From Microtetraspora fusca (GTDB lineage: Bacteria > Actinomycetota > Actinomycetes > Streptosporangiales > Streptosporangiaceae), in assembly GCF_001570365.1 (NCBI RefSeq), contig NZ_BBYK01000053.1, forward strand, positions 62,001 to 126,000: DNA of 64,000 nt, written 5' to 3'. The position numbers were made by a program, and so were the translations under genes. Below the pieces are notes generated by a model. It saw only the letters and a list, made by a program, of their open reading frames with translations, was not told the DNA's origin and searched no databases. Positions 1-64,000 of the stretch are shown piece by piece. Each line of letters begins with the position of its first letter. Positions within the stretch are counted from its first letter, which is position 1.

Positions 1-1
1 C

Positions 2-1384
2 GGGCACGACAGCGGGGGATCGCTCCACCGCGGACTCAAACGACGGCACATGACCATGATCGGGCTCGGCGGCGTCATCAGCGCCGGCCTGTTCGTCAGC
101 AGCGGCAAGGTGATCGCCGACACCGGCCCGGCGGCGCTGGTCGCCTACGCCCTGGGCGGCCTGATCGTCATCCTGGTGATGCGGATGCTCGGCGAGATGG
201 CCGCCGCCCGGCCCTCGGCGGGCTCGTTCGCCGACTACGCCCGCACCGCGCTCGGCCCACGCGCCGGGTTCCTGGTGGGCTGGTGCTACTGGCTGTTTGC
301 GATCGTCGCGGTCGCGTTCGAGGGCGTGGCGGGGGCCAAGCTGCTGCACTCCCTGTCCGGCGGCATCCCGGTGCTGCCGACGGCCGTCGCGCTGCTGGCG
401 GCGCTCACCGCGGCCAATCTGGTCTCGGTGAGGCTGTTCGGCGAGACCGAGTTCTGGCTGGCCTCGACCAAGGTCGTGGTGATCGTGGCGTTCCTCGGCG
501 CCGGGACGCTGTACGTCCTGGGCCTGTGGCCGTCCGACGGCGCCGGCGCCGGCCTCGCCACGCTGACCGAGCACGGCGGGTTCGCCCCCAAGGGCTGGGG
601 CGCGGTCCTCCCCGCCCTCGTCACAGTGCTGTTCTCCTACTTCGGCGCGGAGATCGTCACCATCGCGGCCGCCGAGTCGGCCGAACCCGCCAAGGAGGTC
701 GCGCGGGCCACCCTGCGGGTGGTCTGGCGAGTCCTGATCTTCTATGTCGGCTCGGTGCTGGTCATCCTGGTGGTCGTGCCGTGGAACCGCGTCCCGGCCA
801 ACGGCACCGACAGCCCGTTCGCCACCGCCATCGCCGAGCTCGGCGTCCCTGGCGCGGCGACCCTGATGACCTGGGTCATCCTGGTCGCGGTCGTGTCGGT
901 GATGAACGCCGCGCTGTACGCTGCCTCGCGCGTCCTCTGCGCGATGGCCGCCCGCGGCGACGCCCCGGCCGCGGCGGCCCGGGTGCGCGCGTCCGGAGTC
1001 CCCGCGCCTGCGCTGCTCGGCGGCGCCGTGCTCGCGCTGGTTCTGATGGTCGCCGCTTTCGCGGTCGGCGACGACGCCTTCGACCTGCTGATCAACACGG
1101 CCGGGTTGCTGGTGCTGTTGCTCTACGTCTTCGTGGCGCTCAGCCAGCTGCGGCTGCGCCGCCGCATGGAAACCGAGTCGCCCGAGCTGCTCCGGCTGCG
1201 GATGTGGGGCTTCCCCTGGCTGAGCCGCGTCGTGGTGGCGCTGCTGGTCCTGGCGTTCGCCGCTGTCGCCTCGTCCGCCGAGGCGCTCCCAGTCGTCGGC
1301 GCGGTCTCCGCGGCCGTCGGCGGCACGCTCCTCGCCTACGAGATCAAGTCACGCCACAAGGAGGCCACCGATGCCGTTGCGTAG
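2..1384 (+). CDS. APC-family amino acid permease, 5' end outside the window
   Basis: The frame is open to the window edge and reads a basic cytoplasmic lead before MIGLGGVISAGLF, the first helix of amino-acid/polyamine permeases, so the true start lies upstream and an ATG at 50 is internal. About twelve hydrophobic segments follow, with the family's GGLIV and ESAEPAKEVARAT motifs; the latter is typical of the GABA/aromatic amino-acid (AAT) branch. It should be a proton-coupled importer in the cytoplasmic membrane. The substrate cannot be read from the sequence. A well-placed AAGGAGG lies inside its last codons and serves a start at 1370, so it once headed an operon. Confidence 0.9.
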   Translation, partial: GHDSGGSLHRGLKRRHMTMIGLGGVISAGLFVSSGKVIADTGPAALVAYALGGLIVILVMRMLGEMAAARPSAGSFADYARTALGPRAGFLVGWCYWLFAIVAVAFEGVAGAKLLHSLSGGIPVLPTAVALLAALTAANLVSVRLFGETEFWLASTKVVVIVAFLGAGTLYVLGLWPSDGAGAGLATLTEHGGFAPKGWGAVLPALVTVLFSYFGAEIVTIAAAESAEPAKEVARATLRVVWRVLIFYVGSVLVILVVVPWNRVPANGTDSPFATAIAELGVPGAATLMTWVILVAVVSVMNAALYAASRVLCAMAARGDAPAAAARVRASGVPAPALLGGAVLALVLMVAAFAVGDDAFDLLINTAGLLVLLLYVFVALSQLRLRRRMETESPELLRLRMWGFPWLSRVVVALLVLAFAAVASSAEALPVVGAVSAAVGGTLLAYEIKSRHKEATDAVA

Positions 1385-1393
1385 GACGTCGTA
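1370..1393 (+). pseudogene. Beheaded start of a lost downstream gene
   Basis: An ATG at 1370, about 7 bases after AAGGAGG, overlaps the permease stop in another frame, the usual arrangement for translational coupling. Only seven codons (MPLRRTS) follow before TAA, and transposase-tail sequence on the other strand begins at once. I infer that a coupled gene was cut here by insertion and deletion. Its identity is unknown. Confidence 0.4.
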
Positions 1394-1395
1394 AA

Positions 1396-1560
1396 TCAGC
1401 GGACGAGGCGTCGCCAGCAGATGATCGCTGCGGCGAGGGTCATGAGCGCTTCATGGATGTCGTCGGATTCTGGACGGCGGCGGAGGAGGCGTTCACCGAC
1501 GGCGGGCCACACGCGTCGATAGAGGAGGTGGCGCGGCGCGCGCGCGTGGCGGTCGTCGTG
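1396..1560 (-). pseudogene. C-terminal tail of an IS5-family transposase
   Basis: The minus strand reads to a TGA at 1398-1396 and ends in DDIHEALMTLAAAIICWRRL. This matches the usual end of IS5-family (IS427-like) DDE transposases of actinomycetes, where the segment [AD]DIHEAFL..L...I.WR is conserved. About 55 codons are recognisable; the catalytic domain is absent and no inverted repeats were found. It abuts the broken coupled gene after the permease, so this element or its excision probably caused the damage. Family assignment is from memory of the motif. Confidence 0.6.
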
Positions 1561-1659
1561 CGTCGAGATCGCCTGTTGGCGGCTTGTCCGGAGCCTGCGG
1601 CGTGGAGGGGCGGGTCGAATGCGTGCTGCGCCCGGTTGCCGAGATCTGGAAATACGTAC

Positions 1660-1674
1660 TAATCTCTAGGATTA
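1660..1674. promoter_or_regulatory. Candidate MarR operator
   Basis: TAATC-TCTAG-GATTA is a perfect 5-bp inverted repeat three bases before the MarR ATG, in an unusually A/T-rich stretch. Position and symmetry fit autorepression by the downstream MarR protein. Confidence 0.5.
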
Positions 1675-1676
1675 CT

Positions 1677-2234
1677 ATGAATGAGGTAAATATCTACCGG
1701 CGTGACCCGGACGGCACCCTCTACGACCCCCGGGCCAGGGCCGCTATGGCGCAGTTCATCGGCGGCGACGGGGACCTGCTCGCCCTCGAGGCGAGCGCCG
1801 CCGTCCGCACCGCGTATCACGCCGTCGAGCGGATGCGCGCCCACGGCTCGGAGGGCAGAGGGGTCAGCGCGGGCGCTCTCGACGTGCTGATCCGGCTCAG
1901 CGGCAGTGACCAGGGGATCAGCATCGGCGAACTCGCCCGCGCCGGCGGGGTCAGCTCACGGAACGTCACCGGCTTGGTGGACACCTTGGAGCGCGACGGG
2001 CTGGTCCGCCGGGTCCCGGACCCGAAGGATCGCCGTTCGGTCCTCGCCGAGATCACGCCCGCCGGGCAGGCGTGGATCGACGCCTTCCGCAAGCCGTCGC
2101 AGCTCGCCATGCGGGCGATGTTCCACGGGTTCACGCCCGAAGAGCTGGTCGTCTTCCGCGATCTGTGCCTGCGGATGGCCGCCAACCAGCAGCGCCTCGC
2201 CGACCACCTTCGCCAGAACGGAACCCAGTCATGA
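1677..2234 (+). CDS. MarR-family transcriptional regulator
   Basis: 185 residues with a winged helix-turn-helix: the ISIGELARAGGVSSRNVTGL recognition region is followed by the wing VRRVPDPKDRRSVL, the MarR signature D..DRR. ATG 1677 was chosen because it follows the A/T-rich operator-like dyad and because the frame upstream runs through the transposase-tail region. The stop overlaps the next gene's start (ATGA), so the two are translationally coupled. It probably binds a small phenolic or similar ligand and represses its own operon; the ligand is unknown. Confidence 0.88.
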   Translation: MNEVNIYRRDPDGTLYDPRARAAMAQFIGGDGDLLALEASAAVRTAYHAVERMRAHGSEGRGVSAGALDVLIRLSGSDQGISIGELARAGGVSSRNVTGLVDTLERDGLVRRVPDPKDRRSVLAEITPAGQAWIDAFRKPSQLAMRAMFHGFTPEELVVFRDLCLRMAANQQRLADHLRQNGTQS

Positions 2235-2611
2235 CTCTGACCGCTCAGGAACAGACCCGCCATGCCGTACGCGGCTATCACGAGGCCCGCTTCCGCGGGG
2301 ATGCGGCCGGGGCCGCGGCGCACCTCGGGGAGCCGTTCCACTTCCAGAGCCCGTTCATCAGCTCGGACGACCGGACGGGACACCTGGCGACGTTGCCGGG
2401 ATTCGTGTCGATCGTGACCGGGGTCGATCTCATCAGTGAGCTGTACGGCGAAGCCGAGGCGACTCTCGTGTACGACGTGCACACCACCACACCGGCCGGT
2501 ACGCAGCGCACGGCCGAGCACTTCCGCCTGGAGAACGGCAAGATCGCCTCGATCATGCTGGTGTTCGACGCCTCGCCCTGGCAGTCGATGAAGGCCCACA
2601 TCGAGCCGTGA
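2231..2611 (+). CDS. SnoaL/NTF2-like small protein
   Basis: 126 residues with the cone-shaped NTF2 pattern: an N-terminal helix (VRGYHEARFRGDAAGAAAHL), then beta strands ending in AEHFRLENGKIASIMLVFD, the usual SnoaL-like last strands. Such proteins bind or isomerise small hydrophobic molecules, and no catalytic residue can be assigned here. It overlaps the MarR gene by 4 bases and is almost certainly co-transcribed with it, so it may handle the regulator's ligand. Confidence 0.8.
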   Translation: MTLTAQEQTRHAVRGYHEARFRGDAAGAAAHLGEPFHFQSPFISSDDRTGHLATLPGFVSIVTGVDLISELYGEAEATLVYDVHTTTPAGTQRTAEHFRLENGKIASIMLVFDASPWQSMKAHIEP

Positions 2612-2829
2612 AGTAACGGGGGCGCTCGTCGCGCGCGGAGCCACTGCCGGCCACGGTCATCGCGTCGGACCTGGACGCCGGAGCCGGGTGCGGCCGCCGC
2701 GAGCCCGGGCCGTATTATCGGCGGCTCGGACATCCGATGATCCCGCATCCGCGGGACGCCGCGGACGGGACGGTCGCCCCTTCGGCGCGTGACGCCCGGC
2801 GAGCGGCACGAGCAGGAGGGGGACGATCG

Positions 2830-4239
2830 GTGCGATCGGGCTGGACGCTCGCCGTGCTCCTGTCGGCCTGGTTCATGGCCCAGTTCGACTTCTTCGTGGT
2901 GAACGTGGCCGCTCCCTCCATCGAGCGTGAGCTGCAGGCGGGGCCCGCCGCGCTGGAGCTGATCGTGGGCGGGTACGCCTTCACGTACGCCGCCGGCATG
3001 ATCACCGGCGGCCGACTCGGCGACCGGTACGGCTACCGGCGGATGTTCGTCTGGGGCGTGGTCGCGTTCACGGTGGCGTCCGTCCTGTGCGGCGTCGCGG
3101 CCACCTCCGCCCAGCTCGTGGCCGCGCGGTTGCTGCAGGGGTTGGCGGGCGCCGCGATGGTGCCGCAGGTGCTCGCCATGATCTCCGTCGTCTTCCCGCC
3201 GCACGAGCGGGCCCGCGCCATCGGCTGGTACGGCGCGGCCGGCGGCCTCGGCTCCATCGCCGGACAGGTGCTCGGCGGCCTGCTGCTGACGGCCGATGTG
3301 TTCGGTCTGGGCTGGCGGATCGTCTTCCTGGTCAACCTGCCGATCGGCCTGGTCGTCGTGCCGCTCGCCGCGCGGCTGCTCCCCAGGGCCGAGACCGCTG
3401 ATCCGGCCAGGCTCGACCTGCTCGGCGCCGCCGGGCTCGCCACCGGCCTGGCCCTGCTGCTCGTGCCCCTCGGCCTCGGCAACAGCGCGGGCTGGCCCGC
3501 CTGGACGTGGATCTGCATCGCTTCGAGCGTCCCGGTGCTCGCGCTGAGCGGGCGTTGGCAGTACGTGCTCGGGGCGCGCGGCGGCCGTCCGGTGCTGGAC
3601 CTGGCCCTGCTGAAGGTCCACTCCTACCTGGCCGGCGTCGGGGCGATCACCGCGTTCATGGCCTACTTCGCGTCGTTCATGTTCACGCTGACGCTGCTGC
3701 TCCAGGGTGGACTCGGCCTGAACGCGCTCCAGGCGGGGCTTGCGTTCGCGCCGATGGGCGTGGCCTTCTCGGTCACGTCGCTGCTGGGGAGGCGGCTGGT
3801 GCGACGGTACGGGCTGATCGTCGTCGTCTGCGGCGGGGCCGTCACGGCGCTCGGACTCGCGCTGCTCGTCGCCGGGGCCGGGCTCGGCCTGCCGTACGTG
3901 ATGGTCGCGCTCACCTGCGTGGGCCTGGGCAACGGCCTGGTCCTGCCGCAGCTCATCGGCGCCGCGCTGGTCGAGGTGGCGTCGCACCAGGCGGGCATCG
4001 GGTCGGGGTTCCTGACCACGATGCAGCAGTTCGCCGGGTCCGGCGGCGTGGCCGTGATCGGAGCGGTCTTCTTCGCGGTAGGGGAGGGCGGGCGGCAGGT
4101 CCAGGCGATGCGCTGGTCGGCCGCGATCGACCTGGGGTTGATCCTGCTGGTGATCGCGATGGTCGCGTACGCCGGGCGCCGGGCCGCCCGGATCGCGCGC
4201 CGGGCGCCCTCCACCGCGGCCGCGACCCGCGGCGCCTGA
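2830..4239 (+). CDS. MFS drug exporter, DHA2 (14-helix) type
   Basis: About 470 residues with fourteen hydrophobic segments. Motif A reads GGRLGDRYGYRR, and motif C-like glycine-rich helices follow, as in EmrB/QacA drug:proton antiporters. The opening MAQFDFFVVNVAAPSI is the DHA2 helix-1 signature (D in a membrane segment). GTG 2830 is preferred because AGGAGGGGG lies about 10 bases upstream; an in-frame ATG at 2737 has no ribosome site. It follows the MarR/SnoaL pair on the same strand, 218 bases away, so shared control is possible but not shown. The substrate is unknown. Confidence 0.85.
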   Translation: MRSGWTLAVLLSAWFMAQFDFFVVNVAAPSIERELQAGPAALELIVGGYAFTYAAGMITGGRLGDRYGYRRMFVWGVVAFTVASVLCGVAATSAQLVAARLLQGLAGAAMVPQVLAMISVVFPPHERARAIGWYGAAGGLGSIAGQVLGGLLLTADVFGLGWRIVFLVNLPIGLVVVPLAARLLPRAETADPARLDLLGAAGLATGLALLLVPLGLGNSAGWPAWTWICIASSVPVLALSGRWQYVLGARGGRPVLDLALLKVHSYLAGVGAITAFMAYFASFMFTLTLLLQGGLGLNALQAGLAFAPMGVAFSVTSLLGRRLVRRYGLIVVVCGGAVTALGLALLVAGAGLGLPYVMVALTCVGLGNGLVLPQLIGAALVEVASHQAGIGSGFLTTMQQFAGSGGVAVIGAVFFAVGEGGRQVQAMRWSAAIDLGLILLVIAMVAYAGRRAARIARRAPSTAAATRGA

Positions 4240-4299
4240 CGTCGGCTCGACCGGGTCACCCAGTTCCAGGAGAACGACGCCCGGAACGGCCGGCGAGTG

Positions 4300-4950
4300 T
4301 CAGGGCACCAGCGCGGCGAGCGTCCCCCACGTCGCCGCCGCGCCGGCCGCCGCCCCGGCGACCGCCTGCGCCGCCGTGTGATCGCCGAGCCGTACCCGCC
4401 CCCACGCGATGACCGCGACCAGGAGCCCGCCCACGAGATATACCGGCAGGGCCGGCCAGATATGGGCGAGGAACACCACGCTGCCGGAGGCCACCGCCGT
4501 GTGGAAGGAGATCTTCCACCAGTGGGTGACCGGACCCACGATCGCGAGCGTCGCGAGCATCGCCGCGACGGCGGCCACCATCACCCGCGGCGCGCCCAGG
4601 GCGGCGAGCAACAGCAGGGTGACGACCACCAGAGCGACGATCACGCCGATCAGCCATGGCCGCTGCTTCCGGTCGCCGATGTGCCGGTCCGTGAACCGGC
4701 CCGACCGTACGCCCGCCCAGATCACCACGGCGGGGATGCCTCCGCACAGGCCGGAGGCGACCGCGCCCCATGCGACGCCCGCCCAGCCGTTCGTCGTGGC
4801 ACCCACGACGAGCGGCAGCCCGATCACCAGAGGGGCGGGCGCGAACACCTCCGTCACCGCGCGCGCCGCGACCCGGCCCTGCCTCATCCGGCGTGCTCGG
4901 CGAGCAGTCCATCGGGTTCCTGTGGCTTCATCCGTCCCCCTCACCGTCAC
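4300..4950 (-). CDS. PAP2-like membrane phosphatase
   Basis: 216 residues, basic N-terminus, six hydrophobic segments. The C-terminal half carries weak forms of the PAP2 phosphatase motifs: SFHTA where the family has PSGH, and WGRVRLGDHTAAQAVAG where it has SR.....H. The second histidine signature is good and the first is degenerate, so lipid-phosphate hydrolysis is likely but not certain. GTG 4950 has a close AGGA. Convergent with the upstream MFS gene. Confidence 0.7.
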   Translation of the reverse strand: MTVRGTDEATGTRWTARRARRMRQGRVAARAVTEVFAPAPLVIGLPLVVGATTNGWAGVAWGAVASGLCGGIPAVVIWAGVRSGRFTDRHIGDRKQRPWLIGVIVALVVVTLLLLAALGAPRVMVAAVAAMLATLAIVGPVTHWWKISFHTAVASGSVVFLAHIWPALPVYLVGGLLVAVIAWGRVRLGDHTAAQAVAGAAAGAAATWGTLAALVP

Positions 4951-5074
4951 GCGTCCTATCGATCTTCCTGCGGCACCTTATTACGGGGGTCGGCTGGAAT
5001 GCGTGGGAAAGGGACAGCGGCTTCGGTCGGGTGGCGGAGGTGGTCACTTCGCCACCCGACCGGCCTCCTCGCAC

Positions 5075-5269
5075 CTACTCGATCAGCTCGATGGCGGCCG
5101 CGGGGCAGACGGCGGCGGCCTCACGGACGGCGGCGTGCCGGTCCGCGCCGGGCTCGGGGTCGAGCAGGACGACGATGCCGTCGTCGTCGCGCTGGTCGAA
5201 CACCTCCGGCGCGAGCAGTACGCACTGGCCGGCGCCGCAGCACTTGTCTTCGTCGACGGTGACCTTCAC
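5075..5269 (-). CDS. [3Fe-4S]-type ferredoxin of a cytochrome P450 system
   Basis: 64 residues: KVTVDEDKCCGAGQC, then a C-terminal VCPAAAIE. The C-x5-C plus C-P spacing is that of the small single-cluster ferredoxins encoded directly after actinomycete P450 genes, whose role is electron transfer to the haem. GTG 5269 has AGAGGAA upstream. The preceding minus-strand sequence ends in a P450-like C-terminus (5311-5365), so the pair was intact before a Tn3 fragment replaced most of the P450 gene. The ferredoxin is now without its partner. Confidence 0.88.
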   Translation of the reverse strand: MKVTVDEDKCCGAGQCVLLAPEVFDQRDDDGIVVLLDPEPGADRHAAVREAAAVCPAAAIELIE

Positions 5270-5310
5270 CGCGGGTTCCTCTCTGTCCGGACGGGTAGGG
5301 CGGCGCCGGC

Positions 5311-5365
5311 TCACCAGCGGACCGGGACGGTGCGCAGGCCGCCGACGGCCAGCCCCTCCACCCGC
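5311..5365 (-). pseudogene. Last codons of a cytochrome P450 gene
   Basis: The minus strand encodes RVEGLAVGGLRTVPVRW followed by TGA at 5313-5311. Actinomycete P450s commonly end in ...GL..LPVRW, and a ferredoxin start follows 42 bases later, the standard P450-ferredoxin order. Everything before about 5365 is transposase sequence in the opposite orientation. The haem-binding cysteine region is gone, so this is only a scar. Confidence 0.6.
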
Positions 5366-8170
5366 TCCGTCGCGGAGCGGCTGGGCGTGTCGCCGGCGGC
5401 GTTGTCGTTGTACGGGCAACGTGCGCAGACCCGCTCGGACCATCTGGCGCAGGCCGCCGAGTACCTGGAGTGGAAGACCGCCCCGGCGGGTGGTCAGGCG
5501 ATGAAGGAGCTGGAGCAGTTCCTGCTGGATCGGGCGATGGAGCACGACTCGCCGACGCTGCTGTTCAACCTGGCGCGCGAGTATCTGATGGCGGCCAAGG
5601 TGATCCGGCCCGGCGCGCTGGTCCTCGCCAAGATGGTCGGCACGGCCCGCAAGGGCGCCTCCGATCTGACCTCGCAATTGGTGGGGCACCTGCTGACGGA
5701 GGAGGTCCGCGCCGACCTGGAGCGGATGCTGCTGGTGGATGCGGGGCTGGGGATGACCCGACTGGAGTGGCTGGTCAGCCCGGCCCGGGATGCCTCGGCG
5801 ACCTCGGTGAAGACCGCGATCGACAAGCTGACCTGGCTGCGCGCGATCGACGCCCACCAGATGGATGTGTCGGTGCTGCCGAACGAACGACGCCGGTTCC
5901 TGGCCCAGGTCGCGCGCCGCTCGACGAACCAGGGCCTGGAGCGGCGCAAGGAGCGCAAGTTCCCGATCCTGCTGGCGTTCGTGGCCCAAGCCGCCATCGA
6001 CCAGCTCGATGAGGTGGTGGCCCTGTTCGACCAGGCCGTCTCGGCGCGGGAGTCACGGGCGAAGTCCAAGACGGACGAGGCGCTGATCGAGCGGGCCAAG
6101 AAGGGCGAGACACGGCAGCTGCTGATGGAGGAGATCCTGCCCGCGCTGGCCGACCCGTCGATCCCCGACGATGAGGTGGGCGGGATGCTGCGCGAGCGGA
6201 TCGGCATGCAGCGACTGCGGGAGATCACCTCCGATGCGTGGAAGCCGCTGCCCAGGGATCACGGTCGGCTGTCGGAGCTGGAGCCCTCCTACACCTACCT
6301 GCGTCAGTTCACCCCGATCGTGCTGGCCGCGATCGACTTCCAGGGCGGGCCGGGCACGGGCGAGCTGATGGAGGCGGTGGCCCTGTTGAAGGAGCTGAAC
6401 CGGACCAGTGGCCGCAAGGTGCCCGCGGGCGCGCCGACCGGCTTCGTGCCCGCAAAGTACGCCGACTACCTCGACAAGGCCCGCAAGTCCGGCGAGGACA
6501 CCGCCTACCGGCATTACTGGGAGCTCTGCGTGATCTTGTGCCTGCGCGACGGGCTGCGCAGCGGGGATGTGTTCGTGCCCGGCTCGCGCCGCTACGCCGA
6601 CCCGGCCACCTACCTGTACACCCCCGAGCAGTGGACGCCCAAGCAGGCCGAGTACTGCCGCCTGGTGGGCAAACCCGCCAACGCGACCGACGCGCTGGAG
6701 CAGGGCAAGCAGGAGCTGCACGCCGCCCTGGCGGAGCTGGAGCAGACGCTGGCCGGCGCCTCATCCGACGACGCCGGCACGGTCCGGCTGGATGAGGAGG
6801 CGCATCTGGTGGTACCGCCGCTGTCGGCCGAGGACGTGCCGGCAGAGGCCAAGCAGCTGAGGGACGAGCTGGCCGCGATGCTGCCGTTCGCGCCGATCGC
6901 CTCGCTGCTGATCGAGCTGGACGCCCGCACCGGCTTCCTGGACTGCTTCACCCACGCCGGCGGGCGCAAGCTGGCCACATCGGCGGAGACCAAGCGCAAC
7001 ATCCTCGCTGTGCTGATCGCGATGGCCACGAACCTGGGCCTGGCACGGATGTCGGAGGCATGTGGGGTGTCGTATGACGTGCTGGCCTGGACGATGGAGT
7101 GGTACGTGCGGGAGGAGACGCTGCGCGAGGCCAACACGGTCATCGTCGATCACCACTACCAGTTGGAGCTGGCCAAGGTGTTCGGCGGCGGCACCATGAG
7201 CTCATCCGACGGCCAGCGTTTCCCGGTCCGGGGTAAGACTCTGACCGGCCGGAACATGGTCATCCACGGCGGTCAGGTGCTGTCGACCTACACCCACGTC
7301 TCGGATCAGTGGTCCACCTACGGCACGAAGATCATCGTACCGACGGCGCGGGAGGCGCACTTCGTCCTGGACGACTTCCTCGGCAACGCGACCGACCTGC
7401 CGATCGTCGAGCACGCGACCGATACACACGGCGCCACGCTGATCAACTTTGCACTGTTCGACCTGGTCGGCAAGGCCCTCACCCCGCGGATGCGGGACCT
7501 GACCCGGGTCACCCTGGTGCGCGACGACACCCCGACCGAGATCGCCAAGCGCTACCCGCATGCCGGGCCGCTGCTGGGCGCGCGCTGGAATGAGGACCTG
7601 GTGGCCGACTGCTGGCCGGACCTGCTGCGGATGGCCGGTTCGTTGAAGTACGGCCAGGCCACCGCGTCGCTGATCGTCGGCAAGTGGTCGGCCGCCTCCC
7701 GGCAGAACACCCTGGCCGCCGCCCTGAAGGAGTGGGGAATGCTGCGCAGGACCGTCCACCTCGCCAAATACCTGTCGGACCCGGCCTTCAGGAGGAAGAT
7801 CTCGCGGCAACTGAACAAGGGCGAGAGCCTGCACGCGCTGCGACGCGACCTGCACTATGCCCAGCAGGGCACCATCACCCGCCCGCACCTGGAACAGCAG
7901 ACCGAGCAGGCGTGGTGCCTGACCGTCTTGACCAACTCCGTGGTCGCCTGGACGACCGAATATTATTCTCGGGCGGTGCTGGAGTTGCGCTCGCAGGGCC
8001 GGGACGTGCCGGACGAGATCCTGTCGCACATCTCGCCCGGCCACAGCGACAACATCAACTTCTTCGGCGTCATCAACGTCGACGTCGAGGCGGAACTGGC
8101 CAAGCTCGACACCAGCGGATGGCGGCCGCTGCGGCCCGCGCAACTGCGCGAGATGGGGCTGACGCCCTGA
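5361..8170 (+). pseudogene. tnpA: Tn3-family transposase (TnpA), N-terminally truncated
   Basis: About 935 residues match Tn3-family TnpA from the VAERLGVSPAALSLYGQRAQ segment (about residue 80 of complete proteins) to the C-terminus. The DDE triad is present: D in SSDGQRFPV (codon 7208), D in ATDTHGA (codon 7421) and E in ALKEWG (codon 7730). The roughly 80-residue DNA-binding N-terminus is missing and the frame runs on upstream into unrelated sequence, so no proper start exists and the protein is probably inactive. A Tn3 N-terminus is found alone at 14039-14080 on the other strand. No 38-bp terminal repeat was recognised. Confidence 0.85.
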
Positions 8171-8219
8171 TCGGCCCTGCGCCGCGCTCCATGCAGGGGG
8201 ATGGCACAGGCGGTTGATC

Positions 8220-8258
8220 TTAGGGGGTGGCCTGCGCCGGGCGCGGGCCACCCCCTAA
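8220..8258. terminator. Bidirectional hairpin terminator
   Basis: A perfect 13-bp inverted repeat (TTAGGGGGTGGCC at 8220, GGCCACCCCCTAA to 8258) continues inward as GCGCC/GGCGC. It lies between the convergent transposase and CGNR genes, with A/T at the stem base for both directions. Confidence 0.7.
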
Positions 8259-8367
8259 CGCTTGCGGCCCGGTCCGGGTGAGCGGCCTGGCCAAGCCGTA
8301 CGTGCTGGACGACGCCACGGCGGCGCGGGTGAAGACCGTGTTCTCCCAGACGGCCGCCGACAACGAG

Positions 8368-8973
8368 CTACTCGCCAGGCCCGGCCTGGCGGGCGCGCAG
8401 GGCGCGGAGCTTGTGGCGGTTGCCGCAGCGTTCCATCGCGCACCAGCGGCGGGCGCCGGGGCGGGAGGTGTCGACGAACACCAACGGGCAGTTGTCGCTG
8501 GCACACTCGCGGATGCGTTCGGCGAGCGGCCCGGACAGCAGTTCGATCATCTCCCGTGCCAGGGTCGACAGCGCTTGCGTGGCCCGCACTGGCGGCGCCC
8601 ATCCGGCGGTGGTGCCGTCGGCGGCCAGTTCGGGGATCAGTGGCGCCGCGGTCGCGGCCCGGTTGATGATCGCGATCGCTTCGGCGGGCATGGGGCGGCG
8701 CGCCGCCCGGGCGTGGGCCGCGTCCCAGATCGCCTGGCGCAGGGCCTTGGCCGTAGTCAGCTCGCGGGCGGTCACGGTGGCCGTCATGACTGTCACTAGT
8801 GGCGGCTGGGCCAGCCACTCAGCGAGGTCGGCAGGCTCGTGGAGGGTCTCGAATATCGCGTATTGGCCCTCGCCGCCCGTGTGGGCGAAGTCGAGGCAGA
8901 CGGCGCCGGCGTCGAACCGGAACGACCCGCCCTTGGGGTCGTGCAGCACCCGTCCGGTTGCGTTCACTCGCAT
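8368..8973 (-). CDS. CGNR zinc-finger regulator with ABATE domain
   Basis: 201 residues. The N-terminal ABATE-type region (FDAGAVCLDFAHT...) is followed by a C-terminal zinc finger: CASDNC, then W-C-A-M-E-R-C-G-N-R, the CGNR signature. These proteins are presumed stress-responsive transcription factors with the finger as DNA-binding part. It is divergent from a RidA-like gene, and two nearly identical dyads lie in the shared 67-base spacer, one touching its own ATG. That fits autoregulation and control of the neighbour. Confidence 0.88.
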   Translation of the reverse strand: MRVNATGRVLHDPKGGSFRFDAGAVCLDFAHTGGEGQYAIFETLHEPADLAEWLAQPPLVTVMTATVTARELTTAKALRQAIWDAAHARAARRPMPAEAIAIINRAATAAPLIPELAADGTTAGWAPPVRATQALSTLAREMIELLSGPLAERIRECASDNCPLVFVDTSRPGARRWCAMERCGNRHKLRALRARQAGPGE

Positions 8974-9020
8974 GACACCACTATAACTGGTGTCACAACG
9001 AAACCTCTATAACTGGTTTC
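8973..9020. promoter_or_regulatory. Two tandem operators between CGNR and RidA genes
   Basis: TGACACCA-CTATAAC-TGGTGTCA (8973-8995) is a perfect dyad with 8-bp arms. A second copy, CGAAACCT-CTATAAC-TGGTTTCA (8999-9021), shares the centre and most arm positions. The centres are 26 bp apart. CTATAAC may also supply a -10 element. Confidence 0.65.
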
Positions 9021-9040
9021 AGCATCTAAGGGGGAAGTAC

Positions 9041-9430
9041 ATGGGCGTACGGCACATCAACCCTGAGGGGCTTCATCGCAGCCCGGCCTTCAGCCAGGCC
9101 GTCGTGGTCGAACAGCCGGCGAAGACGATCTACATCGGCGGGCAAAACGGCGTCGGCGCCGACGGCAAGGTCGTCGGTCCCACGGTCGGGGATCAGGCCA
9201 GGCAGGTATTCCGCAACCTCGCGACCATTTTGGAGAGCGAGGGGGCGAGCCTGGCGAACATCGTGCACTGGCGCATCGCCGTGGTCGACGGTCACACGTT
9301 CGACGAGGGTGTGGCCGCCTTCCAGGAGGTGTGGAACCGGGCCGACCCGCCGCCGGCCATCACGGTCCACGTCGTGGCCGGCTTGGGCCCCGGGTTCCTC
9401 GTCGAGATCGACGCCGTCGCCGTCGTGTAA
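9041..9430 (+). CDS. RidA/YjgF-family protein lacking the catalytic arginine
   Basis: 129 residues with the RidA fold pattern: IYIGGQNGVGADGKVVG, then GPGFLVEIDAVAV at the end. Canonical RidA deaminases carry arginine in P-A-R-[ST]; here the segment reads PPPAITVHV, so the 2-aminoacrylate deaminase residue is absent. It probably belongs to a Rid subgroup of other function. ATG 9041 has AAGGGGGAAG upstream. It is divergent from and probably controlled by the CGNR regulator. Confidence 0.85.
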   Translation: MGVRHINPEGLHRSPAFSQAVVVEQPAKTIYIGGQNGVGADGKVVGPTVGDQARQVFRNLATILESEGASLANIVHWRIAVVDGHTFDEGVAAFQEVWNRADPPPAITVHVVAGLGPGFLVEIDAVAVV

Positions 9431-9701
9431 GACCCCCGCCGGCGCGGGCTATTTCTAGGGGCGGGACCATCCACCGGTCGTCGGATTGGCCAGGATTGAT
9501 GCTGAGTGCGATCCAACAGCGACGACCGGATGGAGAGCATCCGTCAGCATGCGCGCTCCGGACCCGAGGCGGCAGATGCCCGTCCGGCGGGCGGTCGAGC
9601 CGCTGGTCCCGCTTCCGGCCCCGCGCTCATTCGCTTGGTGTGACCCAGGACGGTTGCTCCGGCAAGCTCGTGCGCTGGGCCCGCGCCCGGCTGCGGCTCA
9701 T

Positions 9702-9730
9702 GGTGTCGGATCGTGAAGCGATCCGACACC
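9702..9730. repeat. Perfect 12-bp inverted repeat
   Basis: GGTGTCGGATCG-TGAAG-CGATCCGACACC. The arms are perfect. No T-run follows on either strand, so a protein-binding dyad or the scar of a mobile element fits better than a terminator. The 9431-9808 spacer holds no convincing gene; this dyad and the one at 9774 are its only clear structure. Confidence 0.6.
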
Positions 9731-9773
9731 GCTGCTGCTTTCGCGACTACTAACGACTTCACATCACGAAGCC

Positions 9774-9791
9774 ATGGTCCCGCTGGACCAT
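9774..9791. promoter_or_regulatory. Operator-like dyad before the MFS gene
   Basis: ATGGTCC-CGCT-GGACCAT, perfect 7-bp arms, ends 17 bases before the MFS start at 9809. Placement suits repression of the exporter. The cognate regulator is not obvious; the nearest are CGNR and WYL. Confidence 0.45.
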
Positions 9792-9808
9792 TAACGAGAT
9801 CTCGGATC

Positions 9809-11221
9809 ATGACGAACGCAACTGATGCACCACCGTCCGGGCCGAGCACCGTCCAGCCGCCCGCCCCCGTCTGGCCGATCGTCGGGCTGGTCTGCCTGGC
9901 GCAGTTCATGATGGTCCTCGACGTGTCGATCGTCAACGTCGCGCTGCCCGCCATGGAATCCGACCTCCGCCTGGGTGCGGAGGGGCTGCAATGGGTGGTC
10001 AACGGCTACATCCTCACCTTCGCCGGGTTCCTGCTGCTGGGAGGCCGGGCGGCCGACCTGTTCGGACGCAGGCGCACCTTCGTCGCAGGCCTGGCCGTGT
10101 TCGCGATCGCCAGCCTGGCCGGCGGGCTCGCCACCACGCCGGAGTTGCTGATCGCCGCACGGGCGATCCAGGGGCTCGGTGCGGCCGTGGTCGCCCCGGC
10201 CACGCTGACGATCCTCACTACCGCGATCCCCGCCGGGCCGGCGCGGGCCAGGGCCATCGCCACCTGGGGCGCGGTCGGAGCGGCTGGCGGGGCGGCGGGG
10301 TCGCTCGCCGGCGGGCTGCTCACGGACTACCTGTCGTGGCGCTGGATCCTGCTGATCAACGCGCCGATCGGGGTGGTCGCGATCGTCGCCGCGCTGCGCC
10401 TGCTCGCCGAGAGCCGCGACGTCAGTACCCACGGGCTCGACCTGACCGGTGCGATCACGGTGACGGTGGGACTGTCTGCGCTGGAGTTCGGGGTGCTGCA
10501 GACCCCCGCGTACGGCTGGGGTTCGGCGCGCACGCTGATCCCGATGGGGGTGGGCGTACTGGCGCTGGCCGCGTTCGTCCTGGTACAGGCCAGATTCGCA
10601 CGGGCGCCGCTGATGCCGCTGCGGATCTTCCGAGCCCGCTCGGTGTCCGGCGCGCTCCTCGTGCAGTTCCTGCTGGGCGCCGCGGGCTTCGCGGTCTGGT
10701 ACTTCCTGTCTCTCTACATGCAGCAGGTACTGCGCTACAGCGCGCTACAGACGGGCCTGGCGTTCCTGCCACACACCCTCGCCATCATCGTCGCCTCCAA
10801 GGCCACGCCGCGGCTGGTCGGCCGGATCGGCCTGCGTCCGCTGCTGGCCGTAGGCGCGCTGATCTCGGCTGCGGGTTTCGCCTGGCAGGCCACCATCACA
10901 CCAGAAAGCGGCCTGCTCACCGGCATCGTGCTGCCGGGCGTGCTCATCACCGGCGGAATGGGCCTCACCTCCGCGCCGATCGCCATGGCCGCCACGGCCG
11001 GAGTCGGCCCCGGCGAGGCGGGGCTGGTCTCCGGCATCCTCAACTCCTCCCGCCAGGTCGGCGGCTCGCTCGGCCTGGCCGCGCTGACCACCCTGGCCGC
11101 GGCCCACACCGGCGCGCCGACCTCTGGGTACGCCATGGCGTTCTGGGTCTGCGCCGGCGTCGTAACCGCCGGGGCGGCGGCCGTGCTCGCTCTGCCGAAT
11201 ACCTCGAAGGAACGTGCCTGA
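9809..11221 (+). CDS. MFS drug exporter, DHA2 type
   Basis: 470 residues with about fourteen hydrophobic segments. MVLDVSIVNVALPAM is the DHA2 helix-1 motif; GGRAADLFGRRR is motif A, and SWRWILLINAPIGV is the motif of helix 5-6 in EmrB-like proteins. ATG 9809 fits the alignment better than ATG 9713, which adds 32 residues of non-homologous lead. The stop overlaps a short open frame beginning MRAIVVK at 11221. It should export drugs or metabolites by proton antiport; substrate unknown. Confidence 0.88.
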   Translation: MTNATDAPPSGPSTVQPPAPVWPIVGLVCLAQFMMVLDVSIVNVALPAMESDLRLGAEGLQWVVNGYILTFAGFLLLGGRAADLFGRRRTFVAGLAVFAIASLAGGLATTPELLIAARAIQGLGAAVVAPATLTILTTAIPAGPARARAIATWGAVGAAGGAAGSLAGGLLTDYLSWRWILLINAPIGVVAIVAALRLLAESRDVSTHGLDLTGAITVTVGLSALEFGVLQTPAYGWGSARTLIPMGVGVLALAAFVLVQARFARAPLMPLRIFRARSVSGALLVQFLLGAAGFAVWYFLSLYMQQVLRYSALQTGLAFLPHTLAIIVASKATPRLVGRIGLRPLLAVGALISAAGFAWQATITPESGLLTGIVLPGVLITGGMGLTSAPIAMAATAGVGPGEAGLVSGILNSSRQVGGSLGLAALTTLAAAHTGAPTSGYAMAFWVCAGVVTAGAAAVLALPNTSKERA

Positions 11222-11370
11222 TGCGCGCAATCGTCGTCAAGAGAAGTGCGGCTAGCGTCGCCGCGATCTTGCCGGTAGGCGAGGCGGTCAGTTACTGGGA
11301 GCTCTCTGAGAAGGAACTCTTTGATCTCTGGCGGACAGAATCGGTCCGCCATCTCTGGCAGAGCGGGTGA
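11221..11370 (+). pseudogene. Short coupled frame, possible zinc-type oxidoreductase start
   Basis: 49 codons begin at an ATG sharing one base with the MFS stop. The first residues MRAIVVKR resemble the usual start of quinone/zinc-type oxidoreductases (MRAIVVTRFGGPE), but the match stops there and the rest is unlike any family I know. It also contains the dyad before the WYL gene. I read it as a gene remnant whose body was deleted; a genuine short peptide is the alternative. Confidence 0.35.
11329..11351. promoter_or_regulatory. Candidate WYL-regulator operator
   Basis: TGGCGGAC-AGAATCG-GTCCGCCA, perfect 8-bp arms, ends 20 bases before the WYL start at 11372. Likely an autoregulatory site. 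Confidence 0.5.
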
Positions 11371-11371
11371 C

Positions 11372-12100
11372 ATGGACGTGGCAAGCGGTGACGAGCGGGG
11401 CACGACGGAGCGGGTGCTCGCCCTGCTCGGGCTGCTGCAGCAGCGTCAGGACTGGACCGGCCCCGAGCTCGCCGACCGGCTCGGGGTCACGCCGCGCACG
11501 GTACGGCGTGATGTCGGGCGGCTGCGCAGGCTCGGCTATCGGGTGCATGCCGGCCAGGGTGTCGGCGGCGGCTACCGGCTCGGCCCGGGGCAGGAGCTGC
11601 CGCCGTTGCTTCTCGACGACGAGGAGGCGATCGCCACTGCGGTCTCGCTGCTCGCCGGTGCGGGTGGCGCGGTCGCCGGCGCCGGCGACGCCGCACTCCG
11701 GGCATTGACCAAGCTTGACCGGGTGCTGCCCACCCGGTTGCGGCACGAGGTGCGCGCGCTCTCCGGTTCGGTGGAGCCCTTTGGCGGAGGGCGTGCGCCG
11801 GCCGACGCCGTCGAGGTGTTGATGATGCTGGTCAGAGCCTGCCGCGATGAGGTCGAGGCCGGCTTCGACTACCCGTCCGGGAGCGAGGTGCGTCGGCGGC
11901 GGGTCGAGCCCTACCGCCTCGTCGCGTCCGACCGGCGCTGGTACCTGCTCGCCTACGACCTCGATCGCGACGACTGGCGCAGCTTCCGCATCGACCGGAT
12001 GACCGAGGTGTCTGTACGGACCTGGCGCTTCCGCCCACGCGCGGCGCCCGACGCGGAGGCTGCCGCCCGAAGGTACTCAGAAGCGGAGGGGGAGTTCTGA
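11372..12100 (+). CDS. HTH-WYL transcriptional regulator, C-terminally short
   Basis: 242 residues: an HTH_11 domain (GPELADRLGVTPRTVRRDVGRL), the GGGYRLG linker, and a WYL domain whose usual trio is seen in RRWYLLAYDLDRDDWRSFRID. A complete relative in this window (26249-27205) is 318 residues and has a WCX domain after WYL. Here the protein stops just where WCX should begin. Ligand sensing may be altered, or the gene may be a decaying copy. ATG 11372 follows a perfect dyad. Confidence 0.85.
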   Translation: MDVASGDERGTTERVLALLGLLQQRQDWTGPELADRLGVTPRTVRRDVGRLRRLGYRVHAGQGVGGGYRLGPGQELPPLLLDDEEAIATAVSLLAGAGGAVAGAGDAALRALTKLDRVLPTRLRHEVRALSGSVEPFGGGRAPADAVEVLMMLVRACRDEVEAGFDYPSGSEVRRRRVEPYRLVASDRRWYLLAYDLDRDDWRSFRIDRMTEVSVRTWRFRPRAAPDAEAAARRYSEAEGEF

Positions 12101-12196
12101 GCTATTTGTCGTCGGCAGAACGTCGTCCTGATTACTCGGCCGTTTGGCAAGGGGCGGAGAATCCCATGGCGGGCACGGGGTAGCGTTCACGCTCCG

Positions 12197-12232
12197 CAGT
12201 GTGACACAGAACTCCAATTATCTGTCACACTG
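12197..12232. promoter_or_regulatory. Inverted TGTCACA sites before the recombinase
   Basis: CAGTGTGACA (12197) and TGTCACACTG (to 12232) are perfect 10-bp arms 16 bases apart. A third copy sits in the palindrome ATGTGTCACAT at 12297-12307, 23 bases before the recombinase start. They could be operators or recombinase arm-type sites. Confidence 0.5.
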
Positions 12233-12329
12233 ACAGTCGGCGGGTCGCGTCAGCCCAGCTCAGCATCCAACGCCGCGACCGCGACTCGGCAACATTATGT
12301 GTCACATCGCCTCGGAGGAGGACGGCCCC

Positions 12330-13292
12330 ATGTCCGTCGTGGCCTTCCCCTGCCAGCCGAGCCAGCCCGACCCGGCCACCGACCCGACGACCGCGGCCGC
12401 CGTCGAGCGCTTTCTCGACTCCCTCACCTCGGCCACCACCCGCGTCGGCTACGCCGAGACCCTCGCCCGGCTGACCGCCGTAGTCGGCACGCAGCATCTC
12501 GTCGCCGCGCTGGCCCCCGAGCACTACGCCGCGGTCATGGACCGCTGGCACACCGCAGCCGCCGCGACCTGGAACCGGCACCTGTCCGCCTTATGCTCCT
12601 TCACCGCCTGGGCCCAGCGCCAGGAACTGCTGGCCACCAACCCCGCCCGTCGGCTGGAGCGCCGCAAGAGCGCCCGCCGCGGCGACCGCGCCATCCCGCG
12701 CACCCGGCTGGACGCGCTCTTCACCGACCCTGCGCACGCCCTGCGCGAGCGGGTCCTGTGGCGGCTCTTGTACGACACGGCAGCCCGCGCCGAGGAGATC
12801 CTCACCCTCAACGTCGAGGACCTCGATCTGGAGTTCCGCCGCGCCCGCGTCACCAGCAAGGGCGGCACCGTCGAGTACGTGCACTGGGCCACCACGACGG
12901 CCCGGCTGCTGCCCCGCCTGCTGGGTGGCCGCACCACGGGGCCGGTGTTCCTGGCCGACCGGCGCGCCCCCGCCTCCGGCCGCCGCGCGCCGGCGGCCGA
13001 CGACATCGACCCGGTCACCAAACGCGGCCGACTGTCCTACCCGCGCGCCGAATACCTGTTCAAGACCGCCTCGGCCACGCTCGACCCGCACCGCCAGGGG
13101 CGGACCCTGCACCAGCTCCGCCACTCGGCGCTGCAGCACCTCGCACAAGCCGGCCGCACCGCGCCCGAACTACAGGCCAAGAGCCGCCACCAGCACCTGG
13201 CCAGCCTCGGCCGCTACGTCCGCCTGGGCGAAGAGACCTCCGCCCGCATCACCGCCGAAGCAGACCCCGCCCGGCGCCGCCGCATCCGCTGA
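12330..13292 (+). CDS. Tyrosine recombinase / integrase
   Basis: 320 residues: N-terminal SAM-like core-binding domain (about 15-110), then the catalytic domain with R153 in TAARAEE, K177 in SKGG, H261-x-x-R264 in HQLRH, H287/H289 and nucleophile Y296 in GRYV. All catalytic positions are present, so it should be active in site-specific strand exchange. ATG 12330 has GGAGGAGG about 10 bases upstream. No tRNA gene adjoins it, so attachment at a tRNA is unlikely; XerD-like or integron-like free-standing recombinases of actinomycetes are alternatives. It is convergent with a small unknown gene. Confidence 0.9.
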   Translation: MSVVAFPCQPSQPDPATDPTTAAAVERFLDSLTSATTRVGYAETLARLTAVVGTQHLVAALAPEHYAAVMDRWHTAAAATWNRHLSALCSFTAWAQRQELLATNPARRLERRKSARRGDRAIPRTRLDALFTDPAHALRERVLWRLLYDTAARAEEILTLNVEDLDLEFRRARVTSKGGTVEYVHWATTTARLLPRLLGGRTTGPVFLADRRAPASGRRAPAADDIDPVTKRGRLSYPRAEYLFKTASATLDPHRQGRTLHQLRHSALQHLAQAGRTAPELQAKSRHQHLASLGRYVRLGEETSARITAEADPARRRRIR

Positions 13293-13305
13293 AATCAAGC
13301 CCCCA

Positions 13306-13635
13306 TCACGATGACCTCATAGGGTCACCCGTCGGCCACGCCAGCAGCGTCTGATCATCATCGGGATCACGCTGGAGTCGGTAGCCGACCTTGCGCAGCG
13401 CCTCCTCATAACGGGCCAGTTCCCGCACCGCGATGTCAGCGTCGTCGGCGCAGGCGATGGCGAACGGCGCGCCGTCCTGCCCACCCTCGACGACGAACCC
13501 GCCGTGGCGCTCGCTGAACTTCCGACTGCCCGCCTTGCGCAGCACCGTGCGGATGACCTCCGCGTCCCGATCCCGCACCGTCCACAACGGCCGCCCGCCC
13601 GCGCCGTACCCGAATTGAGGGTCGTCGTCGCTCAT
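13306..13635 (-). CDS. Small acidic protein of unknown function
   Basis: 109 residues from ATG 13635 (an in-frame ATG at 13644 is also possible). Composition is soluble and mixed-charge, with a predicted alpha/beta pattern (VIRTVLRKAGSRKFSERHGG; VRELARYEEALRKVGYRL). I do not recognise the family. It is convergent with the recombinase 13 bases away and reads with normal actinomycete codon bias, so it is probably real. Confidence 0.65.
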   Translation of the reverse strand: MSDDDPQFGYGAGGRPLWTVRDRDAEVIRTVLRKAGSRKFSERHGGFVVEGGQDGAPFAIACADDADIAVRELARYEEALRKVGYRLQRDPDDDQTLLAWPTGDPMRSS

Positions 13636-13773
13636 GGTCCACACCGTAAGCGAATCGAGACCTTAGTCATTGCTGCCCAGGACCACCGCAGGTCAGAGGC
13701 TACTTCGTTGGAAATTTCTTCATTACTACCGGGACCCCGAGTCGTGCCGCGGCGGGCGGTCGCGGGTTCGTGC

Positions 13774-13953
13774 CTACGGGTGGAGGAGCACCTTGATGGC
13801 GCGGCGCTCGTCCATCGCCTTGTAGCCGTCGGCGGCCTGGTCGAGGGGCAGCTCGAGGTCGAAGACCCTGCCGGGGTCGATCTTCCGGTCCCAGATCAGG
13901 TCGAGCAGTTCGGTCAGCTCGTACCTGCCCGCGATCAGGGCGCCCCGTTCCAC
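13774..13953 (-). pseudogene. C-terminal remnant of a zinc-dependent alcohol dehydrogenase
   Basis: About 60 codons to a TAG at 13776-13774 read LTELLDLIWDRKIDPGRVFD and then YKAMDERRAIKVLLHP, the standard end of threonine/alcohol dehydrogenases (YRAMDERRAIKVLL.P). A stop lies in frame just upstream and the catalytic and Rossmann domains are absent. First of a run of fragments between 13.7 and 15.6 kb. Confidence 0.7.
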
Positions 13954-14038
13954 CTGCTACCTCCGGTGACCCTGTCGAGCAATGCTTGAGACCTGTGGAT
14001 CGGCCGGGAAGGGGGCCCGGCTGCGGATCAGGGCCGTC

Positions 14039-14080
14039 GACTGCCGCTGCCTCATCATCCGTCAGGAACTCCACCGGCAT
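14039..14080 (-). pseudogene. First 14 codons of a Tn3-family transposase
   Basis: MPVEFLTDDEAAAV matches the start of actinomycete Tn3-family TnpA (MPVEFL[ST]D[ED]EAAAYG) exactly as far as it goes, then the frame turns into unrelated sequence. The large TnpA body at 5361-8170 on the opposite strand lacks just this end plus about 65 residues. The two may be halves of one gene separated by an inversion. Confidence 0.55.
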
Positions 14081-14230
14081 AACCCGCAACGTAGGGCGAA
14101 CCCACCATCACCTCACCCACAGCGGCCAAACCGTTACAAGATCCCGACCAGTCGACGCCCACCCAGGCCCTGTTCTCCCGAAGCTACGGTGAAGTGACAA
14201 GTAGCTCTCTGTAATCAGAGTGACGCTCGG

Positions 14231-14806
14231 TCAGGAGCAGCGGGGCGGGGTCCAGGGACTTTCGCCGACCTGGAGGGCGGCGAAGTCGGCGTGGGCCTGT
14301 TCGACGGCTTCCGGGTATGCCTCGCGTTTGGCACAGGTAGCAGGTCACCTGCTGCCCGCCGATCCGCACCGTCACATCACCGAAGTCGACCTCTGCCTCG
14401 GCGCCGGGTCGATGCGTCTGGGGGATGTAGGCCTCGACCGGTCCCCGGCCGGCCTCCACCCGGATCTGTGGGCGGCGCTCGGCGACGTAGCGGAGCACGA
14501 TCCCATAGGACACCTGCGCACCGTGCTCGTCCACCAGCCGATCAAAGATCCGCTTGACCGTGTGGCGCTGCTTGCGTGGCGCATCCAGTCAGCCCCCAGC
14601 ATGGCATCGATCACCGGCTTGAAGGGGTCCAGCAGCGACGCACGCGGAGCCATCTTCTTCCGCGGCCGCGGCCACGCCGACTCCAAAGCCTTGCGCACGG
14701 TCGGATGCGAGACCCCGTGCTTGCGCATCACCGCGCGGATCGACAGGCCCGCCCGCACATCACGCCGGAGCGCCGCATACAGCTCGGTCTTGGACTGCCG
14801 CGACAT
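14231..14806 (-). pseudogene. istA: IS21-family transposase IstA, frameshifted and truncated
   Basis: From ATG 14806 the minus strand reads MSRQSKTELYAALRRDVRAG and HGVSHPTVRKALESA, the IstA helix-turn-helix. Near 14585-14590 the frame slips by one base: APRKQRHTVKRIFDRL continues only in the next frame, followed by EVDFGDVTVRIGG, which holds the first catalytic aspartate. A second shift near 14335 seems likely (AKREAYPEAVEQ in a third frame). The rest of the DDE domain and istB are missing, so the element is dead. Confidence 0.75.
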
Positions 14807-14861
14807 CCAGCGCCCCTCACGGTGGGTGACACACCAGACGCTCCCACAGCGGCCCAACGCC

Positions 14862-15100
14862 ACCCCGGCGGAGATCGCGTTCGCGCGCCTCTGGCGGGAC
14901 ATGCCGAAGGTGGTGTTCTCATCGACGATCGACAAGGTCGACTGGAACACCCGCCTGGTCACCGGCGACGCGGTCGCCGAGATCGCCCGGCTCAAGGCCG
15001 AGGACGGCGCCCGATGGACATCGGCGGCGCGACGCTCGCCGGGGCGGCCATGCGGGCCGGGCTGATCGACGAGTACGCGCTGGTCGCCGCCCCGCCGGCA
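14862..15100 (+). pseudogene. Dihydrofolate-reductase-family (RibD C-terminal) remnant
   Basis: The plus strand reads MPKVVFSSTIDKVDWNTRLV and AEIARLKAEDGA; a one-base shift near 15010 moves the frame to MDIGGATLAGAAMRAGLIDE. This is the order found in the DHFR-like proteins with RibD C-terminal fold. The N-terminus is missing at the IS21 junction, and the 3' end runs into a strong hairpin at 15087. Not functional. Confidence 0.7.
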
Positions 15101-15115
15101 ACGCCGGCGGGGCGG
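15087..15115. terminator. 13-bp GC-only hairpin in the DHFR remnant
   Basis: The left arm CCGCCCCGCCGGC (15087-15099) pairs perfectly with GCCGGCGGGGCGG (15103-15115) across a 3-base loop. No T-run follows. It sits where the DHFR-family homology ends and could act as a transcription barrier between the plus-strand remnant and the minus-strand sigma-factor tail. Confidence 0.45.
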
Positions 15116-15226
15116 TGGTGTTCGCGTTGCCGCGTTGGTGTTCAGCTGGTCGGGGTGCTCACTCCGCGGTGACTTCGGTAACGCCGGCCCGTGCGCTGGA
15201 CTCGTCGACGATGGGGACTTGCCTGA

Positions 15227-15552
15227 TCACATCGTCGCGGGCAGGCCCAGCCATGGTTTGTCGGTGGCGTCGAATCCGGTGAGCTCGGCGATCTTCCCGT
15301 CGACGATGTGCAGGACCGCGATGGTGAACAAACGGTATTCCGGGTCGTCGGGGGTGCGGAGGTACAGCGCGGCGGCAGGCATGCGGTTGACCGTCGTGGC
15401 GATGCAGCGCCAGTCGTCGTAGCCGCGCTGGAAGAGCCCACTGGAGACCCAGCCATCCACCGCGTCCTCGGCCGTGACGATCAAGGTGCCCGGGTCGGGC
15501 AGCATCGCGAAGCGCAGATCGTCGCGCAGCAGGGCCATCAGCCCGTCGTACG
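15227..15552 (-). pseudogene. C-terminal SnoaL-like domain of an ECF sigma factor
   Basis: About 108 codons: YDGLMALLRDDLRFAMLPDP, then ALYLRTPDDPEYRLFTI, VLHIVDGKIAELTGFD and the end GLPATM. This is the SnoaL-like extension of the actinobacterial sigma-70 group known as TIGR02960, which normally follows sigma regions 2 and 4. Both sigma regions are gone. A GTG overlapping its TGA opens a 23-codon frame with no recognised homology. Confidence 0.7.
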
Positions 15553-15620
15553 TGAAAGTGCGTGAAGAACAGGGATCCGGCGCTAAATCCTCACGTCAGT
15601 GTGAGAGTCAAGCCGCTGCG

Positions 15621-15986
15621 TCACGCAGCGACAGGTCTCGGGCTTGCAGAGATCACGGTCTCCAGTGCGTCGACCGAGGTGCGCAGCGTGTCGATCCGCT
15701 CAAGGAGTTCGTCTCGTTCGGCGACGAGCTCGTCGTAGAGATCGGAGCAGGTCAGCGCGAGGCCGTCGTCGTGCTGGGTGAGGCAGGGCAGGATGCGCTC
15801 GATCTTGCGGGTGCTCAACCCGGCGGCCAAGAGCGCTCGGACGCGTTGCACGCGGATCACGTCGGCCTCGTCGTAGACGCGGTATCCGCTGGGCAGTCGC
15901 GTCGGTTGGAGCAGGTGCTGTTCCTCGTAGTACCGCAACGACCGGATGCTCACCCCGGCACGTCGCGACAACTCACCAATCCGCAT
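15621..15986 (-). CDS. MerR-family regulator of the divergent MFS exporter
   Basis: 121 residues: MRIGELSRRAGVSIRSLRYY is the MerR winged helix start, followed by SGYRVYDEADVIRVQRV and a C-terminal dimerisation coiled coil (about 80-110). There is no large effector domain. ATG 15986 has a perfect AGGAG. It is divergent from an MFS gene across 56 bases that contain a long-spaced promoter, the usual MerR activation layout. Confidence 0.9.
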   Translation of the reverse strand: MRIGELSRRAGVSIRSLRYYEEQHLLQPTRLPSGYRVYDEADVIRVQRVRALLAAGLSTRKIERILPCLTQHDDGLALTCSDLYDELVAERDELLERIDTLRTSVDALETVISASPRPVAA

Positions 15987-16003
15987 CCCGACTCCTTTCG
16001 GAC

Positions 16004-16035
16004 TTGACTCTCACGTCCATGTCAGACTTTAGCGT
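16004..16035 (+). promoter_or_regulatory. MerR-type promoter of the MFS gene
   Basis: TTGACT (16004-16009) is followed by an imperfect dyad around CTCTCACGTCCATGTCAGAC. A -10 is best placed about 20 bases on (TAGCGT, 16030-16035). The over-long spacer with central symmetry is characteristic of promoters untwisted by MerR proteins. The MFS start at 16043 follows. Confidence 0.5.
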
Positions 16036-16042
16036 CGAGGGC

Positions 16043-17278
16043 ATGTCCGCTCCTTGCTCCACCTCTGTTCCGCCGGTCGGGGTGCCACGCCTGCTGTCGT
16101 TCGCGTTCGTGCTCGGTGCCTTCGCGCTGGGCACCTCGGAGAACGTCATCGCCGGCGTCCTACCGCGCCTGTCCGAGGCATTCGCAGTGCCGGTTTCCGA
16201 TGTGGGGCTGCTCGTGACGGCCTACGCGGGAACCGCCGTGATCGCCGGCCCGGTGCTTGCCCTGCTGACCGCACGGATGCCGCTGCGCAGACTGACGATC
16301 ACGGCAATCGTCGTGTATGCCGCCGGAACAGTGCTGGCGGTCTGTGCTCCGACGTACCCGCTGCTGATGGCGGCCAGGATCGTCACCGGAGCACTGCACA
16401 CTCCGGTGCTGGTCGCGTTCATGCTCACCGCTCTCCGCCTCGCACCAGCAGAACAGCGCGGGCGTACCGTCGGGCGCATCACCTTGGGCCTCGGCGTCGC
16501 CACGGTGATCGGGGTGCCCATCGGCAACGCCCTGTCAGAAACCCTCGGGTGGCAATGGACCTTCGCTCTCATCGCCGTCCTCGTCGGGTTCACGCTCCTG
16601 ATCGTGTTTGCCGTCTTCCCCGACGATCGCACCCCGCGCGGCGAGACTGGCCGGCGATCACTGCGCGTCCTCACTCGCCGATCGGTGAACGGTGGAGTCG
16701 CAATGAGCGCACTGGCTGGGTTGGGCGCGATGACCCTGCTCACCTTCGCCGTGCCGTTCCTCACGAACACCGGGATCAGGGAGAAAACAGTTGCTCCGCT
16801 GCTGCTCGTCTACGGTGCGGCCTGTCTTGCGGGCAACGTTCTCGGCGGCAGGCTCGCCGACCACGGCCTCAGCAAGGCCCTCACCATGACGCTCACCGGA
16901 ACCGGCCTCGCCCTACTCGTTGCGGGCCTCATCAGCGGGAGCACAGTGGGGGCGGTCGCGGGCTTGGCATTGGTCGGATTGACCTACTTCTCCACGTTCC
17001 CGCCCTTGAACACCTGGATCGCGACCCACGCAGATGGCGTCGCGCCCGATCTCGCCCTCGCTGTCAACAGCTCCGCGTTCAACATCGGAATCGCCGCCGC
17101 CGGATGGCTCGGCGGCACCACCCTCACTGCCGGGCTCAGTGCGGCACACCTGCCTTACCTCGGTCTCGGTGCCGTGATCAGCGCTGTTGTCGTCTCGATC
17201 CTGCTGCGCTCTGATCGTGAAGCCCCGGCCGCTCGATCACAGCCGCCGAGGCTCCCCGAGCATGATCAACCTTGTTGA
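16043..17278 (+). CDS. MFS exporter, DHA1 12-helix, chloramphenicol-exporter-like
   Basis: 411 residues, twelve hydrophobic segments. The N-terminus ALGTSENVIAGVLPRLSEAF, motif A-like region and GRITLGLGVATVIGVPIGN (motif C) resemble the Cmx/CmlR/AraJ group of drug and sugar exporters. ATG 16043 is chosen because it follows the MerR-type promoter and has a GAGGG site; the ATG at 16019 lies inside that promoter. Control by the divergent MerR is likely. The specific drug is not determinable. Confidence 0.88.
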   Translation: MSAPCSTSVPPVGVPRLLSFAFVLGAFALGTSENVIAGVLPRLSEAFAVPVSDVGLLVTAYAGTAVIAGPVLALLTARMPLRRLTITAIVVYAAGTVLAVCAPTYPLLMAARIVTGALHTPVLVAFMLTALRLAPAEQRGRTVGRITLGLGVATVIGVPIGNALSETLGWQWTFALIAVLVGFTLLIVFAVFPDDRTPRGETGRRSLRVLTRRSVNGGVAMSALAGLGAMTLLTFAVPFLTNTGIREKTVAPLLLVYGAACLAGNVLGGRLADHGLSKALTMTLTGTGLALLVAGLISGSTVGAVAGLALVGLTYFSTFPPLNTWIATHADGVAPDLALAVNSSAFNIGIAAAGWLGGTTLTAGLSAAHLPYLGLGAVISAVVVSILLRSDREAPAARSQPPRLPEHDQPC

Positions 17279-17377
17279 GAACTGGCTGATCGGCTGATCA
17301 GGACTCTGCATCGGGCCTCTCACCAGCCCAGATCAACGCCGTTTGGGGCCTATGACAGCGTTCATGCCGACACCCCA
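17268..17377. repeat. 110-bp direct repeat, copy 1
   Basis: Identical at 105 of 110 positions to 19094-19203. It begins in the last codons of the upstream MFS gene. Within it GTTGAGAACTGGCTG (17274) and CAGCCCAGATCAAC (17324-17337) form an imperfect inverted repeat, and CTGATC is duplicated in the core, so the unit can fold. The 17279-17606 spacer holds no gene apart from this copy. Confidence 0.9.
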
Positions 17378-17606
17378 TGATGGGCCTCGCGGTCGTTTCG
17401 CATGATCAGTTCGTGGCAGAACGGATCATTACGGGACGACCGCACTCATGTGCGGATAGTTACGTAAGCGAGATCACGTACGTCAAGCCACAAGGAGCCT
17501 GCGCAACAGCGAGTGATTGCTCCACAGAGAAAGCGTCAGAGCCCCCACCCCGCTGATGCCGCTCGCTGAAAATTCGCAGAGCGCCAACACCCCTAGGGTA
17601 GATCAG

Positions 17607-18839
17607 ATGCCCCCCGCTTTCCGTCGTTACGTCACCGCCGACGGCTTCAGCCAGTTCGGCACCCAGGTCACGCGCGTGGCCCTCCCGCTGGTCGCGCTGC
17701 TGGTGCTCGACGCGGGCCCGTTCCAGCTCGGCCTGCTCAGCGCCGCCGAGATGATCGGCTTCCTCCTCTTCGGGCTGCCCGCCGGCGTGTGGGTCGACCG
17801 GTTGCGCAGGAAGCCCATCCTGGTGACGGCCGACGTGCTGCGCGCAGTGTCCCTGGCCTCCATCCCGATCGCCGCGCTGTTCGACGCGCTCACGCTGGCG
17901 CAGCTCTACGCGGTCGCCGTGATCGTCAGCATCGGCACGGCCTTCTTCGACGTCGCCCACCTGAGCTTCCTGCCCTCCATCGTGACCAAGGAGCAATTGC
18001 CCAAGGGCATCGGAACCCTGGAGTCCGTGCGCAGCCTCGCCGTGCTCTTCGGCCCCGGGCTCGGCGGCTGGCTCGTGCAGGCGCTCACGGCGCCCATCGC
18101 CATCGTGGCCGACGCGGTCAGCTACATGATCTCCGCCACCTTCCTGGCGACCGTCAAGGCCGAGGAGACCCCCTCCGGGGGGCGCGTGAGCCTCATGGAG
18201 GGCCTGCGCTACGTGCTCGGCCACCCCATCCTGCGCCTGATCGGCCTCGTCGGCGCCATGAACATGTTCATCAACGGCATCTGGGCCATCGTCCAGCCGT
18301 TGTACCTGGTCGACGAGCTGGGCGTGAGCGCGACGGCCTACGGCCTGATGATCTCGGGCGCGGGGGCCGGCGGCCTGCTGGGCGCGCTCCTCGCGCCACG
18401 CGTGATCGCCCGCTACGGTCACGGCCCCACGATGTACGGCACAGCCGTTCTCATCATCCCGCTCAACGTGCTCGTCGCCTTCACAGGACCAGGCTGGCGG
18501 CTCGCCCTCTACCCGATCGGCATGGCGCTCATCTTCCTGGTCGCGGTCATGTACAACGTCGCCCAGGGCAGCTACCGCCAGGCGATCTGCCCAGAAGCCC
18601 TGCGCGGCAGGATGAACGCCAGCCTCCGCTTCCTCATGTGGGGTTCGCTGCCGCTCGGCGGTGTCGTCGGCGGCCTGCTGGGCGAGGCGGTCACCGTTCA
18701 CCAGCTCCTGTGGATCGCCTGCCTCGGCACCGCGGCGGCCAACCTACCCTTCGTGCTGGCTCCCGCCGTACGAAAGCTCAAGATCACGGACGACGGCGGC
18801 CGTGTGGACGCCGACGCCAAGGAGGACAGCCGCGCGTAG
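17607..18839 (+). CDS. MFS transporter, enterobactin-exporter-like
   Basis: 410 residues, twelve hydrophobic segments. It opens FRRYVTADGFSQFGTQVTRV and has motif A as GVWVDRLRRKP, as in EntS/TetV-type exporters with a soluble N-terminal lead. ATG 17607 is preferred: TAGGGT, an actinomycete -10, lies at 17595 so the transcript may be leaderless. ATGs at 17556 and 17517 are alternatives. The 3' end overlaps antisense with a cofC remnant, and the gene lies between the two 110-bp repeats, so it may belong to the repeat-bounded unit. Confidence 0.85.
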   Translation: MPPAFRRYVTADGFSQFGTQVTRVALPLVALLVLDAGPFQLGLLSAAEMIGFLLFGLPAGVWVDRLRRKPILVTADVLRAVSLASIPIAALFDALTLAQLYAVAVIVSIGTAFFDVAHLSFLPSIVTKEQLPKGIGTLESVRSLAVLFGPGLGGWLVQALTAPIAIVADAVSYMISATFLATVKAEETPSGGRVSLMEGLRYVLGHPILRLIGLVGAMNMFINGIWAIVQPLYLVDELGVSATAYGLMISGAGAGGLLGALLAPRVIARYGHGPTMYGTAVLIIPLNVLVAFTGPGWRLALYPIGMALIFLVAVMYNVAQGSYRQAICPEALRGRMNASLRFLMWGSLPLGGVVGGLLGEAVTVHQLLWIACLGTAAANLPFVLAPAVRKLKITDDGGRVDADAKEDSRA

Positions 18840-19093
18840 GTCGTCGGGGGTGTCGACGTCGCGCCTGACCGAGTCGATGTCGTCGAGCCGCAGCTCCTTG
18901 GCGCCGCCCGCGAGGTGCTTGGCTCTCGACTCGCCGCCGAAACGCGGTGTGAACGGCGTGCCGGTGTAGAAGGTCGTGCCCACGTCGAGCGCATCGGGGA
19001 CGAAGGCCTGCTCGAACTCCTCTGCCGCCTGAAGCACCCGGGCCAGCTCAGCCGGGCGCAGGGCGGGCAGGTCGGCCTGCAGCGCGCCGATGA
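18744..19093 (-). pseudogene. cofC: CofC (2-phospho-L-lactate guanylyltransferase) C-terminal remnant
   Basis: The minus strand reads FIGALQADLPALRPAELA, GTTFYTGTPFTPRFGGESRA and SVRRDVDTPDDLRAAVLLGV, the C-terminal half of the F420-biosynthesis nucleotidyltransferase CofC. The N-terminal GTP-binding half is missing: homology stops exactly at 19093, where repeat copy 2 begins. Its 3' end overlaps the MFS gene by 96 bases. F420 side-chain synthesis would need another copy elsewhere. Confidence 0.75.
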
Positions 19094-19203
19094 AACCTTG
19101 TTGAGACCTGACTGATCGGCTGATCAGGACTCTGCATCGGGCCTCTCACCAGCCCAGATCAACACCGTTTGGGGCCTATGACAGCGTTCTTACCGACACC
19201 CCA
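19094..19203. repeat. 110-bp direct repeat, copy 2
   Basis: 105 of 110 positions match 17268-17377. The left edge coincides with the truncation point of cofC; the right edge precedes an XRE-regulator gene. The two copies are 1826 bp apart and in the same orientation. Confidence 0.9.
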
Positions 19204-19324
19204 CATATGCCACCGCCGGCTCTCGGCTTTCGTCCGGCGACGGCTGTATGGCCGTATGCCGTGCCTGCTTATGGCAACAACGAGGAAACCGGCTTCATCT
19301 CGCGCGCGGGAGGTCCGGTTTATC

Positions 19325-19343
19325 GGGGGGACAACCTCCCCCC
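19325..19343. promoter_or_regulatory. Hairpin before the XRE gene
   Basis: GGGGGGA-CAACC-TCCCCCC, perfect 7-bp arms, lies 32-50 bases before the GTG at 19375. It is an operator or leader hairpin; no terminator T-run is present. Confidence 0.35.
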
Positions 19344-19374
19344 TCCTCCCTCGCCCGATACATACAGTGAAGGC

Positions 19375-19875
19375 GTGGACAACCGAGACGAGATCCGCGA
19401 CTTCCTCGCCACCCGGCGTGCCAAGATCACGCCTGAGCAGGTCGGGCTACCCTCCGGAGGACGCCGCCGGGTGCCCGGACTCCGACGCGAGGAAGTCGCC
19501 GTGCTCGCCGGCGTGAGCACCGAGTGGTACACCCGTCTCGAGAAAGGCCACATCACCGGCGTCTCTGACGACGTCCTCAACGCCGTGGTCCGAGCCCTCC
19601 ACCTCGACGACGCCGAACGCGCCCACCTGTTCGACCTGGCCCGCGCCGCCGGCCCCGGACACCCCCTCCAACGACGCCCTGCGACTCCTCGCCAGCTGGG
19701 CCGTCACCCTCGACCACACGGACAACCGGCCACGCAGGCAGACCGAGCAGCGCCAGGACACGGCCGTGAACACCAGGCGCAGCTGACGGCCTCGGCCGCC
19801 CCGCGATCTCGAAGCGACCCGCGGCTCAACCGGACGGGGTGGACGATTTGTCGGTCCGGACCAGGGGCGGCGTGA
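19375..19875 (+). pseudogene. MmyB-like XRE regulator, ligand domain lost
   Basis: From GTG 19375 (GAAGG upstream) the protein reads FLATRRAKITPEQVGLP, RRRVPGLRREEVAVLAGVS and TEWYTRLEKG, the HTH_31 domain of actinomycete MmyB-like regulators, to about codon 95. Complete proteins continue with a roughly 170-residue ligand-binding domain (…YVRNGRLDILAAN…). Here the frame turns into proline/arginine-rich sequence without homology and ends inside the 3' end of the convergent P-type ATPase gene. A DNA-binding fragment could still be made. Confidence 0.65.
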
Positions 19876-22135
19876 GTTTGACGGCGAGGCTGGTGACCAC
19901 GGCCCCGACGGCGGCGATGCCGACGGCGATCAGGATGTCGTACAGGCCGTCGAAGTCGAAGGCGAAGAAGTCACGTACGTACGGCACGGCGAGGGCGGCC
20001 ACGAAGAGCCCCGCCATGGCCGCGACCAGACCCAGCCGCCACGCGGTCCCGGGGCGTACGACCATCACGAGCACCCACCAGGTGACCAGGAACAGGGTGA
20101 TGACGGCGGACGTCTGGTCCTGTTCCAGTGAGGACTCGGGGAGGTGCGCGGCCCAGAAGGACGCGAGCACCGCGGCCGCGCATGCCACGCCTGCCGGTAC
20201 GGCGAAGCGCAGCACCCTCGGCACGAACCCCGGCCGGGCCCGCTGGATCGTGGGCGCCAGCGCGAGGAAGAAGGCGGGGACGCCGATGGTGAGCGCGTTG
20301 ACCAGGGTGGAGTGCCGCGGCGCGAACGGGAAGGCCAGCCCGGTCAGCCCGGTGAGCAGCGACAGCGTGAGCGCGTAGAAGGTCTTGGTGAGGAACAGGT
20401 TCGAGACGCGCTCGATGTTGGCCAGCACCCGGCGTCCCTCGCCGACCAGGTGGGGGAGTGTGGCGAAGCGGTTCTCCATCAGGACCACCTGCGCGACCGC
20501 CTTGGTGGCGGGGCTGCCCGCGCCCATCGCGATGCCGAGGTCGGCGTCCTTGAGCGCCAGCACGTCGTTGACCCCGTCGCCGGTCATCGCCACCACGTGG
20601 CCGCGTGACTGGAGCGCGCCGACGAACATCCGCTTCTGGTGCGGGGTGACCCGTCCGAAGACCGTGTTGGAGTCGAGGATCTCGGCGAGCTTGTCGGGGT
20701 CGTCCTCGGGGAGGGTACGCGAGTCGACCGCCCTGTCACCGCCGGGGATGCCGAGTTCGGTGGCGATGGCGGAGACCGCCTGCGGGTTGTCGCCGGAAAT
20801 GACCTTCACGGTGACGCCCTGCTTGGCGAAGTAGGCCAGGGTTTCCCGGGCGTCGGGGCGCAGGCGCTGCGCGAGCGTGACGAGCGCGACGGCCTCGGCG
20901 TCCTGACCGTCCAGGCCGGGCGCGCGGCAGAGGGCGAGCACGCGGGCGCCGGTGGCGGCGAGGTCGCTCGCCCTGGCGTACGCGGAGCTGTCGGGGTCGA
21001 TGAGGACGTCCGGAGCACCGAGGAGCCACGCGCCGTGGCCGTCGAAGTCGGCGCCGCTCCACTTCCGGGCGGAGGAGAAGGGCATCCGCTCCCTGGCCGC
21101 CCACCCGGGCGGGGCCGAGGGGTAGCGGGCCTGGATGGCCTGGGCGGTGGGATTCGGTCGCGGGTCGGCGTTGGCGAGGGCGGCCAGGGCGTCCTCGACC
21201 GGCTCGCCGTCGCGCAGGGGCAGCACCTCGTCGAGATCCATGCCGCCCGCGGTGAGGGTGCCGGTCTTGTCCAGGCACAGGACGTCCACCCTGGCCAGGC
21301 CCTCGATGGCGGGGAGTTCCTGCACCAGGCACTTGCGGCGGCCCAGGCGGACGACGCCGACGGCGAAGGCGATGCTGGTCATCAGCACCAGCCCTTCGGG
21401 GATCATGGTGACGATGCCGGCCACGGCGCCGGTGATCGCGGCGCCGAAGTCGGCGTGGTGGCTGACCTGGCTGTAGATCAGCAGCGCGCCGATGGGGACG
21501 ACCAGCCAGGTGATGTATTTGATGAAGCGGGTGACGCCGTCGCGCAGCTCCGAGCTGGCCAGGGCGAACTTGCTGGCCTCGGCGGTCAGGCGCGCGGCGT
21601 AGGCGTCCTCGCCGACTCTGGTCGCGGTGAACGCGCCCGAGCCCGCGACGACGAAGCTGCCCGACAGCACCTGGTCGCCCGGCTCCTTGTGCACGGGATC
21701 GGCCTCGCCGTTCAGCAGCGACTCGTCGACCTCCAGCCCCTCGGACGCCACGACCTCGCCGTCCACCAGCAGCCGGTCGCCGGGCCCGAGCAGGATGAGG
21801 TCGCCGAGCACGATGTCGCGCGGCTCGATCTCCCGCTCCGCGCCGTCCCTGCGCACTCTGACCGGGGCCTCGTTGACCACGGCCAGGCGGTCGAGGGTCC
21901 GTTTGGCGCGGAGCTCCTGCACGATGCCGATCAGCGAGTTGGCCACGATGACCAGGCCGAACAGCCCGTCCTTCCACTCTCCGAAGATCATGATGAGCAG
22001 CCAGAGAACGGCGATCACCAGGTTGAACAAGGTGAGGACGTTGGCTCTGACGATCGCGCCGAGAGATCGGCTGGATCTGCGCGGCACGTCGTTGCGTTTC
22101 GACGTGGCGACCTGCGCTGACGTGAGCCCGTCCAA
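19826..22135 (-). CDS. ctpE: CtpE-type cation-transporting P-type ATPase
   Basis: 769 residues with the P-type ATPase landmarks in order: ESLLNGEADP (actuator, N-G-E in place of T-G-E), IPEGL in helix 4, DKTGTLT (phosphorylated aspartate), TGDGVND hinge, and six C-terminal helices. PEGLVLMTSIAFAVGVVRLG matches mycobacterial CtpE, a calcium uptake pump. TTG 22135 is the likely start, with GGGGGA just upstream and homology beginning at once (LDGLTSAQVA). The open frame upstream is not homologous. Convergent with the XRE fragment. Confidence 0.88.
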   Translation of the reverse strand: MDGLTSAQVATSKRNDVPRRSSRSLGAIVRANVLTLFNLVIAVLWLLIMIFGEWKDGLFGLVIVANSLIGIVQELRAKRTLDRLAVVNEAPVRVRRDGAEREIEPRDIVLGDLILLGPGDRLLVDGEVVASEGLEVDESLLNGEADPVHKEPGDQVLSGSFVVAGSGAFTATRVGEDAYAARLTAEASKFALASSELRDGVTRFIKYITWLVVPIGALLIYSQVSHHADFGAAITGAVAGIVTMIPEGLVLMTSIAFAVGVVRLGRRKCLVQELPAIEGLARVDVLCLDKTGTLTAGGMDLDEVLPLRDGEPVEDALAALANADPRPNPTAQAIQARYPSAPPGWAARERMPFSSARKWSGADFDGHGAWLLGAPDVLIDPDSSAYARASDLAATGARVLALCRAPGLDGQDAEAVALVTLAQRLRPDARETLAYFAKQGVTVKVISGDNPQAVSAIATELGIPGGDRAVDSRTLPEDDPDKLAEILDSNTVFGRVTPHQKRMFVGALQSRGHVVAMTGDGVNDVLALKDADLGIAMGAGSPATKAVAQVVLMENRFATLPHLVGEGRRVLANIERVSNLFLTKTFYALTLSLLTGLTGLAFPFAPRHSTLVNALTIGVPAFFLALAPTIQRARPGFVPRVLRFAVPAGVACAAAVLASFWAAHLPESSLEQDQTSAVITLFLVTWWVLVMVVRPGTAWRLGLVAAMAGLFVAALAVPYVRDFFAFDFDGLYDILIAVGIAAVGAVVTSLAVKLTPPLVRTDKSSTPSG

Positions 22136-22516
22136 TCGATCCCCCCATAAGCACCTGGATTCGGCAGATCTCAAGGCTAGGAGACGCGCGGGGAATTCGG
22201 CGCGACGACGATCAGATTCCTCCACGATCGCGCAGCTCGGACGGCTTCGCCCGACCGCGATGTGCTTCATCCCATACTCGGCCGCGCCGTGATCCGCCCG
22301 GTCTGCGCCGCCGTCGCGGGTCGATCTCGGCCCGCGCCGCGTCCCGGCACGAGCACTGATATCGTCCGGAATGGAATGTTCCCCCGAGCAAGGGACGTTC
22401 CGCCACCGAAAGACCGCTCGGCGGCCGACCCCCTGCAGTGTCGGTAACAACCCCGGTCGAAGCCCACCATGACGGTGAGCTCCTCCGGGCTCTCCGTCGC
22501 CACCTGGACGGAGACC
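22136..22516. other. Divergent promoter region, no gene seen
   Basis: The spacer between ctpE and the divergent MFS gene contains no convincing coding frame. It is slightly richer in A/T around 22360-22400 (ATATCGTCCGGAATGGAATG), where promoters for both genes probably lie. No clear dyad was found. Confidence 0.4.
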
Positions 22517-23731
22517 ATGAAGTCCTATCTGAACGTTCTGGCGACACCGGGGGCCTGGCGGTTCCTGGCGCCCGCGCTCGTCGCCCGTCTGCCCTTCGCG
22601 ATGGTGCAGATGGGCGTTCTGCTGCTCGTGCGGTGGTCCACCGGTTCGTACGGCGCGGCGGGCCTCGCCGCGGCCGCTGCCGCCGTCACGCAGGCCCTCG
22701 CCGGGCCGCAGACCGGACGGCTCGCCGACCGCCACGGCCAGGCGCGCGTCCTGGTGCCGCAGACCGCCGTCCACGCGCTGGCGCTCGGCGCGCTGCTGAT
22801 CCTGGCCGCCGCGCACGTCCCCCTCCCGCTGCTCGTGATCACCGCCGCGCTCGTCGGCGGGTCGGCGCCGCAGGTCGGCGCGATGGTCAGGGCCCGGTGG
22901 GCGCACCGCCTGGGCGGCGCCTCCACCCTCAACACCGCCTTCGCCGTCGAGTCCATCACCGACGAGCTGACCTTCACCTTCGCGCCCGTGCTGCTCGTGG
23001 GCCTGGCGACCGCGTACTCGCCGGTGGTGGCGCTGCTCGTCGCCCTCGCCCTGAGCGTCGTGGGCACGCTGCTCTTCGCCGCCGTCCGTACGGCCGCGCC
23101 GGAGCCGCGCCCGGCACGCGTACGTTCCGCAGGCGGTGTCCTGGGCCTGCGCGGCGTCGCCCTGGTGGCCGTCGCGTTCCTCGCCATGGGGTCGGTGTTC
23201 GGCAGCCTCCAGGTCGGCGTGACCTCGCTGACCGCCGAGCTGGGCCGGCCCGGACTGGCCGGAGCCGTCTACGGCACGCTCGGGGCGGCCAGCGCCGTCG
23301 GCGGGTTCCTCTACGGGGCCGTCAACTGGGCGGTGAGCGCGAGGGTCAGGCTGGTGACCGGCCTGCCCCTGCTGGCCGTCACGATCCTCGCCTTCACCTT
23401 CGCGGAGACCGTCCCGCTCCTTTACGCCGCCGCGGCGGTGGCGGGGTTCGTCATCGCACCCGTGATGATCACCGGCTTCACGATCATCGAGGGACTGGTC
23501 CCCGACGGCGTACGCACCGAGGCGTTCACCTGGCTCATCGGGGCCAACGGCCTCGGCATCGCGGTGGGGTCGCTGGCGGCCGGGCAGCTCGTGGACCGCT
23601 TCGGCGCCGCGGTGGCCTTCCTCGTTGCCCCGGTGACCATCGGGCTGGCGGCGCTGCTGCTGCTCATCCGGCTGGGCAGCCTTCGCCCCCAGATCGTGGC
23701 GGCGCCGAGCAGGGAGCACGTGTCCCTGTAA
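22517..23731 (+). CDS. MFS transporter, 12-helix
   Basis: 404 residues, twelve hydrophobic segments. The motif A region reads GRLADRHGQARVL, and FAVESITDELTFTFAPVLL is typical of a distinct actinobacterial MFS group. ATG 22517 has GGAG 6 bases before it and fits the usual MKSYLNVLATPGAWRF start; ATG 22469 lacks a ribosome site. The substrate is unknown. Convergent with an oxidoreductase tail. Confidence 0.85.
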   Translation: MKSYLNVLATPGAWRFLAPALVARLPFAMVQMGVLLLVRWSTGSYGAAGLAAAAAAVTQALAGPQTGRLADRHGQARVLVPQTAVHALALGALLILAAAHVPLPLLVITAALVGGSAPQVGAMVRARWAHRLGGASTLNTAFAVESITDELTFTFAPVLLVGLATAYSPVVALLVALALSVVGTLLFAAVRTAAPEPRPARVRSAGGVLGLRGVALVAVAFLAMGSVFGSLQVGVTSLTAELGRPGLAGAVYGTLGAASAVGGFLYGAVNWAVSARVRLVTGLPLLAVTILAFTFAETVPLLYAAAAVAGFVIAPVMITGFTIIEGLVPDGVRTEAFTWLIGANGLGIAVGSLAAGQLVDRFGAAVAFLVAPVTIGLAALLLLIRLGSLRPQIVAAPSREHVSL

Positions 23732-23746
23732 CGACGTGCCCCGCGG

Positions 23747-23966
23747 TCACGCCAAGGCGGCCACGTCCAGGACCGCCTTGCCCGCGATACGCCGGTCCCA
23801 GGAGCGCGCGGGCGGCCCCGGCGACGCGCTCCCAGGAGCCGTGCCAGTCGACCTCGGGGGAGAGCCTCCCGGCCGCCACGAACCCCAGCAGGGTGGCCAG
23901 GTCCGGGCCCACCTCGTGGATGTCGCCGAACGTGCTCATCGTCTTGCTGGTCCATCGGAGCTCCCC
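23747..23966 (-). pseudogene. Zinc-binding oxidoreductase C-terminal remnant
   Basis: The minus strand reads WTSKTMSTFGDIHEVGPDL and LLGFVAAGRLSPEVDWHGSW, then slips frame near 23805 to RRIAGKAVLDVAALA and TGA at 23749-23747. This is the end of NADP-dependent quinone/zinc-type oxidoreductases. The Rossmann and catalytic domains are gone and the frame is broken. Confidence 0.6.
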
Positions 23967-24088
23967 AATAGGCGACTGATCGCCGGGCGGTGCGCCCGCC
24001 GCCGAGAGGTTGTACGCGTTCCGGCTGGGAAACCGTCGCGATCGACAGCTCGCGGCTGCCGCCTCCCGCGCCGGGCGGCGAACCCGGG

Positions 24089-24895
24089 TCACTCCGCCAG
24101 GCGGACGGCCACCTCCACGCCCACCGGCTGCCCCTCCTCGTCGAGCAGGCCGATCTGCCGTACCTGGGCGAGGGAGACGCTCGCGCCGCGCCGCTCGGCG
24201 GCGGCGAGCAGCGCCAGCACCGCGGGATGCGCGGCGCCGTCGACGACGGGAGCGTCCTGATCGAACCGCCAGCGGGTGACCAGCTCCGCGCCGGGCTCGA
24301 TGGTGCCCGATTCCACGTCCCAGTCGCCCGGCGGCAGGGCGGCGACCGGCCAGCAGCAGAGCACCTGAATCTCGGTCTCGCTTTCGGATGCGGTCCTGAT
24401 CGTCGTCCAGAACGGCCCTACCGGCGGGTTGCCCGCCTCCGACAGCCGTTGCCAGAGCTGGGCGAACAGCTCGTTGGCCTGCTCGTTCGCGCTGTCGTCG
24501 TCGCTCCCGTCCGCGGGAAGGACCACCCCGGCCCAGTGCTGCGCCGCGGCCCGGCGCACCTCCGTCTCCCATTGCACCGGCTCGGCCAGGAGCCGTTCGA
24601 GCGTGTCGAGCGCGGCGTCCTGGCGCTCCCGCTCGGCCGCGAGTCTCGCGCGGTGCGCCGCCAGCGTCGCGGCCGCGCCTCCCTCGTCCGCGATCAGCGC
24701 GGGCATCTCGGCCAGCGGTAGGTCGGCGGAGCGCGCGCTCCGCAACCGGAGCGCCTGCTCGAACTGGGCGGCGGTATAGCGACGGTGCCGGGACCACGGG
24801 TCCACCATCGCGGGCGACAACAGGCCCCGCTCGTCGTAAAGACGCAGGGCTTTCACACTCAGACCTGTCAACTGCGCGAATTCACCGATGCTCAT
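24089..24895 (-). CDS. MerR-family regulator with effector-binding C-terminus
   Basis: 268 residues: MSIGEFAQLTGLSVKALRLY (MerR helix), a coiled coil around ERERQDAALDTLERLLAE, then a GyrI-like C-terminal half with VLCCWPVAALPPGDWDVESG and a typical ending RQIGLLDEEGQPVGVEVAVRL cut here into parts. It should sense a small hydrophobic molecule and activate transcription. ATG 24895 is preferred over ATG 24946. It shares no obvious target; the next gene (epoxide hydrolase) lies upstream on the same strand. Confidence 0.85.
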   Translation of the reverse strand: MSIGEFAQLTGLSVKALRLYDERGLLSPAMVDPWSRHRRYTAAQFEQALRLRSARSADLPLAEMPALIADEGGAAATLAAHRARLAAERERQDAALDTLERLLAEPVQWETEVRRAAAQHWAGVVLPADGSDDDSANEQANELFAQLWQRLSEAGNPPVGPFWTTIRTASESETEIQVLCCWPVAALPPGDWDVESGTIEPGAELVTRWRFDQDAPVVDGAAHPAVLALLAAAERRGASVSLAQVRQIGLLDEEGQPVGVEVAVRLAE

Positions 24896-25037
24896 CACGC
24901 GACCAGTGTGGGACCTCCCCCTGGGGCAGGTTCCACCATGAGCCACTCCGGTCCGCCACTCGAACCCGCCCGGAAGGCCGCGACCGCGACGCCGACGTCT
25001 CGGGGGCGGCGGGTGAGGCGCCGCCCCCGGGGGGACG

Positions 25038-26186
25038 TCAGCGGAACCGGCGGAAGAAGCCGCGCAGGTCGTCGACCAGCAGGTCGGCGGCGTCGTGCGC
25101 GGCCCAGTGGCTGCCGCGGTCGTACTCGTTCCAGGACACGATGTTCTTGTGGTCGCGTTCGGCGAAGCGCCGCAACGGCCGGAAGTCGTACGCGAACGAG
25201 GCCAGCCCCATGGGGAAGGTCGTCGGCTCGGTCGCGCGCTCGGCGTGGTGGTTCTCGTAGTAGAAGCGCGCCGAAGACGCCGCTGTGTTGGTGAGCCAGT
25301 AGATCGTGGCGTTGGTCAAGATGACGTCGGGGTCGGGCACCCCGGCCAGGAGCTGGCCGATCCAGGCGAGCTGACCGGCGGGGGAGTCGGCCAGCGCGTG
25401 CGCGAGGGTCTGCGGCTGCGCCTGCTGGGCGCGGTCGTGGATCGAGTGCTCGACGAAGCCGCCGAGGAACCGCAGGTACCCCTCCTCCTCGGGGGTGAGG
25501 CCGGACAGCTCGGCGGGGTCGCCGGAGGGGAACGAGAAGATCTGGTTGACGTGCACGCCCAGCACGCGGTCGGCGTGGCGGCGGCCGATCTCGGGGCTGA
25601 CGATCGCGCCCGCGTCGTTGCCGTGGGCGCCGAACCGCTCGTAACCGAGCCGCCGCATCAGCTCGGCCCACGCGTCGGCGACGCGGGCCGCGTCCCACCC
25701 CCTCGTACGGGTGTGGCCCGAGAAGCCGAACCCGGGCAGCGACGGGATCACCACATGGAAGGCGTCGGCCGGGTCCCCGTCGTACGCGGCGGGATCGGTG
25801 AGCGGGCCGACCAGGTCCAGGTACTCCACGAAGGTGTTGGGCCAGCCGTGGGTGAGCACGAGCGGGACCGCGTCGGGCCTGGGGGAGCGGACGTGCACGA
25901 AGTGGACGGTCTGGCCGTCGATCTCCGTCGTGAACTGCGGGAAGGAGTTGAGCTTGGCCTCCTGGGCCCGCCAGTCGAAGGCGTCGCGCCAGCGTGCCAC
26001 CAGGTCACGGACGAAGGAGCCCGGCACGCCGTACTCCCAGCCGGGCTGGATCGGGCCGCGCTGCACACCGTCGGTCACCTCGTCGTACGGCAGCTCCTCG
26101 GCGAAGCGGCTGCGGGTCAGGCGGTCGGCCAGGTCGTCGAGGTCGGCCTGCGGGACGTCGATGCGGAACTCGCGGATCTCGCTCAT
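25038..26186 (-). CDS. Epoxide hydrolase, N-terminal-domain alpha/beta fold
   Basis: 382 residues: the EHN domain (FRIDVPQADLDDLADRL) opens the protein, then HGWPNTF (oxyanion), GNDAGA holding the nucleophilic aspartate, and a C-terminal SHWAAHDA histidine. It resembles microsomal-type epoxide hydrolases that open epoxides by trans-addition of water. It is divergent from a full-length WYL regulator across 62 bases. A second epoxide hydrolase (33729-34979) has a MarR partner instead. Confidence 0.9.
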   Translation of the reverse strand: MSEIREFRIDVPQADLDDLADRLTRSRFAEELPYDEVTDGVQRGPIQPGWEYGVPGSFVRDLVARWRDAFDWRAQEAKLNSFPQFTTEIDGQTVHFVHVRSPRPDAVPLVLTHGWPNTFVEYLDLVGPLTDPAAYDGDPADAFHVVIPSLPGFGFSGHTRTRGWDAARVADAWAELMRRLGYERFGAHGNDAGAIVSPEIGRRHADRVLGVHVNQIFSFPSGDPAELSGLTPEEEGYLRFLGGFVEHSIHDRAQQAQPQTLAHALADSPAGQLAWIGQLLAGVPDPDVILTNATIYWLTNTAASSARFYYENHHAERATEPTTFPMGLASFAYDFRPLRRFAERDHKNIVSWNEYDRGSHWAAHDAADLLVDDLRGFFRRFR

Positions 26187-26206
26187 GAGGCAACTCTGCC
26201 GGTCCT

Positions 26207-26227
26207 TTAGGCGAGGTTCGTTCCTAA
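26207..26227. promoter_or_regulatory. Candidate operator between epoxide hydrolase and WYL genes
   Basis: TTAGG (26207) and CCTAA (to 26227) are inverted 11 bases apart in the 62-base divergent spacer, with AGGTTCGTTCCT between. The symmetry is short, so support is modest. Confidence 0.3.
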
Positions 26228-26248
26228 TGGTGCGGCATTCTGGGATCC

Positions 26249-27205
26249 ATGTTGGAAACCTCGGCGCGTCTGCTGCGCCTGCTCGCCCTCCTGCAGACTC
26301 CCCGCGACTGGACGGGCGCCGAACTGGCCGAACGGCTCCGCGTGAGCGGCCGCACGGTCCGCGCCGACGTCGAGCGGCTGCGGTCGCTGGGCTACCCCGT
26401 TCTGGCCACGCGCGGCTCGGCGGGCGGCTATCGGCTCGGCGCGGGCGCGTCGATGCCGCCGCTGCTGCTGGACGACGAGGAGGCCGTCGCGGTGGCGGTC
26501 GGGCTGCGCACCGCCGCCGGCGGCGTCGCGGGGAACGCCGAGGCGTCGCTGCGCGCGCTGGCGAAGCTGGAGCAGGTCATGCCGTCCCGGCTGCGGCACC
26601 GGGTCAACACGCTGCAGACCTACACCGTGCCGGTGCCGAGCGACCGCCCGGGACCGGCGGTGGTCCCGGAGGTCCTGACCGCCCTCGCCGCCGCGTGCCG
26701 CGCGCACGAGCGGCTCCGTTTCGACTACACGACCCACGCGGGCGAGGCCGTCCGTCGCGAGGTCGAGCCGTACCGGCTGGTCACCTGGGGGCGCCGCTGG
26801 TACCTGCTGGCCTTCGATCTGGATCGCGCCGACTGGCGCACCTTCCGGGTGGACCGCCTCACACCGCGCGTGCCGACCGGGCCCCGCTTCACACCCCGCG
26901 ACCTGCCCGACGGCGACGTGGCGGACTATGTCTCGGGCCGGGTCTCCGCCGCGGCCTGGCGCTACCGGGCGCGGGTCACGGTTCACGCGCCCGCCGAGGT
27001 CGTGGCGGACCGGATCAGCGCGGCGGTCGGCACCGTCGAGGCCGTCGACGCCGACACCTGCGTCCTGCACACCGGAGCCGACACCGTCGAGACGCTGGCC
27101 GTCTACCTGGGACTGCTGAACGCCGACTTCGTCGTCACCGAGCCGCCCGAGCTGGTCGCCCACCTGCGCACTCTCGCCGCCCGCTACGCGGCCTCCACGT
27201 CCTGA
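26249..27205 (+). CDS. HTH-WYL-WCX transcriptional regulator
   Basis: 318 residues, full length for the family: HTH_11 (GAELAERLRVSGRTVRADVERL), GGYRLGAGASMPPLLLDDEE, the WYL domain with RRWYLLAFDLDRADWRTFRVD, and a complete C-terminal WCX domain (about 230-318). It is divergent from an epoxide hydrolase and probably controls it. Useful as reference for the shortened paralogue at 11372. Confidence 0.9.
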   Translation: MLETSARLLRLLALLQTPRDWTGAELAERLRVSGRTVRADVERLRSLGYPVLATRGSAGGYRLGAGASMPPLLLDDEEAVAVAVGLRTAAGGVAGNAEASLRALAKLEQVMPSRLRHRVNTLQTYTVPVPSDRPGPAVVPEVLTALAAACRAHERLRFDYTTHAGEAVRREVEPYRLVTWGRRWYLLAFDLDRADWRTFRVDRLTPRVPTGPRFTPRDLPDGDVADYVSGRVSAAAWRYRARVTVHAPAEVVADRISAAVGTVEAVDADTCVLHTGADTVETLAVYLGLLNADFVVTEPPELVAHLRTLAARYAASTS

Positions 27206-27380
27206 GTCCATGCCGATTTGTTGGTGGAGCCCACGAATGCAGCTCCCGCAGCTCCTCGTGCGGGATCCGGGCGAGTTCGGTGATCGGGACCATGACGACC
27301 CACCCGAATCGGCTCGGACGCCCGTCCGGACCGTTGCCCCTCGAACGGCTGCGCGGGGGCGAACTTCAGCGGTCTGACCG

Positions 27381-28037
27381 TCAGCGGCTCTCGGCCGCCA
27401 GGCGTAGGCCCAGGGCGACGAGGACTGTGCCGCTGACCGCGTCGAGCCGACGCCGAATCACCCGGCGGCGGAACCACGCGCCGGCCCGACCGACCGCGGC
27501 CGCCAGCGCCAGATACAGAACGATTTCGAGGGCCACCTGGAGCACGGCGAACAGCGCGGTCGTGGCGAACAGTGGCCGGTCGGCGGGAACGAACTGCGGA
27601 TAGAACGCGATCATGAAGGCGGCGATCTTCGGATTCGCCAGCATCACCACCGACCCCTCGCCGAACGCCCTCCACCATGACAGCGACGAGCCGGGCTCCG
27701 GTTCGGCGACCGCCACCTCCTCGACCGTCCCGCCTGTGTCGCGGCTGCGCCAGGCTGAGCGCCAGGCCTTGATCCCGAGGTAGAGCAGGAAGCTCCCGCC
27801 CACCACGCGCAGGACCAGGAAGGCCACCTCTGAGGCGGCCACCAGGGTGGCGAGCCCGGCGGCGGCGAGCAACGCCCACAGGTACAGGCCCGCCTCCAGG
27901 CCCAGCACCGTGGGCACCGCGCCGGAGAAGCCATGCAGGGCCGCGCGGCGCAGGATCAGCGCCATCGCCGGGCCCGGTGACGCGGAGATCAGCACCACGG
28001 CGAGGGCGAAGGCGGGCAGCGAGGAGATGAGGTCCAT
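27381..28037 (-). CDS. LysE-family amino acid / metabolite exporter
   Basis: 218 residues, six hydrophobic segments. ISASPGPAMALILRRAALHG near the start and a central MLANPKIAAFMIAFYPQFV are the LysE/RhtB hallmarks. It should export amino acids or related small metabolites from the cytoplasm. A basic C-terminus follows the last helix. The 27206-27380 spacer before it holds no gene I can defend. Confidence 0.9.
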   Translation of the reverse strand: MDLISSLPAFALAVVLISASPGPAMALILRRAALHGFSGAVPTVLGLEAGLYLWALLAAAGLATLVAASEVAFLVLRVVGGSFLLYLGIKAWRSAWRSRDTGGTVEEVAVAEPEPGSSLSWWRAFGEGSVVMLANPKIAAFMIAFYPQFVPADRPLFATTALFAVLQVALEIVLYLALAAAVGRAGAWFRRRVIRRRLDAVSGTVLVALGLRLAAESR

Positions 28038-28168
28038 GAGGGCTCATCATGGTTGCGCGTGTACTGCCCGTTCAACGCGTTTGCGTGGAACGCGGCATAC
28101 GGAAAGCCTCCTGACCGCGTGCTCGAATGGGCCAGGGGAGATCCCAACACCGCGGGCGAGGCGTCCTA

Positions 28169-28267
28169 CAAAGCCTGTTCATGATCCCGGCCCGGATCTT
28201 CTGGGCGCTGACCGAGGACGGCTGGATCCTGCGCAACCGGATCGTGTGGCACAGGACCGACGCGATG
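28169..28267 (+). pseudogene. Internal fragment of a site-specific DNA methyltransferase
   Basis: 33 codons read QSLFMIPARIFWALTEDGW and ILRNRIVWHRTDAM. This matches the conserved core after the DPPY motif of beta-class DNA methyltransferases (K.L..IP.R....L...GW.LRN.I.WHK.NAMP). Neither the DPPY nor the SAM motif remains. Both ends are abrupt. It is the only trace of a restriction-modification gene in the window. Confidence 0.55.
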
Positions 28268-28273
28268 GATGAC

Positions 28274-28924
28274 TTACGGACGCTCGGGAGCACCGAGCAG
28301 GCCGCGGTTGTACCCCTCCGCGACCGCGGCCGCACGATCGTTGACGTCGAGCTTCGCATAGATGTTGAGCAGGTGCGTCTTGACCGTGGCCTCGGTGATG
28401 AACAGCCGGGCGGCCGCCTCCCGGTTGGTGTGGCCGGCCGCGACCAGGCGCAGCACCTCCAGCTCGCGCCGGCTCAACGGGCCGGTCGGCGGCGCCGGGG
28501 TGCGCAGCCGGCTCATCAGGCGGGCGGCGACCGACGGCGAGAGCGCGACCTCGCCACGGGCGGCCGAGCGTACGGCGCGCAGCAGCTCGTCCCGCGGCGC
28601 GTCCTTGAGCAGGTAGCCGGTGGCGCCGGCCTCGATCGCGGGCAGCACGTGGCTGTCCGTGTCGTAGGTGGTCAGCACCAGTACCCGGGCCGGTACGCCG
28701 CGCCGGGTCAGCTCGCCGATCGCGGTGACGCCGTCCATGCCGGCCATCCGCAGGTCCATCAGGATCACGTCCGGCCCGAGCGCCTCGGCCAGCCGAACCG
28801 CCTCGGCCCCGTCCGCCGCCTCGCCGACCACGGTGAACTCGGGGTCGCGGGCGAACATGCTGCTCAGCCCGTCCCGTACCACCGGGTGGTCGTCGGCGAT
28901 GAGCAGCTTGATCGGGTCACTCAC
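28274..28924 (-). CDS. NarL-family response regulator
   Basis: 216 residues: receiver domain with LIADDHP acidic pair, phospho-aspartate in VILMDLRM, and LLKD lysine. The LuxR helix-turn-helix SRRELEVLRLVAAGHTNREA follows, then ATVKTHLLNIYAKL. GTG 28924 shares its G with the TAG of the kinase gene upstream, so the two are coupled. The target may be the CGGTGGAGT palindromes at 30896 before its own operon. Confidence 0.92.
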   Translation of the reverse strand: MSDPIKLLIADDHPVVRDGLSSMFARDPEFTVVGEAADGAEAVRLAEALGPDVILMDLRMAGMDGVTAIGELTRRGVPARVLVLTTYDTDSHVLPAIEAGATGYLLKDAPRDELLRAVRSAARGEVALSPSVAARLMSRLRTPAPPTGPLSRRELEVLRLVAAGHTNREAAARLFITEATVKTHLLNIYAKLDVNDRAAAVAEGYNRGLLGAPERP

Positions 28925-30186
28925 TAACGCACCTCCGGCGCCTCGGCGGGCAGGCAGGCCGAGATCCCGGTCCCACCCCCCACCTCCGATTCGATCTGCA
29001 ACGTGCCCGACAACGCCTCGATCCGCTGCCGCATCGCCACCAACCCGAAGCCGCCGTCACGCTCGACCTGGGCGGTCGGGTCGAAGCCGCGGCCATCATC
29101 GCGGACGTCGAGGGCCACCTGATGGTCCATGTACGAAAGGGTGAGACCGACGCGGGTGGCGGTGTCGGCATGCTTGGCGACGTTGGCCAGGGCCTCTTGG
29201 GCGATCCGTAACAGGGCGACCTCGGCCTCCGGGCGCATCGTGCGGGTTTCGCCGGTGATGGTGACCTGGGCGGGGATGCTGTGGCGGGCCGACCACTTGG
29301 CCGCCACCTCCGTGACAGCGTCGGCGAGGCGGCCGGTCTCCAGCGGCTCCGGGCGCAACTCGTTCACCGAGCGCCGCGCCTCGGTCAGGCTCTCCCGGGC
29401 CAGCGCGGTCGCCGCCGCGTGGTGCCGGCGCCACGCGGCCGGGTCGTCGGCCGCGTGCTCGGCCGCCTGCAACTGGGTGACGATGCCGGTCAGGCCCTGG
29501 GCCAGCGTGTCGTGGATCTCCCGAGCCATCCGGGCCCGCTCGTCCAGAACGCCGGCCGCGCGGGCCTGCTCGACCAGCCGTTCCTGCAGCGCCGCGTTTT
29601 CGGCGAGCGCCGCGGCCAGCCGCGCGTTGGCCTCCCGGGCCTCGCGCAGCGCCGTCTCGCGGGAGTCGTAGTACCGCGCGCCGATCTCGCCGACCCAGGC
29701 CAGCAGGCACATCGGCACGATGTTGGCGACCAGGGTCGCCAGGTACTCCAGGCGGCCGATCCAGGAGCCGGTGTCCAGTCCGGCCGCCTGTGCCGTGCCG
29801 GCCACCACCGCGACGCCGGCGATGAAGTACAGCTCGCGCGGCCACCCGATGATCCAGAACGCGTAGGAGTACAGCGCCGGCGTGTAGAAGCCGAACCACG
29901 GATCGCGCAGGACCATGACCAGCCCGAACAGGATCAGGCCGGCCATGAAGACGCCCATCACGCCGATCCGGTCGCGCCACGCCGGGCGCAGCGTGAAGAG
30001 CGCCAGGCTCCACACTGCGGCCGCCGCGCAGAGCGCGAGGTCGATGGCGAGGGAGCCCGGCTGGTCGTGCTTGAAGGCGATGGTCACGGCGGCCATGACC
30101 GCCAGCAGCACGTACGGGACCACGGTGACCATGGGCCGGAACCGCTGGTTCCAGGCCGCCGCCCCGGCCATCTGCCAACTCTCCAT
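28924..30186 (-). CDS. NarL-type sensor histidine kinase
   Basis: 420 residues: four or five N-terminal membrane helices (about 20-160), a coiled coil (about 175-215), HisKA_3 dimerisation with phospho-histidine in ARMAREIHDTLAQGL, then the ATPase domain with DDGRGFDP and GGFGLVAMRQRI. With no extracellular domain, it probably senses a membrane signal such as envelope stress or a drug. The neighbouring ABC transporter genes, now deleted in part, fit the antibiotic-sensing TCS-ABC arrangement. Confidence 0.92.
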   Translation of the reverse strand: MESWQMAGAAAWNQRFRPMVTVVPYVLLAVMAAVTIAFKHDQPGSLAIDLALCAAAAVWSLALFTLRPAWRDRIGVMGVFMAGLILFGLVMVLRDPWFGFYTPALYSYAFWIIGWPRELYFIAGVAVVAGTAQAAGLDTGSWIGRLEYLATLVANIVPMCLLAWVGEIGARYYDSRETALREAREANARLAAALAENAALQERLVEQARAAGVLDERARMAREIHDTLAQGLTGIVTQLQAAEHAADDPAAWRRHHAAATALARESLTEARRSVNELRPEPLETGRLADAVTEVAAKWSARHSIPAQVTITGETRTMRPEAEVALLRIAQEALANVAKHADTATRVGLTLSYMDHQVALDVRDDGRGFDPTAQVERDGGFGLVAMRQRIEALSGTLQIESEVGGGTGISACLPAEAPEVR

Positions 30187-30193
30187 CGCGCAC

Positions 30194-30376
30194 CTACTCC
30201 CAGCGGAACAATCTAGCCGCCGCCACGGACGCCCCGGCCGCCCACGCGAGCGACGTGACCAGAGCGAGCCAGGGCGGCCGGTGCCCGTTCGTGGCGTCCC
30301 GCATCGCGGTGACCGCGGCGCCCATCGGGGTGCCCTGGCTGATGTGGAGCGGCGTCGCCGGCATGGCCGGCCACCG
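30194..30376 (-). pseudogene. C-terminal remnant of an ABC-2 permease
   Basis: About 60 codons read PLHISQGTPMGAAVTAMRDA, PPWLALVTSLAWAAGASVAA and end ARLFRWE. That is the last extracellular loop and helix of an ABC-2 permease. Its frame begins directly where the ATPase start ends. The stop is 7 bases from the kinase start, preserving operon order. Confidence 0.65.
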
Positions 30377-30377
30377 T

Positions 30378-30425
30378 GCCTCCGTAGCTCCTGTGGAGGT
30401 TCTCCGCCTCGATCACCGCACTCAC
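30378..30425 (-). pseudogene. N-terminal remnant of an ABC transporter ATPase
   Basis: GTG 30425 opens MSAVIEAENLHRSYGG, the conserved first strand of ABC ATPases before the Walker A loop. After 16 codons the sequence becomes permease C-terminus in another frame. A deletion of about 1.5 kb therefore joined the start of the ATPase gene to the end of the permease gene. Confidence 0.65.
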
Positions 30426-30781
30426 GGCCGGACCGCCGGGCGCCGGTTGATCTGCACGACCACGGCGAGCAGGAGCAGGCCGCAGATGCCCTGCTCGAGC
30501 TTGAACCAGAGCGGGAACATGCCGGGCAGCGCGACGATCACCACGATCGCGACCAGCATGACCGCGGTGACGATGCGCAGCCGCAGCAGCATCCGGCGAT
30601 CGCCGCGGGCCGCCCGGACCGCGAAGAACAGCGTGAGCAGCGAGCCGAGGGCGACGAGGGTGCCGCGGATCCAGACCGCATCGGTGACCACGGTCGCGTC
30701 GTGCCGAAACACGATCATCGCCACCAGTGTCAGCAGGCTGACTGCGGCGTACCCGCTGATCAGCCAGACCACATTGCGCAT
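30422..30781 (-). CDS. Four-helix membrane protein of the TCS-ABC operon
   Basis: 119 residues, nearly all hydrophobic: helices at about 3-23, 38-58, 68-86 and 92-110. Short charged loops (RAARGDRRMLLRLR) follow the positive-inside rule. I do not recognise the family. ATG 30781 is taken as the start; the longer frame to 30844 lacks homology-like character. Its stop overlaps the ATPase start by 4 bases (GTGA), so it is the first gene of the operon with the ABC transporter, kinase and regulator. Confidence 0.7.
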   Translation of the reverse strand: MRNVVWLISGYAAVSLLTLVAMIVFRHDATVVTDAVWIRGTLVALGSLLTLFFAVRAARGDRRMLLRLRIVTAVMLVAIVVIVALPGMFPLWFKLEQGICGLLLLAVVVQINRRPAVRP

Positions 30782-30895
30782 GTCGATGTGCCTCCGTCTC
30801 TTCGTTCGCTGACGGGAATCAGCGTCGCAACGAAGGCACCCCATGCGGATCGCCCGATCTCCCGAGTGGGCGGTGGAATCGGCCGCTCACTCATG

Positions 30896-30925
30896 CGGTG
30901 GAGTGACTCCACCGATCGGTGGAGT
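30896..30925. promoter_or_regulatory. Overlapping perfect palindromes, CGGTGGAGT iterons
   Basis: CGGTGGAGT-G-ACTCCACCG (30896-30914) is a perfect palindrome. ACTCCACCGATCGGTGGAGT (30906-30925) is a second perfect one sharing its left half with the first. A near copy, CGGTGGAAT, lies at 30871. The cluster is 115-145 bases upstream of the membrane-protein start at 30781 and is a strong candidate site for the NarL-type regulator. Confidence 0.65.
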
Positions 30926-31093
30926 CAGATCCGCGACTTGCGGGCGATGTCGGGGAGCCGCACTCCCTTGGCGCCCTGGGATCGGGTGCCACCTAAATAC
31001 GGCGGAAACGGGCGGCACTGAGGCCGTCCGCACCTTGAAGATCGGCCGGTCCACCGCCGATGAGGCCCTCGCGAACGCAGAGGAGTGATCGCT

Positions 31094-31220
31094 TCAGGCT
31101 CGCGGGATGCCCTTCCCGGTAGGCAGGTATTCCACCAGCAATACCCGGCCATCGAGAGCCCGGTGCTCGACCAGTTCGAGGTCGGCGGACGCGTCGTTCG
31201 GCTCCGGCTGCGGGGGTGCG
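31094..31220 (-). pseudogene. C-terminal fragment of an unidentified protein
   Basis: The minus strand reads EPNDASADLELVEHRALDGR and VLLVEYLPTGKGIPRA before TGA. The codon pattern is coding-like, but no start is present and no family is recognised. The rest of 30926-31256 shows no gene. It may be the tail of a gene disrupted next to the HTH protein at 31257. Confidence 0.3.
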
Positions 31221-31256
31221 CACGATGAGGGGCCGGATCTCGCTCGCCGTGTCCGC

Positions 31257-31694
31257 CTATTCGGCAGTCTCCTGGCCCTCGGGTTCGCCGGCGAGTGCGC
31301 GTGCGGCCGCCACCTCGTCGCCGTCCCACCCCCAGTGGCCTGCGCCCTGGTGCCGGGCCTGTTCGTCGATCCAGCGCTGGTGCGCTTCCCAGGCGGCCTG
31401 CTTGGTGGTTCCCAAAGCGGCGCCGATCTGCGACCACGAAGCTCCGGCCCTGCGGGCCGATCGCACCGTGAGCTGACGTCCGTAGCTCGCCTTCCGTGCG
31501 ATCACTTCGCCCAGCGCGAGAAGTTCCAGCGCTTCCTCCCGGGCCAGGGGCTTCGCACCCTGGTCGATCGACAGGGACTCGAAATCGTCCTCCTCGGCGG
31601 ATGGGGCGAGGGCCTCACGAGTGCGTAGCGCGTCATAGCGCGCAGCCGCGGTCAGCAGCGTGTGCTGACGCTCAAGATCTTCGGCAGTGATCAT
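31257..31694 (-). CDS. Helix-turn-helix protein of unknown role
   Basis: 145 residues, strongly charged. The middle reads VRSARRAGASWSQIGAALGT and TKQAAWEAHQRWIDEQ, a helix-turn-helix like that of small actinomycete DNA-binding proteins and sigma region 4. An acidic N-terminal half (PSAEEDDFESLSIDQG) precedes it. ATG 31694 lies 14 bases from a 34-bp palindrome, which suggests autoregulation. The effector, if any, is unknown. Confidence 0.7.
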   Translation of the reverse strand: MITAEDLERQHTLLTAAARYDALRTREALAPSAEEDDFESLSIDQGAKPLAREEALELLALGEVIARKASYGRQLTVRSARRAGASWSQIGAALGTTKQAAWEAHQRWIDEQARHQGAGHWGWDGDEVAAARALAGEPEGQETAE

Positions 31695-31707
31695 GCCCTG
31701 AGTATTG

Positions 31708-31741
31708 CGTCAGGCTACCTTGACGTCAAGTTGCCCTGACG
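31708..31741. promoter_or_regulatory. 34-bp palindrome before the HTH gene
   Basis: A perfect 12-bp core CTTGACGTCAAG (31719-31730) is flanked symmetrically by CGTCAGG and CCTGACG (three mismatched pairs between). The whole is centred at 31724.5, just upstream of the HTH gene's ATG. The core also contains TTGACG, a -35-like hexamer, so binding would block transcription. Confidence 0.6.
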
Positions 31742-31904
31742 ACAGGGTGTACGCCTTCCGTCCCTGCCGGTAATCAGGTGAGAAGCACACGTCGTTCAAG
31801 GAACGGCGCCACCGCGCCGAGGGTGATGTTCCGCTTCCGCATGGGGTCCCGGAAGCAATCGCGGATAGTCGGATTCCCAGTCGGCGGCGACTTGGCGGAT
31901 GAGG

Positions 31905-32729
31905 TCAGGAGGTGCCGGCGCGTACGGCGGTCGCGGCCAGGGTGGTGTATTTCATCGTGAAGTGTCCACCCAGGGAGTCGATGGCGCTCCCGACCGCGTT
32001 CAGTATCTCGGCCCGCTGATCGGGACGGAGTGCCGTGAGGCCGCCGGTGGTGGGGAGCAGGTCCAGCCATTGGTCGCGCGTGTAGGACTGCTCCCAGTCG
32101 AATCGCCACTGCTCGGGATCGTCGAACTGTTCGGTCTCGCGGATCTTGTCGGCGAACTTCGCGTATGCCGCCTCGTAGAGGGCGAGCGGACGTCGGGCCG
32201 GTTGGCCGTTGAGCGGGGAGTCGGGCGCCACTCGCCGGTAGGCGGCGGCGAACGGTTCGGCCACCTCGGCAGGCGGCTCGTACACGTGCCCGAAGATCGC
32301 CAGCCGTCCCCCTGGACGCAGCACACGTGCCGCCTTGACGGCACCGGTGACCGGGTCCACCCAGTGCCACGACTGGGCGGCGATGACCGCGTCGAACGTC
32401 CGGCCCGCCGGCTGCCAGGCTTCGAAGGCCGCCACCTCAACCCGCAGGCCGCGGGCTCGCGCGAAGTCGGCCATCCGCGCATCGGGCTCGACGCCGAGAA
32501 CGGCGCAGCCGGCGGCCTGGAACTGGCGAGCGGCGATGCCGGTGCCACAGCCGACGTCGAGCACGTCAGGCCCGGGGCTCCCGGCGACAATCCGCGCCAC
32601 CAACGCATCGGGGTAGCCGGGCCGGGCTTGGTCGTAGCGTTGCGCGTCCACGCCGAACGACTCGGCCATCCGTCGGGCCTTGTGCGGCTCCGCTGGGGAC
32701 GGGTCTGGTTGCTCCGATATTATGGGCAT
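31905..32729 (-). CDS. SAM-dependent methyltransferase, type 11
   Basis: 274 residues: motif I VLDVGCGTGIAARQF, acidic loop GVEPDARM, then FDAVIAAQSWHWVDP and ARVLRPGGRLAIFGH, the class I Rossmann order. The substrate is not evident; close relatives are annotated as methyltransferases of unknown small molecules. The gene is divergent from a TetR regulator, and its ATG is embedded in one of two operator dyads, so it is probably repressed by that protein. Confidence 0.9.
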   Translation of the reverse strand: MPIISEQPDPSPAEPHKARRMAESFGVDAQRYDQARPGYPDALVARIVAGSPGPDVLDVGCGTGIAARQFQAAGCAVLGVEPDARMADFARARGLRVEVAAFEAWQPAGRTFDAVIAAQSWHWVDPVTGAVKAARVLRPGGRLAIFGHVYEPPAEVAEPFAAAYRRVAPDSPLNGQPARRPLALYEAAYAKFADKIRETEQFDDPEQWRFDWEQSYTRDQWLDLLPTTGGLTALRPDQRAEILNAVGSAIDSLGGHFTMKYTTLAATAVRAGTS

Positions 32730-32759
32730 GTGCCCACCTTAGTGGGCGCACGCCCACTA
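32723..32759. promoter_or_regulatory. Twin TetR operators
   Basis: TGGGCA-TG-TGCCCA (32723-32736) covers the methyltransferase start codon; TAGTGGGCG-CA-CGCCCACTA (32740-32759) lies next to it with perfect 9-bp arms. Both share the core TGGGC-n4-GCCCA. They are placed to repress both divergent genes. Confidence 0.65.
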
Positions 32760-32803
32760 GGCAACGGATGCCAACGGGTTGACGCACGAGAGGATCTTGT
32801 GGA

Positions 32804-33406
32804 ATGCCGACTGGGGTGCACCTTCGTGACGCGCGGCAGCAGCTGTTCGACGCTGCCGAGCGCGTGCTTCTGCGGGACGGACCGAACGGGCTGACCAGCC
32901 GGGCCGTCACCGACGAGGCGGGCTGCGCCAAAGGCGTCCTGCACCGGCACTTCCCCGACTTCGACGCCTTCCTCACCGACCTCGTGCTCGACCGGGCCGC
33001 GCAGCTCGAGACGCAGGCGAGTGCGCTGCGCGCCTCCGCCGGCACCGGCACGGTGGCCAACAACCTCACCGGCGCGCTGACCACCCTGTTCGGACCGATT
33101 CCGGTGGCGATCATCCCGCTCATCACCTTCCGGGACGAGCTGCGCGCACGGCTGCGGCAAGCCAGGCCCGGAGGCGGCATCGCGATCCTCGCCCAGGCCA
33201 CGACCGCGATCTCCGCTTATCTGGCCGACGAGCGTGAACTGGGCCGCATCGCGGCCGACGCCGACATCGACTCACTCACCCTGTCTCTGGTCGGTGGCGG
33301 GCATCTCCTGTTCGCAGACCGCGACCCCGGCCCGCCGGCCACGGCGGTCGTCAACAAGTTCGTGACAGCGGTCATCGCCGACGCCGTGCAACGGCGACCG
33401 GACTAG
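32804..33406 (+). CDS. TetR-family repressor
   Basis: 200 residues: the HTH LFDAAERVLLRDGPNGLTSR is followed by AVTDEAGCAKGVLHRHFPDF, then an all-helical ligand domain. ATG 32804 opens it, 74 bases from the divergent methyltransferase. With the twin dyads between, autoregulation and repression of the methyltransferase are likely; the ligand is unknown. Confidence 0.9.
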   Translation: MPTGVHLRDARQQLFDAAERVLLRDGPNGLTSRAVTDEAGCAKGVLHRHFPDFDAFLTDLVLDRAAQLETQASALRASAGTGTVANNLTGALTTLFGPIPVAIIPLITFRDELRARLRQARPGGGIAILAQATTAISAYLADERELGRIAADADIDSLTLSLVGGGHLLFADRDPGPPATAVVNKFVTAVIADAVQRRPD

Positions 33407-33449
33407 GGCCTGGCCGGCGGACCTTGTGACCGTCGCTCGGGGTGTTGGC

Positions 33450-33725
33450 ATGGTCATGGGGCGGGGAGATCTGACGAACGCGGAGTGGGTTCGGCTCAGG
33501 CCGCATCTGCCGTCGGAGGACCCGCAGGAGCGTGCCGCGGCTGCCGGGAAAAGACGCACGCCCCGGCAGCATCGGCCCGACCACCTTGGCGGCGACAAGG
33601 CGTACTCGTCCCACCGCAACCGTCGCTACTTGCGACGATCCCAGATCAAGCGCGTCGGATCGCACGTCATCGAGCAAGGCATCGACACCGCCACCACGGA
33701 GGGCCGAGCCATGTTCGGACCCCGC
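33450..33725 (+). pseudogene. IS5-family transposase with an in-frame internal deletion
   Basis: The start MVMGRGDLTNAEWVRLRPHL is the N-terminus of IS5-family transposases, and GGDKAYSSHRNRRYLRRSQI belongs near their second catalytic aspartate. Between them only about 20 codons remain where roughly 150 are expected, and the frame is kept. The C-terminus with the glutamate is lost at the epoxide-hydrolase junction (about 33725). Not active; a MITE-like derivative is possible but no terminal repeats were seen. Confidence 0.65.
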
Positions 33726-33728
33726 GCG

Positions 33729-34979
33729 CTATCGCCGGCCGCGGAAGGTGCGCCGCAGGTCGTCGACCCACTCGTCCGGGATCTCCCAGGGGATGAAGTG
33801 GCCGCCGTGGTCGTGGGCGGTGAGGTTGACGTGGTTGTACCAGGACGCCCGGTCACTGTCGAGGAAGTGCCGCACCCGCCGGTCAGTGGTCACGCCGGGC
33901 GGGTTCTCGTAGCCGACGAACGTGACGCCCGTGGGCGCCTCGACGACCGGCCACCGGTCGTGGGACGGGGTCCACGGGTAGCGGTTGTTGTTCGCGTAGG
34001 TGCGAATCGAGGTGCCGATCGAGTTGGTCACCCAGAAGATCATGGCGTGGGTGAGCAGGTCGTCCTTGGTGAAGACGGTCTCGATGTCGCCGCCGTTGTC
34101 GCTCCAGCTCACCCAGCGTTCGAGGATCCAGGCGAGCATCCCGGCGGGTGAGTCGGACAACCCGTGCGCGAGCGTGCTCGGGGCGAGCACGTGCGCGGCG
34201 AGGTGCACGGCGAAGCGCTTCTCCAGGGCGACGACCTGGGCGTGGACGTCGGCGGGCAGCCCCTCAGGAATGGGCCGTCCGCCGCTGAGGTCCCAGGCCC
34301 GGTCTCCGTTGAACAGGGTGAGCTTCTGGCCGGAGCCGATGTGGACGGCGCGCACGGCGTGGGCGTACTTGTGCCCGAGCTGGCCGGTGACCATGGCGCC
34401 GACGTCGCAGCCGGCCGCGCCGTACGTGTCGTGGCCGAGGATCCGGGTCATCAGCGTGTGCCAGAGGTCGGCGACCTTCCAGAAGTTCATGTCCGGGTTG
34501 TTCGGCAACGGGGTGGAGAACCCGAATCCGGGGAACGAGGGCACGATCACGTCGAACGCCTCGGCGGGGTCGCCGCCGTACGCCCCCGGGTCGGCCAGCG
34601 GGCCGACGACCTTGGACCAGTGCCAGAACGTCCAGGGCCAGCCGTGCGTGAGGATCAGGGGAGTGGGGTCGGGGCCGACCCCGGGCTTGCGCATGAAGTG
34701 CACCGGCACCCCGTCGACCTCGACGCGGTAGTGCTCGTAGGCGTTGATCTCGGCTTCGGCCGCGCGCCAGTCGTACCCGTCGCGCCAGTAGTCGACGAGT
34801 TCGCGCAGGTAGGCGGCGCCCACGCCGTAGTGCCAGTCGTCGTTGCCCGCGTCGTCGGGCAGACGGGTCAGCTCCAGGCGCCGCCGCAGGTCGGCGAGCA
34901 CGTCGTCCGACACGTGGATCGGCGCGGGCTCCAGGGGGAACGGCCGGGCCCCGGCGGAGGGGGTGGTCGCATGACTCAT
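33729..34979 (-). CDS. Epoxide hydrolase, N-terminal-domain alpha/beta fold
   Basis: 416 residues: EHN domain (IHVSDDVLADLRRRLELTRL), oxyanion motif HGWPWTFWHW, nucleophile aspartate in AAGCDVGAMV, and a C-terminal HDHGGHF histidine. Longer than the paralogue at 25038 and with a different nucleophile elbow (CD rather than ND). It overlaps the upstream MarR gene by 4 bases (ATGA), so it is translated from the MarR transcript. Confidence 0.9.
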   Translation of the reverse strand: MSHATTPSAGARPFPLEPAPIHVSDDVLADLRRRLELTRLPDDAGNDDWHYGVGAAYLRELVDYWRDGYDWRAAEAEINAYEHYRVEVDGVPVHFMRKPGVGPDPTPLILTHGWPWTFWHWSKVVGPLADPGAYGGDPAEAFDVIVPSFPGFGFSTPLPNNPDMNFWKVADLWHTLMTRILGHDTYGAAGCDVGAMVTGQLGHKYAHAVRAVHIGSGQKLTLFNGDRAWDLSGGRPIPEGLPADVHAQVVALEKRFAVHLAAHVLAPSTLAHGLSDSPAGMLAWILERWVSWSDNGGDIETVFTKDDLLTHAMIFWVTNSIGTSIRTYANNNRYPWTPSHDRWPVVEAPTGVTFVGYENPPGVTTDRRVRHFLDSDRASWYNHVNLTAHDHGGHFIPWEIPDEWVDDLRRTFRGRR

Positions 34980-35494
34980 CGTCGTCTCCTCGTACTCTCG
35001 CGCGGCGTGTCCGTGCCGGTCCCCGCGGCCTCCGGCGCGGCGGCGTCGTCCTCACCGGTCGGCCGCTCGTGCAGTTCGACCATCCGGGCCAGGGCCGGGA
35101 GGGCGACGGCGATGGACGCCCGCTCCGCCGGCGTCAGCCGGTCGGCCAGTTCCGAGAGGCGGGCCATGCGCTCGGCGCGGCGTCCGTCCACGATCGCGGC
35201 GCCCGCAGCGGTGACGTGGACGAGGACCGCCCGGCCGTCCGACGGGTCCGGGTGACGCTCCACCAGGCCGTCGCGCTCCAGCTTGGTGACCATCTGCGTG
35301 ATCGCCGACTGCGTGACCTGTTCGCTGCCGGCCAGCTCGGTGAGCCGCTTCGGGCCGCTGCCCGCCAGCGTGTGGAGCACGGACAGCGTCGTGAAGCTCA
35401 GCCGGCGCTCCGACGGCAGCCGGATGTGCATCCGGGTGAAGTCCTCGAGCACATGGGTCAGGTCGGCGATGCTCAGCTCGACGGATTCAGGCAC
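34976..35494 (-). CDS. MarR-family regulator of the epoxide hydrolase
   Basis: 172 residues: winged helix with TELAGSEQVTQSAITQMVTK and wing VERHPDPSDGRAVLV, then a long alanine/threonine-rich C-terminal tail after the last dimerisation helix. First gene of a two-gene operon with the epoxide hydrolase. A 26-bp palindrome begins 12 bases upstream of its ATG, so it very likely represses itself and the hydrolase until a hydrophobic ligand binds. Confidence 0.9.
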   Translation of the reverse strand: MPESVELSIADLTHVLEDFTRMHIRLPSERRLSFTTLSVLHTLAGSGPKRLTELAGSEQVTQSAITQMVTKLERDGLVERHPDPSDGRAVLVHVTAAGAAIVDGRRAERMARLSELADRLTPAERASIAVALPALARMVELHERPTGEDDAAAPEAAGTGTDTPRESTRRRR

Positions 35495-35505
35495 GCGCGA
35501 ACTGT

Positions 35506-35531
35506 ATCAGAAACTTAATTAAGTTACTGAT
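35506..35531. promoter_or_regulatory. 26-bp MarR operator
   Basis: The core AACTTAATTAAGTT (35512-35525) is perfectly palindromic and extends to ATCAG and CTGAT on either side with one mismatched pair. Its A/T content stands out sharply from its surroundings. Confidence 0.75.
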
Positions 35532-35544
35532 GCAAATAGCGGCC

Positions 35545-35690
35545 GGGAAGAACGCCGGCAGCGCCGGCTTGGCCTGGCGTTTCGCGCGGGCCATGCCCTC
35601 GCGGGTGCGCAGGTGGCCGAGATCGGCCTCGAACTCGGCCACCAACGGCCAGGGTCTGCGGGAACAGCAGACCGAACGGGTCGTCGCCGT
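35545..35690 (-). pseudogene. Serine recombinase (resolvase) fragment
   Basis: The minus strand reads LVAEFEADLGHLRTREGMAR in one frame, preceded by DPFGLLFPQTLA in another. These are the consecutive segments G.LFF..LA and [MV]AEFEADLIR.RTREGMA of Tn3-type and invertase-type serine recombinases. The catalytic serine N-terminus and the HTH are both missing. The rest of 35532-35856 shows no gene. Confidence 0.6.
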
Positions 35691-35856
35691 CATCGAGACG
35701 ACTTGATCGACCGCTCGCCTACCGAGCGGCCCCGGTGGTGTCCGCACAACCGATGAAAATCAGGACACAAGATGTCGGGTTTTGACGCGAGCATGGTTCG
35801 CTGGTCGGCGCCGATGGAAGACGTGGACCGAGCCCTACAGATAGACAAGGACCGTA

Positions 35857-36387
35857 ATGCGCGAAACGCGAGAAGATCTCAAAGAGTTGCAGGCCCTGCT
35901 GGATGCTTCTCTCTCCCGTTCCACCTCGCATCTCCGCTCGATCATCAATACCGAGAGCACACTGACCGCAGAGGAGCTCACCGGGGTCCTCACCGGGATG
36001 TGCACCCTGGCCCTGTCCACCGTGACGGCGAAGGGCGAGCCGCGGATCAGCGGGGTGGACGGGCACTTCCTGCGCGGTAAGTGGCACTTCGGCACGGCGC
36101 GCAAGGCCGCCAAGGCCCGCCACCTGGCCGCTCGCCCCGCCGTCAGCGCCGCGCACATGCGCGGGGAGGACCTGGGCGTGTTCACGCACGGCATGGTGGA
36201 GATCCTCAATCCCCAGCACAGCGAGCCGGCCGCAGACTGGCCGGACCTGCTCGCCTACTTCAAGGACTTCTACGGCGACGACTTCTTCGACTGGGACAAC
36301 GAAGTGGTCTACTACCGGCTGCATCCGCACTGGATGACCGTCCACGCCCCCGGCGTCGACAAGCTCACCGCGGTGTCCTGGTCTTGA
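35857..36387 (+). CDS. Pyridoxamine-5'-phosphate-oxidase-like flavin protein
   Basis: 176 residues with the split-barrel pattern: TLALSTVTAKGEPRISGVDG and WHFGTARKAAKARHLAARP are the usual FMN-binding strands of PNPOx-like proteins. It is probably an FMN- or F420-dependent oxidoreductase or a cofactor-binding protein; specificity is not readable. ATG 35857 is used; the spacer upstream contains only the resolvase scar. Confidence 0.85.
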   Translation: MRETREDLKELQALLDASLSRSTSHLRSIINTESTLTAEELTGVLTGMCTLALSTVTAKGEPRISGVDGHFLRGKWHFGTARKAAKARHLAARPAVSAAHMRGEDLGVFTHGMVEILNPQHSEPAADWPDLLAYFKDFYGDDFFDWDNEVVYYRLHPHWMTVHAPGVDKLTAVSWS

Positions 36388-36584
36388 TCTGCGGCACGGG
36401 CCGCGTCGAGACCGGCCACGTGCTGAGAGATCTGGTGAAGCGGCCGCTCAGCGCCATTGTGACGAGCGGCCGCCGCGTAGTGGCGTAATCGGTTTGTTCG
36501 GCATGGGGGTCTGTCCGCCCATGTTCTGCTGCGTTGTGAGAGGGTGGACGAAGATTGACTACATTCGTACGGGACGTCGCGAGT

Positions 36585-39074
36585 ATGGGGCGCGAGACCA
36601 TCGACGTGGTGGGGGCTCGTACCAACAATCTGCGGGACGTGTCGGTGAGCATCCCCAAAGGGCGGCTTGTCGCCTTCACCGGAGTGAGCGGCAGCGGCAA
36701 GACCTCGCTGGCCGTCGACACCCTGCACAACGAGGCCCAACTGCGGTATCTGGAGGGGCTTTCGCCGTTCGTACGGCAGTACATTACCCAGCGCAATCGG
36801 CCGAAGGTCGACCGCATCTTGGGACTCGGCGCGACGCTCGCGGTCGACCAGCGCCGGCTGAACCGCAATCCCCGCTCCACAGTCGCGACGATCACCGGTA
36901 TCGACGGGCACCTGGGGCTGCTGTACTCGCGCCTTCCGGGAATCGGCGCTGACCCGGCGGCGGAGAGTGGAGACGGGCATCTGGCGACCGCTCACTTCGA
37001 CCGCAATACGCCGGAAGGGAGCTGCGCGGACTGCCACGGGGTAGGCGGGCGCTGGCAGGCGCAGGAGGACCTGGTCATCACCCATCCGGAGCTTCCGCTC
37101 TTCGAGGGGGCCTCGCCCTGGTACGCGAAGTGGCGGTCGGGGGAGCACGCGTTCGTGCCGGCGCTTGCCGAGAAGCGCGGCGTGGACCTCGGTCGGCCGT
37201 GGCAGTCGCTGCCTGAGGAGTTCCGCCACTGCGTGCTGTACGGCACGGGTGAGGAGAAGGTCGAGGCGACCGTCGACATGTCCAACAAAAAGGAGACGGT
37301 TTCGGTGACCTACACCTCGAGCCAGCCGCTGCGGGGCGCGCTCGCCGAGGTGGAGCGGGTGTTCATGAACGCCCAGACCTCCAGCGCCAAGCAGCGCTAC
37401 TTGCCGTACATGCGCAAGCAGCCGTGCGGCACCTGCGGCGGCAGCGGGTACGGCCAGGTGGCCCGGTCCGTGCGGCTCGGCGGGCTGACCTATCCCGACC
37501 TGCTCGAGGTGGACGTACGGGAGGTGCACAGCTGGGCGGAGCGTGTGGCCGGCGACCTGGGCGCCCGGCAGCGCGAGGTGGGTGAGCCGCTGCTGCAGGA
37601 CCTGGGCCGCAGGCTCGGGATCCTCGGCCGGCTCGGCCTGGCCCATCTCCAGCTGTCCCGGAGCGCGGCGACGCTGTCCGGGGGTGAGTTGCAGCGAACC
37701 CGCCTCGCCGCGCAGCTCAGCACCGAGCTGAGCGGCATCGTCTTCGTCCTGGACGAGCCCGGGACCGGGTTGCATCCGGCGGACAAGGCGCACCTGCTCG
37801 ACATCGCCCTGGAGCTACGCAAGGCCGGCAACACGGTGCTCCTGGTCGAGCACGACCCTGAACTGATCGCCAGGGCCGACTGGGTGATCGATATGGGGCC
37901 CGGCGCGGGCCGCCTCGGCGGTGAGATCCTGGTGTCGGGGCCTCCCGCCGACGCGGCCGCCCATCCCACGTCGCTGACCGGACGCTATCTGGCCGGTGAG
38001 GGGCCGAGGCTGCGCCGGACCCGCCGTCCGGCCGGGGATGCCATTGGCTGGGTGGAGCTGCACGGCCTGCGTGCGCACAACGTGACCGCAGACCTGGTGC
38101 GTTTCCCCGCCGGTCGGCTCACCTGCCTGACCGGGGTGAGCGGCAGCGGCAAGAGCAGCCTGCTCGGCGCGCTCGCGGCGAGCGTGGAGGCCGCCCTGAA
38201 CGGGACGACGACCGACACGGTGCGACAGGTGACCGGCCTGGAGGGGTTCGACTGGGTCGCCGTCGTCGATCAGGAACCTCTCGGGCGGACGCCGCGGTCC
38301 AACCCGGCCACCTACAGCAAGGCGTTCGACATTGTCCGCAAGCTGTTCGCCGAAACCGACGTGGCGCGCGGACGCGGTGTCAACGCCTCCTGGTTCAGCT
38401 TCAACACTGCGGGTGGTGGCCGCTGCGAGATCTGCACCGGTTATGGCCGCAAGTTGGTCGACATGCACTTTCTGCCGGATGTGTGGGTGGTCTGCGACGC
38501 GTGCGAGGGGCGGCGCTACAAACCGGAGGCTTTGGAGATCAAGTATCAGGGGCTGGCCATCGATCAGGTGCTGGAGCTGACCGTCGCCGAGGCCGTGGAG
38601 CAGTTCTCCGAGCCCCGGCAGCTCGCGGACACCCTGGGAGCCTTGAGCCAGGTCGGGCTTGGCTATCTCCAACTCGGCCAGAGCGCCACCGAGCTGTCCG
38701 GCGGCGAGGCGCAGCGGCTGAAGCTGGCGTCCGCGATCCAGCGCGGTGCGGCGAGCCGCAAGGCCGGTCTCGTCGTTCTCGACGAGCCCGTTTCGGGCCT
38801 GCACCCGTCTGACATCCAGCGTGTGGTGGATGCGCTCGATGTGTTGCTCGACTCGGGCAACACCGTCGTTGTGGCCGAACATGACATCCCCGTCGCCGCG
38901 TCCGCGGACTGGGTGATCGACCTGGGGCCGGGGGCCGGTCCGGACGGGGGTGTGGTGGTCGCGGAGGGCACTCCGGACGCCGTCGCGACGGCGGACACCC
39001 CGACGGCCGGTTTCTTCCGGAGGTACGCGGCGGGCCTGCCGCTCTTGGAAGTGCGAGAAGACGCGCGCTGCTGA
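36585..39074 (+). CDS. UvrA-like ABC ATPase (UvrA2/DrrC class)
   Basis: 829 residues with two ABC modules: Walker A GVSGSGKTS (about residue 34) and GVSGSGKSS (about 525), signatures LSGGELQR and LSGGEAQR, Walker B VFVLDEP and LVVLDEP, and zinc-type CADC/CGTCGG and CEIC/CDAC pairs. At this length it lacks the full UvrB-interaction region of true UvrA (about 950). Such proteins (UvrA2, DrrC) aid tolerance of DNA-binding drugs. ATG 36585 begins the homology; a TTG at 36555 is the alternative. Confidence 0.88.
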   Translation: MGRETIDVVGARTNNLRDVSVSIPKGRLVAFTGVSGSGKTSLAVDTLHNEAQLRYLEGLSPFVRQYITQRNRPKVDRILGLGATLAVDQRRLNRNPRSTVATITGIDGHLGLLYSRLPGIGADPAAESGDGHLATAHFDRNTPEGSCADCHGVGGRWQAQEDLVITHPELPLFEGASPWYAKWRSGEHAFVPALAEKRGVDLGRPWQSLPEEFRHCVLYGTGEEKVEATVDMSNKKETVSVTYTSSQPLRGALAEVERVFMNAQTSSAKQRYLPYMRKQPCGTCGGSGYGQVARSVRLGGLTYPDLLEVDVREVHSWAERVAGDLGARQREVGEPLLQDLGRRLGILGRLGLAHLQLSRSAATLSGGELQRTRLAAQLSTELSGIVFVLDEPGTGLHPADKAHLLDIALELRKAGNTVLLVEHDPELIARADWVIDMGPGAGRLGGEILVSGPPADAAAHPTSLTGRYLAGEGPRLRRTRRPAGDAIGWVELHGLRAHNVTADLVRFPAGRLTCLTGVSGSGKSSLLGALAASVEAALNGTTTDTVRQVTGLEGFDWVAVVDQEPLGRTPRSNPATYSKAFDIVRKLFAETDVARGRGVNASWFSFNTAGGGRCEICTGYGRKLVDMHFLPDVWVVCDACEGRRYKPEALEIKYQGLAIDQVLELTVAEAVEQFSEPRQLADTLGALSQVGLGYLQLGQSATELSGGEAQRLKLASAIQRGAASRKAGLVVLDEPVSGLHPSDIQRVVDALDVLLDSGNTVVVAEHDIPVAASADWVIDLGPGAGPDGGVVVAEGTPDAVATADTPTAGFFRRYAAGLPLLEVREDARC

Positions 39075-39162
39075 GACGCCGGGGCTCGTGTAGCACATCC
39101 CGCACTGCCGTCCGCGCCCTCTCCGAGGACGAGCGCCCAGGGTCCGCCCAACAGGACGGCGC

Positions 39163-39585
39163 CTACTCGCAGAAGACTCGCACTTGGGCGTCGGGCTGCT
39201 CAATATCCACGGTCAACTCATCGAGGTGCTCCACGAACGCCTCGAGCTGTTCGGGCTTGAGCTGCGTGAGGTCGAACGGCACGCCCGACTTGTGCAGTTG
39301 GGCGTTGGCCCGATCGAGTGCCTGCGGCGGGATCAGGGCCGCCAGCTGTACGCCGGCCCGCAGCAGCTGCAGCGGCACCCGCACGTCGATCCGCCCCGGC
39401 TCGCCGTCCTCAACGGTGTGCACCATCAACCGCAGGTATTTCGCCTTGCCTTTCGGCCGGGCGTCGAATCTCGACGGCGCGGGCGGCTGGTCCCGTTGGA
39501 GCGCGGCGATGAGCTGCTCCGCCTCCTCTGCGGTGATCTTGCCATCGGCCAGCATGTCGAGGATGTCCTTGCGCTGTTCGTTCAT
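39163..39585 (-). CDS. SHOCT-like domain protein
   Basis: 140 residues: RKDILDMLADGKITAEEAEQ followed by LIAAL is the SHOCT-like/YvlB N-terminal helix pair. The C-terminal half (RIDVRVPLQLLRAGVQLAAL) is typical of actinobacterial proteins paired with DUF2089. It ends the DUF2089 operon, 11 bases after a small membrane-protein gene. Likely a regulatory adaptor in envelope or stress response; precise role unknown. Confidence 0.75.
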   Translation of the reverse strand: MNEQRKDILDMLADGKITAEEAEQLIAALQRDQPPAPSRFDARPKGKAKYLRLMVHTVEDGEPGRIDVRVPLQLLRAGVQLAALIPPQALDRANAQLHKSGVPFDLTQLKPEQLEAFVEHLDELTVDIEQPDAQVRVFCE

Positions 39586-39596
39586 CGGAACCTCTC

Positions 39597-39854
39597 CTAT
39601 CGGATGGCTACGAGCACAGCCGTGCGGCTGTACTGGACGTCGAACCGGGTGCCGGGCAACGCGCAGGCGATGCGCCAGCCGGTGCCGAGTGCCCGCACCA
39701 CACTGAGGCGATATACGAGGCAGGCCACGGCGGCCGCCAGTACGGCCAGGACCACGACCGGTGAGAGCACGAGCACCACGGGGAGTACCGGGACCCAGAT
39801 CCGGATGGGACGACCGTCCGGGCGTTTGACCCGTACGGTCAACAACTGCGGCAT
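39597..39854 (-). CDS. Small membrane protein of the DUF2089 operon
   Basis: 85 residues: a basic N-terminal lead (LTVRVKRPDGRPIRIWVPVL) into one long or two short helices (about 20-48), then a soluble C-terminus. The ATG shares its A with the TGA of the DUF2089 gene, so translation is coupled. No family recognised. Its place between DUF2089 and SHOCT-like genes suggests it anchors or senses for them. Confidence 0.7.
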   Translation of the reverse strand: MPQLLTVRVKRPDGRPIRIWVPVLPVVLVLSPVVVLAVLAAAVACLVYRLSVVRALGTGWRIACALPGTRFDVQYSRTAVLVAIR

Positions 39855-40231
39855 CACGTCCGACCCTCCAATTCGGACAGTGCCTGCTGTGCGGTGATCT
39901 CGCCGCGGCGCAACCGATCGATGATGTCGGCCGGTGGCGGCGCCGGATCGGTCTCGACGAAGTCGAGCATCTGCGTGATCCGGTTCAGTCGTGACTTGAT
40001 CGTCGGGTAGCTCACCCCGAAGATCCGTTCCATCTGCTTGATGGAACCGTGGCACCGCACGAACGCCGTGACGAAGATCTGATCCTCGACGTTGAGCTGA
40101 GCCAGTTGCGGTAGCTCGAACTCGCCCTCGATCGCGACGCCGCTGCCTGCCAGGCGCACCCGCTCGACGACGAACGGCTGGCCCCGGGTCAGGTTCGTGA
40201 GTTCCTGCCAGTCCATCGCCTGCTCTGTCAT
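39854..40231 (-). CDS. DUF2089-family regulator
   Basis: 125 residues: the pattern LPQLAQLNVEDQIFVTAFVR, CHGSIKQMERIFGVSYPTIK and SRLNRITQMLDF is the DUF2089 helix-turn-helix (sigma-region-4-like). The SHOCT-like C-terminal helix ADIIDRLRRGEITAQQALSE follows. ATG 40231 lies at the predicted transcription start, so the mRNA is probably leaderless. It heads a three-gene operon and likely regulates it through the nearby dyads. Confidence 0.82.
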   Translation of the reverse strand: MTEQAMDWQELTNLTRGQPFVVERVRLAGSGVAIEGEFELPQLAQLNVEDQIFVTAFVRCHGSIKQMERIFGVSYPTIKSRLNRITQMLDFVETDPAPPPADIIDRLRRGEITAQQALSELEGRT

Positions 40232-40238
40232 ATCTAAA

Positions 40239-40267
40239 GATATACCGGGTTGGATCTCAACTTTCAA
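40239..40267 (-). promoter_or_regulatory. Leaderless promoter of the DUF2089 operon
   Basis: On the minus strand TTGAAA (40267-40262), a 17-bp spacer and TATATC (40244-40239) form a near-consensus promoter. Its start point falls at about the ATG at 40231. The -10 is inside the palindrome ATATCT-AA-AGATAT (40230-40243), and the -35 inside TCAACTT-n5-AAGTTGA (40257-40275), so a repressor could bind both. Confidence 0.65.
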
Positions 40268-40276
40268 GAAGTTGAT

Positions 40277-40291
40277 CTTAATTTTCTTAAG
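40277..40291. promoter_or_regulatory. CTTAA-TTTTC-TTAAG dyad
   Basis: A perfect 5-bp inverted repeat just upstream of the -35 box. It is the third A/T-rich dyad within 60 bases. Confidence 0.4.
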
Positions 40292-40384
40292 CCAGCATGT
40301 CCTTCGGGCTCCTTGCTGGTCCGCCGCCTGTCACGGCCCCGCCGCTTCCGCTGCCGCCGCTTGACTTGCACAAGCCGCTCAGCC

Positions 40385-40411
40385 GGTCCCCACGCGCGTG
40401 GGGGTGATCCG
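40385..40411. CRISPR. Lone CRISPR-repeat-like sequence (type I-E style)
   Basis: GGTCCCCACGCGCGTGGG, continuing GGGTGATCCG, has the length (27), the stem CCCCACG-CG-CGTGGGG and the 3' GTGATCCG tail usual in type I-E repeats of actinomycetes. No second copy occurs within the following or preceding 150 bases and no cas gene is in the window. It could be an array relic, or a chance terminator-like hairpin. The remainder of 40292-40663 has no gene. Confidence 0.35.
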
Positions 40412-40663
40412 ACCTGGCGCATGCCGGCGGCGCCCATCTCACCGGCCAGGTCCAGGGTGAAGGGACAGAACAGCGCGATGAACACGACGGACGGGAAGGG
40501 GGGGAAGGTCAGCGAGCGCCGTGCCGGCCGAGCGCCGCCGGCGCGGTCGTGGTGCGGCCGCGGCGTTCGGCACCCTGGTCGCCCAATACTCCGCAGGTGA
40601 CGCGGACTGACCGTGAACCGAGCAGCGGACTCCACGGGCCACGATCAGGGTTGCCGCCTCGGG

Positions 40664-41203
40664 TTACGGACCGCTCGGTCCGCCGACGCCCCCGGCGTTC
40701 TTGACGATCACTGTGTCGCCGACCCGGCTGAAGTCGTAGAAGCGGTGGGCGTCCCCCGTGCTCAGGTGGATGCAGCCGTGTGAGCTGTCGACCTGGCCGA
40801 TGGCGGGATCCCAGGGCGCCGCGTGGATGAACAGGCCGGAGTCGGTCAGGCGCACCGCCCAGTGGACCATGCGGTCGTAGTAGTTGGGATTATGCGGATC
40901 GCACGTGATGTTCGCGCTGCACGAGGTCATCCTGACAACCGCGTCCTTGCCGAGCACCTGGTACGTTCCGCTCGGCGTACGGAAGCCGGGCTTTCCGAAG
41001 CCCGCGGTGAAGGTCATCACCGTCCGGCCGTTCTCCGTGACGGTCATCTGGTGCGTCGCCGCGTCGAGCGTCGAAATGTGGCCCACGGAGGCCGCCCGGG
41101 CGGGACCGGCTCCCAGGGTCAGGGCGGCCGCCAGTGCGCCGGCCAGCACGAACCGGGCGGCGTCACGAACGTGTGAGCGTGAGATTTGGCGTTGGCGGAC
41201 CAC
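40664..41203 (-). CDS. Secreted L,D-transpeptidase (YkuD)
   Basis: 179 residues. A signal peptide (basic start, hydrophobic 17-33, cleavage near PARA-AS) leads to a YkuD domain with H127 in HAAPWDP and catalytic C144 in SSHGCIHL. It should form 3-3 peptidoglycan cross-links or act on cell-wall stems outside the membrane. Only about 140 mature residues, so there is no peptidoglycan-binding or immunoglobulin-like domain. ATG 41203 is placed before the basic residues. Confidence 0.9.
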   Translation of the reverse strand: MVRQRQISRSHVRDAARFVLAGALAAALTLGAGPARAASVGHISTLDAATHQMTVTENGRTVMTFTAGFGKPGFRTPSGTYQVLGKDAVVRMTSCSANITCDPHNPNYYDRMVHWAVRLTDSGLFIHAAPWDPAIGQVDSSHGCIHLSTGDAHRFYDFSRVGDTVIVKNAGGVGGPSGP

Positions 41204-41584
41204 TTCTGATCACCGTTGCTCTCTACATAAATCAGGATATTCCGCCCCCTCTCCCTGCTCGGTGAGCGGGTGTGGTTCGTGAGCACCACAGCACCGTGCC
41301 CTCTCGGGCAGGCGTAGCGTCGTCGTCCATGTGGAGGACTCGTCACGGCACTGCGGGAGGCCGCGGACCAGACCTGCTGGAACACCGTGCGCTCGCTTCT
41401 GCTGCCCTGACCCGTCCACCCCATCCCCGCGGAGCGGTACCTTCTCGAATGCTCGTGACCGCACCGCGTGGTGGCGTGGACAGAACCGAACACAGAACCG
41501 AACTCAGCCCCGATCCGCGCCGGCCCGGATGCCCCGGTACGGCGAGCAGAACCTTGGAGTCTCTCGACGTGATCGGCCCCGGCG
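41204..41584. other. Intergenic region without a convincing gene
   Basis: The stretch between the transpeptidase and the monooxygenase contains A/T-rich promoter-like sequence near 41215-41240. It also carries a 12-bp tandem duplication (ACAGAACCGAAC twice, about 41479-41502). A plus-strand frame ending QTCWNTVRSLLLP before TGA (about 41411) looks faintly coding and may be a gene tail, but I cannot name it. Confidence 0.35.
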
Positions 41585-43081
41585 TCACCTCGCCGGGCCG
41601 AACCAGGTGGCGAGCGCCTCGCCCAGGCCGTCGCGCTCGCCGGCCCAGGCCACGTACCCGTCTGGCCGTACGAGCAGGGCACCCGCGCCCTCGACGGAGG
41701 CCGTACGTACGCGGTCCCGGTAGCCCGCCACGGCCTCGCCGGGCCGGCCCTGACCGGGCGGTCCGACGAGCAGTCCCCGGCCGTCCGCCAGCAGCCCTCC
41801 GCTCGGCGCCTCCGGCGGCGTCGCCGATGGCGGGACGAATCGGCCGACCAGAGGCTCGGCGGCGGGCGCGTAGTCCACGTTCGTGCCCTCGGCCATCGCC
41901 GAGAAGTACTGCCGGGCGTCCGGCAGCTCCAGCACCTCGGTCAGCACCTCACGCAACGCGTCCACCTGCGCCCCTGGCCGCATGAGCGCCACCTGCGCCC
42001 GGGTGTTGCGCAGCACCCGGGCGGCCACCGGGTGCCGCTCGGCGGTATAGGTGTCCAGCAGGCTGTCGGGGGCCAGTCCACGCGCCACCAGCCCGAGTTT
42101 CCAGCCCAGGTTGACCGCGTCCTGCAGGCCGAGGTTGAGCCCCTGCCCGCCGATGGGCGAGTGGACGTGCGCCGCGTCTCCGGCCAGCAGCACCCTGCCC
42201 TTGCGGTAGGTGTCGGCATGCCGGGTGTTGTCGCTGTAGCGGATCCCGGCCTTCAGCCGGGTGACGACCACGTTGACGCCGGTCACGCGGCGCAGGCTTC
42301 CCTGTAGCTCCTCCGCCGTCATCGGCGCGTCCCGCTCGCCCGGCCCGCCGTCGAACTCGATGGTGGCGATCTCGCCCGGCACCAGCGACAGGTTCACCAG
42401 CCCGCCCTGGCCGCGCAATGACGAGGTGATCGCGCCGGGGTCGGCCAGCTCGGCCACCGCCGTCCGTCCGGTCATGGTCCCGGGCGTTCCGGAGAAGGCG
42501 AACCCGGACCGCTTGCGCACCACGCTCCGGCCGCCGTCGCATCCGACCAGGTACGCCGCCCGCACCACCTGCCCGTCGGCGAGCGTGGCGGCGACGCCGT
42601 TCTCGTCCTGCGTCACGTCGGTCACCCGGCAGTCATGGCGGACCGTGACTCCGAGCTCGGCGGCCCGTGCGGCCAGCACGCCTTCGATCCGGTGCTGCTT
42701 GAGCATGAGGTATTCGGCGCCCCCGCCCGGCTCCAGCAGCGGCAGACCGCTGAAGTGCCCTCTGACCATGCCCTTCTGGACCACCTCGACCATGAGGGCG
42801 ACCACGTCGGCCTGCACGCCCATCGGATCGTCTCCGGACTCCGGACGACGGCCCAGCCCCTCGAACATCGCCCGCTGCGCCTCGGCCAGCGGCTCGACCA
42901 GCCCGCGCAGGGCGAGCGACTGCAGGGTGCGGGCGTTGAGGGAACGCAGGCCGAGGCTGCGGGTCCTGCGTTCCTCGCCCGAGGCCGCCTCCAGGACCAG
43001 AACGCCGGCCCCGGCCAGGGTCAGTTCGCAGGCCAGCAGCAGGCCGACCGGTCCGCCGCCCACGACGATCACGTCGGTCAT
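41585..43081 (-). CDS. FAD-dependent aromatic monooxygenase
   Basis: 498 residues of the PHBH/RdmE type: GGGPVGLLLACEL (ADP binding, residues 7-19), GCDGGRSVVRK (DG motif), and GRVLLAGDAAHVHSPIGGQG (FAD ribityl, GD motif), then a thioredoxin-like C-terminal domain ending GALLVRPDGYVAWAG. These enzymes hydroxylate polyketide or phenolic rings, or inactivate antibiotics such as rifampicin or tetracyclines. It is divergent from a TetR gene with well-formed operators, which favours inducible detoxification. Confidence 0.9.
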   Translation of the reverse strand: MTDVIVVGGGPVGLLLACELTLAGAGVLVLEAASGEERRTRSLGLRSLNARTLQSLALRGLVEPLAEAQRAMFEGLGRRPESGDDPMGVQADVVALMVEVVQKGMVRGHFSGLPLLEPGGGAEYLMLKQHRIEGVLAARAAELGVTVRHDCRVTDVTQDENGVAATLADGQVVRAAYLVGCDGGRSVVRKRSGFAFSGTPGTMTGRTAVAELADPGAITSSLRGQGGLVNLSLVPGEIATIEFDGGPGERDAPMTAEELQGSLRRVTGVNVVVTRLKAGIRYSDNTRHADTYRKGRVLLAGDAAHVHSPIGGQGLNLGLQDAVNLGWKLGLVARGLAPDSLLDTYTAERHPVAARVLRNTRAQVALMRPGAQVDALREVLTEVLELPDARQYFSAMAEGTNVDYAPAAEPLVGRFVPPSATPPEAPSGGLLADGRGLLVGPPGQGRPGEAVAGYRDRVRTASVEGAGALLVRPDGYVAWAGERDGLGEALATWFGPAR

Positions 43082-43094
43082 CCCGACTCCTTTA

Positions 43095-43140
43095 CTTACG
43101 CCGTATGCTTACACCGTAAGTAGATCACGTACGGCGTAAG
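43095..43140. promoter_or_regulatory. TetR operator array
   Basis: CTTACGCCGTA (43095) and TACGGCGTAAG (to 43140) are perfect 11-bp arms. Between them lies CTTAC-ACC-GTAAG (43108-43120). Four CTTAC/GTAAG half-sites thus fill the 94-base divergent spacer. Confidence 0.65.
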
Positions 43141-43175
43141 CTTTGTCAAACGATCGAGGAGGAAAGGACGGCTTG

Positions 43176-43844
43176 ATGGCACGGCGCGAGCCGCTGAACA
43201 GGGAGAAGGTTCTCGACGCGGCCCTCGAACTGGCCGACGGGGAGGGCCTGGAGGGACTGTCCATGCGGCGCCTGGCCAAAGCGCTCGGCGTCGAGGCGAT
43301 GTCGCTCTACAACCACGTCTCCAACAAGGCGGATCTCGTCGACGGCATCGTGGAGCGCGTGTTCGCGCAGGTCGAGCCGCCCGACCCGGCCCTGCCGTGG
43401 CCGGAGCAGGTGCGTACGGCCGCGCTGAGCATGTACCGCGTCTTCAGCCGCCATCCGGTGGTGCCGCTGGCGCTGGCCACCGACCGGTCCAATCCGACCT
43501 CGCCCCACGCCATGGCGGCGATGGACGGTCTGGTCGGGGCGCTGTTCCAGGCCGGGTTCGACGAGCGGGGCGCCTGGCGCGCGCTCGGGGCGATAAACGG
43601 CCTGGTGTTCGGAGCGCTGCTGCTGTCGACGGGCGGCTTCACCGGCGCCCCCGGGGTGCACGCGGGGGAGGAGCAGGTCGGGGTCTACATCCGGCGGCTC
43701 GACCCCGCGCGGCTGCCGCACTTCAGCAGGCTGCTGGCCTGGACGACGAAGGGCGGCGTGGAACCGCCGGCGGACTTCGAACAGGCTCTGGACACGCTGA
43801 TCCAGGGTCTGGAGGCTACGGCGAAAAGCGGTCACAGCGGATGA
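43176..43844 (+). CDS. TetR-family repressor, TetR_C type
   Basis: 222 residues: LNREKVLDAALELADGEGLE, then LSMRRLAKALGVEAMSLYNH, the TetR-class HTH with the VEAMSLYNHV recognition helix. The C-terminus is like that of TetR(C) antibiotic sensors. ATG 43176 is chosen for its position after GGAAAGGA. It probably represses the divergent flavin monooxygenase and itself. Confidence 0.9.
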   Translation: MARREPLNREKVLDAALELADGEGLEGLSMRRLAKALGVEAMSLYNHVSNKADLVDGIVERVFAQVEPPDPALPWPEQVRTAALSMYRVFSRHPVVPLALATDRSNPTSPHAMAAMDGLVGALFQAGFDERGAWRALGAINGLVFGALLLSTGGFTGAPGVHAGEEQVGVYIRRLDPARLPHFSRLLAWTTKGGVEPPADFEQALDTLIQGLEATAKSGHSG

Positions 43845-44029
43845 CGCCCGCGAACCCTCCCATAAACCGGTCGCCAGTGCCCGAGAATCGGACACCAGGT
43901 CATTGGGAGGTAATGAAACGGTCAGTCTTTGATAAGGCTTGACGTTCTTTGACCGGTGTTGGGATTAGTCAGGGGTTTTCGTAAGGTTTTTCCCTTTGTC
44001 GGTGCCGGAGGTCAGAGGGGGAGACCGCC

Positions 44030-45115
44030 ATGAGATCGAGAAGGCCGCACCTACCATTGCCCAGTTCCATCCAGGGGCGGTACACCCTCGTCGTCGGAGC
44101 GCTGTTCCTCGTGGTTCTCATCACGGCCGGCGCGGCCATCGACTTCGTGGCTCGTAGCAATATGGGCGGACGCGTCCCGCGTGGAACGCAGCCGCTCACC
44201 GCGGCGTGGATCGCCGGAGGCGTCCTGCTCCTCGCCGTCGCCGCCGCGTGGATCACCTGGTTGGTGGTCGGCCGCATCCTCCACCCCCTGAAGGCGATCA
44301 CGAAGCGGATCGACCTGACGACCAATGACCTGAGCCTGCGGCGGCTGCCCCAGGCGAGCGGCGACGACGAGATCGCGCGGCTCGCCCGCTCCTCCAACAA
44401 GCTGTTCGAGCGGTTGGAGGAGGTCATGACCAACCAGCGCCGATTCGCCTCCCTGGTCTCCCACGAACTCCGGTCACCCGTCACCGCGCTGCGCGCCCAG
44501 GTCGAGGAGGCGCTCGACTACCCCGACGAGGTCGACCCGTACGAGACGCTGCGTGCCACGCTGCGCAGCGCCGAGCGGTTCCAGGCGATCATCGACGAGC
44601 TGCTCGCGTACACGAAGGTGAAGAACGCCGGTTCGGCGGCTCCCGAGCCGCTCGACCTGACCGAGCTGGTACGGGAGGAGATCGCGTTCCGCGCCCAGGG
44701 CGTGCAGGTGCGGCTCCATGCCAGCGGCGAGCCGACCGCCTTCGCCACCAGGCTGGCCGTCATCGGGGCGGTGGGCAACCTGCTGGCCAACGCGCAGCGG
44801 CACGCGCACACACGGGTGGACGTCCAGGTGGAACGCGCGGGAGATCAGGCCGTGGTCGTGGTGCAGGACGACGGCGACGGCATCGCGCCCGAGGACCGCG
44901 AGCGGGTCTTCGAACCCTTCGTCCGGCTGGCGGACGGGCGCCGACGTGACCCCGGCGGCAGCGGGCTCGGTCTCGCCTTCAGCCGGGAGGCCGCCATGGC
45001 CAACCACGGCTCCCTCACCATCGAGGACTCCCCGCGAGGGGCGCGCTTCGTGCTGCGCCTTCCCTTGACGACCACCCCCGTCGCCGTTCCGGCCCCCCAG
45101 CCGCTCTCCTCCTGA
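44030..45115 (+). CDS. Orphan sensor histidine kinase (EnvZ/Omp type)
   Basis: 361 residues: helix at about 18-41, a short outside loop of about 20, helix at 59-81, HAMP, HisKA with H145 in LVSHELRSPV, and the ATPase domain with NLLANAQRHA, DDGDGIAP and GGSGLGLAFS. The tiny loop suggests membrane or internal sensing. No response-regulator gene adjoins it, so the partner lies elsewhere or was lost. The 43845-44029 spacer has T-rich sequence near 43985 that may include its promoter. Confidence 0.9.
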   Translation: MRSRRPHLPLPSSIQGRYTLVVGALFLVVLITAGAAIDFVARSNMGGRVPRGTQPLTAAWIAGGVLLLAVAAAWITWLVVGRILHPLKAITKRIDLTTNDLSLRRLPQASGDDEIARLARSSNKLFERLEEVMTNQRRFASLVSHELRSPVTALRAQVEEALDYPDEVDPYETLRATLRSAERFQAIIDELLAYTKVKNAGSAAPEPLDLTELVREEIAFRAQGVQVRLHASGEPTAFATRLAVIGAVGNLLANAQRHAHTRVDVQVERAGDQAVVVVQDDGDGIAPEDRERVFEPFVRLADGRRRDPGGSGLGLAFSREAAMANHGSLTIEDSPRGARFVLRLPLTTTPVAVPAPQPLSS

Positions 45116-45133
45116 CCGGGGAAAGCGGCTGGG
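45096..45133. terminator. Bidirectional terminator hairpin
   Basis: CCCAGCCGCT (45096-45105) and AGCGGCTGGG (45124-45133) are perfect 10-bp arms separated by 18 bases. The hairpin covers the kinase stop and lies before the convergent pirin gene. Confidence 0.6.
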
Positions 45134-45146
45134 ACGCTGAAACGGC

Positions 45147-46148
45147 CTACCCGGCCTGGACGCGGCCGTGCCGGTCGCGGGCCTTGAGCCGTACGGTGGG
45201 CATCTCGGGCGCCGGGAGCGGGCCCTCCTCGCAGGAGCCGACCCTGCCGAAGCGGGTGGCCGGGTGACCCCCCTCGTCGAAACCGGCGTCCCGCATCCAG
45301 TCTTCGCGTGCCCGCACGATCTCCTCATGTGAACGCGCCACGAAGTTCCACCACATGACCAGCGGCTCCTCGAACGGCTCGCCACCGAGCAGGAACAGCC
45401 GCGCGGGCGCGTCGGCCTCCATCACCAGCTCGGAGCGGCCCTCCCCGAGGTACAGCAGAGCGCCGGGGGAGAGCGGCTCGCCCGCGACGCGCGCCGCGCC
45501 GCACATGACCAGCACGGCGGTCTCGAACGACGGATCGACCGGCAGCCGACACCGGCCGGGACCGTGGAACAGCACCTCGGCGCCGAGCAGCGGCGTGTGC
45601 ACCAGCGCGGGGGAGCGGAGTGACCCGATCTCGCCCACCACGACGGTTACCGTGACGTCGCCCTCGCGCAGCGACGGCAGCGCGGCGTGATGCTCGAACC
45701 GCGCGGCGCCGTGCCTGGCCACCTCCGGCAGCGCCACCCAGAGCTGCAGGCCGTGCATGACCGCCGGATGCTCCGGCGGCGTCTGCTCGGAGTGGGCGAT
45801 GCCGTGTCCCGCCGTCATCAGGTTGAGCTGGCCGGGCACGATCGTCTGCGCGTTGCCCAGGCTGTCGCGGTGCAGGATCTCTCCCTCGGCCAGCCAGGTG
45901 ACCGTCTGCAGCCCGGTGTGCGGGTGCGGCGGCACCTGCATGCCCGGACGGTCACGTACGTCGTCCGGACCGAAGTGGTCGACGAAGCACCAGGCCCCCA
46001 CCATCCGGCGGGGCCGCTGCGGCAGCAGCCGGCGCACCGTCGTGTAGCGGCCGAGCGGGACGTCGTGCCCTGCCAGGAGCACGCTCTCCGGCTCGGTCAC
46101 CGTCGCCGCCGCGCACTCGTACGCCTCAGGCGTCGGCGGGGCGGTCAC
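45147..46148 (-). CDS. Pirin-family protein, two-domain
   Basis: 333 residues: the pirin cupin signature is complete (PHPHTGLQTVTWLAEGEILH; DSLGN; MTAGHGIAHSE), with a metal site of three histidines and a glutamate. The pirin C-terminal domain follows (GGEPFEEPLVMWWNFVARSH). Bacterial pirins act as quercetinase-like dioxygenases or redox sensors. GTG 46148 overlaps the acetyltransferase stop by 4 bases. The longer frame upstream is a chance reading of neighbouring genes. Confidence 0.9.
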   Translation of the reverse strand: MTAPPTPEAYECAAATVTEPESVLLAGHDVPLGRYTTVRRLLPQRPRRMVGAWCFVDHFGPDDVRDRPGMQVPPHPHTGLQTVTWLAEGEILHRDSLGNAQTIVPGQLNLMTAGHGIAHSEQTPPEHPAVMHGLQLWVALPEVARHGAARFEHHAALPSLREGDVTVTVVVGEIGSLRSPALVHTPLLGAEVLFHGPGRCRLPVDPSFETAVLVMCGAARVAGEPLSPGALLYLGEGRSELVMEADAPARLFLLGGEPFEEPLVMWWNFVARSHEEIVRAREDWMRDAGFDEGGHPATRFGRVGSCEEGPLPAPEMPTVRLKARDRHGRVQAG

Positions 46149-46495
46149 GCCGGCTCTCCGTCGCTGTCGCCCGCACCGGCGGGGAGGGAGAAGCCCTCGC
46201 GCCGGTCGGGCGGCACCAGGTCGAGGTAGCCCGGGTGCCGGGCGATGTAGTCGCGGACGAACGGGCAGTACGGCAGGACCGACAGCCCGGCGGTCCGGGA
46301 CGCGTCCAGCGCGCCCCGGACCAGCGTCGAGCCGAGGCCGCGGCCACCGTACGCGGGGTCGATCTCGGTGTGGGTGAACGAGATCCGCGATCCGCGGCGC
46401 CGGTAGTCGGCGAAGCCGACGACCTTCCCCTCCACGGTGATCTCGAACCGGCCGGCCTCCGGGTCGTCGACGACCCGTGGTTCGGTGTGTTCCAT
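46145..46495 (-). CDS. GNAT-like N-acetyltransferase (YjdJ type)
   Basis: 116 residues: FEITVEGKVVGFADYRRRGS and YGGRGLGSTLVRGAL, the acetyl-CoA loop (here RGLGS), then LPYCPFVRDYIARHPGYLDL, which marks the short GNAT/DUF1653-like group. Substrate unknown. It is coupled to the following pirin gene by a GTGA overlap. Confidence 0.88.
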   Translation of the reverse strand: MEHTEPRVVDDPEAGRFEITVEGKVVGFADYRRRGSRISFTHTEIDPAYGGRGLGSTLVRGALDASRTAGLSVLPYCPFVRDYIARHPGYLDLVPPDRREGFSLPAGAGDSDGEPA

Positions 46496-46576
46496 GACGT
46501 CTCGGCTCCTTCGACGGGCGCCCGGATCGCCCCACGATATCCCGGGTGTACGGACGAACTCCTGGCGCGGTGACGG

Positions 46577-47347
46577 TCAGGCGGCGATCGTGGCGTGCAT
46601 CTCCCACACCAGGATCTCGGCGGGCTCGACCGCGGTCACCCGCTGGCCGCCCGTCGCGGTGAACCGTACGGCGTCGCCGGGGCCGAGCGTGCCCGCGCCC
46701 TCGAGGGCGACCGTGCCGCGCGGCACGAACAGGTGCAGGAACGGCGCCTCGGGCAGCTCGACGCTCTGCTCCGGTCGCAGCCGCGCGGCGTAGAGCGCGG
46801 CGTACCGGTTCTTGATCCGGATGGCGGAGACGCCGTCGTGCTTGTCCATACCGGACGCCACCGGCACCAGGCCGCCGGACAGCAGCTCGGCCTCGATTTC
46901 GAGCTGCTCGTAACCGGGCGTGATCCCGGGCTCGTCGGGGACGACCCACATCTGGACGAAGTGCACCGGCTCGTCATGCGCCGCGCCACCCCGCAGCCGC
47001 CAGGAGTCGTTCTTCTCCGAGTGCAGGATGCCGGTGCCCGCGCTCATCCGCTGCGCCAGGCCGGGGTAGATCACGCCGGAGTGGCCGGTCGAGTCCTGGT
47101 GGACGAGGGAGCCCTCCATGACCCAGGTGACGATCTCCATGTCGCGGTGCGGGTGAGTGTCGAACCCGGTGCCGGGGAGGACGCGGTCGTCGTTGTTGAC
47201 CAGCAGCACGCCGTGGTGGGTGTTGTCCGAGTCGTGGTGATGGCCGAAGGAGAAGGAGTGGTGGGAATCCAGCCACGTGGTGGCGGTGGTGAACCGCTCG
47301 TCCGCGCGGCGGACATCCACGCGCGGAGTCGGCGTGTTCCTGGTCAT
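46577..47347 (-). CDS. Pirin-family quercetinase-like bicupin (YhaK/YhhW type)
   Basis: 256 residues: TWLDSHHSFSFGHHHDSDNT, then HPHRDMEIVTWVMEGSLVHQ and MSAGTGILHSEKND carry the cupin metal ligands. The second cupin half ends in a strand-rich domain. It resembles E. coli YhhW, a quercetin 2,3-dioxygenase. It is divergent from a MarR gene with three ATGAC-n2-GTCAT sites between, and is followed by the acetyltransferase and the second pirin on the same strand. Confidence 0.9.
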   Translation of the reverse strand: MTRNTPTPRVDVRRADERFTTATTWLDSHHSFSFGHHHDSDNTHHGVLLVNNDDRVLPGTGFDTHPHRDMEIVTWVMEGSLVHQDSTGHSGVIYPGLAQRMSAGTGILHSEKNDSWRLRGGAAHDEPVHFVQMWVVPDEPGITPGYEQLEIEAELLSGGLVPVASGMDKHDGVSAIRIKNRYAALYAARLRPEQSVELPEAPFLHLFVPRGTVALEGAGTLGPGDAVRFTATGGQRVTAVEPAEILVWEMHATIAA

Positions 47348-47400
47348 GGGATCCCCTTCCGGAGGTCTCGCCCGAAGGGCCGTACGCGGGTGTCCGGCCC

Positions 47401-47477
47401 TGTAGATGATCTGTCATCTACATTCGGCCCGCAACGTAGATGACGCGTCATTTATTTCCAACCGCATGACGTGTCAT
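47401..47477. promoter_or_regulatory. Three MarR operator dyads
   Basis: TGTAGATGA-TCTG-TCATCTACA (47401-47422), ATGACGCGTCAT (47440-47451) and ATGAC-GT-GTCAT (47466-47477) share the half-site ATGA. They fill the spacer between a pirin gene and the divergent MarR gene. Confidence 0.7.
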
Positions 47478-47499
47478 CGTTCCGGATAGGGTGGACGGC

Positions 47500-48030
47500 A
47501 TGGACGGTCCCTCCCGGCCCGGTCCCTCCGATCGGGCGGCCTCCGGACACGACGCGCGCTGGCTGGACGCCGACGAGCAGCGTGCCTGGCGGGCCTACCT
47601 GCGCATGCAGGGCCGGCTGGCGGCGGCGCTCAACCGCCAGCTCCAGCTTGAGTCGGGCCTGTCCCCCGCCGACTACGAGGTGCTCGTCCACCTCACCGAC
47701 ACCCCCGAGGCGCGGCTTCGGCCGTACGAGCTGCAATGGGCGTTGCAGTGGGAGCAGAGCCGGCTGTCACACCACCTGACCCGGATGCGGCGCCGTGGCC
47801 TCGTCGAGCGCGAGGAGTGCTCCGAGGACGGGCGCGGCGCGTTCGTCGTGCTCACCGAGAAGGGGCGCCAGGCCATCACCGCCGCCGCGCCCGGTCACGT
47901 CGGCGTGGTGCGGCGGTTCTTCTTCGACGGGTTCAGCCGCGAGGAGGTCGCCCTGCTCGAACGGCTGAGCACGCGGATCCTCGACCGCCTCGACAACGCG
48001 GACGCCGGCCCCGAAGCCGACCCCCGCTGA
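47500..48030 (+). CDS. MarR-family regulator
   Basis: 176 residues: ESGLSPADYEVLVHLTDTPE, then LRPYELQWALQWEQSRLSHH as recognition helix and a wing VEREECSEDGRGAFVVLTEK. ATG 47500 is preferred over ATG 47491. The three dyads before it and the divergent pirin suggest it represses both in response to a redox or phenolic signal. Confidence 0.88.
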   Translation: MDGPSRPGPSDRAASGHDARWLDADEQRAWRAYLRMQGRLAAALNRQLQLESGLSPADYEVLVHLTDTPEARLRPYELQWALQWEQSRLSHHLTRMRRRGLVEREECSEDGRGAFVVLTEKGRQAITAAAPGHVGVVRRFFFDGFSREEVALLERLSTRILDRLDNADAGPEADPR

Positions 48031-48053
48031 CGCTTCCGGCGCTGAGGCGTCAG
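48027..48053. terminator. Weak convergent hairpin
   Basis: CTGACGC (48027-48033) and GCGTCAG (48047-48053) pair across 13 bases between the convergent MarR and phosphatase genes, with CCGGC/GCCGG adding outer pairing. Confidence 0.35.
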
Positions 48054-49309
48054 AGCCGGATGACGACCAGTGCGATGTCGTCGCGGCCGCCGCCGCTGAC
48101 ACCGAGGCGGGCAAGCAGGGTGTCGGCCAGGTGTTCTGCGCCGAGCCCGGTGCACTCGGTAAGGGTGTCAGTCAGGCGGCCCAGCCCGGTGTCGATGTCC
48201 TCATCGCGGCGTTCGATGAGCCCGTCGGTGTAGAGCACGAGAACGTCGCCGGGGACGTACCCGAGGGTGGCCTGCGGGCGGGGGACGTGATAGGGGCGCA
48301 CGCCCAGGGGTGGGTCGGTGGCCTGGTCCAGCAGCGTGCAGCCACCGCCGGGATGAGCCAGCACCGGCGGAAGGTGGCCGGCGCTGCTGTAGATGAGCAG
48401 GTGGCTGCGCCGGTCGATCAGTACTTCGACGGCGGTGGTGCCCAGCGAGCCGTCGATGGAGCGGGCATACAGACCGAGGACCTCCAGCGCTTGGGCGGGG
48501 CGTGGAATGGCGCGGATGGCGGAGCTGAGGGAGCTGCGGAGCATGCCCATAACGGCGGCGGCCTCGAGGCCGTGACCGACGACGTCGCCGACCGCCACGG
48601 CGATGGCGTCGGGGGGCAGGTCGACCAGGTCGTACCAGTCTCCGCACACGTTCAGGGAGCCGGTAGCGGGCAAGTAGCGGACCGCCACGTCCCTGTGGAG
48701 GGCCAGGTCGGGAGCATGGAGCATGACCTCCTGCAGTGTGACCGCGACTTCACGCTCCCGAGCGTGAGCTTGGCGCAGCTCCTCATTGAGCCGCTGCAGC
48801 TGAATGGCTCGGGCGTACAGCTCGGCCTCCAGGGCCTGGGCGGCCTCCAGCCGTTCCCCCAGATCCGGCCGCCACTCCTTGCCCAGGCGCCGGGCCTGGT
48901 ATGCATGGACGAACACGGTCGTGTCCTCGACACGGAGGATGATCCACGCCACCTTCCCGTCCGGCCCGAGCACGGGAGTGTTGACTGGTGACCACCACCG
49001 CTCCTCGAACACCCCCGGCTGGCTCATGACCGGGATGTCGTACTTCTGCAGCGCCATCGTGTCCGGCCTGCCGGTGGCCAGAACTCGGTGCAACGAGGCA
49101 TCCAGGTTCCGTACGCCATCGGCGTCCGGGTCGGCCGGATTGTCGGGGAATGCCTCGAAAACATGCTTGCCAATCAGGTCGGACCGGGACCGCTTGGTCG
49201 CTTCCAGGTACGCCGGGTTCACATCGACGATCACCAGGTCCGGATCCAGCACCAGGCACGGGCTCGGCGTGGCGGCGAACAACGCCGCATGGTCCACTTC
49301 CGCTGCCAT
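48050..49309 (-). CDS. PAS-domain PP2C (SpoIIE-type) serine phosphatase
   Basis: 419 residues: a PAS domain (LFAATPSPCLVLDPDLVIVD to about 135), a coiled coil (about 150-190), and a SpoIIE/RsbU phosphatase domain with VCGDWYDLVDL, GDVVGHGLEAA, YTDGLIERRDE and GGRDDIALVVIRL supplying the metal aspartates. Such proteins dephosphorylate anti-anti-sigma factors to switch on stress sigma factors. No anti-sigma or sigma gene is adjacent. Confidence 0.92.
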   Translation of the reverse strand: MAAEVDHAALFAATPSPCLVLDPDLVIVDVNPAYLEATKRSRSDLIGKHVFEAFPDNPADPDADGVRNLDASLHRVLATGRPDTMALQKYDIPVMSQPGVFEERWWSPVNTPVLGPDGKVAWIILRVEDTTVFVHAYQARRLGKEWRPDLGERLEAAQALEAELYARAIQLQRLNEELRQAHAREREVAVTLQEVMLHAPDLALHRDVAVRYLPATGSLNVCGDWYDLVDLPPDAIAVAVGDVVGHGLEAAAVMGMLRSSLSSAIRAIPRPAQALEVLGLYARSIDGSLGTTAVEVLIDRRSHLLIYSSAGHLPPVLAHPGGGCTLLDQATDPPLGVRPYHVPRPQATLGYVPGDVLVLYTDGLIERRDEDIDTGLGRLTDTLTECTGLGAEHLADTLLARLGVSGGGRDDIALVVIRL

Positions 49310-49452
49310 GGGGCCACGCTCCTTCGCCGTGGTATGGCCCTTATCTCAACGTAGGAGACTCACGGCGTGCGCGCGCCCACTGCCCGACAGCACGCGATCC
49401 AGGCCGTACGGCGCAGTCGTGGCCTGGATCGCAGGCAGGCGGCCGGCATGCC

Positions 49453-49481
49453 GCGTTTGCCTAAAGCCATTAGGCAAACGC
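49453..49481. promoter_or_regulatory. TetR operator, perfect 12-bp arms
   Basis: GCGTTTGCCTAA-AGCCA-TTAGGCAAACGC, 32 bases before the TetR start at 49513. It also falls between the divergent phosphatase gene and TetR. Confidence 0.75.
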
Positions 49482-49512
49482 ATAATGATTGTCGTTGCGT
49501 AGGAGGAAGCTT

Positions 49513-50082
49513 ATGGTTCGAGCGGGGTTGACCGCGGAACGCCTGATCAGGGCGGGGGCGGAACTGGCTGACGAGGTCGGCTTCGACCAGGTGACCGTCT
49601 CGGCGCTCGCCCGGCGGTTCGACGTCAAGGTCGCGAGTCTGTACTCGCACCTGAAGAACTCGCAGGACCTCAAGACCGGGATCGCCCTGTTCGCCCTGGA
49701 GGAACTCGCCGACCGGGTCGCCGAGGCCGTGGCCGGGCGAGCCGGCAAGGACGCCCTGGCCGCCTTCGCGGACGCCTACCGCGACTACGCCCGGGAGCAC
49801 CCCGGCCGCTACGCCGCGGCTCGGCTGCGGCTCGACCCCGAGACGGCGGCCGCCAGCGCCGGCGTCCGGCACGCCCAGATGACGCGGGCGATCCTGCGCG
49901 GCTACGACCTGACAGAGCCGGACCAGACACACGCGGTACGGATGCTGGGCAGCGTCTTCCACGGCTACGTCAGCCTGGAGATGAGCGGAAGCTTCGGCCA
50001 CACCGCCGTCGATTCGCAGGAGTCCTGGTCCTGGATCGTGGATTCCCTCGACGCCCTGCTGCGCACCTGGACCACATCCTGA
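49513..50082 (+). CDS. TetR-family repressor with WHG-type C-terminus
   Basis: 189 residues: LTAERLIRAGAELADEVGFD and VTVSALARRFDVKVASLYSH form the HTH. The C-terminal FHGYVSLEMSGSFGHTAVDS pattern is that of the TetR_C_33/WHG group. ATG 49513 has AGGAGG. It is followed after 57 bases by an SGNH hydrolase on the same strand, likely its operon partner. Confidence 0.9.
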   Translation: MVRAGLTAERLIRAGAELADEVGFDQVTVSALARRFDVKVASLYSHLKNSQDLKTGIALFALEELADRVAEAVAGRAGKDALAAFADAYRDYAREHPGRYAAARLRLDPETAAASAGVRHAQMTRAILRGYDLTEPDQTHAVRMLGSVFHGYVSLEMSGSFGHTAVDSQESWSWIVDSLDALLRTWTTS

Positions 50083-50139
50083 TCACCAGGGACCGCGCAC
50101 CCCCAACAATCCAAGAATTTCCCTCAACAGGCTGAAGCG

Positions 50140-51315
50140 ATGAATACCAAGTACGACTGGATCACCACGCCCATCACCGGGGACATCCTGCGCGGCGTCC
50201 TCGACATCGAACGCACGGAGCATGGCCTGCTGCCACACCGGCTGCCCGCTTGGGCACGTCGGCAGATCCCTGACGAGCAGCTGGCCATGGCCGAGGCCCA
50301 GCCGTCCGGCGTGCGATTGGCCTTCCGCACCCGGGCCACCACCATCGAACTGGACACGCTGCCCACCAAGAGGGCCTACCGAGGTCTCCCGACCCCGGCG
50401 GACGGCGTGTACGACCTGCTGGTCGACGGCCGATTCGCCGCCCGGACCACGGTGACCGGCGGCAACGTCCGCACGATCGACATGGCCACCCAGACCGTCG
50501 AACTGCGCGAAGGGCCTCCCGGCACCGCCCGGTTCACCGATCTGCCCCCGTGTGACAAGGACGTCGAGATCTGGCTTCCGCATACGGAGATCACCGAGCT
50601 GATCGCCCTGCGTACCGACGCCCCGGTCGAGCGGGCGCCGGACCGCGGGCGCAGGGTGTGGCTGCACCACGGCAGTTCGATCAGCCACGGCTCGAACGCC
50701 GCCGGCCCGACCGCCATCTGGCCGGCCCTGGCCGCTGCCCGGGGCGGAGTGGAACTGGTCAACCTGGGGTTCGGCGGCAGCGCCCTGCTCGACCCGTTCA
50801 CCGCCCGCGCGATGCGGGACACCCCCGCGGATCTGATCAGCGTCAAGATCGGCATCAATATCGTCAACTCCGACGTGATGCGCCTGCGCGCCTTCAGGCC
50901 CGCGGTCCACGGCTTCCTCGACACCATCCGCGAAGGGCATCCGACCACGCCGCTGCTGGTCGTGTCCTCCATCCTGTGCCCGGTCCAGGAGGACACCCCC
51001 GGTCCTCTCGCGCCGGACTTCGACGGCGGTACCCTACGGTTCACGGCCACCGGCGACCCGGCCGAACGCGCCGCCGGGCGCCTGACGCTCACCGTCATCC
51101 GCGACGAGCTCACCCGGATCGTCGAGCAGCGGGCGGCCGACGACCCGAACCTGCACTACCTCGACGGCCGCGAGCTGTACGGCGAGAAGGACTACGCGGA
51201 ACTGCCGCTGCCCGACGAGATCCACCCCGATCCGGCGGCACACCGCCGGATCGGCGAGAACTTCGCGCGGCTCGCGTTCGGCCCCGGCGGCCCGTTCGCC
51301 CCCACGTCAGGCTGA
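50140..51315 (+). CDS. Two-domain SGNH/GDSL hydrolase
   Basis: 391 residues, no signal peptide. An N-terminal jelly-roll domain (about 10-165) is followed by the hydrolase: the block I serine in VWLHHGSSISHGS, block II-like VNLGFGGSALLD, block III ISVKIGINIVNSD, and the catalytic D/H in PDEIHPDPAAHRRI. Such enzymes deacetylate or de-esterify small metabolites or sugars. It is probably controlled by the TetR upstream. Confidence 0.88.
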   Translation: MNTKYDWITTPITGDILRGVLDIERTEHGLLPHRLPAWARRQIPDEQLAMAEAQPSGVRLAFRTRATTIELDTLPTKRAYRGLPTPADGVYDLLVDGRFAARTTVTGGNVRTIDMATQTVELREGPPGTARFTDLPPCDKDVEIWLPHTEITELIALRTDAPVERAPDRGRRVWLHHGSSISHGSNAAGPTAIWPALAAARGGVELVNLGFGGSALLDPFTARAMRDTPADLISVKIGINIVNSDVMRLRAFRPAVHGFLDTIREGHPTTPLLVVSSILCPVQEDTPGPLAPDFDGGTLRFTATGDPAERAAGRLTLTVIRDELTRIVEQRAADDPNLHYLDGRELYGEKDYAELPLPDEIHPDPAAHRRIGENFARLAFGPGGPFAPTSG

Positions 51316-51405
51316 CCGGAATCGGGGTCGCGCGCGCCTCGTACCGCCCGTGAGGAGGATCGGTCCGGGTTTCGGCGGTACCGGGCGGGAGTTGGCTGAG
51401 GCGCC

Positions 51406-51734
51406 TCAAGCCGGTCGTACCGGCTGGCGCAGCACGGTGCGCGGCGCCGGATCGTCCAGCGCGCTCAGGTAGATCTCGTGGTGCGGACCGTTGGCGACCA
51501 GCCCGTGCTCGGCCATGAATTCCTCCATGACGGGCCAGGCGGGCTCGTCCGGCGAGCGCAGCGGCCCGATGGACGGCGCCTGCCCGGCCTGCGCGCGACG
51601 GACGTAGCGGCAGCCGGAATCGGTCTCCACGTGTGTCGGCGTCAGCAGCCCCAGGTCGTCCTGGGTCGCGTCTGCTTGACGCTCGACCGGCTCAACGTGG
51701 CGAACTGCCCGATCGGCAGCAGATCTCCGTCCAC
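51406..51734 (-). pseudogene. MerR-GyrI fusion regulator, frameshifted with internal deletion
   Basis: GTG 51734 opens VDGDLLPIGQFATLSRSSVK, a MerR helix. The frame then slips near 51665 and continues LGLLTPTHVETDSGCRYVRR, next MerR segment, in another frame. After about ten more codons it jumps to EEFMAEHGLVANGPHHEIYL and ends RTVLRQPVRPA, the end of a GyrI-like effector domain. Around 150 residues are missing. Its promoter is intact. Confidence 0.75.
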
Positions 51735-51741
51735 GCACCCC

Positions 51742-51772
51742 AGCCTGGGCTCTCCCGCAGGGGGAGAGTCCA
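51742..51772 (-). promoter_or_regulatory. MerR-type promoter of the pseudogene
   Basis: On the minus strand TGGACT and CAGGCT are 19 bp apart, and the spacer is a dyad (CTCTCCC/GGGAGAG). This is the canonical MerR operator-promoter geometry. The predicted start is next to the GTG at 51734. Confidence 0.65.
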
Positions 51773-51848
51773 GCACAGCCCGGAAGCCTCGGAGGTGTCG
51801 CATGACGCGGCACGGGCTGGATCCCCGGCCTTCAGGCGGGGGAGCGCG

Positions 51849-53024
51849 TCACTCTCCGACCACCGTGATGCCGCCCCTCGCGGGGCGGGTGAGCGCCCGG
51901 CTGATGACCATGCGCTGGATCTGGTTGGTGCCCTCGAAGATCTGCATCACCTTGGCCTCGCGCATGTACCGCTCGACGGGGAAGTCCCGGGTGTAGCCGT
52001 AGCCCCCGAGCACCTGTACGGCGTCGGTGGTCACCTTCATCGCGTTGTCGGTCGCGACGAGCTTGGCGATGGACGCCTCGGTGGTGAACGGCAGCCCGTG
52101 GTCCCTCAGCCGGGCGGCGGCCAGGGTGGTGGCGCGGGCGGACTCGACCGCCGCCGCCATGTCGGCCAGCACGAACGCCAACCCCTGGTGTTCGATGATC
52201 GGCTTTCCGAAGGTCTCGCGCTCCTGGGCGTAACGCACCGCGTGGTCCAGGGCGCCCTGCGCCAGCCCGGTGGCGACGGCGGCGATGCCGAGCCGGCCGG
52301 AGTCCAGCGAGGAGAGCGCGATCGACAGGCCCTGACCCTCCTCGCCGATCCTGCGGTGCGCGGGGACGCGTACGTCCTCCAGGTGCATGGTGGCGGTGGT
52401 CGAGCCGGTCAGGCCCATCTTCCGCTCGGGCGGGGCGGCGGTCAGGCCGGGCGTGTCCGCCGGGATGAGGAAGCACGAGATGCCCCGCGAGCGGTGGTCC
52501 GAGGTACGCGCCATCACGGTGTAGAAGTCCGCGTACCCGCCGTGGGTGGTCCACGCCTTGGCGCCGTTGAGCACGTAGTGGTCGCCGTCCCGGACGGCGC
52601 GGGTGCGCATCGCCGCCGGGTCGGAGCCGGCGTGCGGCTCGGACAGGCAGTACGCGCCCAGCAGTTCGCCCCCGAGCATGTCGGGAAGCCATTCCCGCCG
52701 CTGCTCCTCGGTGCCGTAGGCGGCCAGGCCATAGCAGGAGAGCGCGTGCACCGAGACGCCGACCGCGACGCTCGACCAGACGGTGGCGATCTCCTCGAGC
52801 GCCTGGAGGTAGACCTCGTACGGCTGGCCGCCCCCGCCGTACTCCTCGGAGTAGGGCAGTCCGAGCAGTCCGGCGCGGCCCAGCGTGAGGAAGACGTCCC
52901 GGGGGAACCGCTCCTCGCTCTCCGCCTCGGCCGCACGGGGGGCGAGCTCCTTGCTCACGAGCGAGCGGGTCAGATCGATCAGGTCGGCGGCTTCGCGGGT
53001 CGGGAGGGTACGGGTGGCGGGCAT
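51849..53024 (-). CDS. Acyl-CoA dehydrogenase
   Basis: 391 residues: FAD/acyl signature AYCLSEPHAGSDPAAMRT, middle strand domain, and C-terminal QVLGGYGYTRDFPVERYMRE with catalytic glutamate in IFEGTNQIQRM. It oxidises a short- or branched-chain acyl-CoA, with electrons to ETF. ATG 53024 fits the usual start; the frame extends 24 residues upstream without homology. It lies downstream of a TetR gene on the same strand with a dyad between. Confidence 0.92.
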   Translation of the reverse strand: MPATRTLPTREAADLIDLTRSLVSKELAPRAAEAESEERFPRDVFLTLGRAGLLGLPYSEEYGGGGQPYEVYLQALEEIATVWSSVAVGVSVHALSCYGLAAYGTEEQRREWLPDMLGGELLGAYCLSEPHAGSDPAAMRTRAVRDGDHYVLNGAKAWTTHGGYADFYTVMARTSDHRSRGISCFLIPADTPGLTAAPPERKMGLTGSTTATMHLEDVRVPAHRRIGEEGQGLSIALSSLDSGRLGIAAVATGLAQGALDHAVRYAQERETFGKPIIEHQGLAFVLADMAAAVESARATTLAAARLRDHGLPFTTEASIAKLVATDNAMKVTTDAVQVLGGYGYTRDFPVERYMREAKVMQIFEGTNQIQRMVISRALTRPARGGITVVGE

Positions 53025-53043
53025 CGGGAGCCTCCACGGGAAC

Positions 53044-53069
53044 GATACTGATGAGAGTACGACAGTATC
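53044..53069. promoter_or_regulatory. Operator before the acyl-CoA dehydrogenase
   Basis: GATACTG (53044-53050) and CAGTATC (53063-53069) are inverted 12 bases apart, and GAGTACG / CAGTACG repeats surround them. It begins 20 bases upstream of the dehydrogenase ATG and probably binds the neighbouring TetR protein. Confidence 0.5.
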
Positions 53070-53137
53070 AATAGCAGTACGCCGGATATCCGCCAAGAGC
53101 GGGAAAAAGGGATGGATGCCGATAAGAGCGGACCGGC

Positions 53138-53710
53138 TCAGGAGGAGACGGCGTGCACGATCAGTGACGCCAGTTGCGCGTAGGCCTCGGAGTCGCTCAG
53201 CCCGGTGCGCACCCCCACCTCGCCCTGCTGGATCTGCCGCATCGTGGCGGCCGCGACCTCGCCGACGAACGCGGCGTGCACCTCCCGGAAGGCGCCGGCC
53301 GCGACGCCTTCGGCGATCAGTTGCCTGACCCGGTCGGCGGCCAGCCGGGTGTTGGCCTCGTACACCTCGCGGGCGGGCCGGAAGTCCGCCATGTCGTCGA
53401 GGAACCGCCGCGACAGCGGTCGCAACTGCTCGGCGACGGTCTCCAGATAGACCAGCACCCGGTCCGCCGGGGCGGTGGTCGCCGCCACCCGCTTCTCGAT
53501 CTCCTCGGCCGCGCCGCGGAAGTAGTGCTTGACCGCCTCCTTGACCAGGTCCTGCTTGCTCCCGGCGAGCTGGTACAGCGTCGTCTTCGAGCAGCGGAGC
53601 CGTACGGCCAGGTCATCGAGGGTGAACGACGCGAACCCCTCCGCGGCGAGCAGCGCGACCAGGCGCTCGAGCAGGTCGGACTGTCGGGCGGTACGGCGGG
53701 TCGACGGCAT
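53138..53710 (-). CDS. TetR-family repressor of acyl-CoA metabolism type
   Basis: 190 residues: LLAAEGFASFTLDDLAVRLR and CSKTTLYQLAGSKQDLVKEA form the HTH. The C-terminal half (VYLETVAEQLRPLSRRFLDD) resembles regulators placed next to acyl-CoA dehydrogenases. Same strand as the dehydrogenase, 113 bases upstream of it. It probably senses an acyl-CoA. Confidence 0.9.
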   Translation of the reverse strand: MPSTRRTARQSDLLERLVALLAAEGFASFTLDDLAVRLRCSKTTLYQLAGSKQDLVKEAVKHYFRGAAEEIEKRVAATTAPADRVLVYLETVAEQLRPLSRRFLDDMADFRPAREVYEANTRLAADRVRQLIAEGVAAGAFREVHAAFVGEVAAATMRQIQQGEVGVRTGLSDSEAYAQLASLIVHAVSS

Positions 53711-53777
53711 GAGTTCAGCCTAGCCACAGGCGTCCCATGGTCCCCGTCGGAACGCTCCCGCCGTACCTCTGACAGGA

Positions 53778-53838
53778 ACGACGAGCCGCCGGCGGCGGGA
53801 GTCATCTCCTCGGAGGTGTGCCCTCCGCGCTGACCAGG
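53778..53838. repeat. 61-bp duplicate of a response-regulator 3' end
   Basis: 57 of 61 positions match 56888-56948. On the minus strand it reads LVSAEGTPPRR and TGA, the last codons of the regulator at 56912, plus 23 bases of its trailer. No other part of a regulator gene is here. The surrounding 53711-53862 spacer has no gene. Confidence 0.85.
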
Positions 53839-53862
53839 AGGTCTTCTCCCGTCCCCAGCCAC

Positions 53863-54336
53863 CTACCAGGCAGGGCTGGTGACGAAATGGGTGTCGTAAC
53901 GGTCTTGTTCGGTGAGCAGGCTGTCGCGGCCGGCTTCGCCCCGGCGGATCCGGGCGACCTGCCGAAGGTAGTCGAACCGTTCGACGCCAGGAGTGATCAC
54001 GATCAGCGCGTCGGCCGTGCTGTTCAGGTCGGCGCGGAAGGCGTGGTCGCAGCACGGCGGGACCACCAGGAAGTCGCCGGAACCAGCGGTGATGATCTCC
54101 GAACCCACGAGCACTTCGAGCGCTCCGTCGATGATGAAGAACAGTTCGGATGAGTGGTTGTGCCGATGTGCCACCGCACCATCGGCGCCGCGGGCGAGTT
54201 GGATGCGGTGGGCGCTGAGCGCACCGTTGCTGGCACTGGCGTCAGCCAGTAGGTAGTGACCGATCTCAGGCAGGTGCTCGGCATCGCCGGCGCGGACGAC
54301 AACCGGGTCGTGCGGGTTCGCCGCAAGAACAGACAT
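53863..54336 (-). CDS. Cupin-domain protein
   Basis: 157 residues: GAVAHRHNHSSELFFIIDGA gives the first cupin motif (H-x-H and E) and VPPCCDHAFRAD the second (H), so a mononuclear metal site is likely. The reaction cannot be named; small-molecule dioxygenase or isomerase roles are common. It is divergent from an RHH gene with TGCTAG iterons between. Confidence 0.85.
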   Translation of the reverse strand: MSVLAANPHDPVVVRAGDAEHLPEIGHYLLADASASNGALSAHRIQLARGADGAVAHRHNHSSELFFIIDGALEVLVGSEIITAGSGDFLVVPPCCDHAFRADLNSTADALIVITPGVERFDYLRQVARIRRGEAGRDSLLTEQDRYDTHFVTSPAW

Positions 54337-54362
54337 GCGTTATTCCTTCTCGGGGATTAGCT

Positions 54363-54386
54363 TGCTAGATTGCTAGCATGCTAGCA
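54363..54386. promoter_or_regulatory. TGCTAG iterons, RHH operator
   Basis: Three tandem 8-bp units, TGCTAGAT, TGCTAGCA and TGCTAGCA, run without gaps; the last two form a perfect 16-bp palindrome. Tandem short iterons are the classic binding pattern of ribbon-helix-helix repressors. The site is 8 bases from the RHH start and 26 from the cupin start. Confidence 0.75.
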
Positions 54387-54394
54387 TCACCCTC

Positions 54395-54574
54395 ATGGGT
54401 GATGCGGAAGTCAAGCAGTTCAACGTGTACCTGCCGGTAGGGCTGATCAGGCAGGTCAAGCATCACGCGATCGAGACGGGCATGTCTTTGTCGGCGTTGG
54501 TCGCCGACGCGTTGCGCGCCTACCTCGACGACGCCCAGGGGCAACGACAGCAATCATCCGGAAAGGAGTCGTGA
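54395..54574 (+). CDS. Ribbon-helix-helix (CopG/Arc-type) repressor
   Basis: 59 residues: [20 protein letters not shown] is the ribbon and first helix, then [20 protein letters not shown] the second helix with the usual turn. ATG 54395 follows the iterons directly. One base separates its stop from the ATG of the VOC gene. It probably represses the divergent cupin and its own operon. Confidence 0.85.
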
Positions 54575-54575
54575 C

Positions 54576-54920
54576 ATGGCGACCGAGGGGTTCGAGGCGG
54601 TGTTCCTGGAGACCCACAACTGGGGGAAGACCGCGAAGTTCTTCCAGGCACTGGGTTTTGAGCTGGAGATCGCCACCGGCGATGGTTCCGGTGTGTTCCG
54701 CAACGGCGAGGGGCCTTATCTCGTTGTTGCCGAGATCCCCGAGGATCGAGCGCCCGGGGTGCAGCTCGCGCTGAAGGTGGCCGACGCGGACCAGTTCCGT
54801 CCCGACCCGGCCGTCGAGGTGGTCACCCCGTTCGGGGACACCCACTACGGGACCCGGGAGATGACCGTCCGTGATCCCGACGGGCGGCTGTGGAGCCTGC
54901 AGGCCCCCACCAAGAGCTGA
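54576..54920 (+). CDS. VOC-family (glyoxalase-fold) protein
   Basis: 114 residues with the beta-alpha-beta-beta-beta VOC pattern: GFEAVFLETHNWGKTAKFFQ and the closing REMTVRDPDGRLWSLQAP. Short single-module VOC proteins include antibiotic-binding resistance proteins and dioxygenase-like enzymes. It carries AAGGAG from the RHH gene's end and is coupled to it. Confidence 0.88.
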   Translation: MATEGFEAVFLETHNWGKTAKFFQALGFELEIATGDGSGVFRNGEGPYLVVAEIPEDRAPGVQLALKVADADQFRPDPAVEVVTPFGDTHYGTREMTVRDPDGRLWSLQAPTKS

Positions 54921-55114
54921 CACGTGCCTGTGGTCCGAGTGGACTGATCCGCCTCGGCCGACCGGGTGCCTGCGTGCGTACGAGCGCGCGGAGCCGTACT
55001 GCACGCGGGCGCCGGTCGAGGACATGAGGGCAGCAGGACGTGTCGATCCCCGCTCGATGGCGCCGCTTTCGACGCCCGGGTCCGGCGATTCGAGAAGCAC
55101 ACGGAGAGATACGA

Positions 55115-56734
55115 ATGAGCAGATGGCGCGGCAACCCTTGGGTGGTGCTGCTGACCCTCAGCCTGGGATTCTTCATGACGCTGCTGGACATCACGGTCGT
55201 CAATGTTGCGATCCCCAGCATGATCGACAAGCTGCACGCGTCGCTCGACGAGATGTTGTGGGTGATCAATGTCTACGTCCTCGTTCTCGCCGCGCTGCTG
55301 ATCACTTCCGGGCGGCTGGGCGATGTGCGCGGGCCACGCACCATGTTCGTCGGGGGCGTCGCGCTGTTCACGGTGGCGTCCGTGCTCTGCGGCCTTTCGC
55401 AGGATCCGGCCCAGCTCATCATCGCCCGCGTTGTGCAGGGGCTGGGCGCCGCGGCGCTGGTGCCGCAGACGATGACGATCATCATCGGCACGTTCCCGGC
55501 CGAGCGCCGGGGTGCGGCGCTCGGTGTCTGGGGCGCGGTCGCGGGCGTGGCCACGATCGCCGGGCCCACACTCGGCGGGTTTCTCGTCAGCACGATCGAC
55601 TGGCGCTGGATCTTTTTCGTGAACGTCCCGATCGGCGCGGTCGTGCTCGCAATGGCCGTCATGCTCGTGCCTGACATCCGGCACGATGTCCGCCGCAAAC
55701 TGGACATGCCGGGCGTCGTGCTCGCCACGGCGACGCTGTTCTGTCTGACCTTCGCGCTCACCGAGGGCGAGCGGTACGACTGGAGCGCCGGAATCTGGGC
55801 GTTGCTGGGCGGGGCCGCGCTGTTGCTGGTGGTGTTCCTGATCTACCAGCGCAGCCGTCAGGGCGACGAACCGCTGCTGCCCTTCGTGCTCTTCCGCGAC
55901 CGCGGCTACGCGGTCATGAGTTTCGTGTCCGCGACCGTCCAGGTTGGCATGATCGGCCTGTTCCTGCCGGTGATGATCTATCTGCAGTCGGTGTTGAACT
56001 TCAGCGCGTTCAAGGCCGGTCTGGTGATGGCGCCGGCGATGGTGGTATCGGCGCTCCTGTCGCCGGTCGCGGGCCGGATGTCGGATCGGATCGGCGGCAC
56101 GTACATCCTGATGGCCGGCCTGACCCTGTTCGCGGTCGGCATGGCCTGGCTCACCTTGGTCACCGATGTCGGCCGCGCGTGGTGGGAGTTCCAGCCCGCC
56201 CTGATCGTGGCCGGGTTCGGCATCGGCTGTGTGTTCGGCCCGATGGTCACGGTCGCGCTGCGCAACGTGGAGCCCAGGCTGGCCGGGGCCGCTTCCGGCG
56301 TGCTGAACACGATCCGGCAGATCGGCACGATCTGCGGCAGCGCCGCGGTCGGCGCGGTGCTACAGAACCGCCTCGCCGCCTCACTCCACACCGAGGCGGC
56401 CAAGCAGGCAGCCGACCTTCCGGCGAGCGTCCGCGACCAGTTCCTGGCCGGCTTCACCAATGCCGCGAAGGGCGGCCTGGAAGTCGGCGCCGGGCAGACC
56501 GGCGCGGCGCCGAAGCCGCCGCCGGGAACGCCGACGAGCCTCATCCAGCACATTCACCAGACGGCGGAGTCGGTGTTCGAGCACGGGTTCGTCCACGCGA
56601 TGCGGCCGACCCTGGCACTGCCCATCGCCGTGATCGCGGTCGGCGCCGTCTCGTGCGTCCTGGTGCGACGACGCCGACCAGCCGACCACCAGCCCAGCGT
56701 TCCAGGCGCCGTCGACATCGGCACATCTGCTTAG
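55115..56734 (+). CDS. MFS drug exporter, DHA2 type
   Basis: 539 residues, fourteen hydrophobic segments. FFMTLLDITVVNVAIPSMID is the helix-1 motif, GRLGDVRGPRTM motif A, and WRWIFFVNVPIGAVVLA the helix 5-6 motif. A soluble insert (about 450-500) separates the last two helices, as in large EmrB-type proteins. ATG 55115 has GGAGAG upstream. It lies 194 bases after the VOC gene on the same strand and probably belongs to the RHH regulon. Confidence 0.88.
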   Translation: MSRWRGNPWVVLLTLSLGFFMTLLDITVVNVAIPSMIDKLHASLDEMLWVINVYVLVLAALLITSGRLGDVRGPRTMFVGGVALFTVASVLCGLSQDPAQLIIARVVQGLGAAALVPQTMTIIIGTFPAERRGAALGVWGAVAGVATIAGPTLGGFLVSTIDWRWIFFVNVPIGAVVLAMAVMLVPDIRHDVRRKLDMPGVVLATATLFCLTFALTEGERYDWSAGIWALLGGAALLLVVFLIYQRSRQGDEPLLPFVLFRDRGYAVMSFVSATVQVGMIGLFLPVMIYLQSVLNFSAFKAGLVMAPAMVVSALLSPVAGRMSDRIGGTYILMAGLTLFAVGMAWLTLVTDVGRAWWEFQPALIVAGFGIGCVFGPMVTVALRNVEPRLAGAASGVLNTIRQIGTICGSAAVGAVLQNRLAASLHTEAAKQAADLPASVRDQFLAGFTNAAKGGLEVGAGQTGAAPKPPPGTPTSLIQHIHQTAESVFEHGFVHAMRPTLALPIAVIAVGAVSCVLVRRRRPADHQPSVPGAVDIGTSA

Positions 56735-56887
56735 CCGCCACGATGGCCGATCTGGTCGACACGACCGTCTCCCGCCACCCGTCCGGGACCACCCCGTTGA
56801 TCGGCGTTGATCTTCGAGATCAGGCCGATCAGCGAATCCACCGGCGCGTCGATGATCTCCGCAGTCCGGCACCAGGCCGGGACGGTG

Positions 56888-56948
56888 ACGACGGGCCGCC
56901 GGCGACGGGAGTCATCTCCTCGGAGGTGTGCCCTCCCTGCTGACCAGG
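56888..56948. repeat. Original copy of the 61-bp duplicate
   Basis: It covers the last 11 codons of the response regulator at 56912 and its trailer. It matches 53778-53838 at 57 of 61 positions. Confidence 0.85.
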
Positions 56949-57583
56949 CCGGACTGGTAGGCGAAGACGACGAGCTGGGCGCGGTCGCGAGCGTGCAGTT
57001 TGGTCATGGCGCGGCTGATGTGGGTCTTGGCCGTGGCCGGGCTGATCACCAGATGGGCGGCGATCTCGTCGTTGGACATCCCGTGCGCGGCCAGCGCGGT
57101 CACCTCGCGCTCGCGCTCGGTGAGCTGGCTCGCCCCTGATGGGGCCGGTTGTGGACGGCGAGCGACGAACTCGGCGATGAGGCGGCGGGTGATCACCGGC
57201 GACAGCAGCGCCTCCCCGCGGGCGGCCACTCGGATCCCGTGCAGGAGGTCGGCCGGCTCGGTGTCCTTGACCATGAACCCGGTGGCGCCGGCGCGCAGCG
57301 CCTCGTAGACGTACTCGTCCATCCCGTAGTTGGTAAGGATGATCACGTGGACGCCGGACAGGCTGGGGTCGGCGGCGATCCGCCCGGTCGTCTCGATGCC
57401 GTTCATGCCCGGCATCTGCACGTCGACGAGGGCGACGTCGGGCACCAGCTCGCGGATCAGGGCCAGTCCCGACGCTCCGTCCGCGGCCTCGCCGACCACC
57501 TCGAAGCCGTCTTCGGCCTCCAGCAGCGCGCGGAAGCCGGCGCGGATGAGGGGCTGGTCGTCGACCAGGAGGATGCGGATCAC
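56912..57583 (-). CDS. NarL-family response regulator
   Basis: 223 residues: receiver LLVDDQP, phospho-aspartate in VALVDVQMPG, lysine in MVKDTEP; the LuxR-type HTH LTEREREVTALAAHGMSNDE then AAHLVISPATAKTHISRAMT. GTG 57583 overlaps the kinase stop by 4 bases. It probably regulates the divergent membrane-protein/multicopper-oxidase operon. Confidence 0.92.
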   Translation of the reverse strand: MIRILLVDDQPLIRAGFRALLEAEDGFEVVGEAADGASGLALIRELVPDVALVDVQMPGMNGIETTGRIAADPSLSGVHVIILTNYGMDEYVYEALRAGATGFMVKDTEPADLLHGIRVAARGEALLSPVITRRLIAEFVARRPQPAPSGASQLTEREREVTALAAHGMSNDEIAAHLVISPATAKTHISRAMTKLHARDRAQLVVFAYQSGLVSREGTPPRR

Positions 57584-58752
57584 GAGAGGTCCTCGGTGGG
57601 GAGTTCGGCGCGGACGGTGAACCCGCCGTGCGGGCGAGGGTGGGCGTGCAGGCGGCCGCCGAGCGCGGTGACGCGCTCGCGCATGCCGGTCAGGCCGTTG
57701 CCGGGGGTGGGCGGATCGGACGGTGAGGCCACGCCGTCGTCGTCGATCTGGACCGTCAGCTCCCGCGTGCCGTAGGCGAGGGTCACCGTGGCGGTGGCGG
57801 GGCCGGCGTGACGGGAGGCGTTGGTCAGCGCCTCCTGGATGATGCGGTAGGCGGCGCGCTCCACGTGGGCGGGCAGCGCGCGGGCGGAGCCGGTGACCGT
57901 CACCGTCGTGGGCAGCCCCGCCGCGCCGACCCGGGCGACCAGGTCGTCCACGCGCTCCAGGCCGTTGCCCGCCGGATCGTCGGAGTCGCGCAACACCTCC
58001 AGGGTGGCACGCAGCTCCCGCATGGCATCGGCGCCGGCCTCCTGGATGGCCAGCAGCGCTCCGGGCACCTCCTCGCCGCGTTTGCGCGCGAGGTGGACGG
58101 CCACACCGGCCTGCACCTTGATGACCGAGATGCTGTGGGTGAGCGAGTCGTGCAGCTCGCGGGCGATGCGCAGCCGTTCCTCCCCGGCACGGCGCAGCGC
58201 GGTCTCCTCCCGGGTGCGCTCGGCCTCGGCGGCCCGCTGTTCGGCCTGCTCCAGATATGCCTGCCGGTGCCGGCTCACCGTCCCGCCGACGCCGGCGGCC
58301 ACGAACCAGCCCAGCAACAGGATCGTCCGTTCCACAAGTTCCTTGGGCGGCTGCGCCGCGTCGGCGGTCAGCGAGGCCGCCAGCGAACCGGCGAGGAACA
58401 CGAGGCCGCCGATCGCGGCGGCGTTCCGGTGCCCGTACCTGACGGCGGTGTAGACGGCGATCATGACGGGGAAGGCGGCCGGCGGAGCGGGGTCGGCGCC
58501 GACCGCGTAGGCGAGCATGCATGCCGTGGTGACGAGCAGCACCATGGTCGGCGCCTGACGGCGTACGGCGAGCGCGAGACATCCGACGGCGATGGCCGCG
58601 TAACTCGACGGGCCGAGTCCGGGCACCGTCGCGGCGCCGGCGCTGAGCAGGACCGCAAGGATCAGCCCGAGAACGGCGTCGGGCACGGTCGCGTGCCTTC
58701 TCAGATCAAACCGCACCCCAGCACCATACGGGCGAACCGGAAATCTCCTCAT
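57580..58752 (-). CDS. NarL-type sensor histidine kinase
   Basis: 390 residues: about five N-terminal helices (25-160), a coiled coil, HisKA_3 with histidine in ERLRIARELHDSLTHSISVI, and a compact ATPase domain (IIQEALTNASRHAG; GNGLTGMRERVTALGG). Typical of DesK-like actinomycete kinases with no outside domain. ATG 58752 is used; GTG 58716 is possible. Divergent from the membrane-protein gene at 58984. Confidence 0.9.
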   Translation of the reverse strand: MRRFPVRPYGAGVRFDLRRHATVPDAVLGLILAVLLSAGAATVPGLGPSSYAAIAVGCLALAVRRQAPTMVLLVTTACMLAYAVGADPAPPAAFPVMIAVYTAVRYGHRNAAAIGGLVFLAGSLAASLTADAAQPPKELVERTILLLGWFVAAGVGGTVSRHRQAYLEQAEQRAAEAERTREETALRRAGEERLRIARELHDSLTHSISVIKVQAGVAVHLARKRGEEVPGALLAIQEAGADAMRELRATLEVLRDSDDPAGNGLERVDDLVARVGAAGLPTTVTVTGSARALPAHVERAAYRIIQEALTNASRHAGPATATVTLAYGTRELTVQIDDDGVASPSDPPTPGNGLTGMRERVTALGGRLHAHPRPHGGFTVRAELPTEDLS

Positions 58753-58983
58753 CCATGCGGTGCCGTATCTCCGAGGTACTCCCCACGGCGTATATACGGC
58801 GGGATCGTTGGTCCCGGTGCGGTAGGGCAGATCACTCCCGGCGTGGGACGCCCCCGAGCGGCGGCCGGACGACGATTCCGGTCATGGGAACCCCAGTCAG
58901 GACACCCCGCGCACCCCGACCGCTTTCGTGCTGATCGTCACGATCGTCAGCGTCGCCAACCCCTCGCCCCGCTAAGGAAGACC

Positions 58984-59331
58984 ATGTTCTTGCGTATCGC
59001 CCTCGCCGCGCAGACCGTCGCCCTGCTGCTCCAGGCCGTCACCGCCGGGCTGCTGCTGTCCTCACCTGGCGGCCGGACGGCGCACAGCGCCACGGCCATC
59101 GCCGTGGCGGTCACCGTGCTGCTGCACCTGGTCGCCGCGCTGCTGACGCGGCAGCGCGGCCTCATCCTGTCCGCCGTCGCCATGCTGGTGATGACGCTGG
59201 CCCAGATGGCGCTGGGCATCGCCCACATGAAGGCCCTGCACGTCCCGCTCGGCGTGCTGATGTTCGGAGCGAGCCTGCTCCGGTTCAGCCGGGCCTGGCC
59301 CGCCGGTCGCGCCACGACGGCGTCGGCATGA
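58984..59331 (+). CDS. Four-helix membrane protein ahead of the multicopper oxidase
   Basis: 115 residues, helices at about 5-25, 36-53, 60-80 and 84-102, no recognised family. ATG 58984 has AAGGAAG. Its stop overlaps the multicopper-oxidase start (ATGA), so it is coupled and may help assembly or electron transfer. The 58753-58983 divergent spacer includes the palindrome CGTATATACG (58799-58808), a possible regulator site. Confidence 0.7.
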   Translation: MFLRIALAAQTVALLLQAVTAGLLLSSPGGRTAHSATAIAVAVTVLLHLVAALLTRQRGLILSAVAMLVMTLAQMALGIAHMKALHVPLGVLMFGASLLRFSRAWPAGRATTASA

Positions 59332-60788
59332 CGGTGACCAGACGGCAGGCGCTGCGGCTGTTCGGCGTGACCGCGGCGCTGAGCGTCTCGGGCTGCTCGC
59401 TGCTGGGCCGTACCCCGCTGCCCCGGCTCCTGGCGAGCAGCGCGCCGCTGCCCACGCCGTACACAGTGCCGCTCCCGCTGCCCGCGGTGGCGAAGCCGTA
59501 CCGGACGGACGCCACCGCCGATTATTACGAGCTCGTCCAGCGGACGGCGGAGGTGGAGATCCTGCCCGGCCTGCGCACCCCGATCTGGGGGTACGACGGG
59601 CAGTTCCCCGGCCCCACCATCCGGGCACGCAGCGGCCGCCGGACCGTCGTACGCGTCGCCAACAAACTGGGCGCGCCGACCGTGACCCATCTGCACGGCG
59701 GCCACACCCCGCCGGAATCCGATGGTTATCCGACCGACCTGGTCCAGCCGGGCGCGCACCGCGACTACGTCTTCCCCTTGGAGCAGCGGGCGGCCACGCT
59801 GTGGTACCACGATCACCGCATGGACTACACGGGGCCGCAGGTATGGCGCGGGCTGGCCGGGTTCTTCCTCGTCGTCGACGACGAGGAGAAGGCGCTGCCG
59901 CTCCCGTCAGGCGAGCGGGACGTGCCGCTGATGATCTGCGACCGCTCCTTCGGCCCTGACGGCACCATGCCGTACCCGGTGCGGAACGACGGGCCCGGTG
60001 CCGGGGAGGCGTTCATGGGCGGCGTGCTCGGCGACGTCATCCTGGTCAACGGCGCGCCCTGGCCACAGCTCGGGGTGGACCGCGCCCGCTACCGGCTGCG
60101 GTTCCTCAACGGCTCCAACGCGCGCACGTACGAGCTGGCCCTGTCGCCTCCCGGCAAGCTGGTACGGATCGGTGGGGACGGCGGGTTGCTGGCCGAGCCC
60201 CAGACCGTCGATCGGATCCGGCTGGCGCCGGGCGAGCGCGTGGAGGCGGTGGTCGACTTCGCCGCATACCGGGTGGGCGACCACGTCGAGCTGCGCAACC
60301 TCGCGGGTGAAGGGGCCCAGGCCCGCGTGATGCGCTTCACCGTCGAGCGCGACGCCCAGGACGACTCGGCCGTCCCGGCGACGCTGTCGCGCGTCGAGCG
60401 CCTCGACCCGGACCGGGCCGTGGTGACCCGGGACTTCGAGTTCACCAGTGGCAACATGCACGGTCACACCGGCTGGATGATCAACGGCAAGCCCTTCGAC
60501 GCCCGTCGCGTCGATGCCCGGCCGAAGCTCGGCGACATCGAGATCTGGCGGCTGACCAGCGACGTCGCCCACCCCGTGCACCTGCACCTGGCGCCCTTCC
60601 AGGTGCTGTCGGTCGGCGGCGAACGCCCGAGCGGACCGCCCGAATGGAAGGACACCGTCGAGTTGCGGGAGGCGCAGACCGTCGAGATCATCACCCGCTT
60701 CACCGGCTACCGGGGCCGGTACGTCCTGCACTGCCACAACCTCGAACACGAGGACATGGCCATGATGAGCACCTTCGAGGTCGTCTGA
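59328..60788 (+). CDS. Exported multicopper oxidase
   Basis: 486 residues. The start TRRQALRLFG is a twin-arginine motif and SVSGC a lipobox, so it is probably exported folded and lipid-anchored. Copper ligands are complete: H121/H123 in HLHGG, H161/H163 in WYHDH, HPVHLH from about 415, and H468-C469-H470 with HEDMAMM, the type 1 site. CotA/CueO/SufI-like with three cupredoxin domains. It probably oxidises cuprous ion, phenols or metals outside the cell. Confidence 0.92.
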   Translation: MTVTRRQALRLFGVTAALSVSGCSLLGRTPLPRLLASSAPLPTPYTVPLPLPAVAKPYRTDATADYYELVQRTAEVEILPGLRTPIWGYDGQFPGPTIRARSGRRTVVRVANKLGAPTVTHLHGGHTPPESDGYPTDLVQPGAHRDYVFPLEQRAATLWYHDHRMDYTGPQVWRGLAGFFLVVDDEEKALPLPSGERDVPLMICDRSFGPDGTMPYPVRNDGPGAGEAFMGGVLGDVILVNGAPWPQLGVDRARYRLRFLNGSNARTYELALSPPGKLVRIGGDGGLLAEPQTVDRIRLAPGERVEAVVDFAAYRVGDHVELRNLAGEGAQARVMRFTVERDAQDDSAVPATLSRVERLDPDRAVVTRDFEFTSGNMHGHTGWMINGKPFDARRVDARPKLGDIEIWRLTSDVAHPVHLHLAPFQVLSVGGERPSGPPEWKDTVELREAQTVEIITRFTGYRGRYVLHCHNLEHEDMAMMSTFEVV

Positions 60789-61002
60789 TGCCCGGCTTCC
60801 ACGCCTTCCTGACCCGCCTGCCGTACGAGCCGGCCTTCGGTCCGGAGGATCCGGCCGCGATCGTCGACCGCTACTACGCACCCGAGATCGAGTTCCGCAA
60901 CGACGGGATCACCCTCGACTCGAGGTCTGCCTGTTCGCCCGGTTCGCCGCGGACGGGCGGGTCCGTCGCGTCGACTCGATCACCCGGACGGTGAACCCGT
61001 GA
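60788..61002 (+). pseudogene. SnoaL-like gene with an internal deletion
   Basis: ATG 60788 overlaps the oxidase stop and reads FGPEDPAAIVDRYYAPEIEF and RNDGITLD, a SnoaL start. A frame change at about 60920 then gives VCLFARFAADGRVRRVDSIT and TGA, the SnoaL end. About 70 middle residues are missing. The TGA still overlaps the GTG of the next gene, so operon order was kept. Confidence 0.65.
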
Positions 61003-61637
61003 ACGTCACCCTCATCGGCTCCACGGGACGCACCGGGCGCCATGTCCTGGCCGAGGCGCTGCGCCGCGGCCACCGCGTCACCGCGTTCACCAGGAACGCC
61101 GCCGGCCTGCCCGAGAACGTGGAACCGCACACCGTCGTCGAGGGCGACGGCCGCGACCCCGACCGGATGCGCACCGCCGTCGCGGGCGCCGACACCGTCA
61201 TCTCCATCATCAACGGCGGTGACAGCCGCGACCCGCACCGGGCGGCCCAGGCGACCCGTACCGTCGTCCAGGCCATGGCCGAGACCGGAGTACGGCGGCT
61301 GGTCGTCACCACGCCGTACCCGATCGTCGCCCGGCGGCCGTACCTGACGATGTGGCTGCTGCGCCGCCTGCTGGCCACCCAGTACGCCGACGCCCGCGAC
61401 CTGGAACAGGCCGTCGCCGCCGGCGATCTCGACTGGACCGTCGTCCGGCTGACCAGGCTCACCGACCGGTCCGCCACCGGCTCCGTACAGGTCAACCGCG
61501 GCCTTCCGGCCAAACCGCGTGCGCTGACCAGGGCCGACGTGGCCACCGCGCTCCTGGACATCGCCCAGGACCGCGGCCTGTACCGCGTGGCCGTCAACGT
61601 CTGCGGCGGGAGCGCCCGGCCACACCGCGGTTCCTGA
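60999..61637 (+). CDS. NAD(P)-binding SDR/NmrA-like protein
   Basis: 212 residues: VTLIGSTGRTGRHVLAEALR is the G-x-x-G-x-x-G dinucleotide loop, VVEGDGRDP and VISIINGGDS follow, and DWTVVRLTRLTD closes the fold. This is the atypical SDR a5 group (NmrA, biliverdin reductase B-like), which act as NADPH-dependent reductases or redox sensors. It is coupled to the upstream SnoaL remnant and belongs to the oxidase operon. Confidence 0.88.
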   Translation: MNVTLIGSTGRTGRHVLAEALRRGHRVTAFTRNAAGLPENVEPHTVVEGDGRDPDRMRTAVAGADTVISIINGGDSRDPHRAAQATRTVVQAMAETGVRRLVVTTPYPIVARRPYLTMWLLRRLLATQYADARDLEQAVAAGDLDWTVVRLTRLTDRSATGSVQVNRGLPAKPRALTRADVATALLDIAQDRGLYRVAVNVCGGSARPHRGS

Positions 61638-61723
61638 CGGCACACCGGGGCGAGGTCACGCTCGCCCCGGCTGGGGAAGGCGGCGACCACCCGGCGCCGC
61701 CGGCTCGGCGCATCCGGCCGACG

Positions 61724-63874
61724 TCAGGAGCTCGTGAGGATGACGAGTTGCTGGGTCGCCCGGGTCATCGCGACATAGCGGTCGACCGCTCCTTCGATGC
61801 CCTCGCCGAACGCCTCCGGGTCGACGAGGACGACCAGGTCGAACTCGAGCCCCTTCGACAGCTCCGGGGTCAGCGACCGGACGCGGGGCGTCTCCCGGAA
61901 CGTGGGGTCGCCGATGACGCAGGCGACTCCCTCGGCATGTGCGGCGAGCCAGGTGTCGAGGATCGAGCTCAGATCCGAGGCGGATCCGTGGACGACGGGG
62001 ACGCCGCCGCTGCGGATGGAGGTCGGCACGTTGGCGTCCGGGAGCGCGGCCCGGATGACCGGCTCGGCCTCCGTCATGACCTCTTCCGGCGTCCGGTAGT
62101 TGATGCTCAGGGTGGCCAGGTTGATCCGGTCCAGCCCGATCCGCTCGAGCCGTTCCTGCCACGACTCGGTGAACCCGTGCCTGGCCTGGGCACGGTCCCC
62201 GACGATGGTGAAGCTCCGGGAGGGGCACCGAAGCAGCAGCATCTGCCACTCCGCGTCCGTGAGTTCCTGAGCCTCGTCCACGACGATGTGCGCGAACGGG
62301 CCGGCCAGCCGGTCCGGCTCGACGGTGGGCAGCTCGGACTCGTCGACCAGATTGCGCCGGAGGTCCTCTCGGCGCAGCTGCGTCACGAGGCCTTCGCCGT
62401 CGTCATCGGCCTCGATCAGGTTGTCCACGACCTGGGCCATGCGCTCGCGTTGGGCGGCGAGAGCGGCTTCCTGCCGGCGCTTGCGTCGTGACGCCTCCGG
62501 GTCGCCGAGCCGCTGCCGTGCCGCGTCCAGGAGCGGCAGGTCGGACACCGTCCATGCCTGGGCGTCCTCGCGCTGCAGCTTCCGAATGTCGTCGGGGCTG
62601 AGCCAGGGCGCGCACAGCTTCAGGTAGGCGGGCACCGACCACAGGTCTCCGACGAGGTCGGCCGCTTCGATCAGCGGCCACGCACGGTTGAAGGTCGTGA
62701 GCAGCTCCCTGTTCCGCAGCAGCGACTTGCGGAGCAGGTCGGCCGGTGCTTCGTCGTCATCGTGCTTGTCCGCCAGGATCGTGAGCAGCTCTTCCCAGAT
62801 CTGGTCACGCGCCTCGTTGTGCGGAGTGCCGGATTCCGGCGCTTGGAACGCCTCGGCCCAGTCGTCCGGGCTCAACCAGACGTCGGACCAGGGGGTCGTG
62901 ACCGTCATCCCCTTGGTGGGCGGGTTCTCGTAGAACCTGACGGCCGGCTCGATCGCCTTCACCAGGTCCCCGGACGACTTCAGGCGGGCCACGTCCGGGT
63001 CGGTCTCGATCGCCGCCGCGGCGCCCTCGGTGACGAGGTCCCGCAGGGTGCAGGTCTGCACGCCCTCCTCTCCGAGGCTGGGGAGGACGTCGGCGACGTA
63101 GGCCAGGTAGAGCTGGTGCGGACCGACGAACAGCACGCCGCCCCGGCGGTGACCGAGGCGAGGGTCGGAGTAGAGGAGGTAGGCGGAGCGGTGGAGAGCG
63201 ACGACGGTCTTTCCCGTACCCGGGCCGCCGTCGACGACGAGAGCGCCGCGGGATCCCGCACGGATGATGGCGTCCTGGTCGGCCTGGATGGTGCCGAGCA
63301 CGTCACGCATCCGTGCCGACCGGTGCCCGCCCAGGCTGGCGATGAAGGCGGACTGGTCGTCGAGCGCGGCGTGCCCTTCGAACCCGTCCGAGGTGAACAC
63401 CTCGTCCCAGTAGTCGCTGATCCGGCCGCGGGTCCACCGATACCTGCGGCGGCTGGCCAGATCCATCGGGTTGGCGTGGGTGGCTCCGAAGAACGGCTCG
63501 GCCGCGGGGGAGCGCCAGTCGAGCAGCAGCCGACGACCCGCGCTGTCCGTAAGGCCGAGTCGTCCGATGTACACGGGCTCGGAGTCGTCCGCGCTGACCA
63601 TGCGTCCGAGGCACAGGTCCAAACCGAAGCGACGCAGTACGCGCAGGCGAGCGGTCAGCCGGTGGATCTCCATGTCCCGGTCCAGCGCCTGCCGGCCTTT
63701 GCCGCCGGGCGCCTTGCGCTCGGCATCGAGGCGGTCGGACAGCTCGGCGATCGACCGCTCGAGGCTCTGCGCGATGGCAGCGAAGTGCTGCTCATCGTCG
63801 GCGATCAGCGTTGGGTCGGCCTTGCGGGAGAGGCTCTCGGGAAGGTCAAACGCGCTGGTAGTCGCGCGGTTCAC
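61724..63874 (-). CDS. helR: HelR/HelD-like RNA polymerase recycling ATPase
   Basis: 716 residues: N-terminal coiled coil (about 20-70), superfamily 1 helicase core with Walker A DGGPGTGKTVVALH, Walker B VVDEAQELTD, GDRAQARHG, SINYRTPEE and VAMTRATQQL. HelD proteins pull stalled RNA polymerase off DNA, and HelR of Streptomyces gives rifampicin tolerance. GTG 63874 (VNRATTSAFD) has GGAG 11 bases upstream and fits the family start; the frame continues upstream without homology. The gene ends in convergent orientation to the SDR gene. Confidence 0.88.
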   Translation of the reverse strand: MNRATTSAFDLPESLSRKADPTLIADDEQHFAAIAQSLERSIAELSDRLDAERKAPGGKGRQALDRDMEIHRLTARLRVLRRFGLDLCLGRMVSADDSEPVYIGRLGLTDSAGRRLLLDWRSPAAEPFFGATHANPMDLASRRRYRWTRGRISDYWDEVFTSDGFEGHAALDDQSAFIASLGGHRSARMRDVLGTIQADQDAIIRAGSRGALVVDGGPGTGKTVVALHRSAYLLYSDPRLGHRRGGVLFVGPHQLYLAYVADVLPSLGEEGVQTCTLRDLVTEGAAAAIETDPDVARLKSSGDLVKAIEPAVRFYENPPTKGMTVTTPWSDVWLSPDDWAEAFQAPESGTPHNEARDQIWEELLTILADKHDDDEAPADLLRKSLLRNRELLTTFNRAWPLIEAADLVGDLWSVPAYLKLCAPWLSPDDIRKLQREDAQAWTVSDLPLLDAARQRLGDPEASRRKRRQEAALAAQRERMAQVVDNLIEADDDGEGLVTQLRREDLRRNLVDESELPTVEPDRLAGPFAHIVVDEAQELTDAEWQMLLLRCPSRSFTIVGDRAQARHGFTESWQERLERIGLDRINLATLSINYRTPEEVMTEAEPVIRAALPDANVPTSIRSGGVPVVHGSASDLSSILDTWLAAHAEGVACVIGDPTFRETPRVRSLTPELSKGLEFDLVVLVDPEAFGEGIEGAVDRYVAMTRATQQLVILTSS

Positions 63875-63893
63875 GTCATCAGCTCCGATCTCA

Positions 63894-63907
63894 GGTCGCT
63901 TGCGACC
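63894..63907. promoter_or_regulatory. Possible rifamycin-associated element
   Basis: GGTCGC-TT-GCGACC is a perfect dyad 20 bases upstream of the helR start. It contains GCTTGCGAC, nine bases of the RAE consensus GGGGCTTGCGRCAAGGCCC as I recall it; the right arm is poor (CAATACG). Its place before helR makes it notable. Confidence 0.4.
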
Positions 63908-64000
63908 AATACGCGCACCAAGGCGTCCGAACCGGTGTGACGGGCCTGGTGGGTCATGACGGGCAACGCTCCGCCTGACCGTGGATCCCATGGCCGCTGT

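Follow-up and report, generated by a model that had tools for sequence, protein, structure and literature searches.

What are the two nearly identical 110-bp repeats that bracket an MFS transporter gene in Microtetraspora fusca, the second of them at the very place where a cofC gene breaks off? The first-pass annotation of the window (the whole 64-kb stretch of contig NZ_BBYK01000053.1 that was analysed) suggested either an undescribed intergenic element or the ends of a unit that includes the MFS gene. The repeats are genuine and far above the chance level (Table 1). The two copies lie in one orientation at a spacing of 1826 bp and are identical at 105 of the 110 positions, with mismatches at repeat positions 14, 18, 71, 97 and 99 and a longest identical run of 52 bp. 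When the genome of this strain (108 contigs, 9.02 Mb) was searched, copy 2 matched copy 1 with an E value of 5e-45; the other 16 listed matches were a 45-bp stretch of contig 100 (E 1e-8) and 15 matches with E >= 0.46. The ability of each copy to fold through an imperfect inverted repeat, which had also been proposed, is not beyond chance: single-strand folding is at the shuffled mean, with z values of 0.03 and -0.28 for the 110-nt copies and of -0.77 and -0.87 for the first 70 nt of each. An RNA element was rejected on the same folding result and on a search of Rfam at E <= 1, which gave one chance match elsewhere, and a phage origin was rejected as well, with no match in the phage collection.

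Table 1 Features of the repeat locus, in window coordinates.
Feature	Coordinates	Strand	Remarks
First MFS gene, Cmx/CmrA-like	16043..17278	+	NF033135 over residues 22-384 of 411; 195 bits, below the family cut-off of 400
Decayed serine-resolvase gene 3' tail (last codons, stop) and start of the spacer, joined to the first MFS 3' end	17228..17267	+	Left limit uncertain by ~7 bp
Repeat copy 1: resolvase-to-end spacer and Tn3-family terminal inverted repeat	17268..17377	+	Last base is flank
38-bp terminal inverted repeat, copy 1	17339..17376	+	PWM score 55.1; private changes at 17364 and 17366
Between-relic segment: unrelated leader, MFS gene, truncated extra cofC	17377..19093	.	
MFS transporter gene (Pfam MFS_1/MFS_3)	17607..18839	+	69% nucleotide identity to the G006 MFS gene adjoining cofC
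Extra cofC (2-phospho-L-lactate guanylyltransferase), C-terminal half, cut at copy 2	18747..19093	-	TIGR03552 positions 96-196 of 196
Repeat copy 2: equivalent transposon end, beginning 33 bp or more inward of the copy 1 start	19094..19203	+	Last base is flank
38-bp terminal inverted repeat, copy 2	19165..19202	+	PWM score 62.1
DNA shared with congeners resumes (P-type ATPase gene region)	19861..21000	-	89-90% to G001, G002 and G003, from 19861 or 19871

The right-hand part of the repeat identifies it. Both copies finish in CACCCC and thus carry a terminal repeat of ~38 bp that starts with GGGG when read from outside, in agreement with the criterion for the Tn3 family; in this direction, the last 38 bp start GGGGTGTCGG. 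Comparable elements end at CCCC, so the 110th base of the repeat belongs to the flank. The PWM behind the scores in Table 1 was trained on 13 ends, both window ends included, and its score did not exceed 11.0 in any of 20 shuffled windows. At other loci, matching ends directly adjoin Tn3 tnpA genes, and the tnpA proteins of L051, L196 and L197 contain the Pfam domains DDE_Tnp_Tn3 and DUF4158; on these grounds, the end is identified as that of the Tn3 family. The repeat is thus not an undescribed intergenic element, given that its last 38 bp constitute a Tn3-family terminal inverted repeat.

The same end was traced in 23 fetched loci from Streptosporangiaceae, several of which are broken by contig ends. 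Scanning of these loci yielded 22 above-threshold matches (L189 not at the expected place), with an inverted partner in four, and in this sample, ends without an inverted partner are more numerous than pairs. Seven of the 23 loci (L059, L189, L193, L196, L197, L199 and L201) have an L051-type tnpA next to the end; in L059, L196, L197 and L201, the position equivalent to the L051 tnpA start is located 57 bp inward of the end. The L196 unit, 6080 bp in length, consists, in this order, of an end, the 3' end of a resolvase gene, other frames, tnpA with an apparently frameshifted C-terminus, and an end. In L198 (2678-4303), an inverted pair spans 1624 bp, and its outer flanks are inverted (AACAT and ATGTT), not duplicated.

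With the plasmid form of the end as the query, 57 plasmid records were retrieved, 54 of these from Streptomyces. The L073 locus (NZ_CP108157.1) contains an inverted pair that spans 5995 bp, with AGCTT at both flanks, a resolvase gene adjoining one end and a truncated tnpA adjoining the other. In L077, the inverted pair spans 5210 bp and is flanked on both sides by GTTTC; an IS1182 transposase and a hypothetical gene lie inside, and tnpA outside. An exact 5-bp target duplication accompanies two of the seven inverted pairs examined, namely, those of L073 and L077, and is lacking in the other five, with 4 of 5 bases in L200. Two Streptomyces plasmids contain ends in the same orientation, 7-8 kb apart (at 12008 and 19015 in L074; at 3835, a weaker match, and 12006 in L075).

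The left limit of the repeat is of a different nature. Copy 1 does start within the 3'-terminal part of the first MFS gene, as originally described, but homology to other genomes begins further to the left, already at ~17228-17235 (at 17228 in the BLAST comparison). The match in contig C71 of G007 begins at base 2 of the 17235-17378 query (left 90 bp, 96%), and that in contig C2 of G240 covers 142 bp of the copy 1 stretch at 81%. The sequence to the left of the 110-bp repeat is common to these two contigs and copy 1 and is absent from copy 2; copy 1 is therefore the longer relic, and the 110-bp 'unit' lacks a true boundary on its left side. The G007 counterpart of this extra stretch encodes the C-terminus (ITAAKAPQA, followed by the stop) of an open frame with a Pfam Resolvase domain, so that the recombinase remnant in the repeats amounts to the last codons of a serine resolvase (PF00239 type), in copy 1 only. 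The last ~15 codons and the stop of the first MFS gene are derived from the transposon relic. In the L115 locus (G269), pieces of an L051-type tnpA, the C-terminus of a G007-type resolvase and the end share one strand and follow the order required for the window relic. The resolvase tail of copy 1 is thereby tied to this type of transposon.

The first MFS gene was also considered as transposon cargo, and this was rejected: plasmids gave no good match (one hit, with 14% coverage), and 4 of 59 other genomes gave weak matches only, within the first 460 query bases (the MerR gene). Ahead of this gene, a 35-nt inverted repeat (74%) surrounds the gene for a MerR-type regulator (15578-16037). Further upstream, the window contains an open frame for a tyrosine recombinase of the phage-integrase family (12297-13292, plus strand) and broken frames (14184-14995, minus strand) that resemble an IS21-type transposase by eye and have no Pfam match.

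The rest of the transposon is absent beside the copies, so both are resolvase-side stubs. No tnpA is present in or beside either of them, and the 64-kb window contains no convincing inverted partner end; a weak match on the minus strand (22434-22481) scores 21.5 with a three-sequence matrix and not above 15 with the 13-sequence matrix, and does not end in CCCC. No target duplication was seen at the copies, the left ends of which are lost, and insertion at this site is therefore not proven. A complete copy of exactly this transposon lineage was not found in the genomes and plasmids searched. The stretches fetched at the other Tn3 transposase and resolvase matches in the genome of this strain (L079-L092) contain no such end above a score of 10; in contig 44 (L083), there is a broken fragment of an L051-type tnpA (73% over 113 aa).

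The window does contain, at 5345-8170 on the plus strand, a Tn3-family transposase gene that lacks the N-terminal part and is fused in frame to the upstream sequence. It matches NF033527 from position 55 of 954 (702 bits), and its relatives, at up to 92% over nearly the whole length in other genera, are found in 44 of 341 genomes at E <= 1e-150. Copy 1 could then be the right end of one large transposon that includes this gene on the same strand, and the order and strand of tnpA, resolvase tail and end agree with such a unit. Moreover, a G007-type resolvase lies beside tnpA relatives in 2 of 14 fetched loci (L219, 4609-8884; L220, 6628-8196), and L191 and L200, two of the 23 end loci, hold tnpA pieces with 52-66% identity near the end. 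Nevertheless, we consider this quite improbable. None of the 14 loci with tnpA relatives has this end near tnpA (L226 alone shows weak matches, ~2 kb or more beyond), the tnpA genes that directly adjoin the end in L196, L197 and L201 are just 22-24% identical to 5345-8170, and the frame between tnpA and the end in L191 has no Pfam match. The low identity, together with the 14 loci without the end near tnpA, indicates that the 5345-8170 relic probably comes from another element.

Across the family, the repeat gave a match at E <= 1e-6 in 22 of 341 genomes, that of this strain included. Among the 23 places listed outside this genome, a count that is a lower bound because the search scored two candidates per genome, 18 span only 40-50 bases at the right end. 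A pattern scan of the genome contigs found three stretches, two in G240 and one in G008, none of them a new place. Tn3-type ends of this kind thus occur scattered singly in the family.

The best explanation, to which we assign a probability of about 0.92, is that the two repeats are resolvase-side ends of a Tn3-family transposon that was present in two same-orientation copies, which were eroded by deletion. The parts on which this reading is built are observed, namely, the terminal repeat, its association at other loci with genes for Tn3 transposases and resolvases, and the lack of the rest beside the copies. Each end would have the layout of a resolvase gene 3' tail, a spacer of ~70 bp and the 38-bp terminal inverted repeat. 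A transposon of this lineage would have been present twice, in the same orientation, flanking a segment with the MFS gene and cofC, and deletions would have left only the last 110-150 bp of each transposon copy, one deletion having its endpoint in the first MFS gene, at its 3' end, and the other within cofC. Of the proposal that the repeats are the ends of a mobile unit, one half holds, in that they are transposon ends; an ordinary unit with the MFS gene as its cargo is unsupported because the repeats represent one and the same end, oriented alike, whereas the two ends of a Tn3 unit are inverted.

The similarity of the between-copy segment to cofC ends at copy 2, as first reported: nucleotide similarity to the MFS-cofC locus of G006 reaches window position 19088. 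The truncated gene scores 73.8 bits against TIGR03552, under the cut-off of 105. A complete second cofC is encoded on contig 50 of the same genome (155 bits, cut-off 105), so the truncation implies no loss of cofC function. Among 59 other genomes, G006 has homologues of the MFS gene (69%) and cofC (78%) adjoining in the same order, and G008 and G018 have both homologues on separate contigs; in three congeners, there is no DNA match to the between-copy MFS gene at E <= 1e-20. The first-pass annotation regarded as evidence against its reading a unit restricted to this locus, with relatives that carry the MFS gene and no repeat. The unit, or its right part, is found beyond this genome, and no such end adjoins the MFS homologues in G006, G008 and G018, which represent three other genera (L122 and L174, from one genome, L123 and L124; flanks of at least 1.5 kb).

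To the right of copy 2, the DNA shared with the congeners resumes only at the P-type ATPase gene region, and directly left of this region, the window matches none of G001, G002 and G003. The congeners vary here as well: left of the ATPase gene, G002 has no match to G001 or G003, and the printed stretches of G001 and G003 share a short piece. A search of the genome of this strain with the G002 neighbourhood gave matches on other contigs. An empty site was sought left of the ATPase gene in the three congeners, and none was resolved in this variable region.

How did two copies come to lie in the same orientation? They have three bases in common (17273, 17313 and 17370) that are not found in the aligned relatives, which suggests that they probably derive from a single transposon lineage; the A at 17370 is found also in L194, L196 and L197, so this particular base is weak evidence. 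Of the five differences between the copies, those at 17281, 17364 and 17366 are clearly private to one copy; the status of 17285 and 17338 is less clear. Tn3 transposition yields cointegrates with directly repeated copies, which replicative transposition leaves before resolution. The pair might be the fossil of such an unresolved cointegrate, in which replicative transposition fused a donor replicon with MFS-cofC into the chromosome, with subsequent deletions and loss of res. The direct orientation of the ends and the shared bases are compatible with this history, as are the resemblance of the between-copy segment to an MFS-cofC locus of another genus (G006), the lack of a match to its MFS gene in the congeners and the separate complete cofC. 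However, the target duplication that would decide the matter sat at the lost left end of copy 1, the 5/110 differences demand an old event, and just 1.7 kb of donor DNA would remain. In the competing history, related Tn3 transposons inserted twice, independently and in the same orientation, and each copy was subsequently eroded from its left side. The five differences, the different left limits and the single ends scattered through the family speak for it; the three common bases and the erosions that stop ~33-40 bp apart speak against it, and Tn3-family immunity is thought to bar a second copy per replicon, according to PMC4133298. Direct copies around foreign DNA, combined with this immunity, favour a cointegrate or a duplication over two chance insertions. 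Overall, we rate the cointegrate and independent insertion about equally, each as a tentative option short of probable, because the deciding bases (the left end of copy 1 and the duplication) are gone. It appears rather unlikely that the pair is a fossil cointegrate of a 'direct-end' island class (compare L074 and L075) that brackets a captured MFS-cofC segment and the ends of which could still be acted upon in trans.

One-ended transposition, in which one end would have mobilised DNA on its own, the opposite end being variable, is discussed together with solo Tn3-type ends in PMC4133298, and loci with an inverted partner are indeed a minority (4 of 23). This route is nonetheless improbable here: the left limits and the right flanks (ATGAT after copy 1 and ACATA after copy 2) share no 5-bp duplication, and both left limits lie at the resolvase end, not at random. 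Being short, non-coding and present in two copies, the repeats also bring to mind a TIME (Tn3-derived miniature element) or some other discrete intergenic repeat. Such an identity is extremely doubtful given that the 110 bp include no second inverted end, that the left limits of the copies differ and that the sole further match in the genome is a 45-bp end.

The decayed ends described here, with their 38-bp terminal repeats, are similar to Tn4556 of Streptomyces and to the actinobacterial Tn3 transposons covered in PMC6403206. Like the family to which the window ends belong, the transposons described there duplicate 5 bp of the target and carry tnpA at one end, with a recombinase gene close to the opposite end. 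Unlike in Tn4556-type transposons, to which the ends are likened by description, not by sequence, the resolvase-side end alone survives in the window, and does so twice. The recombinases differ, too: the tail in the window is of the serine-resolvase type (PF00239), whereas PMC6403206 discusses TnpR with PF00589. With TIMEs, the copies share Tn3-type ends without a transposase gene, and the TIME paper mentions many solo IR-like sequences. In contrast to TIMEs, which, as described there, have two inverted ends within ~262 bp, the window copies have one end each, with the resolvase tail in addition in copy 1.

The repeats are decayed Tn3-family ends in a stretch rich in mobile-element remains and, as such, ordinary; what stands out is their direct orientation, shared with the pairs in L074 and L075. 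Today, these relics are probably inert, except as short direct repeats and as candidate binding sites for a matching transposase. Ordinary transposon decay explains both the odd repeat and the broken extra cofC, and the terminal codons of the first MFS gene are to be treated with caution as transposon-derived. For the Streptosporangiaceae, the 38-bp end together with the resolvase-side spacer provides a signature of decayed Tn3 elements.
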